Position numbers and translations under genes: made by a program. Below are positions 1 through 64,000 of a stretch of 64,000 nt of DNA, piece after piece. Every line of letters begins with the position of its first letter. Positions within the stretch are counted from its first letter, which is position 1. Under the pieces are notes generated by a model. It was not told where the DNA came from. It did no database searches and saw only the letters and a list, made by a program, of their open reading frames with translations. Source of the stretch: Brevundimonas sp. G8 (GTDB lineage Bacteria > Pseudomonadota > Alphaproteobacteria > Caulobacterales > Caulobacteraceae); NCBI RefSeq assembly GCF_902506205.1, contig NZ_LR732816.1, positions 843,975-907,974 on the forward strand. Direction: 5' to 3'.

Positions 1-2
1 CC

Positions 3-578
3 CCCGTCCCCGACCTGGCCCCGTTCACCGCCCTGGCCTTCACCAGCATCAACGGCGTCACGGCCTTCGCCGCCCTGACCCGCGAGCGCAACCGCCCGGT
101 CTTCGCCGTGGGCGATGCGACCGCCCAAGCCGCCCGCGACGCCGGCTTCGCCCACGTCCGCTCCGCCTCCGGCGACCTCCACGCCCTCGCCCGCCTGATC
201 GCCTCTGAGCTGAACGACGCCTCCGTGCTGGTTCCGCAAGCCGAAACCCCCGCCGGCGACTTCGACGCCGCCCTGATCGCAGCCCGCGCCCGCAACATCT
301 CGATCCAGCCCCAGATCGTCTATCGCGCCCAGCGCACGTCCGTCGCCATGCCCACGACATTCGACGCGATCCTGATCCACTCCCCCCGCGCGGCGAAGAT
401 CCTGGCCGAACAGGACATCGCCCGGCTGTCGCACGCCGTCACGGCCTGCATCTCCCCCGCCGCCGCCGCCCCGCTGATCGCCCTGGGTCTGACGCCGGCT
501 GTGGCCCAAACGCCCGACGAAGCCTCATTGCTCACGATCTTGAAAGCGGCGCTTGGCAAGCGTGATCGGGCCGTATAA
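3..578 (+). CDS. hemD: Uroporphyrinogen-III synthase, C-terminal part (5' end outside window)
   Basis: The reading frame is open from the window edge to a TAA stop, so only the C-terminal ~191 residues are seen. HemD closes and inverts ring D of hydroxymethylbilane to make uroporphyrinogen III in cytoplasmic tetrapyrrole synthesis. The family is poorly conserved in sequence. The visible blocks fit it: an early FTSINGV segment, a VGDATAQAARDAGF block, and a late DAILIHSPRAAKIL block followed by a small-residue ISPAAAAPLIALGL helix, as in the two alternating HemD domains. A tRNA gene follows 41 bp downstream on the same strand. The family call is by motif only; start and upstream neighbours cannot be judged. 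Confidence 0.85.
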   Translation, partial: PVPDLAPFTALAFTSINGVTAFAALTRERNRPVFAVGDATAQAARDAGFAHVRSASGDLHALARLIASELNDASVLVPQAETPAGDFDAALIAARARNISIQPQIVYRAQRTSVAMPTTFDAILIHSPRAAKILAEQDIARLSHAVTACISPAAAAPLIALGLTPAVAQTPDEASLLTILKAALGKRDRAV

Positions 579-619
579 AGACCCCGTCTCGCGCGGACCA
601 CTTCATCCGTCGCAACCGG

Positions 620-695
620 GCCGCTTTAGCTCAGCCGGTAGAGCACATCATTCGTAATGATGGGGTCAGGTGTTCGAGTCACCTAAGCGGCACCA
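620..695 (+). tRNA. tRNA-Thr (anticodon CGT)
   Basis: A complete 76-nt cloverleaf. The acceptor arm pairs GCCGCTT (620-626) with AAGCGGC (685-691), followed by discriminator A and an encoded CCA (693-695). The anticodon arm pairs CATCA with TGATG around the loop TTCGTAA, giving anticodon CGT (reads ACG, threonine). The T arm carries the usual TTCGAGT loop. Confidence 0.95.
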
Positions 696-867
696 CTTCT
701 CCGAGCGCGGTTCGCGCCGGAAGCGACGGCGAGAGCGCCGTCATGTATCCTAATGGTTGAATTCCTACTCATCAGCACACGTAGCACTCCTTAGCGAAGC
801 AGCTTTGGCTTGACGGCGTTGATGTTTTGGGGCCTTGGCACGCCATTAGTCCTGTCCGTAGGCCCAA

Positions 868-1221
868 ATGAACGACGCAGTAGATCCCGTAGACATCGCC
901 ATCGGCGGACGCATCCGCGCACGTCGCGAAGAGCTTCGCATCACCCAGGCGCAGTTGGCCGCCGGCGCCGGCGTCACCTTCCAACAGATTCAGAAGTACG
1001 AGCGGGGCGTCAATCGTGTTTCCGCCGCCCGTCTTCTGCAGATCGCCTCGGTCCTGAAATCGACCGGCGCCGCCCTGCTGGGCGAGCTGGAAACGGCCGA
1101 AGGCGACGAGCTTGCGCTGGCCGCCCCTGGCGTCGCCGAACTGCTGGCCGCCTTCCGCGGGATCAAGGACGCCGCGCAACGCGACGCCCTTCTGACCGTG
1201 GCCAAGGGCCTGCGCGGCTGA
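868..1221 (+). CDS. XRE-family helix-turn-helix transcriptional regulator
   Basis: A 117-residue protein with one Cro/C1-type HTH at about residues 12-66: an RIRARREELRITQAQLA first helix pair, then GVTFQQIQKYERGVNRVSA recognition region, then a helix ending near residue 65. The remaining ~50 residues are a short helical tail (ALAAPGVAELLAAFRGIKD) with no recognisable sensor domain. Small regulators of this exact layout are common in Caulobacterales and related alphaproteobacteria. It stands alone between a tRNA gene and an oppositely oriented cassette, so its targets cannot be inferred from context. ATG start taken because the HTH begins only a few residues later. Confidence 0.8.
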   Translation: MNDAVDPVDIAIGGRIRARREELRITQAQLAAGAGVTFQQIQKYERGVNRVSAARLLQIASVLKSTGAALLGELETAEGDELALAAPGVAELLAAFRGIKDAAQRDALLTVAKGLRG

Positions 1222-1253
1222 GCCGTCGGACCTGACGCTCAGGTCCGACCACA

Positions 1254-1613
1254 TCAGACCTGGGCTTGGCGCAGCAGTCGTTCGACTGACTGTCCTCCGG
1301 TTGCTCCGGTCGGGGCGTCCGCCAGCCACTGCTGCACCGCCGCAATGGCGCGAAGGTCCAGCCCGTCCGAACGGCCTGCGTCCGCTATATTCTGACGCAC
1401 CACCTCAAGCAGGCAGGCGGCTTCGACAGCGTTTGACGGCGCATGGTTGAGCAGGCTGGTTTCGGCCTCCACCATCGGCCCGAGGTCCAGCTCGGCCAGT
1501 ATGTTTTCGGAACTGCCCTCCAGACCGGCCGCGCCGATCTTGTCGGCCAGCGAAGCGGTGTCGAACCAGGAGCGGAACAGCGGCAAGAAGGCTTTGATCG
1601 GTTGAGTGTTCAT
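1254..1613 (-). CDS. Hypothetical protein, last gene of the LuxR-TM cassette
   Basis: About 119 residues, starting MNTQPIKAFLPLFRSWFD and rich in acidic and Ala/Leu residues; predicted helical and soluble, with no signal peptide, membrane segment or known motif. The start was chosen because its ATG overlaps the TGA of the upstream membrane-protein gene by four bases (ATGA), typical of translational coupling; a longer open frame upstream is only the shadow of that gene. I do not recognise the family. Its role is presumably tied to the cassette of 2911-1254. Confidence 0.65.
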   Translation of the reverse strand: MNTQPIKAFLPLFRSWFDTASLADKIGAAGLEGSSENILAELDLGPMVEAETSLLNHAPSNAVEAACLLEVVRQNIADAGRSDGLDLRAIAAVQQWLADAPTGATGGQSVERLLRQAQV

Positions 1614-2083
1614 GTTTGATATCCTTTTGAGGTCGAACGACGCGCGACTTCGCGCGCAGCGATGAATTTGGGTTGGGCGTAGGGCGCAGAGCGAGCTTCC
1701 CAGACGCCGAAGATGGCCAGCACCATGATTTCGACCCAGACCGTCATCCTGGCGGTCACGATGGACCAGGTGAGCGCGTCCGGACCGATCATGGACGAGA
1801 TGTGGGTGATGAAGGCCAGGAGCTGAGCGCCGGCGGCGAAGAGCAGCCACCAACGATCGTAGCGAAGACTGAGGCGCACGAGCAGGATCAGCAGACCCAG
1901 CGAGATGACCGCCACCGCCCACCGAAACTGACCGATGATCAGATGGTCCACCCAGCCCGACAGCAGTTGAGCGAGAAACAGCCCGACGGCGGCTTCGCGC
2001 TCTGGCCGTCTACCCTTCCAGATCAGCAGGCACAGGGCGACAATCGTCAGCCCGGTACCAAATATCCAGAGCGGCGAAGGCAT
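1610..2083 (-). CDS. Small multi-pass membrane protein of the LuxR-TM cassette
   Basis: A 157-residue protein with about four hydrophobic segments (IFGTGLTIVALCLLIW near the N-terminus, WAVAVISLGLLILLV, WWLLFAAGAQLLAFI and VWVEIMVLAIFGVW) joined by short basic loops, consistent with an inner-membrane protein. It is the third gene of a leftward cassette. It lies 11 bp after the preceding gene and overlaps the next by four bases (ATGA). No family recognised. An origin as a sensor or transporter subunit for the membrane-tethered LuxR regulator is possible but only inferred from neighbourhood. Confidence 0.7.
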   Translation of the reverse strand: MPSPLWIFGTGLTIVALCLLIWKGRRPEREAAVGLFLAQLLSGWVDHLIIGQFRWAVAVISLGLLILLVRLSLRYDRWWLLFAAGAQLLAFITHISSMIGPDALTWSIVTARMTVWVEIMVLAIFGVWEARSAPYAQPKFIAAREVARRSTSKGYQT

Positions 2084-2094
2084 TCGGCCGTCGA

Positions 2095-2436
2095 TCAGGC
2101 GGCCAACTTGACGACGTCAAGCTGGGCGGATGGTCTGGTATCGGTCTTGGATTCACCCATTCCCTCCATCCGCCAGCCGATCCCGTGATTGTCGGCCACT
2201 GTCGCCAGTTCGGCGTGACCGGCGACGACGCTGGCGCGAACAGTGGTCAACTGCCCCAGGCCGGCGACGATGTTTTCCAGCGCGGATTGACCGACCTCTG
2301 CCGCCAGACGCGTTTCGACACGCCCTTCGAGAGAGGTTTGGATCAGCCGGCAGACTTCGATCATGGCCTGATCGATCGCATGTTCCGCCGTCCGCACCTG
2401 TCGTGCGACCCGGATCCCCACCTGCATGTTTCTCAT
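2095..2436 (-). CDS. Hypothetical protein, second gene of the LuxR-TM cassette
   Basis: About 113 residues. Two adjacent ATG codons (2439 and 2436) lie behind a GAGG; the second has the better 7-nt spacing and is used here. The middle is a long helix-rich region (RTAEHAIDQAMIEVCRLIQT, then QSALENIVAGLGQLTTVRAS), reminiscent of four-helix histidine-bearing or coiled-coil modules, but no catalytic motif is evident. There is no signal peptide. It lies 28 bp downstream of the LuxR-type gene and 11 bp upstream of the membrane-protein gene, so the four genes are probably one transcript. Function not recognised. Confidence 0.65.
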   Translation of the reverse strand: MRNMQVGIRVARQVRTAEHAIDQAMIEVCRLIQTSLEGRVETRLAAEVGQSALENIVAGLGQLTTVRASVVAGHAELATVADNHGIGWRMEGMGESKTDTRPSAQLDVVKLAA

Positions 2437-2464
2437 CATTGATCCTCGTGACTGGTGCCTCGCG

Positions 2465-2911
2465 TCAGCGGGCCCATTCGGGAGCGATCCGATCAAATAG
2501 TGTGGGAACCACCATACCTGCCGTCACGATCCCGATGGCGAGCAGCAAGGCGACGACGGCGCTGGCGACAATAACCCCCAGTCTCACGCCAAGCCCTCGA
2601 GGGGGAGGCGGCAGAACCCAGGACGTCGAAGCAAGCGAACCATCGTCGACCGACTGTCCAGCCGACGCCGGATCAACAGGCCCGCTTTCCATCGTTTCTG
2701 AAATGAGTATCGGCGCCTCTGAGTAGACGCTACTCAGCCGCCGCGCCGCCAGCTTGCGGTCGGATACGCCCAGTTTGGTGTAGGCGCGATGCAGATGATT
2801 GCCGACAGTGCGCGGCGAGATGCCGAGACGCGCGGCGATCTCCTTATCCTCCAGGCCTTGACCGGCGAGGTGGACGCATTCGCTTTCTCTCGTCGTCAGG
2901 CTGTCAGGCAT
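2465..2911 (-). CDS. LuxR-type HTH regulator with C-terminal membrane anchor
   Basis: About 148 residues. Residues ~5-60 form a LuxR/FixJ-type HTH (LTTRESECVHLAGQGLEDKE, then IAARLGISPRTVGNHLHRAY and TKLGV). There is no receiver or ligand domain before it. After a ~45-residue Pro/Ser-rich linker comes one strong hydrophobic segment (LGVIVASAVVALLLAIGIV), then a short tail ending APEWAR. The DNA-binding domain would therefore sit in the cytoplasm, tethered to the inner membrane. ATG at 2911 is preferred over an upstream GTG (2926) because a GGGGAT sits five bases before it. It is the first gene of a leftward cassette and is separated from the divergent metK by about 150 bp. Confidence 0.8.
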   Translation of the reverse strand: MPDSLTTRESECVHLAGQGLEDKEIAARLGISPRTVGNHLHRAYTKLGVSDRKLAARRLSSVYSEAPILISETMESGPVDPASAGQSVDDGSLASTSWVLPPPPRGLGVRLGVIVASAVVALLLAIGIVTAGMVVPTLFDRIAPEWAR

Positions 2912-3015
2912 CCGATCCCCCGGCACCCTGTTTACCCTAAATTTCAGCGGTGTCAGCCGATCCGCTTAGCCTGCAAAACACTTTCCGCGTCATCCCGCGA
3001 CGTCAGATCACTTGA

Positions 3016-3039
3016 ACATATAAGCATATCTTTATATGT
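3016..3039. promoter_or_regulatory. AT-rich perfect inverted repeat upstream of metK (candidate operator)
   Basis: ACATATAA (3016-3023), 8-nt spacer, TTATATGT (3032-3039): a perfect 8-bp dyad in a very GC-rich genome, 30 bp before the metK start codon. A -35-like TTGAAC (3012-3017) overlaps it, with a TATATG/TATGTC -10-like region inside the right arm, so a bound protein would block transcription. Proteobacterial methionine-cycle genes are often controlled by ArsR-family SahR-type repressors at AT-rich dyads; assignment to that regulator is inference. No SAM-II riboswitch fold was recognised here. Confidence 0.5.
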
Positions 3040-3069
3040 CTGGCGGCCTGACACAGACAGGAGCCTCTC

Positions 3070-4275
<1,206 letters not shown>

Positions 4276-4281
4276 AGCCGG

Positions 4282-5565
4282 TTACGCGGCCTGGTCCACG
4301 ACCAGGCCGCGCACGCCGGTCAGATTGGCATCGGTCAGATCGGCCTGACGGGTCTGGGCGCCGTGCATCGTCGCCCGGCCCAAGTCGGCGCCGACCAGGA
4401 CAGCGCGCTTAAGATCGGCGCCGGACAAGTCCGCACCCCGCAGCACAGCCCCCGTCAGATCGGCCGGCATCAAGCGATCGGCGGTGATCAGCAACGGCCC
4501 CAACTGCGCCTCGCGCATGTCCGCGCCGTTCAGTCTCGCGCCCTTAAGACGCGCTCCGCGCAGGTCGGCGCGACGCAGTTTGGCGGACCTCAGATCGGCG
4601 TTTTCGAGCTGGGCGCCCTGTAGCTGCACCCCCTCCATGTCCAGGCCATAGAAGACGGCGCCCTTGGCCGACAGCGCGGTCAGGTTCAGCCCCGTGATCG
4701 ACTTCAGCGGACGCAGATCGACACCGTCGAAGACCGAAGGCTGGCCCTCCGCCCCGCCGGTCTCGCACCAGCGCGCGTGTTCGCGCAGCATCTCTGCGGC
4801 GGGCATCCGGTCCACGGATTCGCACGCGGACTTGTTGTCCGTCAGGGCGCCTTGCATATCCGCGCCGTCCGCGCGCCACATGGTCATCTTGCAGCCCACC
4901 AGGATGGCGTCGCGCAGATCCGCGCCCGACAGGTCCGCGCCCGACAGATCGGCCCCGGCGAGATCCGTGCCGCGGAAGTTGGCCTGTTTCAGATTGGCCC
5001 GGACCAGCTTGCAGTCCTTCATCACCGCGCCGGAAAAGTCGGCCTTCATGGCGATGACGCCCGACATCTTGGAGCGTTGCAGATTGGCGCCGGACAGGTT
5101 GGCGCCGACGGCCTCGGTCTCTTCGCGGTGACGCGGTTCGATGACCCTGAAGCCCAGCCGGGCGTCGGCGGCGGCGATGGTGCCTTCGCGCAGATCAGCC
5201 TCGAACATGTCGGCGCCCGACAGATCTGCACCGCGCAGGCAGGCGCCGCGCAGGTCCGCGCGACGCAGGCTGGCCTCGGCCAGGATCGCGTCCTGCATGT
5301 CCGCGCCGAAGAAGTTGGCGTTGTCGAGTTTGGCCCCCGTCAGGTCGCAGCCCTCCAGGCAGGCGGCTGCGAAATCGGCGTCGGCGAGATTGCGGCCCTT
5401 CAGGCTGAGGCCCGACAGGTCCATCCAGGCGAACACCGCGCGGGCGCCGCCGGGACGGGCCTGGAACAGCCGGTCATGCCGGGCGCAGACCAGATCCAGC
5501 TCCGCCTGCGTCAGGCGCTTTCTCACGATGGGTTCAGCCGCAAGTGCCATTTCGACACATTGCAC
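4282..5565 (-). CDS. Pentapeptide-repeat protein with two repeat blocks
   Basis: 427 residues. After a ~45-residue N-terminal segment (RKRLTQAELDLVCARHDRL) come long runs of A(D/N)LxX pentapeptides, which fold as right-handed quadrilateral beta-helices. The first block spans roughly residues 50-235, with a short interruption near 128-150 (IAAADARLGFRVIEPRHREE). A ~70-residue non-repeat linker (KSACESVDRMPAAEMLREHA and on) follows, then a second block to about residue 417. No signal peptide or enzymatic domain is visible. Some family members mimic DNA and inhibit gyrase, but most have unknown function, and nothing here ties it to gyrase. An in-frame ATG at 5550 (MALAAEP) is an alternative start. 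Confidence 0.85.
   Translation of the reverse strand: MQCVEMALAAEPIVRKRLTQAELDLVCARHDRLFQARPGGARAVFAWMDLSGLSLKGRNLADADFAAACLEGCDLTGAKLDNANFFGADMQDAILAEASLRRADLRGACLRGADLSGADMFEADLREGTIAAADARLGFRVIEPRHREETEAVGANLSGANLQRSKMSGVIAMKADFSGAVMKDCKLVRANLKQANFRGTDLAGADLSGADLSGADLRDAILVGCKMTMWRADGADMQGALTDNKSACESVDRMPAAEMLREHARWCETGGAEGQPSVFDGVDLRPLKSITGLNLTALSAKGAVFYGLDMEGVQLQGAQLENADLRSAKLRRADLRGARLKGARLNGADMREAQLGPLLITADRLMPADLTGAVLRGADLSGADLKRAVLVGADLGRATMHGAQTRQADLTDANLTGVRGLVVDQAA
4285..4311. terminator. GC hairpin between convergent metK and pentapeptide gene
   Basis: CGCGGCCTGGTC pairs perfectly with GACCAGGCCGCG (12 bp) around a CAC loop. It begins 10 bp past the metK stop and lies inside the last codons of the opposite gene. 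No T-run follows on either strand, so it may act as a transcript 3'-end stabiliser or Rho-assisted stop rather than a classical intrinsic terminator. Confidence 0.4.
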
Positions 5566-5603
5566 CCGTCTGACTTAAGAAACCCTTGAACGACAAGCCG
5601 TTG

Positions 5604-6233
5604 TCAGGCGCTGAGGAGACCCTGCTCTTCCAAGGCCTCTGCAAGCTCGCCGGGGCCGGTCCAAAGGCGCGTATAGCCCGCCTCGCCCAGCCGCTTCAGT
5701 TCGGTGACCAGATCGGCCTTGGGCGAGGCGACGAAGCGGCCGTCGAAGCCCACGCCGTCCTCGCTGATTCTCACCATGGGCCGTCCGGTTTCCAGCCGAT
5801 GCAGGAAGCCTTCGCACAGGGCGGCCCCTTCCTCGCACATCAGGCCGGTCTCGACGGTCAGGCCCTGTGCGCGCAGCCGTTCTGTGCCGCGTCCAGCCGC
5901 AAAGGGCGACGGGTCCAGACAGGCGATGACGACCCGCGCCACCCCTGCCTCGGTCAGGAAGTGCGCGCACGACTTGCGGCCCGAAGAGCGCGCGCCACAC
6001 GGCTCCAGCGTGACATAGACGGTCGAACCGACGACCTCGGCGCCGGCGGCAGGCACGGCCTGTTCTTCGGCATGGGGGCGGCCGCCCGGCGCAGTGGCGG
6101 CCTGGGCGATCACTCGGCCGTCCTTGACGATGACGCAGCCGACCGCCGGATTGGGCCAGGTCTCGCCCATTCGGCCGGTCGCCAGGGCGATAGCCTGGGC
6201 CATGAAGGCCTGGTCGGCGTCGCTCCAGCTCAT
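5604..6233 (-). CDS. ribD: RibD-type cytidine-deaminase-fold protein with truncated reductase region
   Basis: 209 residues. The N-terminal ~140 residues match the RibD deaminase domain of riboflavin synthesis: PNPAVGCVIV substrate block, zinc ligand motif H54-A-E56 (GRPHAEEQ), and the EPCG...C motif (C79 and C89). The ordinary RibD has a further ~200-residue NADPH reductase domain. Here only a remnant beginning GRPMVRISEDGVGFDGRFVA and ending WTGPGELAEALEEQG remains. It could be a deaminase-only protein, with the reductase encoded elsewhere, or a related deaminase. The ATG at 6233 overlaps the TGA of gpmA by four bases (ATGA), so they are coupled; the longer open frame upstream is a gpmA shadow. 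Confidence 0.8.
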   Translation of the reverse strand: MSWSDADQAFMAQAIALATGRMGETWPNPAVGCVIVKDGRVIAQAATAPGGRPHAEEQAVPAAGAEVVGSTVYVTLEPCGARSSGRKSCAHFLTEAGVARVVIACLDPSPFAAGRGTERLRAQGLTVETGLMCEEGAALCEGFLHRLETGRPMVRISEDGVGFDGRFVASPKADLVTELKRLGEAGYTRLWTGPGELAEALEEQGLLSA

Positions 6234-6943
6234 GATGCGGTCGGCAGCGTCTCGGCGCGGGCGGCGTCGAGATAGCGGGCGGCGGTGGGCTTCAGCTCCG
6301 CGTCCAGATCGATCTCCAGCGGATTGCCCGTGGGGATTTCGACGCCGACGATCTGGTCGTCCGGCACGCCGAACAGCAGTTTGACGATGGCGCGCAGCGA
6401 GTTGCCGTGGGCGGCGATCAGCACGTCCTCGCCGGCCTTCAGGCGCGGCGCGATCTCGGCGTCCCAATAGGGCTTCACCCGATCCAGCGTGGTCTTCAGG
6501 CTTTCGGTGTCGGGGATCGCCTTGCCGGCATAGCGGGGGTCAGCCTCGAAATCGAACTCGCCGCCGGACGCCAGCGGCGGCGGCGGCACGTCATAGCTGC
6601 GGCGCCAGACCTTGACCTGGTCTTCGCCGTGCTTCTGCGCCGTCTCGGCCTTGTTGAGGCCTGTCAGGCCGCCGTAGTGGCGCTCGTTCAGGCGCCAGTC
6701 CTCGATCACCGGCACATCGGTCAGGCCCGCCGATTGCAAGGCCAGGGCGCCGGTGCGCTTGGCGCGCGTCAGGACCGAGGTGAACATCACCGCCGGCTTG
6801 AACCCGGCCGCGGCGATCAGCTCACCGCAATGACGCGCCTGGGCCTCGCCCTCCGCCGTCAGATCGACGTCGACCCAGCCGGTGAAGCGGTTTTCGAGGT
6901 TCCACTGGCTCTGGCCATGGCGGAGCAGGATCAGGCGCGGCAT
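6230..6943 (-). CDS. gpmA: 2,3-bisphosphoglycerate-dependent phosphoglycerate mutase
   Basis: 237 residues, the standard length for cofactor-dependent GpmA, which interconverts 3- and 2-phosphoglycerate in glycolysis. The catalytic phospho-histidine lies in LLRHGQSQWN (H9), followed by NRFTGWVDVDLTAEG. The second active-site histidine is in LIAAHGNSLRAI, and the acidic block LNERHYGGLTGLNKAETA is intact. It is the first gene of a two-gene unit with the ribD-like gene, which starts within its stop codon. Functional coupling between these two pathways is not obvious. Confidence 0.96.
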   Translation of the reverse strand: MPRLILLRHGQSQWNLENRFTGWVDVDLTAEGEAQARHCGELIAAAGFKPAVMFTSVLTRAKRTGALALQSAGLTDVPVIEDWRLNERHYGGLTGLNKAETAQKHGEDQVKVWRRSYDVPPPPLASGGEFDFEADPRYAGKAIPDTESLKTTLDRVKPYWDAEIAPRLKAGEDVLIAAHGNSLRAIVKLLFGVPDDQIVGVEIPTGNPLEIDLDAELKPTAARYLDAARAETLPTAS

Positions 6944-7067
6944 TCGGTCGGTCCTTCGGGAAACGGCCTTTCGGGGTAGGACGCCCTCCCAAGTCGGTCA
7001 AGGCTCGCCGGGACCAGGCCGCCAGCTCTGCTTGTCTCACCGGACACACAGAGGTAACAATCGACCG

Positions 7068-7145
7068 ATGTCTGACCGTCTGTTCTTCCCCCTGGCGCTT
7101 GCCGCCGCCGTCGTGATGATCGCGCTGGCGACCGTCTGGCCGTAG
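7068..7145 (+). CDS. Possible 25-residue single-pass membrane microprotein
   Basis: ATG to TAG encodes a 25-residue peptide with four polar residues (MSDR) followed by a continuous hydrophobic helix (LFFPLALAAAVVMIALATVW). A GAGG lies 13 bases upstream, a loose spacing. Short N-in single-helix proteins of this form exist in Caulobacterales, but I cannot confirm homology by eye. It lies between the divergent gpmA and the convergent TonB receptor. Composition suggests a real membrane peptide; lack of independent evidence keeps confidence low. Confidence 0.4.
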   Translation: MSDRLFFPLALAAAVVMIALATVWP

Positions 7146-7164
7146 GGCGGGCCGCAGCCCGCCC
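7145..7164. terminator. GC hairpin between convergent microprotein and TonB receptor genes
   Basis: GGGCGGGC pairs perfectly with GCCCGCCC around a CGCA loop, in the 39-bp gap between two convergent reading frames. There is no T-run on either strand, so intrinsic termination is uncertain. Confidence 0.35.
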
Positions 7165-7184
7165 CAATCCTTCGCCCTTGTCGC

Positions 7185-9683
7185 CTAGAACAGTATCTTG
7201 CGCAGGTTGATGCGGAACACCCGGCCCTGCGGGTCCAGATAGTCCCGCTGATAGTTGACCGGCGTGGCGCCGTCGCTGCTGGTCACGGACACCCGGTCGT
7301 CGAAGATGTTCTGAACCCCGAAGCCGATCCGCGTCCCCTTCAGGATCGGGAAACGTTCGACCCACGACGTGCGCTGGGTCAGGTCGGCGAAGGCGAACAG
7401 ATTGACCGTCGTCCGTCCCGAGAAGTCCAGATCAGGCGAGCCCAGGGCGTCGCCGTTGACCGTGGTGCCCGCACGCCAGTTGGCGTTGACGAAGGCGCCC
7501 AGCCCATTCTTGAACAGGCCGGTCTGAAGCTGGACCTCGTGGCGCGACTGGCCGCCCGAGCCCGAGATCGAGTCGCCGTCCAGCAGATCCAGCGGCTCCA
7601 GACCCTCGCGGATCACCACCTCGTCCTGGACGCGCCAGGTGTGGGTCAGCGACAGGTTGAACATCCCCTGGCCGGGCTGCATCCCCTGTCCGCGTCCGCC
7701 GCGCATCCGTCCGCCGCCGCCAGGGCCTCCGGGTCCGCCCGGACCGCCGCCAGTCATCATGCCGCCGCCAGGACGACCGCCGCCCGGCCGCTGTCCCGCC
7801 GCAGCGGGGTTCGGCTTGCCGAAGGGCCGCGAAAAGTTGAAGCCCCACTGCACGTCCTGCTGCTCGCGCTTGAAGAAGTTCAGCGGGCGGGCGTCGATGG
7901 ACAGCAGATTGCCGTCGGCGTCGCGCACGAACCGATCCGGCAGCGCCGCCTCGAGCGCAGGGGTGATGGTCGGGAAGCTGGAAATCTCGTCATCCGCCTC
8001 AGTGCGGGTATAGGCCAGATTCAACCGGAAATCCTGGGCCGACAGCGGCTGCCAGTTCATGCCCAGCTTCAGGATGCGCCGATCCTCGGCCTTCAGATTG
8101 GGATCGCCGCCAGTAATCTGGGTGATCTCGACAGTCTGGTTGTTGCGGAAGTCGAACACCGGCGTGTTGGGCGTCGACACCGTCGGGTCGTTCAACTGCT
8201 GAACGGTGGGGGCCTTGCCCTCGTCGGAATAGTTGGCTGACAGCGACAGCCGCTCGACCGGCGACCAGTTCAAACCGGCCCCGACCGACGACACGCCGCC
8301 GAAGTCGGACAGTTCCTGATAGGCCAGGTTCAGATTGGCCGACAGGTCGCCGATCCTGGGCAGAATGCCGCGTTCGACATTGGTGATCGGCAGGTCGAAA
8401 TTGGCCTGGACGCTGCCCGAGTTGCGCGACTGAGACCGGTCCACGGCCACGCCCGAACGCAAGCTCTCGGAGTCCAGCGACTGATAGCCGGCGCCGACCT
8501 TGAAGGTCGAGGTGATGTCGCCCGCCGGCAGCTCGTACGGGCGGCCGTTCAGCACCAGTTCGGCCGTCGCGGTCTGGGCCACCGAGTTCGCGGTGTCGCG
8601 AGCGCGCTCCGTCACCCGTCCTTCCAGATCGCCGAATGGATTGACGCTCAGGTCACCCGCCGTCACCGCGGCCTGAAGGGCGTCGGAATTCACCCCCTTG
8701 CCCGTCGAGGTGTCGGTCTCGACGCGGGTGTAGCCCCCCGTCGCCGTCCAGCGCCAGTCGCCAACATAGCCGTCAAACACCGTGCCCAGTTCGGCGGTGC
8801 GCGTATCGGTCTCGCGCGTCAGGGCGCCCGGCAGGTTCAGATAGCGGAACAGGACAGCGTCTGCGCCCGACGGCGAAAACGGACTGGTCCCAGGCACGTT
8901 CAGGCTCACGCCCGGCAGGCCCAGGTAGCTGAAGCTGCTGGAGTCCTCCAGACTGCCGCTCAGCGTCATTCCGACCTTGTCGTTCAGGTCGTGCTTGTAG
9001 GTGCCGGCTACCGACGCCTGCGCCGTTTTGGGCAGAAGGGTGCGATAGGCGTTCGCCAGTTCGCTGTCGCCACCCGCAGTCTCGCTGCGGTCGATATTGC
9101 GCTCGGTCTCGAACAAAGTGTTGGCGGTCGTGCCGTTGATGTCCAGCGACCAACGGTCGGCGCCGGCGATGCGCAGGACGTTGTTCTCGCTGGCGGTGGT
9201 CGTGCGGCCGCCCTGCTCCGGCCGGCTGACGTTGACCGAGGCGGTCAGGGACTTGAAGTCCGCCTTCAGCACGATGTTCACCACCCGCTGATTGGCGCTG
9301 TAGCCATAGGACAGCGCCGTCTCTTCCGGCAGGACGTCGAAACGGTCGATCGCCTCGGGCGGGATGCCACGGATCTCGCGGAAGCCCGAGATGCGGCGCC
9401 CATTGACCAGGAAGACCGGCGATCCGCCGCGCGCGCTGCGGGTCTGGGCTTCCAGCAGCGTGACCAGTTCGCCGATGTTGGTCGCGCCGAACGCCTGGAT
9501 CTGGGCGGAGTCGTACGAGACGATCGGCTCCTGCCCACCCAGGGCCACGCCGCGACGCGCGGCTGTGACCTCGACATCAGGCAGCACCACCGTGGGCTCT
9601 TCCTGCTGCACCTGGGGCTGGGCAGGCTCGACGGCGGCGGCGGAAGGGGCCAGCGCAAGAAGGAGAAGCGCGGTCTGGGTCAT
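7185..9683 (-). CDS. TonB-dependent outer-membrane receptor with Gly-rich insert
   Basis: 832 residues. A signal peptide (MTQTALLLLALAPSAAA) leads a secreted N-terminus, a plug domain at about residues 33-150 (VEVTAARRG as TonB-box-like region, IQAFGATNIGELVTLLEAQT, then VFLVNGRRISGF and VLPEETALSYGYSANQRVVN) and a C-terminal beta-barrel ending in RVFRINLRKILF, which carries the aromatic terminal signature of outer-membrane proteins. Such receptors import siderophores, sugars or vitamins using TonB energy; the substrate cannot be told. A low-complexity Gly/Pro/Met-rich stretch at about residues 622-672 interrupts the barrel, probably in an extracellular loop. No exb, ton or regulator genes are adjacent. 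Confidence 0.9.
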   Translation of the reverse strand: MTQTALLLLALAPSAAAVEPAQPQVQQEEPTVVLPDVEVTAARRGVALGGQEPIVSYDSAQIQAFGATNIGELVTLLEAQTRSARGGSPVFLVNGRRISGFREIRGIPPEAIDRFDVLPEETALSYGYSANQRVVNIVLKADFKSLTASVNVSRPEQGGRTTTASENNVLRIAGADRWSLDINGTTANTLFETERNIDRSETAGGDSELANAYRTLLPKTAQASVAGTYKHDLNDKVGMTLSGSLEDSSSFSYLGLPGVSLNVPGTSPFSPSGADAVLFRYLNLPGALTRETDTRTAELGTVFDGYVGDWRWTATGGYTRVETDTSTGKGVNSDALQAAVTAGDLSVNPFGDLEGRVTERARDTANSVAQTATAELVLNGRPYELPAGDITSTFKVGAGYQSLDSESLRSGVAVDRSQSRNSGSVQANFDLPITNVERGILPRIGDLSANLNLAYQELSDFGGVSSVGAGLNWSPVERLSLSANYSDEGKAPTVQQLNDPTVSTPNTPVFDFRNNQTVEITQITGGDPNLKAEDRRILKLGMNWQPLSAQDFRLNLAYTRTEADDEISSFPTITPALEAALPDRFVRDADGNLLSIDARPLNFFKREQQDVQWGFNFSRPFGKPNPAAAGQRPGGGRPGGGMMTGGGPGGPGGPGGGGRMRGGRGQGMQPGQGMFNLSLTHTWRVQDEVVIREGLEPLDLLDGDSISGSGGQSRHEVQLQTGLFKNGLGAFVNANWRAGTTVNGDALGSPDLDFSGRTTVNLFAFADLTQRTSWVERFPILKGTRIGFGVQNIFDDRVSVTSSDGATPVNYQRDYLDPQGRVFRINLRKILF

Positions 9684-9937
9684 GGAACAACGATCCGGGA
9701 GAAGATTTCAGACCCCTGTGGGACGGCACAAACATGGCTGGAAAACGACGCAATTCATGAAGTTTCAGAAAGCGTTGCACCCTTTCAACACCGGCGAAAA
9801 AGCCGCGACGGAATGGGCGATCTGGCGCGTTGAAGCTGATCGCGGTGTGTCCGAAAAGCCGGCTGTAAGACATCGGCGATGATGACATCGGGGTTCGCCG
9901 TTGGCCAACCTGGGAGTCGATCAAAGAAGACTCCGCG

Positions 9938-9966
9938 TTGACCACCCCCGGGCTTTCGGCTATAGG
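9938..9966 (+). promoter_or_regulatory. Sigma-70-type promoter for rpsT
   Basis: TTGACC (9938-9943), 17-bp spacer, TATAGG (9961-9966): close to the housekeeping consensus at ideal spacing. Transcription would start near 9973, giving a leader of about 60 nt before the rpsT ATG. Confidence 0.7.
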
Positions 9967-9987
9967 CCCGCCCTCTTGAGATTTCCG

Positions 9988-10016
9988 CGCCGTGGACGTG
10001 TGCTCCACGGCGTTTT
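9988..10016 (+). terminator. Terminator-like hairpin in the rpsT leader (possible attenuator)
   Basis: CGCCGTGGA (9988-9996) pairs perfectly with TCCACGGCG (10004-10012) around a 7-nt loop, followed by TTTT (10013-10016). It lies between the rpsT promoter and its Shine-Dalgarno (AAGG, 10024-10027). Position and form suggest premature termination or a regulatory leader; the regulator is unknown. Confidence 0.5.
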
Positions 10017-10033
10017 CCGTTCGAAGGTTTGAC

Positions 10034-10303
10034 ATGGCCAACAACCCCGGCGCCCGCAAGGCGATCCGCAAGATCGAAGCGCGTACCGAAGTGAACAAGG
10101 CGCGCCGTTCGCGCGTCCGCACCTATCTGCGCAAGTTCCAGGAAGCTCTGGCCGGTGGCGATGCCGCCGTCGCCAAGACCGCTTTCGTGGAAGCTCAATC
10201 CGAGCTGATGCGCGCAGTCTCCAAGGGCGTCGTTCACAAGAACACCGGCTCGCGCAAGGTGTCGCGTCTGGCCGCCCAGCTGAAGAAGCTGTCGGCCGCC
10301 TGA
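10034..10303 (+). CDS. rpsT: 30S ribosomal protein S20
   Basis: 89 residues, highly basic, with the S20 pattern [20 protein letters not shown], then [15 protein letters not shown] and [21 protein letters not shown]20 is an early-assembly protein that binds 16S rRNA at the base of the small subunit. The ATG at 10034 has AAGG seven bases upstream; an in-frame codon further 5' lies within the leader hairpin and is not a start. rpsT directly upstream of dnaA is the arrangement known from Caulobacter. A strong terminator at 10372-10405 separates the two transcripts. Confidence 0.98.
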
Positions 10304-10371
10304 GCCAGAATTAATCCAACAGCAGACGGAACAGCTGTCGCTGTTTCGTTGTGGGATTATGAAGCAATATC

Positions 10372-10405
10372 AACGCCGAAGGAGCGCATGCTCCTTCGGC
10401 GTTTT
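10372..10405 (+). terminator. Rho-independent terminator after rpsT
   Basis: AACGCCGAAGGAGC (10372-10385) pairs perfectly over 14 bp with GCTCCTTCGGCGTT (10390-10403) around a GCAT loop, ending in TTTT. It lies about 70 bp after the rpsT stop. Confidence 0.9.
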
Positions 10406-10484
10406 GCGTTGTGTCGCTAAGGTGCAATTTTGAAATCCGCACTCGTCGAGCGCTGATCCTTTGAAAATTCCAAGCAGGATCAGG

Positions 10485-10561
10485 GTTTGACGGAGTCAAA
10501 CAATTTAACTGCGAATCGACCAACGAATCAGCGTTGACCCACCCGGCTCGCAGCGTAAGTT
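10485..10561 (+). promoter_or_regulatory. Candidate dnaA promoter with dyad and three GANTC sites
   Basis: GTTTGAC (10485-10491), 3-bp spacer, GTCAAAC (10495-10501) forms a perfect dyad. GANTC sites, the CcrM methylation target in Caulobacterales, occur at 10493-10497, 10513-10517 and 10525-10529. TTGACC (10534-10539), 16-bp spacer, TAAGTT (10556-10561) is a plausible promoter just downstream. In Caulobacter, dnaA transcription responds to GANTC methylation state; extension to this genome is inference. Confidence 0.5.
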
Positions 10562-10658
10562 TTGGCCTCTAACGCACTTCCATCCCAGCACGGATGAAGA
10601 CGGCGCGGGACTTAGTTTCGCGTTGGCGGGAGATGTCTGTCCAGAGGTTCGACCCCGT

Positions 10659-10679
10659 CCGAAAAGCATCGCTTTTCGG
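10659..10679 (+). other. Hairpin in the dnaA 5' leader
   Basis: CCGAAAAGC (10659-10667) pairs perfectly with GCTTTTCGG (10671-10679) around a 3-nt loop, 52 nt upstream of the earliest dnaA start and downstream of the candidate promoter. No T-run follows, so a translational or mRNA-stability role is more likely than termination. Confidence 0.4.
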
Positions 10680-10731
10680 CGCAGGAGAAGTCGTCCCTGA
10701 ACCATCGCCCTGAAGCTGCGGAAGGTCGGAT

Positions 10732-12246
10732 TTGGTTTTGGATTGGGCGGGCAAGATGGTTGGGGGCGCAACGGCGATGGCGGGCGGAACGAATATGTCG
10801 GGAATGACGGACCCGGACCGCATCTGGAGCGAGGCCTCCGTGCGCCTGCGCGCCGAGATCGGCGACGGCCCCTTCTCGTCCTATATCGCCCCGTCGGCGG
10901 TCCGGCTGGACAACGCCGGCCATCTGATCCTGGTCACCCCCACCGCCTATGCCCGTGACTGGGTGCGCAAGAACGCCCTGCGCCGCATGAACGAGCTGTG
11001 GTTGGGCCTGGACGGCCTGTCGCGTCGCCTCGAGGTCCGTTGCCGCGCCGAGGTGGGCTCGGCCCCGCCAGCCTCGGCCGTGCTGGCCGGCAATGTGGTG
11101 GACGCCGCCCCGCGTCTCGCCGCCTTCGCCTCGACGCCCCATATGGCTCCCGCCGCCCCGATCAGCGCCACCCCCATAAGCGCGGACGGCGCCCGCGCCG
11201 TGCGCGCCGCCGGCCTGCAGGACCGTCTGACCTTCGACAGCTTCGTGGAGGGTCAGGGCAACGCCTTCGCCCTGGCCATCGCCAAACAAGTCGCCAGCTG
11301 GGCCGACGGTCACTTCAACCCCGTTTTCTTCTGCGGCCCCTACGGCTACGGCAAGACCCACCTGCTGAACGCCATCGCCTGGGAGGCGCAGCGCCTGCGG
11401 CCCGAGGCCAAGGTCGTCTATCTGACCGCCGAACGCTTCCTGTCCACCTTCGTCAAGGCGATGCAGGACCGCTCGACCGCCGCCTTCAAGGAAAGCCTGC
11501 GCTCGGCCGACATGCTGCTGCTGGACGACGTCCAGTTCGTGGGCGGCAAGACGTCGACCCAGGAAGAACTGCTCTCGACCCTTACGGCCCTGATCGAGGA
11601 CGGCAAACGCATCGTCTTTTCGGCCGACCGCGCCCCGATGGCCCTGACCGAGGTCGAGCCGCGCCTGCGCAGCCACCTCGCCGCCGGTCTGACCTGCCCA
11701 GTCGAGGCGGGCGACCGCGAGCTGAAGATCGCCGTGGCCCAGAACCGTCTCAAGGCCTTGTCGGCCCTGGGCGTGGTCCAGGGCGAAGCTAACCCCGAGG
11801 TCCTGGCCCAGCTGGTGGACCGCACCCCCGGCTCGATGCGTGAGCTTGAAGGCGCCGTGAACACCTTGGCCGCCGCCGCCGGTTCGCGCCTGTCGGCCGT
11901 CTCGGTGGACGAGGCCTCGATCCTGCTGGGCGCCGCCCTGCGCGGCGGACCCGAGCGCCGCATCACCGTGGACGAGATCCAGAAGACGGTCGCCGACCAC
12001 TTCAACATGAAACAGGCCGACCTGCTGAGCGAGCGCCGCACCCGTGCGGTGGCCCGCCCGCGCCAGATCGCCATGTATCTGTGCAAGCAGCATACGACCC
12101 GCTCCTATCCCGACATCGGCCGTCGTTTCGGCGGGCGCGACCACACCACGGTCCTGCACGGCGTGCGCAAGATCGAGGAGTTGATGCCGCAGGACGACCA
12201 GATCGCCCGCGACGTCGAGGCCCTGACGCGCAAGCTTCGCGGCTGA
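10732..12246 (+). CDS. dnaA: Chromosomal replication initiator DnaA
   Basis: About 480-504 residues depending on start. Domain I (IWSEASVRLRAEIGDGPFSS, then ARDWVRKNALRRMNELW) is followed by a variable Ala-rich domain II, then the AAA+ domain with Walker A (GPYGYGKTHLLNAIAWE) and Walker B (MLLLDDVQFVGGK). Domain IV carries the DnaA-box recognition signature RRFGGRDHTTVLHGVRKIE. It binds DnaA boxes and opens the origin. The start is uncertain: a TTG at 10732 has GAAGG six bases upstream. In-frame ATGs at 10756, 10777, 10795 and 10804 are alternatives, and conserved sequence begins only at IWSEAS. dnaN follows 108 bp downstream. Confidence 0.97.
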   Translation: MVLDWAGKMVGGATAMAGGTNMSGMTDPDRIWSEASVRLRAEIGDGPFSSYIAPSAVRLDNAGHLILVTPTAYARDWVRKNALRRMNELWLGLDGLSRRLEVRCRAEVGSAPPASAVLAGNVVDAAPRLAAFASTPHMAPAAPISATPISADGARAVRAAGLQDRLTFDSFVEGQGNAFALAIAKQVASWADGHFNPVFFCGPYGYGKTHLLNAIAWEAQRLRPEAKVVYLTAERFLSTFVKAMQDRSTAAFKESLRSADMLLLDDVQFVGGKTSTQEELLSTLTALIEDGKRIVFSADRAPMALTEVEPRLRSHLAAGLTCPVEAGDRELKIAVAQNRLKALSALGVVQGEANPEVLAQLVDRTPGSMRELEGAVNTLAAAAGSRLSAVSVDEASILLGAALRGGPERRITVDEIQKTVADHFNMKQADLLSERRTRAVARPRQIAMYLCKQHTTRSYPDIGRRFGGRDHTTVLHGVRKIEELMPQDDQIARDVEALTRKLRG

Positions 12247-12252
12247 AGCTGT

Positions 12253-12279
12253 GGAGCAGCGGGACTGACCCGTTGCTCC
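12253..12279 (+). terminator. Hairpin between dnaA and dnaN
   Basis: GGAGCAGCGGG (12253-12263) pairs with CCCGTTGCTCC (12269-12279) over 11 bp with one G-T wobble and a 5-nt loop, six bases after the dnaA stop. No T-run follows. It could terminate weakly, or mark an mRNA processing or stability element that sets different dnaA and dnaN levels. Confidence 0.4.
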
Positions 12280-12354
12280 CGCCGCGCAATCCGCTAGTGT
12301 CCAAGGTCACTTAACCGCGGCCATCTGCGAATCGGCCGCGCCGGGCGAGACGAC

Positions 12355-13473
12355 ATGCAGCTGACCATCGAACGATCCGCGCTCCTCAAGGCCCTGGGCC
12401 ACGTGCAGAGCGTCGTCGAACGTCGAAACACCATTCCGATCCTGTCCAACGTCCTGCTGTCCGCAGGGCGCGACCGGCTGGCCTTCGCGGCCACCGATCT
12501 GGACATGGAGATGGTCGACGAGGCCGAGGCCCAGGTTCAGGTCGAGGGCCAGATCACGGCCCCCGCCCACACCCTGTATGAAATCGTCCGCAAGCTGCCG
12601 GAAGGCGCCGAGGTCTCGCTGCTCTATTCGGGCGACGATCCGCGCCTGGTCGTTTCGGCCGGTCGGTCGCGCTTCAACCTGCCGGTCCTGCCGGCGGGCG
12701 ACTTCCCCGTCATGTCCACCGACAGCGCCGGCGCCTCCTACGTCATGCCCAAGGAAGACCTGGCCCGCCTGATCGACAAGACCCGGTTCGCGGTCTCGAC
12801 CGAGGAAACCCGCTACTATCTGAACGGCCTTTACCTGCACACGGTGTCGGAGGCTGGCGTGCCCCTTCTGCGCGCCGTCGCCACCGACGGTCACCGCCTG
12901 GCGCTGGCCGAGACCCCGGCGCCCGAGGGCGCGGCCGGCGGCCCCGGCGTCATCGTGCCGCGCAAGACCGTGGATCAGGTCCGTCGTCTTCTGGACGACG
13001 CCGGCGGCCCGGTCGAGGTCACCGTCTCGGCCCAGAAGATCCGCTTCCAGATGGGCGAGGCGTCCCTGACGTCCAAGGTCATCGACGGCGCCTTCCCCGA
13101 CTATCTGCGCGTCATTCCCAAGGGCAACGACAAACAGGCCGACATCGACAACGCCCTGTTCGCCAAGGCCGTCGACCGCGTCGCCACCATCTCGGCGGAA
13201 AAGAGCCGTTCGGTGAAACTCGCCTTCGACAACGACCGGGTGAAGCTGACCGTGCGCAACATGGAGGCCGGCCAGGCCGAGGAAGAGGTCGAGATCGGCT
13301 ATTCGGACGAGCCGTTCGAGATCGGCTTCAACGCCCGCTACCTGCTGGACGTCGCCGGCCAGATCACCGGCGAAAACGCCGCCTTCCGCTTCGCCGACCC
13401 GGCTTCTCCGACCCTGGTCCTCGATCCGGCCGATCCGGGCGTTCAGTATGTGCTGATGCCGCTAAGGGTCTAA
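12355..13473 (+). CDS. dnaN: DNA polymerase III beta subunit (sliding clamp)
   Basis: 372 residues, the normal clamp length, built from three similar domains. The N-terminal IERSALLKALGHVQSVVERR and PILSNVLL blocks and the C-terminal VQYVLMPLRV are diagnostic. The MPLR tail forms part of the hydrophobic pocket that binds polymerase and other partners. The dimeric ring tethers DNA polymerase III to the template and contacts the replication regulator Hda/HdaA in Caulobacterales. It is the second gene of the dnaA-dnaN-recF-gyrB set. A REP-like element begins 10 bp after its stop codon. Confidence 0.98.
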   Translation: MQLTIERSALLKALGHVQSVVERRNTIPILSNVLLSAGRDRLAFAATDLDMEMVDEAEAQVQVEGQITAPAHTLYEIVRKLPEGAEVSLLYSGDDPRLVVSAGRSRFNLPVLPAGDFPVMSTDSAGASYVMPKEDLARLIDKTRFAVSTEETRYYLNGLYLHTVSEAGVPLLRAVATDGHRLALAETPAPEGAAGGPGVIVPRKTVDQVRRLLDDAGGPVEVTVSAQKIRFQMGEASLTSKVIDGAFPDYLRVIPKGNDKQADIDNALFAKAVDRVATISAEKSRSVKLAFDNDRVKLTVRNMEAGQAEEEVEIGYSDEPFEIGFNARYLLDVAGQITGENAAFRFADPASPTLVLDPADPGVQYVLMPLRV

Positions 13474-13483
13474 TCAAGGTATT

Positions 13484-13515
13484 TCCGCTCATCCCGGCGA
13501 AAGCCGGGACCCAGT
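13484..13515 (+). repeat. Left REP-like arm
   Basis: TCCGCTCA followed by the hairpin TCCCGGC-GAAA-GCCGGGA (13492-13509), then a CCAGT-containing edge. A GNRA-type tetraloop on a 7-bp stem and a short conserved head are typical of REP elements in high-GC proteobacteria. Confidence 0.75.
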
Positions 13516-13541
13516 GCTTTCGTTCGTACCGGAGGCTGGCG

Positions 13542-13829
13542 TTGGCGTTCTTCACCTACATCGTCGCCAGTCGTCGCAACGGCACGCTCTATACCGGCTC
13601 GACAGAAGACCTGATCAAGCGGGTGGCCGAACATCGCGACAAGCTGCGCCCAGGTTTTACGAGCCGATATGGCGTGGTGCTGTTGGTCTGGTACGAAACC
13701 CACGAAACGCGCGATGCGGCCATCGTTCGCGAACGCCAGATCAAGGAATGGAAACGGGCCTGGAAGCTGGAGCTGATCGAGCGCAAGAACCCAGCATGGG
13801 CGGATCTGTTTCCAACATTGCTCGGTTAG
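13542..13829 (+). CDS. Small GIY-YIG endonuclease-fold protein
   Basis: 95 residues making up a single GIY-YIG domain of the UPF0213/YhbQ-like type. [20 protein letters not shown] contains the two short strands (FTYIV as GIY, LYTGS as YIG), followed by [11 protein letters not shown] with the conserved Arg and His, then [20 protein letters not shown] with the metal-binding Glu. There is no DNA-binding accessory domain, so it may be a nuclease acting with other factors or on a simple structured target. It begins with TTG, six bases after a perfect GGAGG. It is flanked on both sides by inverted REP-like hairpins and sits between dnaN and recF, where it has no expected role. Confidence 0.88.
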
Positions 13830-13847
13830 ATCGTGCCGAGCAAAAGG

Positions 13848-13879
13848 ACTGGTTCCCGGCTTTCGCCGGGATGAGCGGA
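13848..13879 (-). repeat. Right REP-like arm (inverted)
   Basis: Reverse complement of the left arm: ACTGG edge, then TCCCGGC-TTTC-GCCGGGA (13854-13871) and TGAGCGGA. It ends five bases before the recF start codon, so the arm supplies the recF ribosome-binding region (GAGCGGA). Confidence 0.75.
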
Positions 13880-13884
13880 TAGAT

Positions 13885-15033
13885 TTGAGCCTCACCTCTC
13901 TCACCCTCACCGACTTCCGCTCCTATGCGGGCGCGCGGCTGGAGATGACCTCCGGGCCTGTGGTGCTGCATGGGCCGAACGGGGCGGGCAAGACCAATTT
14001 GCTGGAGGCGATCAGCCTGCTGACCCCAGGCAAGGGGCTGCGCAGCGCCGCCGCCGCCGAGATGGGCCGGCGCGAGCCCGGCGAGGCGACCGGCCGCGCC
14101 TGGGCCGTCATGGTCGAACTGGACGACGAGACCCGTCTGGGCACCGGCGTCCAGACGGCGGGCGCGGCGCGGCGCATCGTGCGGATCGACGGCGAGACGG
14201 CGCAGCCGGGGCGGTTGCTCGACTATCTGCGCCCCGTCTGGGCCACGCCCGAGCAGGACCGGCTGTTCTCGGATGCGCGGGCCGACCGGCTGAAATTCTT
14301 CGACAGGCTGGTCTTCGCCGCCGATCCCGATCACGCCGCCAGCGTCTCCATCTATGAAAAGGCCCTGCGCGAACGGCTGCGGTTGCTGAATGACGCGCAG
14401 GACGGACGCGAGGCCGATCCCGTCTGGCTGGACGCGCTGGAGCTTCGCCTGGGCGAGGCCGGCGCCCGCGCCGCCATCGCCCGCGTCGCCGCCCTCCACG
14501 CGCTCCAGGCCGCCATCGACTCCCGCAGCGACCGCCCCTTCCCCCAGGCAGACCTGGGCCTGGACGGCCCCGCCGAACAGATGGCCGAGGCCGGTGCCGA
14601 GGAAGACGAGATCGCCGCCGCGATCCGCGAGGGCCTGGCCAAGGCTCGCGCCCGCGACGGCGCCGCCGGACGCTCTCTGTTCGGCCCTCACCGTACCGAC
14701 CTGACGGCGCTGCACCGCGAGAAGCAGCGCCCCGCCGCCGAGGGGTCTTCGGGCGAGCAGAAGGCTCTGGTCCTGAACCTGATCCTGGCCCAGATCACCC
14801 GCCTGTCGGATCATGCCGGGACGGTGGCTGTAGCCGGCGCCGCCCGCCCCGTCCTGCTGCTGGACGAGGCCCCCGCCCACCTTGACGAGCGCCGCCGCGC
14901 CGCCTTGTTCGACGAGATCGTGGCCCTCGATCTCCAAGCCTTCATGACTGGCACCGAACGCGACCTGTTCGCGGGCCTGGAAGGCCGCGCCCAGTTCGTC
15001 CGCGTCGCCGAAGGGACGCTGGAAACCGACTAG
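13885..15033 (+). CDS. recF: DNA replication and repair protein RecF
   Basis: 382 residues, an SMC-like ATPase that loads RecA at single-strand gaps with RecO and RecR. The N-terminal [16 protein letters not shown] is followed by Walker A ([19 protein letters not shown]). The C-terminal half has the ABC signature region ([18 protein letters not shown]) and Walker B ([16 protein letters not shown]). The start is a TTG at 13885 with only a weak GAGCGGA before it, contributed by the adjacent REP-like arm. That is unusual and may lower translation. gyrB follows 144 bp later. Confidence 0.96.
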
Positions 15034-17604
<2,571 letters not shown>

Positions 17605-17613
17605 CGGCGAGAG

Positions 17614-17637
17614 GGACGCGGCCTACTGGCCGCGTCC
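17614..17637. terminator. GC hairpin between gyrB and convergent gene
   Basis: GGACGCGGCC (17614-17623) pairs perfectly with GGCCGCGTCC (17628-17637) around TACT, beginning nine bases past the gyrB stop. It has no T-run and overlaps the end of the opposite gene; it probably serves as a shared 3'-end structure. Confidence 0.4.
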
Positions 17638-18063
17638 GCCTGCGATGAAGGCCGCAATGGTCGGGAAGGCCGCGGTCTGAGGCCGCATCTCCTCGCAGGC
17701 GAAGGACTTGATGCCGCCGTAGATGCCGCCGCTGGGCGTCGCCTCCCACGGCGTGTCCTCGGAATAGCGGTCGGTTTCGACGCCATCCGCCCCATAGGTC
17801 ACCGTCGCGCCCGAGCGCGATTGACCGTCCGAACACCGCACCATGACCTCTTCGGTCTCATGGCTCAGGTTGGCGGCGTCGCCGTGCGCCGGCACCCGCG
17901 CCATCCGCGTCGTCGCCACGCCATCCACAGGCGTCAGGCCGTCCAGATCGACGAGATAGACGATGGCGTCGCTGCGCGAAAACGCGGCCCAGCTTTCCGC
18001 CGCCACGGGCGACGCCAGGACCGCTGTCGCCATGACCGCTGCAAGACCGATTGTTCTGATCAT
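17623..18063 (-). CDS. Secreted hypothetical protein
   Basis: 146 residues with a clear signal peptide (IGLAAVMATAVLASPVAA, cleavage after AEA/AES region). The mature part begins SWAAFSRSDAIVYLVDLDGL and contains two cysteines (VRCSDG and SFACEEM) that could form a disulfide in the periplasm. The layout resembles small periplasmic or surface proteins of the adhesin-E-like type, where an SxxxxYYVD-like strand opens the domain, but the match is weak. It is not close enough to its neighbours (88 bp from the next minus-strand gene) to be certain of an operon. Function unknown. Confidence 0.7.
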   Translation of the reverse strand: MIRTIGLAAVMATAVLASPVAAESWAAFSRSDAIVYLVDLDGLTPVDGVATTRMARVPAHGDAANLSHETEEVMVRCSDGQSRSGATVTYGADGVETDRYSEDTPWEATPSGGIYGGIKSFACEEMRPQTAAFPTIAAFIAGGRGQ

Positions 18064-18150
18064 TATCTTCCCTCCCCAGGCAAGACGATCATTTCATACC
18101 CGTGTGCGGAAGAATTCAATCTCCCTGACGGTCGTGCAGCGGTTTTCCGA

Positions 18151-18534
18151 TCAGGGGCGATCCCGCGACGGCAGGGCCGCAATCTCCTCGGCCGTCAGCT
18201 TCCTGGCGATGCGGACGCGGCACGGCTGAGGCCCGGTCGCCGGGCTGCGCAGGGTCGCCTGATCGCCGACGCACAGGTTGGATCCAGAGAGCGGCTCCAG
18301 CGCAACCGACAGGGCGCGAGTCATATCGCGACAGAAGGTGCTCTCGATCTGGAACACGTCGGCGCCCGACGTGCGGACATACAGTGTCTGGTCGTTCGGC
18401 GCGGTGAAGTTGCGCACCAGGTTGGGCCGGAAACATTGGTTCGCGTCGATGCGGCTGGCCGTCGTGACGCCGGGCGATGGCGCACAGGCCGACAGCGCCA
18501 GGACGGCGGCCGAAGACAGAATGAGATGATGCAT
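18151..18534 (-). CDS. Small lipoprotein of unknown function
   Basis: About 127 residues starting MHHLILSSAAVLALSACAPS: a lipoprotein signal with lipobox LSAC. Three further cysteines are present (NQCFRPN, STFCRDM, SNLCVGD) plus CRVRIARKL, enough for two disulfides in the mature periplasmic domain. It resembles a small lipoprotein family common in Caulobacterales and Sphingomonadales (DUF6491-like). That assignment rests on the CxRxxxIxxF-like core (FRPNLVRNFTAPNDQTLYVR) and should be treated as tentative. The start is supported by GGGAG six bases upstream. The mnmC gene lies 27 bp upstream on the same strand, so co-transcription is possible. Confidence 0.75.
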   Translation of the reverse strand: MHHLILSSAAVLALSACAPSPGVTTASRIDANQCFRPNLVRNFTAPNDQTLYVRTSGADVFQIESTFCRDMTRALSVALEPLSGSNLCVGDQATLRSPATGPQPCRVRIARKLTAEEIAALPSRDRP

Positions 18535-18560
18535 GTTCAGCTCCCGAAGCAGCCCCCGGC

Positions 18561-20393
18561 TCATCCTGCGCTCGCCGGCGACGGGGGCGCAAGGGGATTG
18601 CCGACGACGGCCGCCCGGTGCGGCGAAACGCGCGCCGCCAGATCGCGCGGGAGGGGCGACGGTCGGTTCAGCATCAGGGCGGCGACATGCTCCGCCAACA
18701 CCGGCGCGACGCAGAAGCCCCGCGAACCCAACCCGCCCAGCAGATAGAGACCGTCGTCCAAAGCCCCCGCCAGGGGCAGGCGGTCGGGCGTGGTGGCGCG
18801 GATCGCGGCGCGGCTCTGCGCCTGTCCCGCCGCCTCGATCTTCTCGGCCAGGTCCGGCAGACGCGCCCGCAAGGTCGCCAGGTTTCTCTCGCTGTCTTCG
18901 TCACGCGGCGTCGTGTCGGCGTCGCCCCGGTCATGGGTCGCGCCATAGAGGACGCCCTGGCCGGTCGGGACGGCATAACCGCCCCAGGCCATGGAGTGGA
19001 CGCCCACGTCGCCATCGACCCAGTCCGCCTGACCCCGCACCGGCGACAGGCGCGGGGCCGGGTCATGCCCCTCCAGCAGGGCGGCCGATCCCCAGCCGGC
19101 GGCCATCACCACCGCATCGACCTCGGCCAGCACCGCGTCCGTTTCGTCGACCAGACGCCAGCGGCCGTCGGTCCGCTCCAGTCTCGTCACCCGCTCCGAG
19201 CGCATGTCCGCATCGCCCAGCCAGTCCGACAGCACGGCGGCGGGACGCACCGCACAGGCGCCCTGCATCGACAGGCCGCCCTGCCCCGTCGCCTCGCCTG
19301 CCAGGGTCGCGGCGGCGTCTTCGTCCAGCACGACCATCGCGCCCTCGGCCCAGATCGACTGGCGCGCGATCTTGTCGAACCGGGCCGCATCGCGTGGCGC
19401 CTGGGGCAGTTGCAGCACCCCATGACCCGTCACGGCGTCCGGCGTCGCGGCATACAGATGACCCGCCCGTTCCAGCGCCTGGGCGTGAAGGGCGGCGATG
19501 CCGGCGTCGCCTGCATCCAGACGCGGCGTGACCAGGGCCGCCGGAAAACCCGACCCACCCGCGCCCGGCCGTTCGGCCTCGAACACCACGGTCCTGACGC
19601 CCTGATCCCTCAGGGCGCGCACGACCGACGCCCCCGCCACGCCTGCGCCGATCACGGCGATGCTGGGAATCGGCGCAGGCGCAAAAGCAGAGGGTAGCTG
19701 CGCCTCCAGCCGCTCGCGCTTCCTGCCATGACCGGGACGTTTCTCGACCACGAACCCCTGCTCGGCCAATCCCCGGCGCACCGCCCCGGCGACGGTGAAG
19801 GTGGCCAGGCGCGCGCCCGGCGCAGACCGTGCGGCGATCAGGGCCATCACCTCCGGCGACCACATGCCGGGGTTCAGCGCCGGAGAGAAGCCGTCCAGGA
19901 ACCAGGCGTCGGCCGCCCCCGACCACTGCTCCAATGCCCAGGTCGCATCCCCGACCGCCAGGTCCAGCACGGCGTCGAAGCCCGGCAGGTCCACCCGGTG
20001 AAACCCCGGCGTGGCGGACGGCCAGTTTTCGATCAGCGCCTGCGTCGCCTCAGCCAGCTCAGGCCACGCGCCCAGGGCCCGCGCCGCCTCGGCCGCCGTC
20101 AGCGGAAACCCCTCGATGGAGAAGATATGCAGCCGCCCGCCCTCAGGCCGCGTTCGGCGCCACAGGTCCAGCAGGGCGGCGATGTTCAGCCCCGTGCCGA
20201 ACCCCAGCTCCGCCACGGTGAAACAGTCCCGCCCGGCCCAGGCGTCCGGCAGGCCGCATCCGTCCAGGAACACCGCCCGCGTCTCCGCCAGCCCGTCGTC
20301 GCGCGAGAAATAGACATCCCCGAACCGGCCCGAGCGCGGCTCGCCCTCTTCGGTCCAGGTCAGTTGCGGCGAGGCGTCGTCATCGGAAATCAT
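18561..20393 (-). CDS. mnmC: Bifunctional tRNA wobble-uridine modification protein MnmC
   Basis: 610 residues with both expected domains. The N-terminal ~235 residues are the SAM-dependent methyltransferase (ELGFGTGLNIAALLDLW as SAM site, DAVLDLAVGDATWALEQW and AWFLDGFSPALNPGMW). The C-terminal part is the FAD-dependent oxidase, beginning at the dinucleotide fold SIAVIGAGVAGASVVRALRD and ending GSRGFCVAPVLAEHVAALML. The oxidase removes the carboxymethyl group from cmnm5(s2)U34 and the methylase converts the product to mnm5(s2)U34 in tRNA. Length is slightly below the enterobacterial protein. Start by ATG with no competing upstream codon. Confidence 0.95.
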   Translation of the reverse strand: MISDDDASPQLTWTEEGEPRSGRFGDVYFSRDDGLAETRAVFLDGCGLPDAWAGRDCFTVAELGFGTGLNIAALLDLWRRTRPEGGRLHIFSIEGFPLTAAEAARALGAWPELAEATQALIENWPSATPGFHRVDLPGFDAVLDLAVGDATWALEQWSGAADAWFLDGFSPALNPGMWSPEVMALIAARSAPGARLATFTVAGAVRRGLAEQGFVVEKRPGHGRKRERLEAQLPSAFAPAPIPSIAVIGAGVAGASVVRALRDQGVRTVVFEAERPGAGGSGFPAALVTPRLDAGDAGIAALHAQALERAGHLYAATPDAVTGHGVLQLPQAPRDAARFDKIARQSIWAEGAMVVLDEDAAATLAGEATGQGGLSMQGACAVRPAAVLSDWLGDADMRSERVTRLERTDGRWRLVDETDAVLAEVDAVVMAAGWGSAALLEGHDPAPRLSPVRGQADWVDGDVGVHSMAWGGYAVPTGQGVLYGATHDRGDADTTPRDEDSERNLATLRARLPDLAEKIEAAGQAQSRAAIRATTPDRLPLAGALDDGLYLLGGLGSRGFCVAPVLAEHVAALMLNRPSPLPRDLAARVSPHRAAVVGNPLAPPSPASAG

Positions 20394-20425
20394 GGCCCGG
20401 CTCTAGCACCTTCGTCGCACAGACG

Positions 20426-20453
20426 AAAAAGGCCGCCTCGTTCGAGGCGGCCT
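20426..20453 (-). terminator. Rho-independent terminator after the small lipoprotein gene
   Basis: Read on the minus strand: AGGCCGCCTCG and CGAGGCGGCCT pair over 11 bp around AA, followed by TTTTT. It separates the 20476-20787 gene from mnmC, which therefore has its own promoter. Confidence 0.88.
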
Positions 20454-20475
20454 GATCGATGGCTTGCAGCCGGTC

Positions 20476-20787
20476 TTAGTGGGCGGCGGGCGCGTGCGGC
20501 GGTTCGGCCGGCGCGGCGGGCGACGGGGCGGCGGCGGACGCGTCCGCGCCCTGCATCGTCGTTGCGGCCGGGGCCGTGGTCGCGGCGGTGTCGTTCTGGA
20601 TGGCCTGGTTGGCGGCGGCCTCGGCGTCCTTGGCGGCCTGATCGACCGTCAGGGCCGCTTCCTCGGCGCTGCCGGCGGCCTCGACCGCATCGGTCGCGGG
20701 GGCTTCGGCCTTTTCTTCAGGCGCCTTGCTGCAAGCGGCCAGGACCAGGACCGCAGCCGATGCGGCGACGAGGGCTTTGATACGCAT
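20476..20787 (-). CDS. Small Ala-rich lipoprotein
   Basis: 103 residues: MRIKALVAASAAVLVLAACS gives a lipoprotein signal with lipobox LAAC, cysteine at residue 19. The mature part is low-complexity, rich in Ala, Glu, Thr and Pro (EEAALTVDQAAKDAEAAANQ), ending PPHAPAAH. It is probably an extended envelope lipoprotein without an enzymatic domain; no family is recognised. The ATG at 20787 is chosen because it directly precedes the signal peptide and GGAG lies upstream; the frame continues further 5' without reason. It is monocistronic, with a strong terminator 23 bp downstream. Confidence 0.7.
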   Translation of the reverse strand: MRIKALVAASAAVLVLAACSKAPEEKAEAPATDAVEAAGSAEEAALTVDQAAKDAEAAANQAIQNDTAATTAPAATTMQGADASAAAPSPAAPAEPPHAPAAH

Positions 20788-20918
20788 GAGGACTTCTCCG
20801 AAGGCTTGCGCGAGGCTGCGCGCCACGCACCACAACGATAGGGCCGCCTTGCACGACAGGGCAAGTTACGATCCGGCAAGGCGTGATCGGGGCGGCGTCA
20901 CGCCGCAGCGGCCTAAAC

Positions 20919-21785
20919 CTAGTCGGCGGTGATGTTGTTCAGCGTCTCTTCCATCTCGCCGAACGACGGCTGGGCGGACGAGGGAATGTCGCCACGGCCG
21001 ATCTCGACCGAGATCTGGGCGGCGTTGCCGTGCAGGTGGGCCACCAGCACCGACTGGATGATCTTGTAGTAGGCCGCTTCCTCATTGATGATCGCGGTCA
21101 GGCGTGCGGCGAACGGGCCGACCAGGCCATAGGCCAGGAACACGCCCATAAAGGTGCCGACCAGGGCGCCGCCGATCATGGTGCCCAGCACCTCGGGCGG
21201 CTCGGTGATCGAGCCCATGGTCTTGATGACGCCCAGCACGGCCGCAACGATGCCCAGGGCGGGCAGGCCGTCGGCCAGGGTCTGCAGGGCGTGCGCATTC
21301 TCCAGATGCTCGTGGTGATGCTTTTCGAGCTGCTTTTCCATCGCGTCCTCGACTTGGTGCGGATCCTCCAGGTTCATCGTCATCATCCGCAGGGTGTCGC
21401 AGATGAAGTCGACGGCGAAATGGTCCTTAAGCACCTTGGGGTACTTCTGGAAAATGGCCGATTCCTTGGGCTTTTCGATGTGGCTTTCCAGCGCCACCAC
21501 GCCCTTGGACTTCATGGTCTTGGTCAGCTGGAACAGCAGCGACAACAGGTCCTTGTAGTCCTGCTTCTTCCACTTGGGTCCGGCAAAGCACTTGCCGAGC
21601 CCCCCCATGGACCCCTTGATCACAGTCATGGAGTTGGAGATCATGAAGGCCGCGATACCCGCGCCGCCGATCGCCATCAGTTCGTGGGGCGCGGCGTGCA
21701 GGATCACTTCGAACTTGCCGCCAGATATGGCGTAGCTGCCGAAGACGAGGCCGAACAGCAGCACGATGCCGATGATCTGGAACAT
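20919..21785 (-). CDS. motA: Flagellar motor stator protein MotA
   Basis: 288 residues, the normal length. It forms the proton channel of the flagellar stator with MotB. N-terminal helices (FQIIGIVLLFGLVFGSYAI and GGAGIAAFMISNS) flank the first loop. The large cytoplasmic loop has the conserved charge region (KTMKSKGVVALESHIEKPKES) that contacts FliG. The C-terminal pair of helices is AHALQTLADGLPALGIVAAV, with the proton-channel proline, and IGGALVGTFMGVFLAYGLV. A His-rich patch (EKHHHEHLENAH) precedes helix 3. motB is not adjacent, as in Caulobacter where the two genes are unlinked. Confidence 0.96.
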   Translation of the reverse strand: MFQIIGIVLLFGLVFGSYAISGGKFEVILHAAPHELMAIGGAGIAAFMISNSMTVIKGSMGGLGKCFAGPKWKKQDYKDLLSLLFQLTKTMKSKGVVALESHIEKPKESAIFQKYPKVLKDHFAVDFICDTLRMMTMNLEDPHQVEDAMEKQLEKHHHEHLENAHALQTLADGLPALGIVAAVLGVIKTMGSITEPPEVLGTMIGGALVGTFMGVFLAYGLVGPFAARLTAIINEEAAYYKIIQSVLVAHLHGNAAQISVEIGRGDIPSSAQPSFGEMEETLNNITAD

Positions 21786-21838
21786 GAAAGCGAACGATCC
21801 TGACGCGAGAAGTCGGGACTATCGCCGTTAATCATTAA

Positions 21839-21861
21839 GACGGCGTTTCGCGAACGCCGTC
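21839..21861 (-). terminator. Hairpin after the acyl-CoA synthetase gene
   Basis: GACGGCGTT and AACGCCGTC pair over 9 bp around a 5-nt loop. On the minus strand it is followed by TTAATGATTAA, AT-rich but not a true T-run. It lies eight bases past the stop of the upstream gene. Confidence 0.5.
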
Positions 21862-21869
21862 TCCTGACC

Positions 21870-23669
21870 TCAGATCCGACCTTCGCCGTTCAGGATCGCG
21901 GTGCGCGCCGCCGCCGTCAGCTTCTGATACCCGGCCTTGCCGCCTCGCACGTAAAGCGACGTACCGGTCTTTTCGGGATCGAAGCCGTCCGCGACCAGAT
22001 CGGCCTTGCGATACTTGAACGTGCCGGTCGTTTCCGCCGACTTGATCAGGCGCAGGAACACCGGCTGGGCATAGGCCGGCAGCTTGGCCTCGACATGGTC
22101 GGAGAAGGCTTGGGCGTCGAACTTGCCCTCGACCACCAGCGCCGCCATGCCGGCCTTGCCGTCCTGGGCCGGCACCGGCACGCCATAGACGATGGCCTCG
22201 GTCACGCCGGGCGCATCCATCAGCACCTGTTCGACCTCGGAGGTCGAGACGTTCTCGCCCTTCCAGCGGAAGGTGTCGCCCATCCGGTCCACGAAGTAGA
22301 AATAGCCTTCCGCGTCCTGCTTCATCAGGTCGCCGGTGCGGAACCAGCGGTCGCCCTTCTTGAACACGTCGGTCAGGATCTTCTTCTGCGAGGCGGCCTT
22401 GTCGGCATAGCCCGAGAAGTCGTGGCGGATGTCGTTGCCGATCAGACCGATGGCCTCGCCTACCTCGCCCACACGCGCCAGGCGGCACAGGCCGTCAGAA
22501 CCACGGATCGGCTGTTCGGTATCGACGTCGAACTCGACCAGGCGAATATTGATCTGCGACTTCAGGAAACCGGGCACCCGGCCGATCGCGCCCTGTTTGC
22601 CGTCGAAGTTGAACAACGAGACATTGCCCTCGGTCGAGCCGTAGAACTCAAGGATCTCGGGGATTTTGAACCGGCTCTGGAATTCGGGCCAGACATCGGC
22701 GCGCAGGCCGTTGCCGAACGCCAGCCGCAGCTTGTGCTTGGTCTCGTCCTCGTGCGGCGGGCAGTTGACCAGATAGCGGCACAGCTCGCCGATATAGACG
22801 AACATGGTCGCGCCCGACGACCGCACGTCGGGCCAGAAGGTGCTGGCCGAGAACTTCTTGCGGATCACCAGACGCGCGCCGTTCAGCAGGGCCGCGCCCA
22901 CCCCGACCAGACCGCCGGTCGAGTGATACAGCGGCAGGACGTTGAAGATCCGATCCTCGGCCGTCGACCGCGTGGCCCCGGCGAAGGCGCGCATATAGGT
23001 GCGGGCGCGCGAATGCGGGATGCGCGCGGCCTTGGGCAGGCCGGTCGTGCCGGAGGTGTAGATGTAGAGGGCGGTGTCGCGGTTGGTCAGACCCTCGCGC
23101 GCCGACTTGGACGGCCGCACCGACGATCCGCCGCGCACGGGCTTGTCCAGCCCCCGACGGTCGCTGGTCTCCAGATCGTCGGGCAGGCCCAGCACCCAGA
23201 GCGCCAGGTTATGATCGACCAGAGGCCGCGCCTCCTCGATCTGACGCCAGCAGTCCTCGTCGGCGACGACGTTGAAGGCGTTAGAGATGGCCAGACAGTG
23301 CGCCAGCCCCTGCCCGTTCAGATTGGTGTTGATCAGGGCCGTGGCGATCCCGACCTTGGAGAAGCCGATCCAGGCCGCCAGATATTCGATCCGGTTGGTC
23401 ATCATCAGGGCGATGGTGTCGCTGCGACGCAGGCCCCGATTCTTGGCCCAGTGGGCGAAGCGGTTCGCCATGGCATCCAGGTCGCGATAGGTCAGGGTGC
23501 GCTGACCATCGTCGATGGCGATATTGTCGGCGAACTTGTCCACCGCCTCTTCGAAGTCGTCACAAAGCAGGACATCGCTGTCCAGCTCGATCGGCTTGAT
23601 GCGCTTGAGCAGGCGGAACAGGCCGCGAGCGAACCGGACGTCCCGACGGATATTCGCTACAAAACCCAT
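21870..23669 (-). CDS. Long-chain acyl-CoA synthetase (FATP/FadD-like AMP-forming ligase)
   Basis: About 599 residues of the ANL superfamily, which activate fatty acids to acyl-AMP and then acyl-CoA. The P-loop-like motif YIYTSGTTGLPKAARIPHSR, the A5 motif EFYGSTEGNVSLFNFDG, the A7/A8 region RWFRTGDLMKQDAEGYFYFV, DRMGDTFRWKGENVSTSEVE, and the catalytic Lys region GTFKYRKADL near the C-terminus are all intact. The FRWKGENVST form is characteristic of the very-long-chain/FATP branch rather than classical FadD. The ATG at 23669 (MGFVANIRRDVRFARGL) is preferred over an upstream GTG; GGAGG lies 11 bases before it. It is a single gene upstream of motA, ended by a hairpin. Confidence 0.9.
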   Translation of the reverse strand: MGFVANIRRDVRFARGLFRLLKRIKPIELDSDVLLCDDFEEAVDKFADNIAIDDGQRTLTYRDLDAMANRFAHWAKNRGLRRSDTIALMMTNRIEYLAAWIGFSKVGIATALINTNLNGQGLAHCLAISNAFNVVADEDCWRQIEEARPLVDHNLALWVLGLPDDLETSDRRGLDKPVRGGSSVRPSKSAREGLTNRDTALYIYTSGTTGLPKAARIPHSRARTYMRAFAGATRSTAEDRIFNVLPLYHSTGGLVGVGAALLNGARLVIRKKFSASTFWPDVRSSGATMFVYIGELCRYLVNCPPHEDETKHKLRLAFGNGLRADVWPEFQSRFKIPEILEFYGSTEGNVSLFNFDGKQGAIGRVPGFLKSQINIRLVEFDVDTEQPIRGSDGLCRLARVGEVGEAIGLIGNDIRHDFSGYADKAASQKKILTDVFKKGDRWFRTGDLMKQDAEGYFYFVDRMGDTFRWKGENVSTSEVEQVLMDAPGVTEAIVYGVPVPAQDGKAGMAALVVEGKFDAQAFSDHVEAKLPAYAQPVFLRLIKSAETTGTFKYRKADLVADGFDPEKTGTSLYVRGGKAGYQKLTAAARTAILNGEGRI

Positions 23670-23994
23670 GCGCGCCGTGCCTCCGGTCAATGCGTGTTCC
23701 ACCCGGCCCGGTGATGGACGAAGGGGGGGCGTCGGGTCAACCGCGCCGTCCGCGAACCCTCGCGAACCCGACGGATTGGCGTCAGCCGTGACCCATTTGT
23801 TCTGTTGACGCCGGGGAAATCCAGAGGCGGCGCCTGCTTTTTATTGCCGCATTCCCCGCAGATCCGGCCGCAAAGGGCGCGGTTGTCGCCGCATTCCGGG
23901 CGAGAAGGGTGTTTCTTCGGGGCTTTTGCGCCGACAGCGGAACGACGTTGCGAGACGGCGGGTTGGTTGATCAACGTTATGGAGGACAGAAACG
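23670..23994. other. Divergent intergenic region
   Basis: 325 bp between the leftward acyl-CoA synthetase and the rightward Pro/Ala-rich membrane protein. No convincing gene. Visible elements are a 10-bp palindrome GTTGATCAAC (23966-23975) and a good GGAGG (23981-23985) serving the rightward gene. Promoters were not resolved. Confidence 0.5.
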
Positions 23995-24576
23995 ATGTCG
24001 ATGACCTACGCCAACGCCGAGACCGAAGCCCGCACCGAGGACACCGCCTTCGTGCCGCGCTACGCCCGCAACACCAAGGCCAAGAAGTCGGTGAAGACTT
24101 GGATGATCCTGGCCCCGATCGGCGCCGTCGTGCTGCTGGGCAGCGGCGTCGCGATGGTGATGGGCGGCGGCGAACAGACAGCGCCCGCGCCGGCTGCCGA
24201 GGCTGCGGCCCCTGCGATGCAGACCGCGCCCGCCGCGATGACCGCCGCCGAGACGCCCGTAATGCCGGCCGCACCGATGGAGACTACTCAGGCCCCGACC
24301 GCCGCGCCGACGCCGGCTGCGCCTGCTCCCGTCGCCCGTCGTGCTGAACCGCGCGCCGAGTCGGTCGCCCGTCGCGCCGCCCCGGCTGGTGAACGCCCGG
24401 CCGCCGCTCGCGTCGAGACGCCGGCCGCGCCGACTGGTCCTCAGCCTTATGCTGCCCCGGCAGCGACGGCTGCGAGCACCAGCCAGTTGAACACCGCCCC
24501 CGCGACGGCCTCGACCCCGGCTCCGGTCGTGACAACGCCCGCCGCTCCGGCGATCACGGTCCAACCGTTGAACTGA
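23995..24576 (+). CDS. Single-pass membrane protein with Pro/Ala-rich periplasmic tail
   Basis: 193 residues: a ~33-residue basic cytoplasmic N-terminus (FVPRYARNTKAKKSVKTW), one transmembrane helix (MILAPIGAVVLLGSGVAMVM), then a ~135-residue low-complexity tail of Ala, Pro, Thr and Arg with PAPAAEAAAPAM-like runs. The arrangement looks like an envelope-spanning linker, as in TonB-like or peptidoglycan-associated anchors, but no terminal functional domain follows. GGAGG sits nine bases before the ATG, and a strong terminator closes the gene, so it is a genuine single-gene unit. Function unknown. Confidence 0.72.
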   Translation: MSMTYANAETEARTEDTAFVPRYARNTKAKKSVKTWMILAPIGAVVLLGSGVAMVMGGGEQTAPAPAAEAAAPAMQTAPAAMTAAETPVMPAAPMETTQAPTAAPTPAAPAPVARRAEPRAESVARRAAPAGERPAAARVETPAAPTGPQPYAAPAATAASTSQLNTAPATASTPAPVVTTPAAPAITVQPLN

Positions 24577-24593
24577 TCGCAGTCAAATAGAAG

Positions 24594-24623
24594 AAGGCCC
24601 CGGCTTCGGTCGGGGCTTTTTTT
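24594..24623 (+). terminator. Rho-independent terminator, shared between convergent genes
   Basis: AAGGCCCCG pairs with CGGGGCTTT around an 8-nt region that can itself close one or two more pairs, followed by a T7 run (24617-24623) on the plus strand. On the minus strand the downstream sequence is only moderately T-rich, so it works best for the rightward gene. Confidence 0.85.
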
Positions 24624-25947
24624 ATGCGCCCGCCGTCACGCGCCAGATCACATTGCCCACGTCGTCGGCGACCAGCAGCGCGCCCAGCCGGTCGATCTGA
24701 ACCCCGACAGGCCGTCCCTGCGCCTGACCTTGGGCGTTCAGGAAACCGGTCAGCACATCCCGCGGCGGACCGGCCGGACGACCGTCCACAAACGGCACGA
24801 AGATCACCTTGTAGCCGCTGCGCACGCTGCGGTTCCACGACCCATGCTGACCGACAAAGGCGCCATTCCGCCAGGCTGGCGGCAACAACGTCGCCCCCTC
24901 GCCGAACGTCAGCCCCAGAGACGCCGTATGGGCGCCCAGGGCGTAGTCCGGCCTGATCGTCCGCGCGACCATCTCCGGATTGGCGGGCGGCCGCGCATCG
25001 ACGTGCTGGCCGTAATAGCTCCAGGGCCAGCCATAGAAGGCGCCCGGCGTCACCGAGGTCATATAGTCAGGAACCAGATCGTCGCCGATCTCGTCGCGTT
25101 CGTTGACCGCCACCCACAGCCGCCCGCTCTGCGGGTTCCAGTCCATGCCCACCGGATTGCGCAGGCCCGAGGCATAGACCCGCCGCGCGCCCGTCGCCGG
25201 ATCGATCTCCAGAATGGCGGCCCGATCCACCTCTTCGTCCAGCCCATTCTCGCCGACGTTTGAGTTGGACCCGACCCCGACATAGAGGCGGCTTCCGTCC
25301 CGGCTGGCGACCAGGCTCTTGGTCCAGTGGTGATTGCGGCCGGCCGGCAGGTCCACGACCTTGGTCGCGGCGGCGTCGATCCGCGTCTGTCCCGTCCGAT
25401 AGGGGAAGACCACCACCGCATCGGCGTTGGCGACGTAGAGGCGATCCCCCACCAGCGCCATGCCGAATGGCGAGGTCAGGCCGGTCAGGAAATCCGTCTT
25501 CGTTTCCGCGACCCCGTCGCCATCGGCGTCGCGCAGCAGGACGATCGTGTTGGGACTGGGCACGCCGGCCCCGGCCCTGGCCATGACCTTGCCCATCACC
25601 CAGTCGCGTATTCCGCCCTTCTTGTCCTGCGGCGGAGGCGGCGCATTGGTTTGCGCCACCAGAATGTCGCCATTGGGCAGGCGATAGAGCCAGCGGGGAT
25701 GGTCCAGCCCCGTCGCGAACGCCTGGACCCGCAAGCCCGCCGCCGCCACAGGCGTCGCGCCCTGGGGCCAACTCGCCGCCGGGGCGATCTTCACGGTCGG
25801 AAGCAGGCCCTGCCGAGGCGCCGGCAGTTCAGGATTGGCGCCGAACCCCGCCTCCGACGGCAGCGCCGTTTGCCCGGCGCAGGCCGCCAGCCCGATCACG
25901 GCCGCAACGACGGTCGAAAGGAGCAGGGTCTTCGACGTGGCGGACAT
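24622..25947 (-). CDS. Sorbosone-dehydrogenase-like beta-propeller lipoprotein
   Basis: 441 residues. A lipoprotein signal with lipobox LAAC (IGLAACAGQ) anchors it in the periplasm. The body is the six-bladed propeller of the soluble glucose/L-sorbosone dehydrogenase family: [90 protein letters not shown] and [20 protein letters not shown]. The family oxidises sugars or aldoses with PQQ, but many members have no proven activity and no PQQ genes are visible nearby. It starts 12 bp after the lipocalin gene, so the two are probably co-transcribed. Confidence 0.85.
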
Positions 25948-25959
25948 GATCGTGGATCC

Positions 25960-26517
25960 TCAGCGCGGGGGTTGGGCTGGAAACTCCAGGCGACTGACGT
26001 CATAACCCAGAGCGCGCGCCCGTTCTGTCAGGCTGCGCACCTGAGCCTCGGTCGGCAGGTCGCGAGTATAGATAAACAGGCGCTCGAACGTCGGATCGGC
26101 CGAGATGAACCAGCTGTAGTCGTCCGCCCGGTCCAGAACCCAGTAATCCCAGGTCACGAACCCGGCCAGATATTTGACCCTCAGCTTGGCGTTCGTGCCG
26201 GGATCCAGGATTTCGCCCCGTCCGCCGATGGCCTTTTCCTTGCCCTGCGGCGTATCGACCTGACAGGTGTCGCGCACATCGACGCGCGTGCCCTCGACCG
26301 GCGTATAGATCGATGCGCCTGCCACGCAGCCGTCGGTCAACCGATCCGGCAGGCGCGCGATCTCGTGCCAGCGCCCGGACCACAGACGCTGCACATCCAC
26401 CGGCTTGGCGGGCTGGGGCGCGCGATATTCGGAAGGCGACGGGGCCGTCACGCAACCGGCCAGGGCGACGACGGCGACGGCGACGGCCGAGGCCATCAGG
26501 GATTTCAAGCTGGACAT
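25960..26517 (-). CDS. Lipocalin-family lipoprotein (Blc-like)
   Basis: About 185 residues starting MSSLKSLMASAVAVAVVALA, with lipobox ALAGC. The mature part is a bacterial lipocalin: WSGRWHEIARLPDRL is the GxWYEIAR-type first motif, followed by LRVKYLAGFVTWDYWVLD, DYSWFISADPTFERLFIYTR and a C-terminal helix (VRSLTERARALGYDVSRL). Blc-type lipocalins bind lysophospholipids or fatty acids at the outer membrane. The ATG at 26517 was chosen at the signal peptide; a much longer open frame continues antisense into cysD and is an artefact of GC-rich composition. It heads a two-gene unit with the propeller lipoprotein. Confidence 0.9.
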   Translation of the reverse strand: MSSLKSLMASAVAVAVVALAGCVTAPSPSEYRAPQPAKPVDVQRLWSGRWHEIARLPDRLTDGCVAGASIYTPVEGTRVDVRDTCQVDTPQGKEKAIGGRGEILDPGTNAKLRVKYLAGFVTWDYWVLDRADDYSWFISADPTFERLFIYTRDLPTEAQVRSLTERARALGYDVSRLEFPAQPPR

Positions 26518-26664
26518 GAGCGTTTCCGTTTGAAGCCATAAGCCGCTTTCGGCGACCCTGGTTCCTTTACGTCGCAACGGCGTTCTCGGACGCCGCAGGC
26601 CGAAAAACTCACAACGCGCGACAGTAACCCTCGCTTGTTCCGAGACGCGCATTGGCGTTGTCAC

Positions 26665-27633
26665 ATGGCGTTCGACGGAGACGCCTCGGTGAATATCGCC
26701 ACCCTGACCAGAAGCCGCATCGCCCTGCCCCCCGCACGCCTGACGCACCTTCAGCGGCTGGAGGCCGAGGCCATCCATATCATGCGCGAGGTGGCGGCCG
26801 AGGCCGAGCGTCCGGTGATGCTGTATTCGATAGGCAAGGACTCGGCCGTAATGCTGCATCTGGCGAAGAAGGCCTTCTATCCTTCGAAGCCGCCCTTCCC
26901 TCTGCTGCACGTCGACACGACGTGGAAGTTCCGCGCCATGTACGCAATGCGCGAACAGGCGGCGGCCGATCTCGGCGTCGAACTGCTGGTCCACCAGAAT
27001 CCCGAGGCCGTCGCGCGCGGCATCAATCCGTTCGACCACGGCTCGGCCCTGCATACCGACCTGTGGAAGACCGAGGGGCTGAAACAGGCCCTGTCGCTGT
27101 ACGGCTTCGATGCGGCCTTCGGCGGCGCCCGCCGCGACGAGGAGAAGTCCCGCGCCAAGGAGCGGATATTCTCCTTCCGCACGGCCGAGCACCGCTGGGA
27201 TCCCAAGAACCAGCGCCCTGAACTCTGGCGGCTTTACAACACCAGGAAACGGCCGGGCGAAAGCATCCGCGTCTTCCCCATCTCCAACTGGACCGAGCTG
27301 GACGTCTGGCAATACATCCACCTTGAGCAGATCCCGATCGTGCCCCTCTATCTGGCGGCGGAACGACCGGTGGTCGAACGCGACGGCGCCCTGATCATGG
27401 TCGATGACGACCGCTTCCGCCTGCGGCCCGGCGAGACGCCGCAAATGAAGTCGGTCCGCTTCCGCACCCTGGGCTGCTACCCCCTGACCGGGGCGGTCGA
27501 GAGCACGGCGGCGACCCTGCCCGAGGTCATCCAGGAAATGCTGCTGACCACCACGTCGGAGCGTCAGGGGCGGATGATCGACCACGACCAGTCCGCCTCA
27601 ATGGAGAAGAAGAAGCAGGAGGGCTACTTCTGA
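26665..27633 (+). CDS. cysD: Sulfate adenylyltransferase subunit 2
   Basis: About 322 residues. CysD is the catalytic subunit that forms adenosine phosphosulfate from ATP and sulfate. The PP-loop motif [58 protein letters not shown] and [15 protein letters not shown] are intact. The annotated ATG at 26665 ([10 protein letters not shown]) has no strong Shine-Dalgarno. A GTG at 26689 ([10 protein letters not shown]) preceded by GGAG is a serious alternative, since conserved sequence starts near [12 protein letters not shown]. It overlaps cysNC by one base (TGATG), so the two subunits are translationally coupled. The divergent lipocalin gene lies 147 bp upstream. Confidence 0.95.
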
Positions 27634-29558
27634 TGGCCCCAGAAACGTACAAAGCGTCGGACCTGATCGCCCGCGACATCGGCGCCTATCTGGACGCCCA
27701 CCAGCACAAGAGCCTGCTGCGCTTCATCACCTGCGGCAGCGTGGACGACGGCAAGTCGACCCTGATCGGCAGGCTGCTCTACGATTCCAAGATGATCTTC
27801 GAGGATCAGATGGCGGCGCTGGAGGCGGACAGCCGCCGCGTCGGCACCCAGGGCGGCGACATCGACTTCGCCCTGCTCGTCGACGGCCTCGCCGCCGAGC
27901 GCGAGCAAGGCATCACCATCGACGTGGCCTATCGGTTCTTCTCGACCGAAAAGCGCAAATTCATCGTCGCCGACACGCCGGGCCACGAACAATACACCCG
28001 CAACATGGTCACCGGCGCCTCGACCGCCGACGCCGCCGTCATCCTGATCGACGCCCGTCGCGGCGTCCTGACCCAGACCCGTCGTCACGCCTATCTGGTC
28101 AGCCTGCTGGGCATCCGACACGTGATCCTGGCGGTGAACAAGATGGACCTGATGGGCTGGTCCCAGTCGGTGTTCGACGCCATCGTCGCCGACTTCAGCG
28201 CCTTCGCTGGCCAGATAGGGCTGAAGACCTTCGACGCCATCCCGATGTCGGCCCTGCGTGGCGACAATATCACCGAGGCCAGCGCGCATTCGCCCTGGTA
28301 CACCGGCCAGCCTTTGATGAGCCTGCTGGAAACGCTTGAGGTCGGCGACGATCTACAGGCGGATCCGTTCCGTCTGCCGGTGCAATGGGTCAACCGGCCC
28401 AATCTCGACTTCCGCGGCTTCTCCGGCCAGATCGCCGCCGGGACCGTGCGCCCCGGCGATCCCGTCCGCGTCCTGCCGTCGGGCAAGACCTCGACCGTGG
28501 CTCGCATCGTCACCGCCGACGGGGATCTACCCCAGGCCGTCGCAGGCCAGTCGATCACCCTGACCCTGGCCGACGAGATCGACGTGTCGCGCGGCGATGT
28601 CCTGGCCTCGGCTGACACCCCGCCCGAGGCCGCCGATCAGTTCGAGGCCACCGTGGTCTGGATGGACGACGAGCCCCTGCTGCCGGGCCGTCCCTACCTG
28701 CTCAAGATCGGCGCCAAGCTGGTAGGGGCGACCATCACCGAGCCCAAGCACAAGGTGAACGTCAACACCCTGGAGCAGCAGCCGGCCAAACGTCTGGAGC
28801 TGAACGAGATCGGCGTCTGCAACCTGTCGCTCGACGCCCCTGTCGCCTTCGCCCCCTATGTCCAGAACAAGGACCTGGGCGGCTTCATCCTGATCGACCG
28901 CATCAGCAATCGAACGGTCGGGGCGGGCCTGCTGAACTTCGCCCTGCGCCGCGCCCACAACATCCACTGGCAGGCGACCTCGGTCGACAAGTCGTCGCGC
29001 GCCGCGATCAAGAACCAGAAGGGCCGCGTCATCTGGCTGACCGGCCTGTCCGGCGCCGGCAAATCCACCATCGCCGACCTGGTTGAAAAGCGCCTCTATG
29101 CCGACGGCCGCCACACCTATCTGCTGGACGGCGACAATGTCCGCCATGGCCTGAACCGCGACCTGGGCTTCACCGAGGAGGACCGGGTCGAGAACATCCG
29201 CCGCGTCGCCGAGGTATCGAAACTGATGGTGGACGCCGGCCTGATCGTCCTGGTCAGCTTCATTTCCCCCTTCCGCGCCGAACGCCGGATGGCCCGCGAT
29301 CTGCTGGGCGATGGCGAGTTCGTCGAGGTCCATGTCGACACCCCCCTGGCGGTGGCCGAGGCCCGCGACGTCAAGGGCCTCTACAAAAAGGCCCGCGCCG
29401 GCGAACTGAAGAATTTCACCGGCATCGACAGTCCCTACGAAGCGCCCGAAAATCCCGAGATCGTCGTGGACACCACCACCATGTCCCCCGCGGACGCGGC
29501 CGAACGCATCGTCGCCTGGCTGGACGGCCGGTTCTCGACCGAGGATTTCAGCATCTGA
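27633..29558 (+). CDS. cysN: Fused sulfate adenylyltransferase subunit 1 / adenylylsulfate kinase
   Basis: 641 residues carrying two enzymes (CysNC). The N-terminal ~430 residues are the GTPase subunit of ATP sulfurylase, with P-loop [19 protein letters not shown], switch regions [15 protein letters not shown] and [13 protein letters not shown], and NKMDL. The C-terminal ~190 residues are APS kinase, with P-loop [40 protein letters not shown] and [19 protein letters not shown]. Together with CysD it converts sulfate to PAPS in two steps. This fusion is common in alphaproteobacteria. Its sulfur-assimilation partner cysQ lies about 9 kb away in this window. Confidence 0.96.
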
Positions 29559-29627
29559 CCCCTCGACGTTCGGCCGGTTCGGGCGCGAGGGTGGAACCTT
29601 GACCGTTCGCCAAGCGCTCTGGAGCCA

Positions 29628-30668
29628 ATGACCAATCCGATCAAACAATTGGACCTCGCGGCCATCGAACAGTCGCAGGTCGTGCGGATCGCCGGGGCCA
29701 ATCTGACGATCGGCGGCCTGACCAGCGCCGGGGTGATCCTGCTGGTCGCCTTCGCGGCGCACTGGCTGGTGACACGGTCCCTGCGCCGACTGCGCGAACG
29801 GGCGGATCGCAGCCGCCAGGCCGTCTATCTGCTGGAGCGGCTGGCGGGTTACGCCATCATCGTCATCGCCGTAATGTCGGCCCTGTCAGCGGCGGGCCTG
29901 AACCTGTCGTCCCTGACGGTGTTCGCGGGCGCCCTGGGCATCGGCGTGGGTCTGGGGCTTCAGGGCGTGGTCAAGGAGTTCGTCTCCGGCCTGTTCCTGA
30001 TCTTCGACCGGATGGTGTCGGTCGGCGACTATATCGAGATCGAGGACATCGGCATTCGCGGCGCCATCATGGAGATCGGCCCGCGGGCCACCCGCGTGCG
30101 CACCAACGACAACGTCAATGTGCTGGTGCCCAACTCACGCTTCATCGAACAGCCGGTGACCAACTGGACGCTGAAGGGCGACACCCGCCGCATCCATGTG
30201 CCCTTCTCGGTCGCCTATGGCTCGGACAAGGGTCGGGTGCGCGACGCCGTCCTGGCCGCCGCCCGCGCCAGCCCCTTCACCCTGCCCGAGACCGAGGCCC
30301 GCAAGAGCCAGGTCTGGCTGGTGGCGTTCGGCGACAAGGGGCTGTCGTTCGAACTGCTGGTCTGGCCGACGCGCGAGGCGGTCAAACGCCCCGCCGCCAT
30401 GCACGCGGCCTATACCTGGCTGATCGCCGACGCGCTGGAGGCGGCGGGCGTCGAGGTGCCGGTGCCCCAGACCGACCTTCGCCTGCGCACCGCCTTCGGC
30501 CTGGAGGGCGACGAGGCCCTGAAACGGCTCGGCTATGGTGTGGGCGCCCCGCCCCGACCGACCAGCCCCCAACGCACCGCCCAGACCGCCAACGACGCCG
30601 CCGACGACGTCATGGCCGACGACGAGGTGGAGACGCCCGCCCCTTCCACGCCGCGTCAGGCGGACTGA
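29628..30668 (+). CDS. MscS-family mechanosensitive ion channel
   Basis: 346 residues. Three hydrophobic segments at about residues 28-50, 66-88 and 92-115 are followed by the MscS pore signature: the Ala/Gly-rich TM3 helix ([20 protein letters not shown]) and [20 protein letters not shown], leading into the beta domain ([20 protein letters not shown]). The C-terminal cytoplasmic cage ends in a ~55-residue Pro/Thr/Asp-rich extension beyond the usual fold. Such channels open on membrane stretch to release solutes in hypo-osmotic shock. The gene's last 13 bases overlap the convergent glcB gene. Confidence 0.93.
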
Positions 30669-32812
30669 GCCGCCTTCGCCCTCAACCGCCAGGCATGCAG
30701 CAGCGGCTCGGTATAGCCGTTCGGCTGTTCCACCCCCTCGAAAACCAGAGCGCGCGCCGCCTGATAGGCCAGGCTGGCCTCCGGGTTCGCCGCCATCGGC
30801 CGATACAGCGGATCGCCCGCATTCTGGCCATCGACCTTGGCCGCCATGCGCAGGAAGGCGGCATCCACCTGGTCGGCCGTGCAGACCCCGTGCAGCAGCC
30901 AGTTGGCGATATGCTGCGAACTGATCCTCAGCGTCGCCCGGTCTTCCATCAGGCCAATATCATGGATGTCCGGCACTTTCGAACACCCGACACCCTGATC
31001 GATCCAGCGCACCACATAGCCCAGTATGCCCTGGGCGTTGTTGTCCAGTTCGGCCGCCACCTCGTCCTCGGACCAGTTGACGCCATTAGCCAGATCGGGG
31101 GCCAGCGGCGGGGTCAGCAGGGCCTCCAGCCCCGGCGTCGGCTCAACCGCCACTTCCTTCTGCACCGCGAACACATCGACGGCGTGATAGTGCAGCACGT
31201 GCAGGGTCGCCGCCGTCGGGGACGGGGTCCAGGCGGTGTTGGCGCCCGTCCTGGGGTGGGCGATCTTCTGCTCCAGCATGTCGGCCATGCGGTCCGGCGC
31301 CGCCCACATGCCCTTGCCGATCTGTGCCTTGCCGGACAGGCCGCATTTCAGGCCGATGGCGACGTTGCGCGCCTCATAGGCCGTGATCCAGGCGCTGGAC
31401 TTGATGTCCGCCTTTCGCACCACCGGTCCGGCCTGCATGGCCGTGTGGATCTCGTCGCCGGTGCGGTCCAGGAAGCCGGTGTTGATGAAGACGATCCGGT
31501 CCTTCACCGCATGAATGCAGGCCGCCAGATTGGCCGATGTCCGCCGCTCCTCGTCCATCACCCCGACCTTGATCGCATGGCGCGGCAGGGCCAGCAGATC
31601 CTCCACCGCGTCGAACAGCCGGTCGGTGAAGGCGGCTTCGTCCGGCCCATGCATCTTGGGTTTGACGATATAGACCGATCCCGTCGCGCTGTTGCCGAAC
31701 CCACCCAGCCCCTTGATGTCATAGAGGGCGATCAGGCTGGTCATGATCGCATCCATGATCCCCTCGGGCGCATCCGACCCGTCGGCCAGGCGAATGGCCG
31801 GCGTGGTCATCAGGTGTCCGACGTTGCGCACGAACAGCAGGCTGCGCCCCTTCAGGATCACCGACGATCCGTCCGCCGCCGTCCATTGGCGATCCGGCTC
31901 CAGCGCGCGGGTCAGGGTCTCGCCCCCCTTTTTGAATGTCGCCGACAGATCGCCTCGCATCAGGCCCAGCCAGTTGCGATAGGCCTCGGCCTTGTCCGCC
32001 GCATCGACGGCGGCGACGGAATCCTCCAGATCGACGATGGTCGTCAGGGCCGATTCCAGCACCACGTCCGCCAGACCCGCCGCATCGCCCCGTCCGACCG
32101 GATGGCTGCGGTCCATGACCAGTTCGATGTGCAGACCATTGTGGGCCAACAGGATCGACGCCGGCGCCCCCGCCTCGCCCGTAAAGCCGACGAACTGTCC
32201 AGCATCCTTCAGCGCCGGCGACAGGGCGCCGTCCACAACCGACCATCCGCCCACATCCGCATGCGAGCCCTCGGCCAGCGGCGCCGCCTCGTCCAGGAAG
32301 GCCTTGGCCCGCGCCACCACCCGCGCCCCGCGCGCCGCGTCATAGCCGCCGCCGGCCGGCAGGTCGCCCAAGGCGTCCGTGCCATACAGGGCGTCATACA
32401 GGCTGCCCCACCGCGCATTGGCGGCGTTCAACAGGAAACGCGCGTTCAGCACCGGCACCACCAGCTGCGGCCCGGCCATCTGCGCGATCTCGGCGTTCAC
32501 GCCTTCGGTGCCGATGGAAAACGCGGCCGGCTCATCGACCAGATAGCCGATCTCTCTCAGGAAGCCCTCCGACGCCCCCACGTCGTAGGGCTGGCCCCGC
32601 CGCGCCAGATGCCAGTCGTCGATCTGGGCCTGCAAGGCGTCGCGCCGCTCCAGCAAGGCCCGGTTTTCCGGCGCGAACCGTTCGAAGATCGTCGCCGCCC
32701 CGGCCCAGAAGGTCGCCGCATCCAGGCCTAGCCCCGGCAGCACATCCTGCTCGATCAGGGTGATCAGCTCGCCCGCGACCTTCAGCCCGGCGCGATCTTC
32801 ATGGGTCGTCAT
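30656..32812 (-). CDS. glcB: Malate synthase G
   Basis: 718 residues, the G isoform length (~720), versus ~530 for isoform A. It condenses glyoxylate and acetyl-CoA to malate, closing the glyoxylate bypass. Landmarks: [20 protein letters not shown] with metal-binding acidic residues, [52 protein letters not shown] and the C-terminal [20 protein letters not shown]. It stands alone, convergent with the MscS gene. Its presence fits with the acetate-activation locus at 51-61 kb, since growth on acetate needs this reaction; isocitrate lyase is not in the window. Confidence 0.97.
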
Positions 32813-33053
32813 GACGGCCTCTCCCCGGCGCGACGCCGGACCTGTAACAATGCGTGATCAGGTAAGCCGAGCCCGCGTCGCTCCGCAAGGGTCACGTCGC
32901 GTCATCGCGGTCGCTTTTCGTCAAATGAGGAGGGCGACGCACACCGACCGTGGTCAGAAACTCTTAACCGCGTCCGTGAACGGGACCGCAAGCGGCGGCG
33001 CCTATTGTGAGCTTACGGACGAACTCGCGTCCGGCCAGTCGAGCGTATCGCCC

Positions 33054-33428
33054 ATGCTGTTTCTTCTGAACGACGTCGTGTTCGACCTGGACGAGGCCTG
33101 CCCGGCCACGCCCGCCGACGCGCGCCGGTTCGAGAAGCTGGAGTTCGACTATGTGCTCGAACTGGGCTGCGAACTGTTCGCCGAGGATCCGCTGCTGCAC
33201 CGCAACGATCCCGAACGTGCACGCCGCCTGGCCTGGCTGATCGCCCAGCGCAGCCCGGATGTGAACGCCGCCCTGTTCGCCGCCCCTGCCGCCGCCTGCA
33301 ACCCCGATTTGGTCGAGCCGCGCTTCTGCGCCCTGCCGCAGCAGGTCATGCATCAGCTTCAGGCCAAGGGCCGTCGCCTCGACGCGGTCTCGGCCGACCG
33401 CGCCGTCTGGAACCGCTTGGCCGCCTGA
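33054..33428 (+). CDS. Hypothetical protein
   Basis: 124 residues (MLFLLNDVVFDLDEACPATP). There is no signal peptide, membrane helix or catalytic motif; the chain is acidic and helical, with PDVNAALFAAPAAACNPDLV and CALPQQVMHQLQAKGRRLDA in the second half. The start is set at ATG 33054; the frame stays open to 32760, but the extra N-terminus overlaps the divergent glcB start and has poor composition. I do not recognise the family. It stands by itself between glcB and a small membrane protein, and codon use looks normal for the window. Confidence 0.65.
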   Translation: MLFLLNDVVFDLDEACPATPADARRFEKLEFDYVLELGCELFAEDPLLHRNDPERARRLAWLIAQRSPDVNAALFAAPAAACNPDLVEPRFCALPQQVMHQLQAKGRRLDAVSADRAVWNRLAA

Positions 33429-33447
33429 TCGCGGCCCGAAAACGCAG

Positions 33448-33594
33448 TCAGAAGACTGCATTGAACACCACGTGGACCAGCGTCGCCACGACCACGATAA
33501 AGCCGAACCCGACCACCAGCCCCAAGGCCGGATGAAGGGGCGCATGCTCGCGATGCGTATGGGCGATACGGTCTTGAGGATGGATGACAGCCAT
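33448..33594 (-). CDS. Small single-pass membrane protein
   Basis: 48 residues: a polar N-terminus with several His/Arg (MAVIHPQDRIAHTHREHAPL) and one hydrophobic helix (LGLVVGFGFIVVVATLVHVV) at the C-terminus. ATG at 33594 has AAAGGA at good spacing. It is convergent with the 33054-33428 gene, 19 bp apart. Small His-bearing single-helix proteins are sometimes accessory subunits of respiratory or transport complexes, but no such partner is near. Function unknown. Confidence 0.6.
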   Translation of the reverse strand: MAVIHPQDRIAHTHREHAPLHPALGLVVGFGFIVVVATLVHVVFNAVF

Positions 33595-33792
33595 CGTCTT
33601 TGTCCTTTCCCTATGATCCCGGATCGATCCGGGAGGGGAGCGTCGGACTCTGACGGCCTGATCGTCTCCTCCAGACCGGAGCATGACTCCAATATCCCCT
33701 GATGGCGAGGGGTTATTTTCCTGCGCCTGCGCGCTGGACGACGGCGCGCCGAAGTTGCACCTTCGCGCCCAAGGGATGTTCAGGGGCGATCT

Positions 33793-35391
33793 ATGACTTC
33801 GAGGCTTTTGACCTGCGCCGCTGCAGCGGTGGTGGCGTTCATGCTGGCGACCACGCCACAGCCGGCGCGCGCCGACTGGCTACGGGCCGAAAGCGAGCGC
33901 TTCATCGTCTACAGCGACGGCGGTCAGCGCGCGTTGAGAGACTATGTCCAGAAGCTGGAGATCTTCGACCGGGTCATGCAGTTCCGAACCGGAACTGCAA
34001 TCACCACCGAACCGCCGCGCAAGATGCCGATCTATCTCGTCGGCAATCGCCGAGGTCTGACTCGGGTGCATCCTCAAAGCGGCGCCAATACGATGGGCAC
34101 CTATTTCCCGACCGAAGAGGACATCTTCGCGGTCGCGGTCCGGAGCGACGGCTCCGGCGGAGTCTCGGGTGACGACATCCTGATGCATGAATACGCCCAC
34201 CATTTCATGCTGGGCAATTTCCCCGGCTCCTATCCGGCCTGGTTCGTCGAGGGCTTCGCCGAATACTATATGACCGCCGACATCGACGTTCGCGACCGCA
34301 AGGTGGTTCTGGGCAAATACAATCAGAACCGCGCCTACTGGATCCTGTCGGAAAGCTGGATCCCGCTGGACGTCCTCTTGACCAAGCGGCCAGGTGAAGT
34401 CCGATCCGACAGCCAGCAGGCGACCTACTATCCGATCGCCTGGCTGCTGACCCATTGGTTCGTCAGCGACCCGGCACGCCTTGAACAGCTTGAGGATTAC
34501 CTGGGGCGCGTTGCACGCGGTGAGGACTCGGTTCCGGCGATGCAGGCCGCCACGGGCATGAATTTGCGCGATCTTCAGGCGGCGCTTCGGCGTTATACGC
34601 GAGGTCGATTGGTCAGCAGAATCATCAGCGGCCAGTTCCCAACATCCGAGATCGTCATCACGCGCCTATCTCCCGCCGCCGACGATTTGCTGCTCGTCAA
34701 CCAGCGGCTCAAGATCGGCGTGCCGGACGAAGATCGCGAGGCCCTGGGCCAGGAAGTCGCCCGACTGGCGGCCCGACACGGCGACGATCCGCTTGCGCTT
34801 CTCGCTGCCGGCCATGCCGGCCTTCATTTCGCCGACAAGCCCGCTGGCGAACGTGCCCTACAGCGGCTGCTGGAAATCGAGCCCAACCATATCGAGGCCC
34901 TGCAATTTCTGGCTCAGGAGCGACTGCGGCAGGCGCGCGAGGCTGACGACGACGCTCAAGCCCAGGCGCTGCGGGTTCAAGCCCGCGACTATCTGGCCCG
35001 CGCCTATGCCGCCGGTCAGAATGATTATCGCACCCTGATGTTGCTGTCCGAGCTTCGTCGGACCCAGCCGGGCTATCCCAACGAGAACGATCTCCTCACC
35101 ATGGGGCTGGCGCTGGACCGCGCCCCGCAACTGGCGGCGGTGCGATTCCCCTATGCCGACGCGCTGGTGCAGACCGGCGACAAGGAAGAGGCGGTTGCGG
35201 TGCTGAGGCCCCTGGCCAACAATCCGCACGGGGGCAGCGCCTCGACCTACGCCAATCGACTGATCGCCGCTATCGAAGCGGGTCAGGATCTGCCCCAGAT
35301 CACGGAAGACGCCGACGCGCCACAAATCAGCGAGCCGGAAGCCGAGCCGGAAACCCCGCCCGAATCCGCCCCGGCGCCCGCCAGCGAGTGA
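33793..35391 (+). CDS. Secreted gluzincin-like metallopeptidase with TPR-like tail
   Basis: 532 residues. A signal peptide (LLTCAAAAVVAFMLATTPQ, ending near ARA-DW) exports it. At about residues 134-156 lies a zinc-peptidase active site: HEYAHH (HExxH) with a downstream third ligand in WFVEGFAEYY, the arrangement of the peptidase MA / DUF1570-like group. The C-terminal half is built of helical repeats (LAARHGDDPLALLAAGHAGL, ALQRLLEIEPNHIEALQFLA, then ALRVQARDYLARAYAAGQND) typical of TPRs, and the tail is acidic and Pro-rich (EPEAEPETPPESAPAPASE). The substrate is unknown. AGGGG sits six bases before the ATG. Confidence 0.8.
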   Translation: MTSRLLTCAAAAVVAFMLATTPQPARADWLRAESERFIVYSDGGQRALRDYVQKLEIFDRVMQFRTGTAITTEPPRKMPIYLVGNRRGLTRVHPQSGANTMGTYFPTEEDIFAVAVRSDGSGGVSGDDILMHEYAHHFMLGNFPGSYPAWFVEGFAEYYMTADIDVRDRKVVLGKYNQNRAYWILSESWIPLDVLLTKRPGEVRSDSQQATYYPIAWLLTHWFVSDPARLEQLEDYLGRVARGEDSVPAMQAATGMNLRDLQAALRRYTRGRLVSRIISGQFPTSEIVITRLSPAADDLLLVNQRLKIGVPDEDREALGQEVARLAARHGDDPLALLAAGHAGLHFADKPAGERALQRLLEIEPNHIEALQFLAQERLRQAREADDDAQAQALRVQARDYLARAYAAGQNDYRTLMLLSELRRTQPGYPNENDLLTMGLALDRAPQLAAVRFPYADALVQTGDKEEAVAVLRPLANNPHGGSASTYANRLIAAIEAGQDLPQITEDADAPQISEPEAEPETPPESAPAPASE

Positions 35392-35422
35392 CTTTCGGCG
35401 CGCGGCGGGGTAGTCGCGCGCC

Positions 35423-37066
35423 ATGTCCTCCTTGACCCTGCCTGAAGAAGCGGCGCGCCGTCGCACCTTCGCCATCATCGCCCACCCGGATGCGGGCAAG
35501 ACGACCCTGACCGAGCATATCCTGCTGGCGGGCGGCGCCATCCGCGCGGCGGGCGCCGTGCGGGCGCGCGGCGAGAACCGACGGACACGTTCGGACTGGA
35601 TGAAGATCGAGAAGGAGCGCGGGATTTCCGTCAGCGCCTCGGTCATGACGTTCGAGCACGACGGCAAGATGTTCAACCTGCTCGATACGCCCGGGCACGA
35701 GGACTTTTCCGAAGACACCTATCGCACCCTGACCGCCGCCGACTGCGCCATCATGGTGCTCGACGCCGCCAAGGGCATCGAGCCGCAGACGCTGAAACTG
35801 TTCGAGGTCTGCCGCCTGCGCGACATTCCGATCATCACCTTCATCAACAAGCTGGACCGTGAGGCCCAGGACCCGATGACCCTGCTGGACGACATCGCGT
35901 CGCGCCTTCAGCTGGACCCCGCCCCGATCTGGTGGCCGGCCGAGAGCGGCAATCGCCTGCGCGGCATGGTCGAGGTCGGCACCGGCCGGTTCCAGCCCTA
36001 TACCCGCAAGATCGCCGGCTCGGCCGAAGACCCGGATCACCCCGCCGCCCTGCCGCTGGACCAGGCGGCGCAGTATTTCGAGGCGGGCGAGCAGAACACT
36101 CTCGCCGAGGCCGTCGAACTGGTCGAGGGCGGCTATCCGGCCTTCGACCGTCAGGCCTTCCTGGAGGGCCACATGACGCCCGTGCTGTGGGGTTCGGCCC
36201 TGCGCCACTTCGGCATCGACGAACTGCTGAAGGCCATCGGCGACTGGGCCCCGGCGCCCAAGACGATGAAGGCCAAAAAGGAATCTCCGCCCGAGACCCG
36301 CAACGCCCCCGCCCCGGTCGAGACCGTGGTCGAGCCGGGCGCCAACGAGGTCACCGGCTTCGTCTTCAAGGTCCAGGCCAATATGGACCCCAACCACCGC
36401 GACCGCATCGCCATGTTCCGCATGGCCTCGGGCGCCTTCAAGCGCGGCATGAAGCTGAAGGTCCAGAACACGGGCAAGTCGCTGTCGGTGAACGCGCCCA
36501 TCATGTTCTTCGCCAGCGACCGGGAACTGGCCGACGACGCCTTCGCCGGCGACGTGATCGGCATTCCCAACCACGGCGTGCTGCGTGTGGGCGACAGCCT
36601 GTCGGAAAGCGGCGTGGTGCGGTTCGCCGGGCTGCCGAACTTCGCGCCCGAAATTCTGCAACGGGTGCGGGTCAAGGATCCGCTGAAGGCCAAACACCTG
36701 AAGAAGGCGTTGGAAGGCCTGGCCGAAGAAGGCGTGACCCAGTTGTTCCGTCCCGAGATCGGCTCGGACTTCATCGTTGGCGCCGTGGGCCAGCTTCAGT
36801 TCGAGGTCATGGCCGACCGCCTGGGCGAGGAATACGGCCTGGACGTCATCTTCGAGCCCAGCCCCTACGCCGAGGCCCGCTGGGTCACTCCAGCCTCGGC
36901 GGGAACCGACGCCGACATCGAGGATTTCAGCGGCAAATACCGCCCCCAGATGGCCCGCGACATCGACCAGGCCCCGGTCTTCCTGGCCAAATCCAGTTGG
37001 GAAACCGGCTACGTCGGCGAACGCTTCCCCAAGATCGCCTTCACCAAGACCAAGGAACGCGGCTGA
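35423..37066 (+). CDS. prfC: Peptide chain release factor 3
   Basis: 547 residues, a translational GTPase that ejects RF1/RF2 from the ribosome after termination. The GTPase domain has IIAHPDAGKTTLTEHILLAG, ERGISVSASVMTFEHDG, LLDTPGHEDFSEDTYRTLTA and FINKLDREAQDP; the domain-II block FVFKVQANMDPNHRDRIAMF is characteristic of RF3. The length is slightly over the enterobacterial 529. It follows the secreted peptidase gene by 31 bp on the same strand, and a shared transcript is possible. No antisense features support other calls in this stretch. Confidence 0.96.
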   Translation: MSSLTLPEEAARRRTFAIIAHPDAGKTTLTEHILLAGGAIRAAGAVRARGENRRTRSDWMKIEKERGISVSASVMTFEHDGKMFNLLDTPGHEDFSEDTYRTLTAADCAIMVLDAAKGIEPQTLKLFEVCRLRDIPIITFINKLDREAQDPMTLLDDIASRLQLDPAPIWWPAESGNRLRGMVEVGTGRFQPYTRKIAGSAEDPDHPAALPLDQAAQYFEAGEQNTLAEAVELVEGGYPAFDRQAFLEGHMTPVLWGSALRHFGIDELLKAIGDWAPAPKTMKAKKESPPETRNAPAPVETVVEPGANEVTGFVFKVQANMDPNHRDRIAMFRMASGAFKRGMKLKVQNTGKSLSVNAPIMFFASDRELADDAFAGDVIGIPNHGVLRVGDSLSESGVVRFAGLPNFAPEILQRVRVKDPLKAKHLKKALEGLAEEGVTQLFRPEIGSDFIVGAVGQLQFEVMADRLGEEYGLDVIFEPSPYAEARWVTPASAGTDADIEDFSGKYRPQMARDIDQAPVFLAKSSWETGYVGERFPKIAFTKTKERG

Positions 37067-37122
37067 GCCTGCTCTGCGCCAAACGACTTCCTTTGGTCAC
37101 GCGGCTGAGCCATGGTCGCGGG

Positions 37123-37467
37123 ATGTCGTTGCTTCTCGCCCTCTCCAGCGCTGTGGTCATGCTGCAGGCCGCCCCGTCCGTGGGGCTGGTCTCGTATGAC
37201 GAGGCGGTGCGCTGTGCGGGCCTGACCCAGGCGGCGTCGGAGCTGGAAGGCGGCGAAAGCGTCCAAGGGCGGCGGCTGTATGATGCGGCCCTCTATTGGT
37301 CGTTGGCGGCGATGCAGGCGGCGACGGCGGCGGGCAAGGCGGCGCCGGCCGCCGAGGCCGATCAGACGCGCGCGCGCATCGCGGCCGTGCGGATGCTGAA
37401 CGGCGATGCGCCCGAGGCCAGGGCCGCCCTGCAACGCTGTCAGCAGAAGACGCCCAAGCTCGACTAG
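37123..37467 (+). CDS. Small secreted hypothetical protein
   Basis: 114 residues starting MSLLLALSSAVVMLQAAPSV, a probable signal peptide. The mature chain has two cysteines (VRCAGLTQAAS and LQRCQQKTPKLD), which could pair, and is otherwise helical and Ala-rich. Family not recognised. It starts 57 bp after prfC in the same direction. Confidence 0.6.
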   Translation: MSLLLALSSAVVMLQAAPSVGLVSYDEAVRCAGLTQAASELEGGESVQGRRLYDAALYWSLAAMQAATAAGKAAPAAEADQTRARIAAVRMLNGDAPEARAALQRCQQKTPKLD

Positions 37468-37575
37468 ATTGTCCGCATAAGGCCAAGTCGAACCGCTTTC
37501 GCGGCGCTGCGTTTGCATTGGACGCCCCGAGAGACGCAGTCTGCGTCCCGAAGCGGGATAACTGAGGTTCAGCGC

Positions 37576-38790
37576 ATGTTCGAATTCGGCCGCGATCTTC
37601 GAAAACTCTTCGCTCAGGCGCGTGAGAGTGAAGACCTGGGCTGGGTCGAACTGATCGGCGTCGACTTGTTGCAGGCCGAGGCGCGACGCGAAACGATCGA
37701 TTCAGGGCGCGTGTCCTGCGCCCGCCCCTTCGAAACCGAACACCGCGCGGCGGCCCTGTGGCGCGAACATGCCCGACGCGGCGGGGCGTCCGACAGTCTG
37801 GACCGCGCCGAACGCTGCGCCGACAGCCTGGCGCGCACGGCCGCAGGCGAGGATCAGGTCGCCCTGGCCGCGATGGACAAGGCGGCGGTGTTGATGCTGC
37901 GTTTCGACCTGTGCGGCGATCCCGCGCGGCTGGACCGGGCGCTGGCCACTCTGGCGGCTGTCGGTCGCCCGCGCAGCCGACGTATCGCGGCGGCCATGAC
38001 CGCCCTTCACGCCCGGCTCAAGGTCCGCACCGCGCGGCTGAGCGGCGATGTGGCCAGCCTGTCCGACGCCGCCGTTCTGATGGACGCAGCGGTGCGCAGC
38101 GACGACACGCACGACATGGACCTGCGAATGGACCGCGCGGCCCTGTCGCTGGAGATGGGCGTGGTCCAGCGCGACGTGCGTTTGCTGGATCAGGCCGGTC
38201 ACGACCTGGGCGCCCTGGTCGAGACCGCCTCGCCAGACCACCGCCCCCTGACCCGCGCCCGTGCCTTGGCCCTGTGCGGCGCCGGCCTGTCGGCGCTGGC
38301 CGCCATCGCCGGTCATGAAGAGGCTCGCGCCCAGGGCCGGATCATGTTCGACGCCGCCGCCGATCAGTTCACGCCCGACCACAGCCCGCTGGACTGGGCC
38401 GCGATTCAGGTGCTGCGCGCCGGCGACGACGCCCAACCTCTGATGCTGCTGACCCAGGCCGAGAGCCTGACCCAGGGCGGCGAACTGATCATCGGCTCCC
38501 TGGTGCGCGAACGCCGCATCACGCGAGAGGTCGCCCTGGCCGAAGCGGTCAAGGACATGACGGCCCTGATGACGCTGGAGACCCGCCTGCGGGCGCGGAT
38601 GTCGGAGGCCACGCCGCTGGATTGGGCCGCCGATCAGATCGGCATGGCCGAGATCATGCGGGCCCGCCATCGTCTGGGCGGAACGGCCCCGGCCGATCTC
38701 GGCCTGATCCTGGCCGAGGCCGCCATGACCGCCCGCGAACTGGGCGTCGAGGCCCTGGCCGACCGTGCCGAGGCCCTGCTGAACGTCTGA
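37576..38790 (+). CDS. Hypothetical helical-repeat protein
   Basis: 404 residues, almost entirely helical, starting MFEFGRDLRKLFAQARESED. Segments such as ERCADSLARTAAGEDQVALA, DPARLDRALATLAAVGRPRS and DVRLLDQAGHDLGALVETAS recur with a spacing suggestive of degenerate tetratricopeptide repeats. No signal peptide and no membrane helix are visible. It is probably a cytoplasmic scaffold or interaction protein, not recognised further. The start is ATG 37576, as the preceding frame has no ribosome-binding site and unlikely composition. cysQ is convergent, 4 bp after its stop. Confidence 0.65.
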   Translation: MFEFGRDLRKLFAQARESEDLGWVELIGVDLLQAEARRETIDSGRVSCARPFETEHRAAALWREHARRGGASDSLDRAERCADSLARTAAGEDQVALAAMDKAAVLMLRFDLCGDPARLDRALATLAAVGRPRSRRIAAAMTALHARLKVRTARLSGDVASLSDAAVLMDAAVRSDDTHDMDLRMDRAALSLEMGVVQRDVRLLDQAGHDLGALVETASPDHRPLTRARALALCGAGLSALAAIAGHEEARAQGRIMFDAAADQFTPDHSPLDWAAIQVLRAGDDAQPLMLLTQAESLTQGGELIIGSLVRERRITREVALAEAVKDMTALMTLETRLRARMSEATPLDWAADQIGMAEIMRARHRLGGTAPADLGLILAEAAMTARELGVEALADRAEALLNV

Positions 38791-38794
38791 GGCC

Positions 38795-39622
38795 TCAGCC
38801 GCCCATGGCGACGAAGGCGCCGTTCAGGAACTTCGACTTGCCATAGGCCAGACGCTGACCGTCGTCGGCCAGCACGCGGCCGCCGGCGGCTTCCAGCACG
38901 GCCTGACCCGCTGCGGTGTCCCATTCCGAGGTCGGGCCGGTGCGTGGATAGGCGTCAAACCGCCCCTCGGCGATCAGGCAGAACTTCAGCGACGAATCCG
39001 TCCCCTGCCAGCGCGAGCAGCCGTGACGAGCGGCCAGGCGCGTCGCCTCCTCGTCGGTGATGCTGTGGCTCAGCAAGGCCATGCCTTCTTGAGGACGGTC
39101 GCGCACCCGGATCGGGCGCCAGTCCTCGCCCGCATGGGCTTCGCCGGCCTGAAGAGCGCCGAACTGACGTCGGAACGCGCCGCCCTCGGGCTTGTCGGTG
39201 CGCCAGGTCGTCGCCGTCGCCGGCGCCGTCACCACGCCCGCGACCGGATGCTGGCCATGGATCAGGGCGATATTGACCGTGAAGGCCTCGCCGCCGCGCA
39301 CGAAGCCGCGCGTGCCGTCCAGCGGATCGATCAGCCAGAACCAGTCCTCGGCGCTGGCGGGCGCGCCGTTCGCCGAAACCGCCTCTTCCGCCACCGTCTG
39401 GACGCCGGGATACAGGGCCGCCAGCCGTTCCAGGATCAGGGCCTCGGCCGCGCGATCGGCCTGGGTCACCGGGCTGTCGTCGGACTTGGTCTCGACCGCC
39501 GTGCCCGCGCGCCAATAGGGCAGGATCAGCCGCGCGGCCTCCTCCGCGATCTCGGCAATGGCCAGGGAAAGCGCGCCGGACTTCAGATCGCGCGCCAGAA
39601 CAGTTGTGGAGGAGGTCGTCAT
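38795..39622 (-). CDS. cysQ: 3'(2'),5'-bisphosphate nucleotidase CysQ
   Basis: 275 residues of the lithium-sensitive inositol-monophosphatase-like superfamily. Metal-binding motifs: TVAEEAVS (Glu), WFWLIDPLDGTRGFVRGGEA (the DPLDGT signature) and SEWDTAAGQAVLEAAGG (WDTAAG). The GPTSEWDTAAG form is typical of CysQ, which removes the 3'-phosphate of PAP and PAPS to recycle the by-product of sulfate reduction. This links it with cysD-cysNC at 26.6-29.6 kb. An inositol-monophosphatase role cannot be excluded by sequence alone. It is divergent from chpT, 95 bp apart. Confidence 0.9.
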   Translation of the reverse strand: MTTSSTTVLARDLKSGALSLAIAEIAEEAARLILPYWRAGTAVETKSDDSPVTQADRAAEALILERLAALYPGVQTVAEEAVSANGAPASAEDWFWLIDPLDGTRGFVRGGEAFTVNIALIHGQHPVAGVVTAPATATTWRTDKPEGGAFRRQFGALQAGEAHAGEDWRPIRVRDRPQEGMALLSHSITDEEATRLAARHGCSRWQGTDSSLKFCLIAEGRFDAYPRTGPTSEWDTAAGQAVLEAAGGRVLADDGQRLAYGKSKFLNGAFVAMGG

Positions 39623-39717
39623 TGGCGGGTCGATAGACTATCCGGGCGGTTCCATGAACCGGCAAATCACTCCAACTTCGCGCGCGACACGAACTGTGAC
39701 CTGAGCGCGCCAGACCT

Positions 39718-40389
39718 ATGACCCCGACCCACGACGCAGACGCCGCTCCGCTGGACCTTCCCGTCGATGGGACGGAGCTGGCCACCTACATCGCGGCCAA
39801 GCTGTGCCATGACTTCATCAGTCCGTCTGGCGCCATCGTTTCCGGCCTGGACCTGATGCAGGATCCGACCGCTCAGGACATGCGCGACGACGCCCTGGCC
39901 CTGATCGAACAGAGCGCGCGCAAGATGGTCGCCCTGGTGCATTTCGCCCGCGTCGCCTTCGGCGCCGCCACCACCAGCGAACGGTTCACGGCCCGCGAGA
40001 TCGAAGGCCTGGTGTCGAACATGGTCCAGGGCGGCCGCGCCTCGCTGGACTGGCGCATCGCCGACGGCGAGTTTTCAAAGCCCCAGGCCCGCGCCCTGAC
40101 GAACCTGGCCTATCTGACGGTCGGCGCCCTGCCCATGGGCGGCGTCGCCGTGATCCAGTCCCGCACCGAGGACGGCCTGCTCTATCTGGAAGGGTTCGCC
40201 GAGGGCGCCCGCGCCCGGCTGAAGCCCGAAGCCGTGGTCGGCCTAGCCGGCGAACGCCTGACCGAGGGTCTGGCTGGACAGTGGATCCAGCCCTACTGGC
40301 TGTGGCTAACCGTCAAAGAGGCCGGCGGGGCGTTACGCGTCAAGGTTGAAGACGGCAAGGTCTCCCTGATCGCCCGAGTGCCCGCCTGA
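39718..40389 (+). CDS. chpT: Histidine phosphotransferase ChpT
   Basis: 223 residues. ChpT accepts phosphate from CckA and passes it to CtrA and CpdR, the core cell-cycle phosphorelay of Caulobacterales. The phospho-acceptor is H31 in AAKLCHDFISPSGAIVSGLD, followed by MQDPTAQDMRDDALALIEQS and VHFARVAFGAA. The C-terminal half is the degenerate ATPase-like fold (LARQWIQPYWLW-like region and GGALRVKVEDGKVSLIARVP). It matches Caulobacter ChpT closely over these blocks. It heads a three-gene cluster with a CheY-like and a CheR protein, and cckA is convergent about 1.3 kb downstream. Confidence 0.95.
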   Translation: MTPTHDADAAPLDLPVDGTELATYIAAKLCHDFISPSGAIVSGLDLMQDPTAQDMRDDALALIEQSARKMVALVHFARVAFGAATTSERFTAREIEGLVSNMVQGGRASLDWRIADGEFSKPQARALTNLAYLTVGALPMGGVAVIQSRTEDGLLYLEGFAEGARARLKPEAVVGLAGERLTEGLAGQWIQPYWLWLTVKEAGGALRVKVEDGKVSLIARVPA

Positions 40390-40482
40390 TTTCCAATTCC
40401 CAACGACTCATTAACTGGCGTCTGAGATAAAAAGGGTCCATGCGCCTCGGGCGAAAGCCGCCGTGTCTTTGAGGGATCGATC

Positions 40483-40860
40483 TTGGACTTCCGAACCTGC
40501 CTGATCGTCGACGACAGCCGCATCATCCGCAAGGTTGCGCGCCGCATCGTCGAGGGCCTGGGCTATGAGGTTGACGAGGCCGCGGACGGCTCCGAGGCCC
40601 TGGCCTATTGCACCGGCGCCATGCCCGACGTGCTGCTGGTGGACTGGAACATGCCCGTGATGGACGGCATCACCTTCCTGCGTCGCCTGCGCGCCATGCC
40701 GGGCGGCAAACGACCCAAGGTGCTGTTCTGCACGATCGAGACCCGCCCCGAGCGGATCGCCGAGGCCCTGGCCGCCGGCGCCGACGACTATGTCATGAAG
40801 CCTTTCGATGGCGAGATCCTGCAGTCCAAGCTGACGGAGGTCGGAGCGATCGCCGCATGA
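40483..40860 (+). CDS. CheY-like single-domain response regulator
   Basis: 125 residues, a receiver domain alone. The acidic pair D10-D11 (CLIVDDSRIIRKVARRIV), phospho-acceptor D54 (PDVLLVDWNMPVMDG), the conserved Thr/Lys region (VLFCTIETRPERIAEALAAG and DYVMKPFDGEIL) are complete, so it should be phosphorylatable. The start is TTG, seven bases after GAGGG. It overlaps the cheR-like start by four bases (ATGA). Caulobacter encodes a similar CheY-CheR pair downstream of chpT; whether the pair acts in chemotaxis or in c-di-GMP-dependent motor control is unknown. No output domain is present. Confidence 0.9.
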   Translation: MDFRTCLIVDDSRIIRKVARRIVEGLGYEVDEAADGSEALAYCTGAMPDVLLVDWNMPVMDGITFLRRLRAMPGGKRPKVLFCTIETRPERIAEALAAGADDYVMKPFDGEILQSKLTEVGAIAA

Positions 40861-41672
40861 CCCCAGAGGACTTCGACAAGCTGCAGTCCCTTCTCGCCAC
40901 CCGCGCCGGCTACCGGCTGTCGCGGGATCGCATCCACCTGGCCGAACACCGGCTGGGCCCGATCGCGCGGCGCGAGGGCTACGCCAATGTCGAGGCCCTG
41001 CTGTCGAACCTGTGGGCCAATCCGGTCGCCTCACTGGCCTGGTCGGTGATCGAGGCCCTGCTGAACGCCGAGACCTGGTTCCGTCGCGACCGCACCCCCT
41101 TCCGCATCCTGGAAAGCGAACTGCTGCCGGCCCTATCCAAGGCGCGGCCCGATGGGCGGATCAAGGTCTGGTCGGCCGGCTGCTCGACCGGCCAGGAAGC
41201 CTGGTCCATCGCCATGACCGCGATGGAGGTCGGGGTCGACGTCGATCTGGTCGCCACCGACCTGTCGCAACGCGCCATCGAGAAGGCGCGCTCGGGCCTC
41301 TATACCGGCTTCGAGATCCAGCGCGGCCTGACGGCCAAAACCATGCTGCGTTGGTTCGAACCGATGGACGACCAGTGGATCGTCAAGGCCGAGCTGGCCG
41401 ACGCCGTGCGCTTCGGCCGCGCCAACCTGCTGGACGAACCGACGGACGACGCGCGGTTCGACGTCATCTTCTGCCGCAATGTCCTGTCCGACATGGAGCC
41501 GACGCGTCGCGCCCGCCTGCTGGACGGGCTGGAACGCCGCCTGGTCGACGACGGCTGCCTGTTCCTGGGCGCGGACGAAAAGCTGGAGGGCGAAACCGTC
41601 GCCTTCCGCGCCGTCAACGGCCGTCGGGGCCTGTATGTAAAGGCGCCCTCGGCGCTTCGCCGCGCCGCCTGA
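40857..41672 (+). CDS. CheR-type protein-glutamate methyltransferase
   Basis: 271 residues. The N-terminal helical domain (FDKLQSLLATRAGYRLSRDR) is followed by the SAM-binding fold, with WSAGCSTGQEAWSIAMTAME as the SAM site, VDVDLVATDLSQRAIEKARS and FDVIFCRNVLSDM as the NVL-type motif. CheR methylates glutamates of chemoreceptors. The start codon overlaps the cheY stop, so the two are coupled. No cheA, cheB or receptor gene is nearby, and cytoplasmic CheR homologues can have other targets, so the target is uncertain. It lies 24 bp from the end of the convergent cckA. Confidence 0.92.
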   Translation: MTPEDFDKLQSLLATRAGYRLSRDRIHLAEHRLGPIARREGYANVEALLSNLWANPVASLAWSVIEALLNAETWFRRDRTPFRILESELLPALSKARPDGRIKVWSAGCSTGQEAWSIAMTAMEVGVDVDLVATDLSQRAIEKARSGLYTGFEIQRGLTAKTMLRWFEPMDDQWIVKAELADAVRFGRANLLDEPTDDARFDVIFCRNVLSDMEPTRRARLLDGLERRLVDDGCLFLGADEKLEGETVAFRAVNGRRGLYVKAPSALRRAA

Positions 41673-41696
41673 TCCCGGCGAACCGACGCGGCGCAC

Positions 41697-43745
41697 TCAG
41701 CCCGCGTGTAGTTCCTGCTTCACCCGCTCCGCCAGGGTCTTGATGTCCAGCGGCTTGGGCAGGAAGGACACCCCGACCTCGTCCTGCAACAGGTCCGAGA
41801 AGTCGCTTTCGGCATAGCCCGAAATGAACATCACCGGCGCATCGCCCAGATACTGCCGCGCCTTCTTCAGCAGCGACGGCCCATCGAGACCCGGCATGAT
41901 GACGTCCGAGATCATCATGTCGATCTGGCCCGCGTGTTCCTCGGCCAGCAACAGGGCTTCCTCGCCGTCGGCGGCCTCGATCACCTCATAGCCGCGCTGG
42001 CGCAGCAGGCGGGCGGCGATGCCGCGCACGGCGTCCTCGTCCTCGACGAACAGGATGCGTCCGGCGCCCGACAGGTCGCGCGGCGTCTTGACCTTGACCT
42101 CGACCGGCAGCACCTCGGCCAGCTCCGCCTCGCCTGCCGCCGGCAGGAAGATGCGGAAGGCCGCGCCAGCTCCCTCGATGTTGCTGACGGTGATATGGCC
42201 GCCCGCCTGCTGGGCGATGCCGTATACGGTGGCCAGGCCCATGCCCGTCCCCTCGTTCACCGCCTTGGTGGTGAAGAAGGGCTCGAAAATCTTGTCCACC
42301 AGTTCGGGCGGCACGCCGGGGCCGGTGTCCGACACCTCGATCAGGGCCACCTCGTCCGTCGGCGCATCGACCCAGCCCAGGGCGCGCGCCTCGTCGCCCG
42401 TCAGGCGGCGCGTGGCGATGGTGACCACGCCGGCGCCCGGTTCGACCACGCCGCGCATGGCGTCGCGGGCGTTGACGGCTAAGTTCATCACCGCCGTCTC
42501 CAGCTGTGACTTGTCGGCCAGCACCACCGGCAGGTCGCGGCCGTAGTCTGTCTCCAGCCGCACGTCCTCGCGCAGCAGACGGCGCAGCAGGATGGCGAAC
42601 TCGCCGACCAGTTCGCCCAGGTCCAGCCGCTCGCGGCGAACGGTCGATTTGCGCGAGAAGGCCAGCAGCTTGCGAACCAAATCCGCCGCCCGAATGGCCG
42701 TCTGGCGGATCTCGTTCAGCCCCTCGTACGAGGGATCGCCCACCGGATGCCGTTCCAGCAGGCCCGATAGCTGAAGCTGTATCGCGGTCAGCAGGTTGTT
42801 GAAGTCGTGCGCCACGCCCCCGGCCAGCTGGCCCACGGCCTGCATCTTCTGGGCCTGGTTGAGCTGCAGCTCCATCGACTTCTGGCCCGACACGTCGAAC
42901 AGCCAGATGCGTCGCTTGTCGCCTTCAGGCGCCACATAAAGATGCAGCATCTTGTCGGGATAGGCCCGCGCGATCAGCTCGATCGGCCCCGACGACCCAT
43001 CCTCCAGCTTCAACCGCGCCTCGGCGACGCCGCCCGGATCGAACAGATCGCCGAATGCCGCATCGCGCGCCGCGCCCGGACCCGTCAGAACGGCCAGGGC
43101 GGGATTGGCCTCCTCCGCCCGGCCCGAGAACAGGTCATCGCCGCCGATGACGGCCGAGCCGAACGGCGCCCCAGCCGCCATGGCGCGGGCCTCGCCGGTC
43201 GCGGCGGCGGGTGCATGGACGGGCGCGGAGGCGATAGGCAGGACGGCATCTGGCGCCGCGCGCATCAGGAACCGGCCTTCCCCCGTCCTGCTGTCGCCAA
43301 CTTGGCCGATCACGACCTCGATCTCGCGCGTGCCGATCATGACGATGGCGCGGCCCGGCTCGCCTTTGCGCGCCTGGGCGAAGGCCATGTACAGGGCCTG
43401 GGCCGACTTGCCTCGCGGCAGGGCGCCTGTCGCGCCGTTGGCCTCGGCCCAGGCGGCGTTGAAGGCCAGGATTTGTCCTGAATCCCACACCAGGGCGGCC
43501 GGCTCGGCCATGGCCTCCAGCACCTCGATGGCGGCGTCGATGCTCGGCTTGGCGTTGGCGGCCCGGCGGAAACCGAACAGGCCGATCAGCGCGATCATCC
43601 CTACCGTCAGGATCAGCACCAGCCCCGGCGCCGAGGTCGGATTGTCGCGAAACGCCGGATAGGCCAGGGCGGCGATGGCCGCCACCACGCCGAACGCCAT
43701 CACGGCCGACAGAAGATCGAACGAAGGGCGTCGGGTGGACGTCAT
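41697..43745 (-). CDS. cckA: Cell-cycle hybrid histidine kinase CckA
   Basis: 682 residues. Two N-terminal transmembrane segments ([20 protein letters not shown] and [20 protein letters not shown]), PAS-type sensory region, then HisKA with phospho-acceptor H313 ([20 protein letters not shown]), HATPase ([30 protein letters not shown]), and a C-terminal receiver with phospho-acceptor D614 ([11 protein letters not shown]). CckA phosphorylates its own receiver, then ChpT, to control CtrA and CpdR. The gene is transcribed toward chpT-cheY-cheR and is downstream of flhB, as in Caulobacter where cckA follows the fliQ-fliR-flhB cluster. In C. crescentus cckA and chpT are far apart, so their proximity here is notable. 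Confidence 0.95.
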
Positions 43746-43796
43746 GCAGCCTCGCGAATCAGTGGCCAGATCATACGCTCAAATCCTGACGCACTC

Positions 43797-44873
43797 TTAC
43801 CGACGCTTTCTGGACTGGAAGACGAAGCCGATGATCTTGGCGGCGGCGTCGAAATGTTCGCGCGGAATGATCTCGTCCACCTCGACCGTGGCGTAGAGCG
43901 CGCGCGCCAGCGGCACGTTCTCCACGATCGGCACACCGTGCTCGGTCGCCACTTCGCGGATGCGCAGCGCCAGTGCATCGACGCCCTTGGCCACGCAGAT
44001 CGGCGCCCCGTCGCCCTGATCCGGCTCATAGCGCAGCGCGACCGCATAGTGGGTCGGGTTGGTCACGATGACGGTGGCCGTGGGCACATTGGCCATCATC
44101 CGCTGGCGACCGCGCTGCATGCGGATCTGTTTCAGCTTGGCCTTGATGTGCGGGTCGCCCTCGGACTGTTTGTAGTCTTCCTTCAGCTCTTCCTTGGTCA
44201 TCCGCATCCGCTTGGCGAAACGCATCTTCTGCCAGACGAAGTCGGCCCCGGCCGTCGCCCCCAGCAACAGAATCGAGGCGAAGAACAGCGACACGGCCAT
44301 GTCGCGCGCCAGCGGCAGGATCGCCAGCGGGCTCATCGAGACCATATTCTCGAACTCGCGCAGGTGCGGCTTCAGCACCATCCAGCAGACCACGCAGACG
44401 GCGATCAGCTTCAGGAAGGTCTTGACGAACTGCATCAGGCCGTCGGGTCCGAAGATCCGCTTGAACCCCTGCAACGGACTGACCGCCGACCATTTCGGCT
44501 TCAGCTTCTCGGCCGTGAAGATCAGGCCCGACTGCGCCAGATTGCCCCCGACCCCGCCCAGGATGGTGGCCAGCATGACCGCCCCCAGGAAGGGCGCGAT
44601 GGCCCAGACCGTGCGCACCATGATCTGGTTGCCGGCGCCCGAGTTCAGCGTGCCCAGCATCTCGTGCGGGGCGGCGATGAAGGGCAGCATCTGTTCGGCG
44701 ATGGACGAGGCGAACCAGCCGCCGCCCATCAGGATCACCGCCGCCGCCCCCGCCAGCGACAGGACCTGGGCGACGTCGGGCGACTTGGCGGAATCGCCCT
44801 TCTTTCGGGCGTCCTCAAGCTTTCGCGGGGTCGCCTCTTCGGTTTTCGACTCGGGATCCGCGCCTTCAGCCAC
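43797..44873 (-). CDS. flhB: Flagellar type III export protein FlhB
   Basis: About 358 residues. The N-terminal SKTEEATPRKLEDARKKGDS leads four transmembrane helices, and the cytoplasmic C-terminal domain carries the autocleavage site NPTH (VIVTNPTHYAVALRYE). FlhB switches export specificity from hook to filament proteins. The GTG at 44873 overlaps the fliR stop by eight bases; a TTG at 44894 is an alternative giving 365 residues but a larger overlap. It lies between fliR and cckA, 52 bp from cckA. Confidence 0.95.
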   Translation of the reverse strand: MAEGADPESKTEEATPRKLEDARKKGDSAKSPDVAQVLSLAGAAAVILMGGGWFASSIAEQMLPFIAAPHEMLGTLNSGAGNQIMVRTVWAIAPFLGAVMLATILGGVGGNLAQSGLIFTAEKLKPKWSAVSPLQGFKRIFGPDGLMQFVKTFLKLIAVCVVCWMVLKPHLREFENMVSMSPLAILPLARDMAVSLFFASILLLGATAGADFVWQKMRFAKRMRMTKEELKEDYKQSEGDPHIKAKLKQIRMQRGRQRMMANVPTATVIVTNPTHYAVALRYEPDQGDGAPICVAKGVDALALRIREVATEHGVPIVENVPLARALYATVEVDEIIPREHFDAAAKIIGFVFQSRKRR

Positions 44874-45651
44874 TGGGGCCCCCGGCGCCGCCAAAGTACA
44901 CGAAATACTCCGCCAGACGGCGGTAGCGGTCGATGAAGATGGTGCCCAGCGCCCCCAGGCTCAGCGCGAAGATCGACAGGCCCAGGATGACGCTCAACGG
45001 TGCGGCGGCGAAATAGACCTGGAACGACGGCATGACCCGCGCCACCAGGCCGGACGCCAGGTTGAAGATCAGGGCGAACACCAGAACCGGCGCCGACAGC
45101 TGGATCCCCAGCATGAAGCTGTCGCCCAGCGTCCGCACCGCCATCTGGGTGAAGTCCGCCATCACCAGCGGCTGGGCCGGCGAGATCAGGCGATAGGATC
45201 CCACCATGCCGGCGATGAACAGGTGATGGGTGTCGGTGGCGAACAGCAGCGTCACCCCCAGCAGGGTCAGAAAGGCGGCGATGGTCGTGCCCGGCATGGC
45301 CTGCAACGGGTTGGCGGTCTGCGAAAAGCTCAGGGTCGTCTGCAACGACACGATCTCGCCCGCCGTCGACAGGGCCGTCATGAACATCCGCAGCAACAGG
45401 CCGATCATCAGGCCGACGACCACCTCGCGGATGATCCATCCGACCATCAGCCCCACGCTGTCGGGCAGACCAGGCAGCGATCCGCGCACCACGGGCCACA
45501 GCGCCAGACTGATGACCAGGGCCAGCGACAGCCGCACCCGCGGCGGCACATAGGCCTCGCCGAAACCAGGAATCAGCATCAGGATCGCCGCGATCCGGGC
45601 GAAGATCAGTCCCCCGGCCCAGACCTGATCGGCGGTCGCATACGCCTCCAC
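44866..45651 (-). CDS. fliR: Flagellar type III export protein FliR
   Basis: 261 residues with about six transmembrane segments. The signature region GGLIFARIAAILMLIPGFGE, with VPPRVRLSLALVISLALWPV and TALSTAGEIVSLQTTLSFSQ, is intact. FliR is part of the export gate FliPQR with FliP and FliQ. The start is a GTG at 45651 that overlaps the fliQ stop (TAGTG), a tight coupling that decides the start; the frame remains open upstream inside fliQ, but that is its shadow. The C-terminus overlaps flhB. Confidence 0.95.
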   Translation of the reverse strand: MEAYATADQVWAGGLIFARIAAILMLIPGFGEAYVPPRVRLSLALVISLALWPVVRGSLPGLPDSVGLMVGWIIREVVVGLMIGLLLRMFMTALSTAGEIVSLQTTLSFSQTANPLQAMPGTTIAAFLTLLGVTLLFATDTHHLFIAGMVGSYRLISPAQPLVMADFTQMAVRTLGDSFMLGIQLSAPVLVFALIFNLASGLVARVMPSFQVYFAAAPLSVILGLSIFALSLGALGTIFIDRYRRLAEYFVYFGGAGGPSG

Positions 45652-45914
45652 TACATCCCCGCGATGCGGGCCGCGATCTGGCGCATGAAGCCGCCCAACA
45701 GGGCGCCCATCAGCGGCAGGAACAGGATCAGGCTGACGAAGATGGCGATGATCTTGGGCGCATAGATCAGGGTCTGTTCCTGGATCTGCGTCAGGGCCTG
45801 AAACAGGCCGATCACCACGCCGACCACCAGCCCGACCAGCAGCACCGGCAGGCACAGCTGTATCGTCAGCCAGATGGCGTCGCGCCCGACATCCAGAACT
45901 TCCGCGCCGTTCAT
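45651..45914 (-). CDS. fliQ: Flagellar type III export protein FliQ
   Basis: 87 residues, the normal small size, with two transmembrane hairpin segments (IWLTIQLCLPVLLVGLVVGV and PKIIAIFVSLILFLPLMGAL) and the conserved QIQEQTLIYAPK loop. It starts at ATG 45914, with GGGAG eight bases upstream; the earlier in-frame TTG is less likely. It is the first gene of the export gate cluster fliQ-fliR-flhB, upstream of cckA. A CtrA-like box lies 46 bp before it. Confidence 0.96.
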   Translation of the reverse strand: MNGAEVLDVGRDAIWLTIQLCLPVLLVGLVVGVVIGLFQALTQIQEQTLIYAPKIIAIFVSLILFLPLMGALLGGFMRQIAARIAGM

Positions 45915-45959
45915 CGACACCGCTCCCAAACTACTGGGCAGAAAATGCCGACAGGATGG

Positions 45960-45974
45960 TTAACAGGCCGCTAA
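45960..45974 (-). promoter_or_regulatory. CtrA-like box upstream of fliQ
   Basis: Read on the minus strand: TTAG-N7-TTAA, a 7/8 match to the CtrA consensus TTAA-N7-TTAA. It is centred about 53 bp upstream of the fliQ start. In Caulobacter the fliQ class II flagellar promoter is a classical CtrA target; the equivalence here is inferred from position and sequence. Confidence 0.55.
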
Positions 45975-45996
45975 CCAAACGCGGATTCGATGCGGA

Positions 45997-47685
45997 TCAG
46001 GCCGCTAGAGTGCGCGACAGCTTGCGCGCCAGTTCGGCCTGGGTGAACGGCTTGCGCACGATCAAGTCCTCGCCAACGTCGATCAGGGCTTCCGCGTCGG
46101 CATATCCCGTGGCGAACAGGATCGGCGCCGACGGACGACGCGCCTTCAGTTCGCGCGCCAGCTCGCCGCCGTTCATCCCCGGCATGGCGAAGTCCAGCAC
46201 CATGGCGTCGATCCGGTCGTGATGGTCCAGGCTCTCCAGCGCCGCCCCGCCACTGTCGGCCTCGATCACGTCATAGCCCAGGTCGCTGAGGTAGCCGGCG
46301 GTCACGTTCCTCACCGCCTCGTCGTCATCGACCACCAGGACGACCAGACCCGCGTCGTGGGCCGTCATCAGTTCCCCGCTCGCCTCCCGCTCCTGCATCG
46401 GCTGGGCCTCCGCGCGGGGCAAGAAGATGCGGATCGTCGTGCCCGTGCCGACCTCGGTGTCGATACTGACCCCGCCGCCCGACTGTTTGGCCAGGCCGAA
46501 CACCTGGCTCAACCCCAAGCCCGAGCCCTTGCCCACCTCCTTGGTGGTGAAGAAGGGCTCGAACGCGCGCGACAGCACGTCTTCGCTCATGCCCGATCCG
46601 GTGTCGCTGACCGACACCACCACATAGTCGCCGGCCGGAAGCTCTTCCGGTTGGCCCAGGACGCCGGTCTGGGCGGCGGTCGCGGCGTTCTCGGTGCGGA
46701 TGGTCAGCGACCCGCCGACCTCCATGGCGTCGCGCGCATTGATGGCCAGGTTCAGAATGACCAGTTCGATCTGCGTCGGGTCGATCATGGCCGGCCATAG
46801 GTCAGGGGCCAGTTGCGGCGGCTGGATCTGCACGCTGCCGCCGATGGCGCTTTGCAGCATGTCGCCCATGCTGCGCACCGTCTCGTTCAGATCGACCGCC
46901 CGCGGCTCCAGCTTCTGACGACGCGAGAAGGCCAGCATCTGCGCCGTCAGCCGCGCCCCGCGCTGCGAAGCCTCGCGCATCATGTCCAGCCGACGCAGGA
47001 CCTTGGGATCGCTCTCGTTCTTCCTCAACTGATCGACATTGCCCAGCACGACGGTCAGCAGGTTGTTGAAGTCGTGCGCCACACCGCTGGTTAGCTGGCC
47101 CACCGCCTCCAGACGCTGGGCCTGACGCAGGGCCGTCTCGACCTTCTCGCGTTCCACGATCTGGGCGGCAAGTTCGCGGTTGGCGTCTTGCAGTTGGGCG
47201 GTGCGGTCTGCGACCCGGCGTTCCAGCATCGCCTCCGCGCGCTGGATTTCGGCGATCCGTTCGCGCGCCTCATACTGCCGACGGCGCCCCCGCAACGCCG
47301 TATCGACCGCGCTGACCAGGGTCGTCGGATGAAACGGCCGTTCCAGAAAACTGACATTGCCCAGTGTGACCGACAGGCGTCGGGCCGCCGGGTTGCGCTC
47401 CACGCTGCCGCCGCGCCGGTTCAGCACCAGGAAGGGAAAATCGGACCAGGACGGCTGCCCCTCGATCCAGGTCGACAGGGCGTTGAGGTCCCCGTTGATC
47501 AGCATCTCCTCGACCACCACCGCCAGGGCCGCGCCCTCGATCATGCGCGCCAGAAGATCGTCCAGCGTGTCGCAGACCTGCGCCACCGTCCCCGCTTCAT
47601 TCAGGATCTGGGCGGCGACGACGGCGTCGCGCCCGACGGGCGCAAGGACCAGGGCGCGTTCGGAAAGCTCCCCGCCCCGGCTCAT
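45997..47685 (-). CDS. Hybrid histidine kinase with N-terminal pseudo-receiver, partner of KaiC-like ATPase
   Basis: 562 residues, four parts. An N-terminal receiver-like fold (residues ~8-125) lacks the phospho-Asp: the expected D position is VVVEEM, and the usual KPF Lys is ERPF. A coiled coil (ERIAEIQRAEAMLERRVADR) is followed by HisKA with [20 protein letters not shown], HATPase with NLAINARDAMEVGGS and [20 protein letters not shown], and a C-terminal receiver with intact acceptor (AMVLDFAMPG). No transmembrane segment, so it is cytoplasmic. Its ATG overlaps the KaiC-like stop by four bases, so the two are translationally coupled. The pseudo-receiver plus kinase layout recalls the cyanobacterial clock input kinase CikA, but domain order differs. 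Confidence 0.88.
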   Translation of the reverse strand: MSRGGELSERALVLAPVGRDAVVAAQILNEAGTVAQVCDTLDDLLARMIEGAALAVVVEEMLINGDLNALSTWIEGQPSWSDFPFLVLNRRGGSVERNPAARRLSVTLGNVSFLERPFHPTTLVSAVDTALRGRRRQYEARERIAEIQRAEAMLERRVADRTAQLQDANRELAAQIVEREKVETALRQAQRLEAVGQLTSGVAHDFNNLLTVVLGNVDQLRKNESDPKVLRRLDMMREASQRGARLTAQMLAFSRRQKLEPRAVDLNETVRSMGDMLQSAIGGSVQIQPPQLAPDLWPAMIDPTQIELVILNLAINARDAMEVGGSLTIRTENAATAAQTGVLGQPEELPAGDYVVVSVSDTGSGMSEDVLSRAFEPFFTTKEVGKGSGLGLSQVFGLAKQSGGGVSIDTEVGTGTTIRIFLPRAEAQPMQEREASGELMTAHDAGLVVLVVDDDEAVRNVTAGYLSDLGYDVIEADSGGAALESLDHHDRIDAMVLDFAMPGMNGGELARELKARRPSAPILFATGYADAEALIDVGEDLIVRKPFTQAELARKLSRTLAA

Positions 47686-49181
47686 GCGGAGCGATCGCCC
47701 ATCAGGCCTTCGCCGTCCTGGGCTACGAAATTGGGCACGCCACGCAGCACGCCCTGGAAGCCGTACAGCGGCTCGCCCAGCGTCAGGCCGTCGGCCCCGA
47801 TGTCGAACTCGCGGATGGTCTTCTCGTGACCGCCGGCGCGCTTCTTGATGACCGAGATGGCGCGACGCACCAGACCCGCCGCCTCGAAATAGCGCAGCAG
47901 CACCACGGTATCGGCCAGATAGGTCACATCCACCGGCGCCTTCATGTCTCCGACCAGCCCGTGCTGGGCCACGGTCAGATAGGTCGTGGCGCCCTGACGG
48001 TTCAGATACTGCAGCAGTTCGTGGATGTGCAGCACCAGGAACTGCTCCTGCGGCATGGCCGCCTGATAGCCGTTGAGGCTGTCGATCACGACGGTCTTGA
48101 TGTTCTGGCTCGCGACGCAGTTTCGAACCCGTGAGGCGAACTCGCCAGGCGCCAATTCGGCGGCGTCCACCTGTTCCACGATCAGCGACCCTTGGGCCTG
48201 CATCGCCTCCAGATCGATGCCCATCTGAAGCATCCGCGCGTACAGCAGGCCCAGTTCCTCGTCGAAGACGAACATCGCGGCCTTCTCGCCGCGTGCGATC
48301 GCCGCCGTCACGAAGTTGACCGCGAACAGCGACTTGCCCGTGCCCGCCGGCCCCAGGATCAGGGCGCTTGACCCGCGCTCGACCCCGCCGCCCAACAGGG
48401 CGTCCAGCCCCGCCACGCCGCTGGACATGGGTTCGCGCTTGAACTGGGTGCGGTGCTCCGACGCCACGATGCGCGGATAGACTTCCAGCCCGCCGGTCTT
48501 GATGGTGAAGTCGTGATAACCGCCGCGGAATCGACGCCCGCGATATTTCATCACCCTCACGCGGCGACGCTCGGCCCCGTATTCGGGCACAAGTTCCTGC
48601 AACTGGATCACGCCGTGCGCGACGCTGTGAACCGTCTTGTCGTTGGCGTCTGTCGTCAGGTCGTCCAGCATCAACACCGTCACGCCGCGCTTGGCGAAAT
48701 AGTGTTTCAGCGCCAGCACCTGACGGCGATAGCGCAGCGACCCCTGGGCCAGCAGCCGGATTTCCGACAGGCTGTCGATCACCACCCGCTGGGGCTGAAG
48801 CCGCTCGACCGCCTCCAGGATCATGCGGCTGGTCTCGCCCAGTTCCAGGTCCGACGAATAGAGCAGGCTCTGCTGCTGCTGTTCGTCCAGCAGGCTTTCC
48901 GGCGGCACCAGTTCGAACAGGTCGATGCCGTCCAGCGACCATCCGTGCGACCGGGCGGTGGCCCGCAGCTCTTCTTCCGTCTCGGACAGGGTGATGTAGA
49001 GGGTGGTTTCGCCCCGCGCCGCCCCGGTCATCAGGAACTTCATGGCGGCGGTCGTCTTGCCGGTGCCCGGATTGCCTTCCAGCAGGAACAGCCTGTCCCG
49101 CTCCAGCCCCCCGGCCAGAATGTCGTCCAGTCCGGCGATCCCGAAGGCGGCCTGGTCTTGCTTGGTCTCGCCGTCCGTCAT
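47682..49181 (-). CDS. KaiC-like double-domain RecA-fold ATPase
   Basis: 499 residues with two KaiC/RadA-type domains. Walker A motifs are GNPGTGKTTAAMKF (residues ~36-49) and GPAGTGKSLFAVNF; Walker B regions include PQRVVIDSLSEIRLL and IKTVVIDSLNGYQAA. By eye alignment to cyanobacterial KaiC, the CI catalytic Glu pair is Ser-Glu (LSETEEEL), the CII pair Asp-Glu (VFDEELG), and the S431/T432 autophosphorylation pair falls on Thr-Tyr (PVDVTYLADTVVLLRY). ATP hydrolysis is likely; classical clock phosphorylation is doubtful. It starts at ATG 49181 (AGAGGA five bases upstream). No kaiA or kaiB is adjacent. It is upstream of, and coupled to, the hybrid kinase. Confidence 0.92.
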   Translation of the reverse strand: MTDGETKQDQAAFGIAGLDDILAGGLERDRLFLLEGNPGTGKTTAAMKFLMTGAARGETTLYITLSETEEELRATARSHGWSLDGIDLFELVPPESLLDEQQQQSLLYSSDLELGETSRMILEAVERLQPQRVVIDSLSEIRLLAQGSLRYRRQVLALKHYFAKRGVTVLMLDDLTTDANDKTVHSVAHGVIQLQELVPEYGAERRRVRVMKYRGRRFRGGYHDFTIKTGGLEVYPRIVASEHRTQFKREPMSSGVAGLDALLGGGVERGSSALILGPAGTGKSLFAVNFVTAAIARGEKAAMFVFDEELGLLYARMLQMGIDLEAMQAQGSLIVEQVDAAELAPGEFASRVRNCVASQNIKTVVIDSLNGYQAAMPQEQFLVLHIHELLQYLNRQGATTYLTVAQHGLVGDMKAPVDVTYLADTVVLLRYFEAAGLVRRAISVIKKRAGGHEKTIREFDIGADGLTLGEPLYGFQGVLRGVPNFVAQDGEGLMGDRSA

Positions 49182-49543
49182 GCCGTCCTCTTGCCTTTTA
49201 GCTGAGCCGTAACGCACGGAAATGCAGAAGGTTACAAGCGGCGCTTGTCGCACGTCTCGCACGGCCGCGACGCGGCTCCGAAAGTCTCGCGACAGGGCTT
49301 GAACCTCGCCATCCGCATCCCGACTTGACCATTCAGCCGAACCTGAACCCGCCTCGGATTTCAGACGAAGTGCACTATTCAGACGGTGTTTTTGCGCGGC
49401 GTCGTCTGAATTTGAGACGAAGTGCACCATTCAGACGGTGTTTTTCGGGCCAGGTTCGGGGCCGAGGTCTGAAAACGGCCGCGCTTCGTAAAGGGTCGGC
49501 ACAGGCCCTCCCATTCCCGTAATCGCCCCGCTATGTAGGCCCC
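49182..49543. other. Intergenic region between kaiC-like gene and folE
   Basis: 362 bp without a convincing gene. It holds an imperfect tandem repeat at 49363-49445 plus additional copies of its TTCAGACG core, and no clear sigma-70 promoter. Open frames crossing it on the minus strand extend from neighbours and have poor composition. It is the shared upstream region of the kaiC-like operon and folE. Confidence 0.6.
49363..49445. repeat. Two 31-bp direct repeats with inverted core between them
   Basis: A 31-bp unit (AGACGAAGTGCACYATTCAG then ACGGTGTTTTT) occurs at 49363-49393 and again at 49415-49445, 52 bp apart, with one substitution. The core TTCAGACG appears at 49360, 49378 and 49430, and in inverted form (TCGTCTGAA, 49402-49410) between the units. 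Possible operator array for the divergent kaiC-like operon or folE. Confidence 0.6.
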
Positions 49544-50128
49544 ATGACAGACGCCCGCACCCCCAAGGTTTCCCAGGCCGACGCCGAAGCCGCCGTCCGC
49601 ACCCTGATCGAATGGGCGGGCGACAACCCCGACCGCGAAGGCCTGCTGGAGACCCCGGCCCGCGTCGCCCGCAGCTATCGCGAACTGTTCGAGGGCTATG
49701 AGGTCGATCCCCTCTCCTATCTGGAGAAGACCTTCGAGGAGACGGGGGGCTACGACCAGCTGGTCGTGCTGAAGGACATCCGCTTCGTCAGCTTCTGCGA
49801 GCACCACATGCTGCCGGTCGTGGGCAAGGCGCACGTCGCCTATCTGCCGACCGACCGCGTCGTCGGCATCTCCAAACTGGCCCGCGTCGTGCGCGGCTTC
49901 GCTCGCCGCCTGCAGATCCAGGAGAAGATGACCTCCGAGATCGCCGAGGCCATCCAGACCGTCCTGCGCCCCCACGGCGTCGGCGTCGTCATCGAGGCAG
50001 AGCACAGCTGCATGACCCTGCGCGGCGTCAATGCGCCGGGCGCCAGCCTGTCGACCAGCCACCTGATCGGCGTCGTCCGCGACGATCCCCGCACCCGCGA
50101 AGAGTTCCTGCGGCTGGTGCGAGGCTAG
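49544..50128 (+). CDS. folE: GTP cyclohydrolase I
   Basis: 194 residues. FolE opens GTP to dihydroneopterin triphosphate, the first step of folate and pterin synthesis, as a homodecamer. The signature RFVSFCEHHMLPVVGKAHVA supplies the zinc-binding Cys and two His, and LARVVRGFARRLQIQEKMTS and EAEHSCMTLRGVNAPGAS (third zinc ligand Cys) complete the active site. The short N-terminal extension (TDARTPKVSQADAEAAVRTL) is common in alphaproteobacteria. It stands alone on the plus strand. Confidence 0.97.
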   Translation: MTDARTPKVSQADAEAAVRTLIEWAGDNPDREGLLETPARVARSYRELFEGYEVDPLSYLEKTFEETGGYDQLVVLKDIRFVSFCEHHMLPVVGKAHVAYLPTDRVVGISKLARVVRGFARRLQIQEKMTSEIAEAIQTVLRPHGVGVVIEAEHSCMTLRGVNAPGASLSTSHLIGVVRDDPRTREEFLRLVRG

Positions 50129-50192
50129 GATTTCCCCCATCGCGCGAACTGGCGCATCTCTTGCGACGATGGGACCAAAGGAGGCGCTGACG

Positions 50193-51350
50193 ATGCCCTG
50201 GTCCGTAATTTCGACCCGCAATGAGACAGTTCAGATCGCGCGTGGCGGCTGGCTGGACGCCTTGCGTTTCATCGTGGCCTTCCTGATCATCCTGCATCAC
50301 TTCCAGGCGGCCGGCCCTGCCCCCCTGGCACACGTGGTCAATCCGATCTTCGAGCGCGGCGGCTTCCTGCTGACCAACTTCTTCCTGATCGACAGCGGCT
50401 ATGTGCTGATGCGCGTCTATGGCGCGGCGGTGGACAAGGGCCGGATGTCGCCTGGCGACTTCTTCCTCAAGCGTTTCCTGCGTGTCGTGCCCGCCCACCT
50501 GATCATGGGTCTGTCCCTGGTCGGGTTCGTGCTGCTGGCCACGGCCGCCGGCGTCCCGCCTCGCAATCCGGAATGGTTCGCCTGGGACCAACTGCCCGCC
50601 CAACTGCTGCTGCTGCAATCGTATGGCGTTCACGGCGGCCTAGGCTGGAACGCTCCAACCTGGTCCATCTCGGCCCTGATCGGCTGCTATCTGGCCTTCC
50701 CCTGGATCATTCGCGGCCTGATGCGCCTGGGGCCGTGGTCGGCTCTGGCGGTCGGCGTCGGCGTCTATCTGGTCGCCAATCAGCTCTGCTGGCACTTCCT
50801 CGGCTATCCCGTCTATCAGATGCCCATGCGCTACGGCATCATCCGCGCCCTGCCGCTGTTCTTTCTGGGCATGTGCCTGGCCTGGTTCGCCCAGAAGGTC
50901 TGGATCGCGCCGCGTCTGGCCGGCTGGGCCGGCCTTCTGGCCGCCGTCGGCTTCTTCGCGCTTGAGCTTCACGACAAGCACGCCCTGGCCGCCCTGACCC
51001 TGATCTCCATCATCATCCTGGCCGCCGGCGCCGTGCCGGTGAGGAAGCCCTCTAAACTGGTCGAGACGGCCGCCATGGTCTCCTTCTCCATGTTCATCTC
51101 CAACGAGGTGATCCGCATCGTCTGGTTCGGCGTGGTCAACGCTGTGGAGGCTCGCGTCTCCCTGCCCGTCGCCGCCCAATGGGGCCTGTGGGGCCTGGGC
51201 GTAGCGGCGGCCGTTGGTTTCGCGTTCGCCTTCCACTTCGTCATCGACACCCCGATCCAGACCCGCATCCGCGGCTGGCTGAAGCGTCGCAGCGCCCGTC
51301 GCGGCAAGGTCCAGCCGAAACTGGGACCGGTCATCTCCATCGACGGCTGA
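50193..51350 (+). CDS. Acyltransferase-3 family membrane protein
   Basis: About 385 residues with ten or so hydrophobic segments. The N-terminal GWLDALRFIVAFLIILHHFQ with FFLIDSGYVLMRVYG is the characteristic signature: the catalytic His is in the ILHHF segment. Family members transfer acetyl, succinyl or acyl groups to sugars or lipids of O-antigen, exopolysaccharide and peptidoglycan. The C-terminus (KRRSARRGKVQPKLG) is basic and cytoplasmic. ATG at 50193 follows an AAAGGAGG; an ATG at 50169 is a poorer alternative. The target glycan is not suggested by its neighbours. Confidence 0.88.
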   Translation: MPWSVISTRNETVQIARGGWLDALRFIVAFLIILHHFQAAGPAPLAHVVNPIFERGGFLLTNFFLIDSGYVLMRVYGAAVDKGRMSPGDFFLKRFLRVVPAHLIMGLSLVGFVLLATAAGVPPRNPEWFAWDQLPAQLLLLQSYGVHGGLGWNAPTWSISALIGCYLAFPWIIRGLMRLGPWSALAVGVGVYLVANQLCWHFLGYPVYQMPMRYGIIRALPLFFLGMCLAWFAQKVWIAPRLAGWAGLLAAVGFFALELHDKHALAALTLISIIILAAGAVPVRKPSKLVETAAMVSFSMFISNEVIRIVWFGVVNAVEARVSLPVAAQWGLWGLGVAAAVGFAFAFHFVIDTPIQTRIRGWLKRRSARRGKVQPKLGPVISIDG

Positions 51351-51488
51351 CCCGGCGACTTTGGCGACCGGCGATCCTCGACCAAAGTCGCTCTCTCCAG
51401 CCGCCTCCCTCTCGGTCAATGTCGGCGTCCACGTATCCGCAGGGATGCGCAGAACGGCCGATAACGGCGACTTGGGAGGAAATGGATC

Positions 51489-53162
51489 ATGGCAACCGAC
51501 GCTCCAATTGCGTCTGGGGAAGAGGGACACACCGTCGATCGCAGCGATCGCCTGGTCATCCTCGCCTCATCGGTCGGCACCGTCATCGAGTGGTACGACT
51601 TCTATCTTTACGGCTCGCTGGCGGCGATCATCACCGTCCAGTTCTTCTCGGGCGTCAACGAAACCACGGGCTACATCTTCGCCCTGATGGCCTTCGCGGC
51701 CGGGTTTGCGGTGCGGCCGTTCGGCGCCATCGTCTTCGGGCGGCTGGGCGACCTTTGGGGGCGCAAGAACACCTTCCTCGTCACCATGCTGCTGATGGGC
51801 CTTTCGACCTTCGTCGTCGGCCTGTTGCCGCCCTATGCGGTCATCGGCATCGCGGCGCCGATCATCCTGGTGCTGATGCGCCTGATCCAGGGCCTGGCCC
51901 TGGGCGGCGAATACGGCGGCGCCGCCACCTACGTCGCCGAGCACGCCCCCAAGGGCAAGCGCGGCTTCTACACCTCCTTCATCCAGATCACGGCCACCGC
52001 CGGCCTGGTGCTCAGCCTGGTCGTCATCCTGGGCGTCCGTCTCGCCGTGGGCGAGGAAGCCTTCGCCTCCTGGGGCTGGCGGATCCCGTTCCTCGTCTCG
52101 ATCATCCTGCTGGGCGTCTCCCTGTGGATCCGCCTGAAGCTGGCCGAGAGCCCGTCGTTCAAGAAGATGAAGGCCGAGGGCAAGGGCTCCAAGACCCCGC
52201 TGAAGGACAGCTTCGGCAAGTGGCCCAACCTGAAGATCGTGCTGATCGCCCTGATCGGCCTCACCGCCGGCCAGGCCGTCATCTGGTACACGGGCCAGTT
52301 CTACGCCCTGTTCTTCCTGGAACGGGTCATGAAGGTCGACGCCACCCTGGTCTATGTCCTGTTGACCATCGCGCTTCTGGCCGCCTCACCCTTCTTCATC
52401 TTCTGGGGCTGGCTGTCGGACAAGGTGGGCAGAAAGCCGATCATCCTGGCCGGCTGCCTGATCGCGGCCCTGACCTATTTCCCGCTGTTCAACGCCCTGA
52501 CCCAGGCCGCCAACCCGCGCCTGGCCGCCGCCGCCGCCTCGGCGCCGGTGACGGTCTATGCCGACCCGGCCGACTGTAATCTTCAGTTCGATCCGGTGGG
52601 CAAGACGGTGTTCAACCACTCCTGCGACGTGGCCAAATCCTATCTGGCCAAGGCGGGCGTGACCTACACCAACGTCGCGGCCCCCGCCGGGACGGTCGCC
52701 GAGGTCCGCATCGGCGATCAGGCCGTGGTCCCCAGCTTCCGGGGCGACGCCATGACCACCGCCGACTTCGCCGCCCAGAAGAAGACCTGGGACGCCGGAC
52801 TGGGCGAGGCCCTGACGGCCGCCGGCTATCCGGCCAAGGCCGACAGCGCCCTGGTCAACAAGCCGATGGTGGTGCTGATCCTGTTCATCCTCGGCTTCTA
52901 CGTGACCATGGTCTACGGGCCGATCGCGGCGGCCCTGGTCGAGATGTTCCCGACCAATATCCGCTACACCTCCATGTCGCTGCCCTATCACATCGGCAAC
53001 GGCTGGTTCGGTGGCTTCCTGCCGACGACGGCCTTCGCGATCGTGGCGGCGACCGGCAACATCTACTCCGGCCTCTGGTACCCGATCATCGTGGCGCTTG
53101 CGACGGTCGTGCTGGGCTTCCTGCTGGTCAAGGAAGGCAAGGACGTCGATCTGAACGCCTGA
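51489..53162 (+). CDS. MHS-family MFS transporter with large periplasmic loop insert
   Basis: 557 residues, longer than the ~430 of typical MHS (metabolite:H+ symport) members. Motifs: SSVGTVIEWYDFYLYGSLAA at helix 1, GRLGDLWGRKNTFLVTMLL between helices 2 and 3, and SDKVGRKPIILAGCLIAALT between helices 8 and 9. After helix ~9, about 110 residues (TQAANPRLAAAAASAPVTVY through FRGDAMTTADFAAQKKTWDA) form a hydrophilic insert with two cysteines (ADCNLQF and HSCDVAK) suited to a disulfide in the periplasm, before the last helices (MVVLILFILGFYVTMVYGPI). The neighbouring CrbS-like sensor and acs suggest acetate or a related monocarboxylate as substrate. A hairpin terminator follows. Confidence 0.85.
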   Translation: MATDAPIASGEEGHTVDRSDRLVILASSVGTVIEWYDFYLYGSLAAIITVQFFSGVNETTGYIFALMAFAAGFAVRPFGAIVFGRLGDLWGRKNTFLVTMLLMGLSTFVVGLLPPYAVIGIAAPIILVLMRLIQGLALGGEYGGAATYVAEHAPKGKRGFYTSFIQITATAGLVLSLVVILGVRLAVGEEAFASWGWRIPFLVSIILLGVSLWIRLKLAESPSFKKMKAEGKGSKTPLKDSFGKWPNLKIVLIALIGLTAGQAVIWYTGQFYALFFLERVMKVDATLVYVLLTIALLAASPFFIFWGWLSDKVGRKPIILAGCLIAALTYFPLFNALTQAANPRLAAAAASAPVTVYADPADCNLQFDPVGKTVFNHSCDVAKSYLAKAGVTYTNVAAPAGTVAEVRIGDQAVVPSFRGDAMTTADFAAQKKTWDAGLGEALTAAGYPAKADSALVNKPMVVLILFILGFYVTMVYGPIAAALVEMFPTNIRYTSMSLPYHIGNGWFGGFLPTTAFAIVAATGNIYSGLWYPIIVALATVVLGFLLVKEGKDVDLNA

Positions 53163-53184
53163 TCCTGCTTTCAGGCGGAACGAG

Positions 53185-53215
53185 GGGCGGGTCGTCGCGA
53201 GACGGCCCGCCTTTC
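53185..53215 (+). terminator. Hairpin terminator after MHS transporter
   Basis: GGCGGGTCGTC pairs with GACGGCCCGCC (one G-T wobble) around a GCGA loop, followed by a partly T-rich TTTCGCTT. A start codon of the next gene at 53220 would lie only five bases past it, arguing for the ATG at 53253 instead. Confidence 0.6.
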
Positions 53216-53252
53216 GCTTGTGAAACAGCCCCTGCCCGGTTCAGATGCCCCC

Positions 53253-56200
53253 ATGTTCAGCCTGACGATCCTCGGCCTGGTCGCCGCCTATATGGCGGTG
53301 CTGTTCGCCGTCGCCTGGTCTCAGGAACGGCCGGCGGCGCGCGCGCGCGGCAAGGGGTTGGGCCCGTCGGTCTATGCCCTGTCCCTGGCCATCTACTGCA
53401 CCTCCTGGACTTACTACGGCGCGGTCGGCACGGCGGCCCGGGACGGGTGGGAGTATCTGCCCATCTACATCGGGCCGGTGATCGGGCTGACGCTTCTGTT
53501 CCCGCTGTGGCGCCGCATCGCCGCGGCCGCCCGGCGCGAGAACGTCGGCTCGATGGCCGACTTCGTGGCCTCGCGCTACGGCAAGAGCCAGACCCTGGGC
53601 GCGGCTGTCACGGTCGTCGCCATCCTGGGGTCGCTGCCCTATATCGCGCTGCAGCTGAAGTCGCTGTCGATGGCCGGCGCCCTTCTGACCGCCGGCACGC
53701 CGGTGGCGGGGTCCGAGCGGCTGACGGTGCTGGTGCTGGCGGGCGTGCTGGCCTTCTTCGCCATCCTGTTCGGGGCGCGCCGTCCCGACCTGACCGAGCA
53801 CAATCGCGGCCTGATCCAGGCCATCGGCCTGGAATCGATGGTCAAGCTGGGCGCCCTGTTGTTCGTCGCCGTCTTCGCCCTGGTCCTGCTGCTCAACGAA
53901 GGTTCACCGCCCCGCATCATCGAAGGCCTGGGCGCCCTGGCCGCCCCGCCGCAGGTCACGCCGCGCTTCACCGCCATCACCCTGCTGTCGACCCTGGCCA
54001 TCTTCTGCCTGCCGCGTCAGTTCCACGTCGCGTTCGTGGAGGGCGCCCAGCCGTCGGACGTGAAGCGGGCGCGCTGGATCTTTCCCCTCTATCTGCTGCT
54101 GACCAGTCTGGCGATCCTGCCGCTGGTGGCGGCAGGCGCCCTGTTCGCACCGGCGGTGAACCCCGATCTGCTGGTGCTGGCCCTGCCGTTCGGGCGCGGC
54201 GAGACGATGCTGACGGCGCTTGTCTTCGTAGGCGGCTTCTCGGCCGCCACCGCCATGGTCATCGTCGAGGCCGTGGCCCTGTCGGCCATGGTGTCCAACA
54301 GCCTGATCCTGCCCTTCCTGGCGCGCGATCGCTGGCGTGTGCGGGGCGACGCTTCGGACATGGCGGGGACCATCCTTCAGGTCCGGCGCGGAGCCATCGT
54401 CGCCGTCCTGCTGCTGGCCTGGCTCTATTATCAGGCGACGGATCAGTCGCGCGGTCTGGCGGCCATGGGCCTGGTGTCCTTCGCCGCCATGGCCCAGCTG
54501 GCGCCCGCCCTGTTCGGCGCGGTCCTGTGGCGCGGCGGTCATGCGCACGGGGCGCTGGCGGGGATGACGGTCGGGATGGCGGTCTGGATCGTCATGCTGG
54601 CCCTGCCCCAGCTGTCGCCCGGCGCCCCCTGGCACCTCCACGTCATGCTGGGGGTCCGTGATCCGCTGGCCCTGGGGGTCTTCGTCAGCCTGGGGCTGAA
54701 CCTTGCGGCCTATGTCGGGGTGTCGCGCTTTGCTCAGCCCCGGCTGATCGACCGGGTCCAGGCCCGCGCTTTCGTGGATCGGCTGGGGCCGGACTGGATG
54801 GAGGCCAAGCCTTCGCCGTCGGGCGCCTCGGTCGGCGACCTGCGCGCCCTGGTCGCCCGCTTCATCGGCGACGAGCGGGCCGAGCGCGCCTTCTCCGCCT
54901 GGGGGCGCGAGACCGACACCCGGCTGCGCGACGCCGATCCAGCCGATGCGGCCCTGGCCCGCGCGGCCGAGCGAATGCTGGCGGGCGCCATCGGCGCGGC
55001 CTCGGCCCGACGGGTCATCGCGGCGGCCCTGGCCGGTGTGGGTCGCGCGCCCGAGGACGTGGTGCGGATGCTGGACGAGGCGTCGCAAGCGGTCCAGTTC
55101 AACCGCGACCTGCTCCAGACCACGCTGGACAACATCGACCAGGGCGTGATCGTGGTGGACGAGGATCTGCGCGTCACCGCCTGGAACCGGCGCTATGTGT
55201 CCATGTTCGAACTGCCCGTCGGCTTCGTCCACGTCGGCCTGCCCATCGCCAACATCTATCGGCTGAACGCCGAGCGCGGCGAAAGCCCCGACGACATCGA
55301 GGCCTGGGTCGAGCGGCGGCTGGAGGCGCTGAGCCGCCGCATCCCCCACGACCACGAACGCCAGCAGCCCGACGGCCGGGTGCTGCGGTCGTCCGGTGCC
55401 CCCATTCCCGGCGGCGGATACGCCACCAGCTACACCGACATCACCGCCCTGCGCCGCGCCGCCCGCGAACTGGAAGAGGCCAACGAACGGCTGGAGGCGC
55501 GTGTGGCGGATCGCACCGCCCGGCTGGACGAGGCGCGTCGCGTCGCCGAGGACGCAACGGCGTCCAAAACCCGGTTCCTGGCCGCCGCCAGCCACGACCT
55601 GCTGCAACCGCTGCACGCCGCACGCCTGTTCATCGCCGCGCTGAAGGAGGAGCCTGCGCTGACGGAACCGACCAGCCGCACCCTGGCCGTCAACGCCGAT
55701 CGCGCCATCGACAGCGCCCACCGCCTGCTGACCGCCCTGCTGAACCTGTCCAAGCTGGAGGCCGGCGGAGTGCGGACCAATGTGACCAAACTGTCGCTGG
55801 GCGGCCTGTTCGACGAGTTGCGCCGCGAGTTCGCCCCCGTCGCCGAGGCCAAGGGCCTGCGCCTGACCATCATGCCCAGCCGCCTGTGGGCGGCGTCCGA
55901 CCGCGACCTGTTGCGGTCCATGCTGCAGAACCTGGTGGCCAACGCCATCCGATATACGGATTCCGGCCGGGTGCTGGTCGGGGCGCGTCGGCAGGGCGAG
56001 ACGGTGCAGCTGTTCGTCTGCGACACCGGGCGCGGCATCCCCGATTCCGATCACGAGACCGTCTTCGGCGAGTTCGTGCGTCTGCCCGGCGCGGTGGACG
56101 AGCCGGGCGCCGGCCTGGGCCTGGCCATCGTGCGCCGCTTGTCCAGCCTCTTGGACCATCCGCTGGAGCTGAGCTCGCGCCTCGGACGCGGCACCATCTT

Positions 56201-56618
56201 CCGCATCACCGTGCCGCGCAGCCCCGCCGACGTGATCCCCGAGGTTGCGCCGGCGCGCGAGGCGCGCCTGCCGCTGGCGGGCCTGCGGGTGCTGTGCGTG
56301 GACAACGAGCCGGTGATCCTGGACGCGCTGAACGCCCTGTTGACCCGCTGGGGCGCGAAGCCGACGCTGGTGTCCAGCGTCGCGGCGGCCAAGGCGGCTC
56401 AGGGTCCGTTCGACGCCGCCGTGGTCGATCTGCATCTGGGCGACGGGCCGGAAGGCTTCGCCGTCATCGACTGGCTGAGGCCCCACGGCGTGCGCCGCAT
56501 CGCCCTAGTCACCGCCGACACCCGCGATGGTCTGAACGAACAGGCGACGGCGGCCGGGGCGGTCCTACTGCCCAAGCCCATCAAGCCGGCGGCGCTGAAG
56601 GCCTTCCTGTCTAGCTAA
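53253..56618 (+). CDS. crbS: CrbS-like hybrid sensor kinase with SSS-transporter N-terminus
   Basis: 1121 residues. The N-terminal ~490 residues form a 13-helix sodium/solute symporter-like domain (TSWTYYGAVGTAARDGWEYL, SMADFVASRYGKSQTLGAAV and GFSAATAMVIVEAVALSAMV). A PAS domain follows (LDNIDQGVIVVDEDLRVTAW), then HisKA with the NahK-type H-box (AAASHDLLQPLHAARLFIAA, His near residue 781), HATPase (NLVANAIRYTD, GAGLGLAIVRR) and a C-terminal receiver (LRVLCVDNEPVILDALNALL). CrbS/CrbR-type pairs control acetyl-CoA synthetase and acetate uptake in gammaproteobacteria, and here the crbR-like regulator, a porin and acs lie next door. GTG 53220 is an alternative start. Confidence 0.9.
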   Translation: MFSLTILGLVAAYMAVLFAVAWSQERPAARARGKGLGPSVYALSLAIYCTSWTYYGAVGTAARDGWEYLPIYIGPVIGLTLLFPLWRRIAAAARRENVGSMADFVASRYGKSQTLGAAVTVVAILGSLPYIALQLKSLSMAGALLTAGTPVAGSERLTVLVLAGVLAFFAILFGARRPDLTEHNRGLIQAIGLESMVKLGALLFVAVFALVLLLNEGSPPRIIEGLGALAAPPQVTPRFTAITLLSTLAIFCLPRQFHVAFVEGAQPSDVKRARWIFPLYLLLTSLAILPLVAAGALFAPAVNPDLLVLALPFGRGETMLTALVFVGGFSAATAMVIVEAVALSAMVSNSLILPFLARDRWRVRGDASDMAGTILQVRRGAIVAVLLLAWLYYQATDQSRGLAAMGLVSFAAMAQLAPALFGAVLWRGGHAHGALAGMTVGMAVWIVMLALPQLSPGAPWHLHVMLGVRDPLALGVFVSLGLNLAAYVGVSRFAQPRLIDRVQARAFVDRLGPDWMEAKPSPSGASVGDLRALVARFIGDERAERAFSAWGRETDTRLRDADPADAALARAAERMLAGAIGAASARRVIAAALAGVGRAPEDVVRMLDEASQAVQFNRDLLQTTLDNIDQGVIVVDEDLRVTAWNRRYVSMFELPVGFVHVGLPIANIYRLNAERGESPDDIEAWVERRLEALSRRIPHDHERQQPDGRVLRSSGAPIPGGGYATSYTDITALRRAARELEEANERLEARVADRTARLDEARRVAEDATASKTRFLAAASHDLLQPLHAARLFIAALKEEPALTEPTSRTLAVNADRAIDSAHRLLTALLNLSKLEAGGVRTNVTKLSLGGLFDELRREFAPVAEAKGLRLTIMPSRLWAASDRDLLRSMLQNLVANAIRYTDSGRVLVGARRQGETVQLFVCDTGRGIPDSDHETVFGEFVRLPGAVDEPGAGLGLAIVRRLSSLLDHPLELSSRLGRGTIFRITVPRSPADVIPEVAPAREARLPLAGLRVLCVDNEPVILDALNALLTRWGAKPTLVSSVAAAKAAQGPFDAAVVDLHLGDGPEGFAVIDWLRPHGVRRIALVTADTRDGLNEQATAAGAVLLPKPIKPAALKAFLSS

Positions 56619-56628
56619 GTCTGGCGAG

Positions 56629-57240
56629 CTAGCTGGGATCCAGCGACTTGGCCAGGATCACCGCCTGGGTCCGGTTGTGGACGCCCAGCTTGCGGAACAC
56701 GCTGGTCAGGTGCGCCTTGATGGTGGCCTCGGACACGCCGAGATCAAAGGCGATCTGTTTGTTCAGCCGCCCGGCCTTCAGCCCCTCCAGGATCCGCAGT
56801 TGCGACGGCGTCAGGCTGGCGACGCGGCCGGCCGGATCGTCGTCGTCCGCCTCTGGCACGTCCGGCGCCCAGCTGTCGCCGGCCAGGATGGCGGCGATGG
56901 CCTCGACCATCTGGGGCAGGGACGAGGATTTCGGAATGAAGCCGGCGGCGCCCAGGCCCAGGGCGTGGCGCACCACGGGCGCATCCTCGCTGGCCGACAC
57001 TACGGCGACCGGCACGGTCGGCTGTTCGGCCCGCACGGCGGCGAGCCCGGCCATGCCCTCGCTGTCCGACAGCTTCAGGTCCAGCAACAGCAGATCGACC
57101 GGGCCGGCGACCATCGCCGCCTTGGCCTCGGCCAAACTGGCGCATTCCACCACCATCGCCCCCGGCGCCGCCTTGTCGACGGCCGAGCGCAGGGCGGCGC
57201 GAAACAGGGGATGGTCGTCGGCGACGACGATGCGATCCAT
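56629..57240 (-). CDS. crbR: CrbR-like NarL-family response regulator
   Basis: 203 residues: an N-terminal receiver (IVVADDHPLFRAALRSAVDK, phospho-acceptor in VDLLLLDLKLSD, Lys in GFIPKSSSLPQM) and a C-terminal LuxR/NarL HTH (LTPSQLRILEGLKAGRLNKQ, LGVSEATIKAHLTSVFRKLG). Start ATG 57240 with GGAAGGA spaced well. It is convergent with the crbS-like gene, 10 bp apart, and divergent from the porin-acs pair, with a 164-bp intergenic space that probably carries its binding site. Assignment as CrbR rests on neighbourhood plus family. Confidence 0.88.
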   Translation of the reverse strand: MDRIVVADDHPLFRAALRSAVDKAAPGAMVVECASLAEAKAAMVAGPVDLLLLDLKLSDSEGMAGLAAVRAEQPTVPVAVVSASEDAPVVRHALGLGAAGFIPKSSSLPQMVEAIAAILAGDSWAPDVPEADDDDPAGRVASLTPSQLRILEGLKAGRLNKQIAFDLGVSEATIKAHLTSVFRKLGVHNRTQAVILAKSLDPS

Positions 57241-57304
57241 AGGCGTCCTTCCCGTGCGCGGCGTCTGGTCGGCCGCGTCGTCGCCATCATGGCGCGGTTC
57301 GACT

Positions 57305-57333
57305 TTGGTCGAAATTAGACCAATGGCCAATGG
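57305..57333. promoter_or_regulatory. Dyad and tandem repeat in the crbR-porin intergenic space
   Basis: TTGGTC (57305-57310), 7-bp spacer, GACCAA (57318-57323) is a perfect 6-bp dyad; overlapping it, CCAATGG occurs twice in tandem (57320-57326, 57327-57333). It lies about 75-100 bp upstream of the porin ATG and 65-90 bp upstream of crbR. Candidate binding site for the CrbR-like regulator controlling porin-acs; binding is inferred. Confidence 0.5.
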
Positions 57334-57404
57334 CATCAGACCTATGGAGGCGGAAAGGTTTTGTCAGGGACGCACGCATAAGACGAGCGCGGGAGGATTT
57401 CATC

Positions 57405-58760
57405 ATGATCAAGACCAGCCTTATGGCCGGCGCAGCCGCAGCCGCGCTGCTCACAACGCCGGGCGCTGCCCTGGCCCAGAGCAGCCAGTCGGCGCTGGAG
57501 GCCCGCATCGCCCAGCTCGAAAGCGAGCTGAACGCCCTGAAATCCGAAGTCGTCGCCTCGCGCACCCAACAGGCCGCGCAGCAGCAGGACATCATCCGCC
57601 TGGAGACCCGCCCGGCCGCCGCCGCACCGGTCCAGCAGGCCGCCGCTCCGGCCGCGCCCAGCGACGGTTTCCGCATCGGCGACCACACGGTCAAGTTCGG
57701 CGGCTTTGTGAAGGTGGACGCCTACGCGACCCGGTATTCCGGCGGCGATCCGGTCAACGGCGACGCGCTTCGTGAATTCCACATCCCCGGCTCCATCCCC
57801 ATCGGCGGCGCCGACGAGGACACGGCGACCGACTTCAATGCCCGCCAGACCCGGTTCTGGCTGACGACCGACGGCATGGTCGGCGGCCACAAGGTCGGCA
57901 CCCGCATGGAGATGGACTTCCAGACCCAGCCCGGCGCGGCCGACCAGCGCACCACCAGCCCGGCCAACCCGACTCTGCGTCGCGCCTTCATCACCATCGA
58001 CAACTGGCTGATCGGCCAGGAGTGGACCAACTTCCAGAACACCGCCGTCCTGCCTGAATCCGCCGACTTCATCGGCGCGGCGGAAGGCACCGTCTTCGCT
58101 CGTCAGGTCCAGGTCCGCTATACGCGCGGTCCCTTCTCGGTTTCTGTCGAGAACCCCGAGACGACCGTGACTCCGTTCGGTGGCGGCGCCCGCATCATCG
58201 CCGACGACAACAGCCTGCCGGACTTCACCGCCCGCTATGCGAAGTCCCAACCGTGGGGCGACTTCCAGTTCGCCGGCCTGCTGCGCCAGCTGAAATACCA
58301 GAACCCGGCGACCAACATCGATTCGACCGCGACCGGCTGGGGTGTGTCAGCCTCGACCAAGATCAAGGTCGGGTCAAAGGACGACATCCGCCTGATGCTG
58401 ACCGGCGGCGAGGGCATCGGCCGCTATGTCGGTCTGAACTTCTCCAACGACGCCGTGCTGGACGCCTCGGGCGAGTTGGACGCGATCGGCGTGGTCGCCG
58501 GCTTCGCCGCCTATCGTCACGTTTGGGCGCCCGGCTGGCGGTCCAGCCTGATCTGGTCGGCGCAGAAAGTGGACAACGACACCGGCTTCACCGGCCTGGC
58601 GGTCAATCGTTCGGCGCAAAGCGTGCATGCGAATTTGATCTGGTCGCCGGTTACGGCGTTTGATGTCGGGGCCGAGCTGATGTTCGCAGACCGCGAGATC
58701 GAGACCGGCGCCAGTGGCGACATGACCCGTCTGATCCTGTTCGCCAAATACGGATTCTGA
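57405..58760 (+). CDS. DcaP-like trimeric outer-membrane porin
   Basis: 451 residues. Signal peptide (IKTSLMAGAAAAALLTTPGA, then ALA-QS), an N-terminal coiled coil (SALEARIAQLESELNALKSE) that likely spans the periplasm, and a beta-barrel starting GFRIGDHTVKFGGFVKVDAY and ending LTRLILFAKYGF with the terminal Phe of outer-membrane proteins. The coiled-coil-plus-barrel pattern fits the DcaP family, which takes up small acids. Start ATG 57405 has GGAGG eight bases upstream. The acs gene starts 21 bp after its stop, so the two are co-transcribed and probably share CrbR control. It may admit acetate or similar anions. Confidence 0.88.
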   Translation: MIKTSLMAGAAAAALLTTPGAALAQSSQSALEARIAQLESELNALKSEVVASRTQQAAQQQDIIRLETRPAAAAPVQQAAAPAAPSDGFRIGDHTVKFGGFVKVDAYATRYSGGDPVNGDALREFHIPGSIPIGGADEDTATDFNARQTRFWLTTDGMVGGHKVGTRMEMDFQTQPGAADQRTTSPANPTLRRAFITIDNWLIGQEWTNFQNTAVLPESADFIGAAEGTVFARQVQVRYTRGPFSVSVENPETTVTPFGGGARIIADDNSLPDFTARYAKSQPWGDFQFAGLLRQLKYQNPATNIDSTATGWGVSASTKIKVGSKDDIRLMLTGGEGIGRYVGLNFSNDAVLDASGELDAIGVVAGFAAYRHVWAPGWRSSLIWSAQKVDNDTGFTGLAVNRSAQSVHANLIWSPVTAFDVGAELMFADREIETGASGDMTRLILFAKYGF

Positions 58761-58781
58761 TTTTTCCCGGAGACGTCTCGC

Positions 58782-60722
58782 GTGCCTGATCCCGACCTCT
58801 ATCCCGTCCCTGCCGACTGGGCCGACAAGGCCCATATGAACCGGGAGGCCTATGAGGCGGCGCGGATTGCGGCGCGCGAGACGCCCGACGCCTATTGGGC
58901 GGAACAGGCCGAGCGCCTCGATTGGATCACGGCGCCGACCAAGATCAAGGACGTCTCCTTCAAGAAGGAAGACTTCCGCATCCGCTGGTTCGAGAACGGC
59001 GTGCTGAACGTCTCGGCGAACTGCATCGACCGCCACCTGCCTCATCGCAAGGACGAGACGGCGATCATCTGGGAAGGCGACGATCCCGCCGACAGCCGCC
59101 ACATCACCTTCGGCGAACTGCACGCAGAGGTCTGCCGCATGGCCAATGTGCTGAAGGCGCACGGGGCCAAGAAGGGCGACCGGATCACCCTGTATCTGCC
59201 CATGATCCCCGAGGCCGCCTACGCCATGCTGGCCTGCGCACGCATCGGCGCCGTCCATTCGGTGGTGTTCGGCGGCTTCTCGCCCGACAGCCTGTGCGGC
59301 CGGATCGAGGACTGCGGCTCCAACCTAGTCATCACCGCCGACGAGGGTCTGCGCGGCGGGAAACATGTGCCGTTGAAGGCCAATGTCGACGAAGCCCTGA
59401 CGAAGGTGAAGGTCGACACCGTCCTGGTCGTGCGCCGCACCGGCGGCGACGTGCCCATGGTCGAGGGCCGCGACTTCGACTACGCCTTGGAAGCCGCCAA
59501 GGTCAGCGCCGACTGCCCGCCCGAGCCGATGAACGCCGAAGATCCACTGTTCATCCTCTACACCTCCGGTTCGACCGGAAAGCCCAAGGGCGTGCTGCAC
59601 ACCACGGGCGGCTATCTGTTCTGGGCCGCCTGGACGCACGAGATCGTCTTCGACTATCGCCCCGGCGAGGTCTTCTGGTGCACCGCCGACGTGGGCTGGG
59701 TCACGGGCCACTCCTATATGGTCTATGGCCCGCTCGCGAATGCAGCGACGACCCTGATGTTCGAGGGCGTGCCCAACTATCCCGACGCCGGCCGGTTCTG
59801 GCAGGTGGTGGACAAGCACAAGGTCGAGATCTTTTACACCGCCCCCACGGCCCTGCGCGCCCTGATGCGCGAAGGCGATGGGCCGGTGAAGGCGTCGTCG
59901 CGCGCCTCGCTGCGCCTGCTCGGTACGGTGGGCGAGCCGATCAATCCCGAGGCCTGGCGCTGGTATCACGAGGTGGTCGGCGACGGCCGCTGCCCCATCG
60001 TGGACACCTGGTGGCAAACCGAGACGGGCGGCCATCTGATCACCCCCCTGCCCGGCGCCACCGACCTGAAACCCGGTTCGGCGACCCTGCCCCTGCCCGG
60101 CGTCGAGCTTGAGATCGTGGACGCCGAGGGCCAACCGCTGGAGGGCGCGGCGTCCGGCAATCTGTGCATCACCGACAGCTGGCCGGGGCAGATGCGCACC
60201 GTCTATGGCGACGACCAGCGCTTCTTCGACACCTATTTCTCGACCTATCCGGGCCGCTATTTCACCGGTGATGGCTGCCGCCGCGATGAGGACGGCTATT
60301 ACTGGATCACCGGCCGGGTGGACGATGTGATCAACGTGTCCGGCCACCGGATGGGCACGGCCGAGGTCGAGAGTGCGCTTGTGCTGCACGACGACGTCGC
60401 CGAGGCGGCGGTCGTCGGCTATCCCCACGACATCAAGGGCCAAGGCATCTATGCCTATGTCACCCTGAACAACGGCGTCGAGCCGACCGAAGACCTGCGT
60501 AAGGCCCTGGTTGCCCACGTCCGCCACGAGATCGGGCCCATCGCCGCGCCCGACGTGATCCAGTGGGCGCCGGGCCTGCCCAAGACCCGCTCGGGCAAGA
60601 TCATGCGCCGCATCCTGCGCAAGATCGCCGAGAACGAGATCGGCGCCCTGGGCGACACCTCGACCCTGGCCGATCCGTCGGTGGTAGACGATCTGGTCAA
60701 GAATCGCGCTGGGGCGGAATAG
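58782..60722 (+). CDS. acs: Acetyl-CoA synthetase
   Basis: 646 residues, standard length. It activates acetate via acetyl-AMP to acetyl-CoA. ANL motifs: [74 protein letters not shown] and the catalytic Lys in [16 protein letters not shown], also the acetylation site by which the enzyme is switched off in many bacteria. The start is GTG (58782) with GGAG nine bases before it. It is the second gene of the porin-acs unit and, with malate synthase G elsewhere in the window, supports growth on acetate. Confidence 0.97.
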
Positions 60723-60805
60723 ACAGGGCGGAATAGGGGCGCGGGGTTCAATGCGGCGCCGGCTGCGCCTATCTGTGCGTCAGCCTGCCGCAGCCTGAGC
60801 CGTCC

Positions 60806-61816
60806 ATGCCCCGTTTCCTGTCCCGCCTGCCCATCGACGGTTATCTTCTGGCCCTGATCGGGATGGTGATCCTGGCGGCGCTGCTGCCCGCCAGCGGACA
60901 GGCGGCCGTGGTCATGGATTGGGTGGTCAAGGCGGCCATCGCCCTGCTGTTCTTCCTGTACGGCGCGCGGATGTCGCCGGCGGCCATCGGCGCGGGCCTG
61001 CTGCACTGGCGGCTCCAGGGCACGGTCTTCCTGTCGACCTTCCTTCTGTTTCCGCTGCTGGGGCTGGGCCTGGTCTTGCTGATGCGCGGCTCGCTTCAGC
61101 CCGATCTGCTGACGGGGATGCTGTATCTGTGCCTGCTGCCGTCCACGGTGCAGTCGTCCATCGCCTTCACCTCCATCGCCGGCGGCAATGTCGCGGGCGC
61201 CCTGACCAGCGCCAGTCTGTCGAACCTGCTGGGCGTGATCGTGACGCCGCTGCTGGTCGCACTGATGATCGGGGGCGCCGGCGGCGGGATCCATCTGCAA
61301 TCCATCCTCGACATCGGCCTGCAGATCCTGGTCCCCTTCGCCGTGGGTCAGCTATGCCGCCCCTTGCTGAAGGACTGGCTGGGCCGTCACGCCAAGCTGA
61401 CGGGCCTGATGGACCGCGGCTCGATCCTGCTGATCGTCTACGCCGCCTTCAGCGAGGGCGTCGTCGCCGGCGTCTGGTCCCAGGTCGCGCCTATGGACCT
61501 GGTCAAGGTCATCGGCCTGAACATCGTGCTGCTGGCCGTCGTGTTGGGCCTGACCCTTTTCGCGGGGCGTGCGCTGAAGTTCGACCGCCCCGACCGGATC
61601 GTGATCCTGTTCTGCGGCTCCAAGAAGAGCATGGCCACCGGCATCCCCATGGCCGGCATCCTGTTCGCCAGCGCGTCGGTGCCGCTGATCGTCCTGCCGA
61701 TCATGCTATTCCACCAGATCCAGCTGTTCGCCTGCACCATCATCGCCCAGCGCTATGCGCGAGAGAATGCGGCACGCGCCTTGCCCCATCCTCCCTTGAG
61801 ACATGGCCTCCCTTGA
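60806..61816 (+). CDS. Bile acid:sodium symporter (SBF/BASS)-family transporter
   Basis: 336 residues with about ten transmembrane helices: LALIGMVILAALLPASGQAA, VVKAAIALLFFLYGARMSPA, STFLLFPLLGLGLVLLMRG, SIAFTSIAGGNVAGALTSAS (the conserved crossover-like region), then FCGSKKSMATGIPMAGILFA near the end. It belongs to the SBF-like branch of bacterial ASBT relatives (YfeH/RCH1-like, DUF4137), which transport organic anions or regulate calcium. It follows acs by 83 bp on the same strand; a role in organic-acid uptake is possible but unproven. tRNA-Gly follows 22 bp downstream. Confidence 0.88.
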   Translation: MPRFLSRLPIDGYLLALIGMVILAALLPASGQAAVVMDWVVKAAIALLFFLYGARMSPAAIGAGLLHWRLQGTVFLSTFLLFPLLGLGLVLLMRGSLQPDLLTGMLYLCLLPSTVQSSIAFTSIAGGNVAGALTSASLSNLLGVIVTPLLVALMIGGAGGGIHLQSILDIGLQILVPFAVGQLCRPLLKDWLGRHAKLTGLMDRGSILLIVYAAFSEGVVAGVWSQVAPMDLVKVIGLNIVLLAVVLGLTLFAGRALKFDRPDRIVILFCGSKKSMATGIPMAGILFASASVPLIVLPIMLFHQIQLFACTIIAQRYARENAARALPHPPLRHGLP

Positions 61817-61838
61817 GATAGACCGCCCTCAGGCCATC

Positions 61839-61912
61839 GCGGGCATGATGTAGTGGTAGCCTGGCAGCTTCCCATGCTGCTCGTGCGGGTTCGATTCCCG
61901 CTGCCCGCTCCA
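61839..61912 (+). tRNA. tRNA-Gly (anticodon CCC)
   Basis: A complete 74-nt cloverleaf: acceptor GCGGGCA (61839-61845) pairs with TGCCCGC (61902-61908), discriminator T and encoded CCA (61910-61912). The anticodon arm GCAGC/GCTGC encloses TTCCCAT, giving anticodon CCC (reads GGG, glycine). Confidence 0.95.
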
Positions 61913-61959
61913 GCCTGTTGGTGAAGGCGCGACAATGCTGCCGCGCCTCCTTTTCGTTC

Positions 61960-62922
61960 TCAGTTCGCAGCTTCGACTGTGACGCCGCGTTGTTGCAGGA
62001 TGGCCTGGACGCTGTCATCGCCAGTCAGGTGTCCGGCGCCCACGGCGATGAAGGCGGTGCCGGAGCCTTCGAGCATCGTCTGGATCTGGTTGGCCCAGTC
62101 CGTGTTCCGGTCGACCAGCAGCGCTTGATACAGGGCCGGCGAGGCCGCCTTCATCTCCTCGACCATGACGCGGTCCAGGGTGGCGACGTCGCCCTTGGCC
62201 CAGGCTTCGACCATGGTGTCCAGCATGGTGACGGCGTTCTCGTAGTCCTTCAGCGTCTCGCGCAGGAAGGCCATCTGCACGTCGTCGGGCAGGTTGGCCA
62301 GGATGCCGATCTGCTTGTCTATGGTCTCGAAGGCGTGGATCGGCTTGCCCGCCGCCTCGGCGCGCGCCTTCAGCACCAGTTCGACGCCGGACTTGGGATC
62401 ATAGCCGGCCTTGACCAGAGGGGCGACCGACAGGCTGAGCGCCGCCAGCCAGGGTTTCATCGGCTGAAGCTGAGCGGCGGAGGCGCCCATGGCCTGGGCG
62501 GCGGCCTCCAGTTCGGCGTTCTCCTCGGGCGTCAGGCGGCTGGACAGAGGCGTTTCCGGCGACAGGCCGTGCTGTTGGATCAGCGGCATGACGGCCGCTT
62601 GGTCGTCGGGATTGCTGATCTCGAACCAGATGTCCGAGGCGCTGTCGAAGGCGGCCTCGACGCGGGGGCTGGCCCAGCCGGTGGTGGGGCGCAGGACGTG
62701 GACCGAACCGAACAGATACAGGGTCGAATCCGCATCCTTGATCACCCACAGGGCGGGGCCTTCGCCCTGGATGGGCGCGGAGGCAGCGGGGGCCGTCGTC
62801 TGGGCCAGGGCGTCGGCCGGGACGCCGGCGATGGCGACGAACAGGGCCAGGCCGCCGGCGACGCCGATGGCGCCGCGCGCGAGGGTGGAAACCGAGGATC
62901 GGAGGCGGGCGGTGAGGGTCAT
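61960..62922 (-). CDS. TraB/GumN-family secreted protein
   Basis: 320 residues. Signal peptide (GAIGVAGGLALFVAIAGVPA, ending near ADALA-QT), then the TraB domain (bacterial Tiki-like hydrolase-fold). WVIKDADSTLYLFGSVHVLR has the GSVH motif with the conserved His, EISNPDDQ carries the acidic position, and AFIAVGAGHLTGDDSVQAIL is the second GxxHL block. Family members include putative proteases and pheromone-shutdown proteins; activity here is unproven. It stands alone, divergent from the tRNA-Gly. Confidence 0.88.
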   Translation of the reverse strand: MTLTARLRSSVSTLARGAIGVAGGLALFVAIAGVPADALAQTTAPAASAPIQGEGPALWVIKDADSTLYLFGSVHVLRPTTGWASPRVEAAFDSASDIWFEISNPDDQAAVMPLIQQHGLSPETPLSSRLTPEENAELEAAAQAMGASAAQLQPMKPWLAALSLSVAPLVKAGYDPKSGVELVLKARAEAAGKPIHAFETIDKQIGILANLPDDVQMAFLRETLKDYENAVTMLDTMVEAWAKGDVATLDRVMVEEMKAASPALYQALLVDRNTDWANQIQTMLEGSGTAFIAVGAGHLTGDDSVQAILQQRGVTVEAAN

Positions 62923-62967
62923 GATGTCACTCTCGTCTTTGGAAATGCAGATGGAAATGAAGGAAGG

Positions 62968-63618
62968 TCAGGCCAGGCCGCGACGGGCGCTGATCCAGAT
63001 GGAGACGCCGAGATACAGCGTCATCAGCACGGCGTAGATGTCCCAGGCGGTGATCGCCGGCGCGGCGCCCAGGCGTTCGGCGGCGGCCCACATGAAGAGG
63101 ACCAGTTGTCCGGCGAAGAAGGTGACGGCGGCGGCCTCCATCACGGCGCGACGCAGCAGTTCGTCGGCCTGGCGATAGACCCGCACGTTCATCACCGTGT
63201 GCAGCACCACCAGCAGGCCGATGGCGCCGAGGCCGAGCACGGGGCTGACGCCCGTCAGGCTGAACACGATCGGCAGGGTCAGGACGACGCCGGAAAAGCC
63301 CATGACCGCCGCCTGGAACCGGGCGAGACCGGTTTCCTCGGGCGAGGCGTCGCCTTCAAGATTGTACATCCGGCCCAGGCGTTTGGCGTCCAGGCTGACA
63401 AAGAGGGCCAACAGCGCGCCGAGGGCCAGGGCGGCGCCGACCAGCATGGCCAGCATGTCCGACCAGCGTACGGCCTTGTCCATCAGGCCGAACCCGCCCG
63501 GCGCGACCTTGGCCAGCCAGCCGCCGACGCCGTATCCGATCACGCCGAACAGGGCGCCGAAGGCGAGGGCGCGGACCCAGCGGGGCCACGACGCGGGGGA
63601 GAGTGAGGGAGACTTCAT
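62968..63618 (-). CDS. Multi-pass membrane protein of HTH cassette
   Basis: 216 residues with about six transmembrane segments: ALAFGALFGVIGYGVGGWLA, MLAMLVGAALALGALLALFV, VMGFSGVVLTLPIVFSL, LGLGAIGLLVVLHTVMNVRV, MEAAAVTFFAGQLVLFMWAA and AWDIYAVLMTLYLGVSIWI. No transporter motif recognised. Its ATG overlaps the TGA of the preceding HTH gene by four bases (ATGA). Such HTH plus integral membrane protein pairs occur widely; the HTH often represses its own operon. Function unknown. Confidence 0.75.
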   Translation of the reverse strand: MKSPSLSPASWPRWVRALAFGALFGVIGYGVGGWLAKVAPGGFGLMDKAVRWSDMLAMLVGAALALGALLALFVSLDAKRLGRMYNLEGDASPEETGLARFQAAVMGFSGVVLTLPIVFSLTGVSPVLGLGAIGLLVVLHTVMNVRVYRQADELLRRAVMEAAAVTFFAGQLVLFMWAAAERLGAAPAITAWDIYAVLMTLYLGVSIWISARRGLA

Positions 63619-63821
63619 TTCGTCGGCTCCTGATCGTCGGAAAAGATGGATTCGATGGGCTGGCCGAAGACGCGCGCGATCTTGAAGGCCAGCGGCAGAG
63701 ACGGGTCGTAACGGCCGGTCTCCAGCGCGTTCACGGTCTGGCGCGACACGCCCAAGTGTTCGGCCAGTTGCGCCTGGCTCCAGTCACGCTCGGCGCGCAG
63801 GACCTTGAGACGATTGTTCAT
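63615..63821 (-). CDS. Small XRE-family HTH regulator
   Basis: 68 residues that are essentially one Cro/C1-type HTH: LKVLRAERDWSQAQLAEHLG, VSRQTVNALETGRYDPSLPL and ARVFGQPIESIF. This minimal form (YozG-like) is typically encoded beside small membrane proteins. It lies between two membrane-protein genes, overlapping the downstream one by four bases and starting three bases after the stop of the upstream one, so the three make an operon. Confidence 0.88.
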   Translation of the reverse strand: MNNRLKVLRAERDWSQAQLAEHLGVSRQTVNALETGRYDPSLPLAFKIARVFGQPIESIFSDDQEPTK

Positions 63822-63824
63822 GGT

Positions 63825-64000
63825 TCAGCCCCGCATCCGCGCCAGCCACCACCAGCCCCAAGCCAGGGTGTAGCCCGCCAACTGGAACAGCAGGATGCTC
63901 ATCATGCCGGTCACGATCAGGTCGCCAGCGTTGGTGTCGGCGGGCAGGAACCGCTCGATTTCGATGTCGCGCGTCGCCAAGGTCAGCACCACCGCCATGC
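63825..64000 (-). CDS. Membrane protein, 5' part outside window
   Basis: The frame on the minus strand is open to the window edge and ends TGA at 63825, giving a visible C-terminal ~57 residues. They include a hydrophobic helix (LIVTGMMSILLFQLAGYTLA) followed by WGWWWLARMRG. An ATG at 63998 is probably an internal methionine. This is likely the first gene of the HTH/membrane-protein cassette, similar in type to DUF2178-like membrane proteins that accompany small HTH regulators. Too little is visible to name it. Confidence 0.5.
   Translation of the reverse strand, partial: MAVVLTLATRDIEIERFLPADTNAGDLIVTGMMSILLFQLAGYTLAWGWWWLARMRG

Follow-up and report, generated by a model that had tools for sequence, protein, structure and literature searches.

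A REP-framed GIY-YIG nuclease gene in Brevundimonas as the probable enzyme-bearing locus of a two-part REP system

The gap between dnaN and recF in Brevundimonas sp. G8 holds a gene for a small GIY-YIG nuclease framed by two inverted REP arms, and this unit is probably the part of a two-part REP system that carries the enzyme, here a GIY-YIG nuclease. We observe that such genes are associated with REPs oriented tag-outward, that gene-less REP dimers occur elsewhere in the genome, that REP types match the resident nuclease, and that the nuclease has a conserved active site and is under purifying selection. Recognition, cleavage and mobilisation of REPs by the nuclease are what we infer. In the proposed mechanism, the small stand-alone nuclease would recognise CGTC-like REP hairpins that are paired in inverted orientation, tags outward, and would nick or cut at REPs when these are single-stranded or extruded. 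Cutting would let REP dimers of ~125 bp reach new intergenic sites, by copying or by movement, and the gene, framed by its own REPs, would mostly be inherited in place and occasionally move. The enzyme question for CGTC REPs is now directly testable, with a candidate in 116 of 289 alphaproteobacterial genomes. If the proposal is true, the system parallels RAYT/REPIN by convergence, and it gives a role to a nuclease family for which a part in DNA repair had been guessed.

The unit between dnaN and recF and its nuclease

The window analysed is a stretch of 64,000 nucleotides from Brevundimonas sp. G8, in which the analysis confirms the gene order dnaA-dnaN-[unit]-recF-gyrB given in the initial annotation. 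The features of the unit and its surroundings are as follows.

12355-13473, + strand: dnaN, left neighbour (TIGR00663)
13475-13485, + strand: outer left 11 nt, with 2 G here and nearly G-free in 44 dispersed dimers (sequence, dimer comparison)
13484-13879: whole REP/nuclease unit, two inverted arms around one 95-codon ORF in the dnaN-recF gap
13484-13526, + strand: left REP arm with tag CCGCTC, hairpin, CCAG tail and inner extension (inverted-pair search, hairpin fold, genome copies)
13492-13509, + strand: left hairpin, 7-bp stem and GAAA loop (ssDNA folding)
13531-13535, + strand: GGAGG, likely ribosome-binding site, 6 nt ahead of the TTG (sequence)
13542-13829, + strand: GIY-YIG nuclease gene, TTG start, 95 aa (ORF list, PF01541, model, dN/dS)
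13837-13879, - strand: right REP arm, inverted, with one mismatch within the 26-mer in the genome search (inverted-pair search)
13854-13871, - strand: right hairpin, 7-bp stem and GAAA loop (ssDNA folding)
13880-13890, + strand: outer right 11 nt, including the recF TTG, with 1 C here and nearly C-free in other copies (sequence, dimer comparison)
13885-15033, + strand: recF, right neighbour (TIGR00611)

The arms are inverted copies of 43 nt each and are 91% complementary. The outer 26 nt are all alike and 31 of the first 32 are identical, as first described and as confirmed here by the sequence and an inverted-pair search. Folded as single-stranded DNA, each 32-mer forms the 7-bp stem with GAAA loop that had been assigned to it (-9.3 and -9.4 kcal/mol, z -3.96 each). 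Within the window, the 16-nt core of the hairpin is confined to the two arms (up to 2 mismatches), and at least 2 matches were obtained in 2 of 100 shuffles. The tag is CCGCTC ahead of ATCCCGG, and the tails are CCCAG and ACCAG. An eighth stem pair would be A-C or A-A in the window arms; units of the same type (REP1) in relatives (e.g. G074) that end in GGGATCCAG would restore an A-T pair at this position. Rfam gave no match on 13400-13950, and a promoter/terminator scan found none. The right arm stops 5 nt short of the recF TTG (13885) and so supplies the sequence just upstream of recF, which may, as the initial annotation proposed, act as the ribosome-binding region of recF.

The single small nuclease-fold gene with its own GGAGG, also part of the initial annotation, matches PF01541 with 57.2 bits against a cut-off of 22.6. 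NCBIfam returned no match at 0.001 and weak sub-cut-off matches at 0.01, TIGR01453 was matched by 4 of 19 family members far below its cut-off, and PADLOC, run on two proteins, had no match for either. The AlphaFold model is a confident single domain (pLDDT 95.4). A PDB profile search places UPF0213 proteins nearest (1zg2, E 1.6e-6), followed by UvrC and Slx1. Foldseek returns 1zg2 as the sole match below 0.001 (E 2.2e-4), with Slx1 at E 1.6e-2 to 6.9e-2 and the UvrC N-domain matched weakly. By fold, the protein can be likened to the UPF0213/COG2827 proteins (PDB 1zg2, 1ywl), which have the same minimal GIY-YIG fold.

Of 178 relatives, 170 retain all four of the residues Y6, Y17, R27 and E64; we take these Y/Y/R/E residues of the GIY-YIG fold to be catalytic. 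Together with the PF01541 score they place the protein in the GIY-YIG family. The dN/dS of the window gene against two same-site relatives is 0.098 and 0.092, and across 14 family pairs it is 0.04-0.12 in 13 and 0.29 in one. We conclude from the retained active-site residues and the low dN/dS that this enzyme is probably functional and subject to selection.

Association and matching of nuclease genes and REPs

Three matches to PF01541 lie in the genome of Brevundimonas sp. G8, a single contig of 3.32 Mb: the window gene, a second small GIY-YIG gene (L003) and a 661-codon frame, probably UvrC, which has no arms and an inverted-repeat score of 20. The inverted REP pair around L003 is of another type: it has a CGTC tag, a 9-bp stem and a 5-nt loop (measured by eye) and lacks CCA. 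Both small GIY-YIG genes thus sit between REPs of their own type. A search of the whole genome for the window-arm 26-mer, as the initial annotation had suggested, gave 11 occurrences (up to 3 mismatches) against 0 for a backward-read control. They are largely inverted pairs: four pairs of ~125 bp that lack a gene, the pair that encloses the nuclease gene, and a single unit with a diverged partner that the pattern missed and that is visible in the sequence. The second REP type (REP2) occurs 29 times, two of these being the L003 arms, and 10 gene-less dimers were placed among the 29 units. A search for Y1_Tnp (PF01797) in this genome found none, and RAYT-type Y1 transposases are present in 3 of 101 genus genomes.

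The second nuclease ORF (positions 1477-1863 of its locus) reads through the right REP (DPRVKPEDD) into a conserved tail, so that this REP is part of the protein. In the clade of this nuclease (q2) the right REP lies inside the ORF and is followed by a conserved coding tail; the ends of the element and the ends of the REPs therefore differ.

The association of the GIY-YIG gene with inverted REPs is solid and general. Relatives of the window protein occur in 87 of 101 genus genomes, with up to 7 per genome. We sampled 111 loci (L003, L044-L153) among the matches listed, a list that favours close relatives, and set one aside, leaving 110 with full 200-bp flanks. An inverted-repeat score of at least 40 across the gene is found in 87 of these 110, against 0 of 550 dinucleotide shuffles (maximum 28) and 1 of 425 offset windows, which rules out a chance association; 22 loci score below 30 and have no clear inverted pair. 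Inverted repeats around GIY-YIG genes are present in relatives as well, where the initial annotation had called for a search for paired arms near such genes. Seven related GIY-YIG genes (L122, L123, L129, L138, L141, L142, L149) form one flank cluster by single linkage, with scores of 15-20 and no clear inverted pair; this group is possibly a domesticated ortholog.

A class-wide profile search found the nuclease in 116 of 289 alphaproteobacterial genomes and 90 of 223 genera, with up to 11 matches in one genome. The class sample comprises 67 loci (L187-L253) among the matches listed, with the own-genus loci L184-L186 left out and two set aside for incomplete flanks. Scores reach 40 in 30 of the remaining 65 and 34 in 34 (offset windows 4/255), and 31 lie below 34, without a clear inverted pair. 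A further set outside Brevundimonas by record title, from Caulobacter, Phenylobacterium, Marinicaulis, Amorphus, Enterovirga, Rhodoplanes and others and including many MAGs, used 42 of 80 loci, 40 of them with full flanks; Brevundimonas loci, L322 (Bordetella) and L326 (Alpha proteobacterium) were dropped. Here 22 of 40 score at least 40 and 26 at least 34 (controls 0/157), leaving 14 below 34. With a generic detector of CGTC REPs, both arms are seen tag-outward in 42 of 110 genus loci (controls 0/211) and 17 of 66 class loci (controls 0/127), and both arms tag-inward in 4 and 5 loci, respectively (controls 0 and 1). REPs of the other orientation are found near genus nuclease genes upstream in 22 of 110 and downstream in 13 of 110.

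REP numbers also follow the nuclease. The median number of REP1 units, the window-arm type, is 29 in the 45 genomes with the matching nuclease (q1 type, a match at E 1e-33 or better) and 6 in the 56 without it (p 7.6e-10, uncorrected for phylogeny; G041, just outside the threshold, counts as 'without' though its arms are REP1-like). For REP2 the medians are 19 (n=22) and 6 (n=79), with p 1.7e-5, again uncorrected for phylogeny and with a grouping based on sampled loci only, the 'without' group including some carriers. The 14 genomes without any homologue have medians of 2 (REP1) and 1 (REP2). The cross comparisons are significant too, with p 1.2e-4 for REP2 against the q1-type nuclease and p 0.03 for REP1 against the q2 type, which implies that part of the effect is general. 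Some genomes without the matching nuclease are rich in REP1 (G088 65, G002 59, G068 50, G045 40).

With the nuclease arms set aside, 156 of 213 dispersed REP1 units in eight genomes share the arm stem/loop type of the resident nuclease, and 24 of 40320 reassignments match as well. The mean own-type fraction is 0.645, compared to 0.174 for the types of other genomes. The match is good in G026 (35/35), G050 (51/54), G074 (13/14) and G000 (7/9), partial in G062 (26/37, from 39 listed of 100 units, 2 of them arms), G009 (14/32) and G064 (10/27), and absent in G016 (0/5). G001 and G081 (units listed in part) and G013 (ambiguous arms) were left out, as were G008, G043, G056, G071 and G092, which have no matching nuclease type. 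Arm and nuclease sequences co-diverge as well (Mantel r 0.85, 1999 permutations, p 0.0005; 80 elements with a score of at least 40 and a left arm of at most 60 nt), also for pairs from different genomes and different sites (r 0.835). In genomes with several nucleases, the nearest outside relative has the right REP type in 36 cases and the wrong type in 7, with one tie. Since arms and gene are physically linked, this co-divergence shows co-inheritance only and by itself is no proof of recognition; the matching of REPs elsewhere in the genome is the stronger test. The earlier idea of a REP element with its own GIY-YIG nuclease, comparable to REP/RAYT, is well supported, and neither of the outcomes that the initial annotation had named as refuting it was seen: the arms are dispersed, largely as inverted pairs, and REP number and type track the nuclease.

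Sites and dispersal of units and dimers

REP1 pairs in the sampled loci come in two sizes: 33 of the 80 span 120-169 bp and 47 span 360-459 bp, in proportions that reflect sampling, many loci having been chosen for the gene. The longer class leaves room for the gene. REP1 dimers are found at many scattered positions, a few of which are shared by two genomes; the 44 dimers placed in five genomes are scattered, with at least three site pairs common between genomes (by eye).

The nuclease genes mostly keep their sites. Nuclease pairs with an identity of at least 80% lie at one and the same site in 130 cases and at different sites in 35. With both flanks required, the 111 loci fall at 48 sites, the largest being dnaN-recF with 18 loci, 15 of which have an inverted-repeat score of at least 40. 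At each of two sites, nucleases belonging to different clades (39-44% identity) are found, and every one is paired with a REP type of its own. Of the 29 dnaN-recF junctions that could be read (30 genomes), 11 contain the gene, so that what we see at this locus is patchy presence together with arms rather than a nuclease conserved without them. This junction is a variable spot in the replication gene cluster: across the 29 readable junctions (L154-L183) the gap ranges from 26 to 1266 bp with different inserts, and G008 has an apparent REP end only. At the L003 site the nuclease is present in 10 of 20 readable junctions (30 looked at). One locus there (L270, in G002) has a 258-bp gap in which the REPs and the 3' tail are kept and which has no nuclease match; it looks like a remnant.

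The murC-murB gap contains clean dimers in 10 of 30 plus 6 of 20 genomes (L284-L313, L437-L456); those with spacing measured by eye end 7-8 nt before murB. They represent six stem/loop types in different species, a recurrent landing site, and the two commonest types have unrelated interiors. The six types and unrelated interiors suggest repeated insertion or replacement. In other species the gap holds unrelated small genes, some of which, we presume, resemble a VapBC-type pair.

An exact empty site was found at none of dnaN-recF, the L003 site and murC-murB, as the surroundings of all three are too diverged; absent states at these junctions include 3 bp in G034 and 26 bp in G061. REP1 pairs tested over many offsets gave no target-site duplication. 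Weak signals at two offsets, amounting to 6% and 2.5% of 80 pairs that are not independent, are not taken as real, given the many offsets tried. The initial annotation had described the unit as an inserted cassette and had proposed to define its boundaries from dnaN-recF junctions; junctions with and without the gene were recovered, but none gave exact insert boundaries. A self-mobile cassette is at odds with genes that stay mostly at fixed loci, with the lack of a clean empty site or target duplication, and with the right REP inside the coding sequence in the q2 clade. The part of that interpretation that stands is the REP element with its own nuclease, and the inserted cassette, as stated, does not. 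By analogy, the locus appears closer to a RAYT, single-copy and vertically inherited, than to a hopping cassette.

Known REP systems and alternative explanations

According to the accessible portion of Di Nocera et al. (2013; PMC3733652), CGTC REPs are mainly alphaproteobacterial, mostly form head-to-head dimers and 'apparently lack a dedicated transposase', for which the authors proposed early enzyme loss or use of a broad transposase spectrum; CGTC REPs with transposase genes are described as few fortuitous associations. They are defined there by an unpaired CGTC tag (variants TGTC, CCTC) 5' of the stem, a stem of 8-9 bp, a loop of 4-5 nt and a CCA tail. Judged against that text, the REPs described here are alike in the unpaired end tag, the GC-rich stem opening with AT, the 4-5 nt loop, the CCA tail, the mostly opposite-orientation pairs and the alphaproteobacterial hosts. 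The L003 pair has the strict tag, CGTC, and a 9-bp stem; the window arms have a CGCTC tag (CCGCTC in full) and a 7-bp stem with 4-nt loop, and do have the CCA tail and tag-outward pairing. Because their tag and stem length fall outside the strict definition, we call the window arms CGTC-like rather than strict members. Two later papers list this work among their references: the words 'nuclease' and 'transposase' are absent from the accessible text of PMC12306157, and 'GIY' from that of PMC6006769. Titles and abstract openings among the open-licence PMC matches listed contain none that links GIY-YIG to REPs.

According to the accessible text of PMC8049555, RAYT genes occur in single copy, are inherited vertically and still replicate REPINs, although at a very low rate; REPINs are more numerous in RAYT-bearing genomes. 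The present system is like REPIN/RAYT, so described, in that an enzyme gene is framed by inverted REPs, short REP pairs are dispersed, REPs are more numerous where the enzyme is present and the enzyme is mostly inherited in place. It differs in that the enzyme is a GIY-YIG nuclease (PF01541) and not a Y1 HuH transposase, PF01797 being absent, and in the GCTC/CGTC tag instead of GTAG. By this analogy, the GIY-YIG nuclease is most likely the enzyme that CGTC-like REPs seemed to lack, with a RAYT-like role and an unrelated fold.

The nuclease might instead serve the host in DNA repair or in clearing DNA structures (UvrC/Cho-like or Slx1-like), cutting the cruciforms that REPs form at replication forks; the REPs would then be its substrates and regulators, and something else would spread them. 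Slx1 is a eukaryotic enzyme that acts with Slx4, and we know of no repeat association for it. It is structurally similar to the window model and is a precedent for cutting branched DNA (PDB titles). The model, which matches UPF0213 proteins, Slx1 less well and the UvrC N-domain weakly, is in line with such a function, as are genes that stay in place under purifying selection. In the accessible portion of PMC1839093, three small Caulobacter crescentus COG2827 endonucleases, one with an SOS box, are proposed to be UvrC-like enzymes of DNA repair; these differ from the proteins studied here in that no REP association is mentioned in that portion. We nevertheless regard a repair function as unlikely, in view of the patchy presence of the gene (87 of 101 genus and 116 of 289 class genomes, up to 11 per genome), the type matching between genes and REPs, and the rise in REP number with the matching nuclease.

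A homing-like process or gene conversion, in which the nuclease cuts REP sites without the element and repair copies the REP or the whole unit in, would homogenise rather than transpose. GIY-YIG enzymes are known from homing, a few family members have the sub-cut-off TIGR01453 matches mentioned above, and different REP types and nuclease clades occupy the same sites (murC-murB and two nuclease sites). This process is nonetheless quite improbable given the scatter of the 44 dimers across five genomes, with at least three site pairs shared between genomes, and the unrelated interiors of the G/GAC and C/GAG dimers at murC-murB. That a RAYT or other transposase mobilises the REPs, with GIY-YIG genes nearby by chance or hitch-hiking, has very little to recommend it. 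REPs elsewhere are moved by RAYTs, as the accessible text of PMC8049555 has it, but Y1_Tnp, the family surveyed, turned up in 3 of 101 genus genomes, the own genome not among them, and a RAYT driver was rejected accordingly. Chance is further excluded by the shuffle, offset-window and CGTC-detector controls, and the few REP-transposase associations described in the accessible portion of PMC3733652 are fortuitous.

Tentatively, the two-part reading of the unit might be extended: stand-alone GIY-YIG nucleases could be the dedicated enzymes of the CGTC REP superfamily, which would make this a second, independently evolved REP/REPIN system, the enzyme-bearing unit of ~395 bp would rank with the smallest autonomous mobile elements, and recognition would extend ~11 nt past the hairpin tag into a G-free flank. 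Across the ten positions outside the left tag, 44 dispersed REP1 dimers, not all independent since three site pairs recur between genomes, have G at 30 of 440 positions compared to 446 of 1232 further out (p 1.8e-37); on the right side C is found at 35 of 440 compared to 474 of 1232 (p 2.4e-38). These are the 44 of 45 dimers that could be placed (L397-L436, L004, L007, L009, L013), L012 having failed the pattern. The depleted stretch has a sharp edge at ~11 nt, and the remaining flank is not conserved. Left and right flanks have no complementarity signal (2.91 of 10 compared to 3.12 shuffled). The stretch may be a target preference or part of the recognised sequence. Ten REP2 dimers of the own genome have G at 11 of 100 positions on the left (94 of 280 further out) and C at 5 of 100 on the right (72 of 280), and 44 nuclease elements, many at shared sites, have G at 32 of 440 on the left and C at 19 of 440 on the right. 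The window copy of the flank is imperfect, with 2 G on the left and 1 C on the right.
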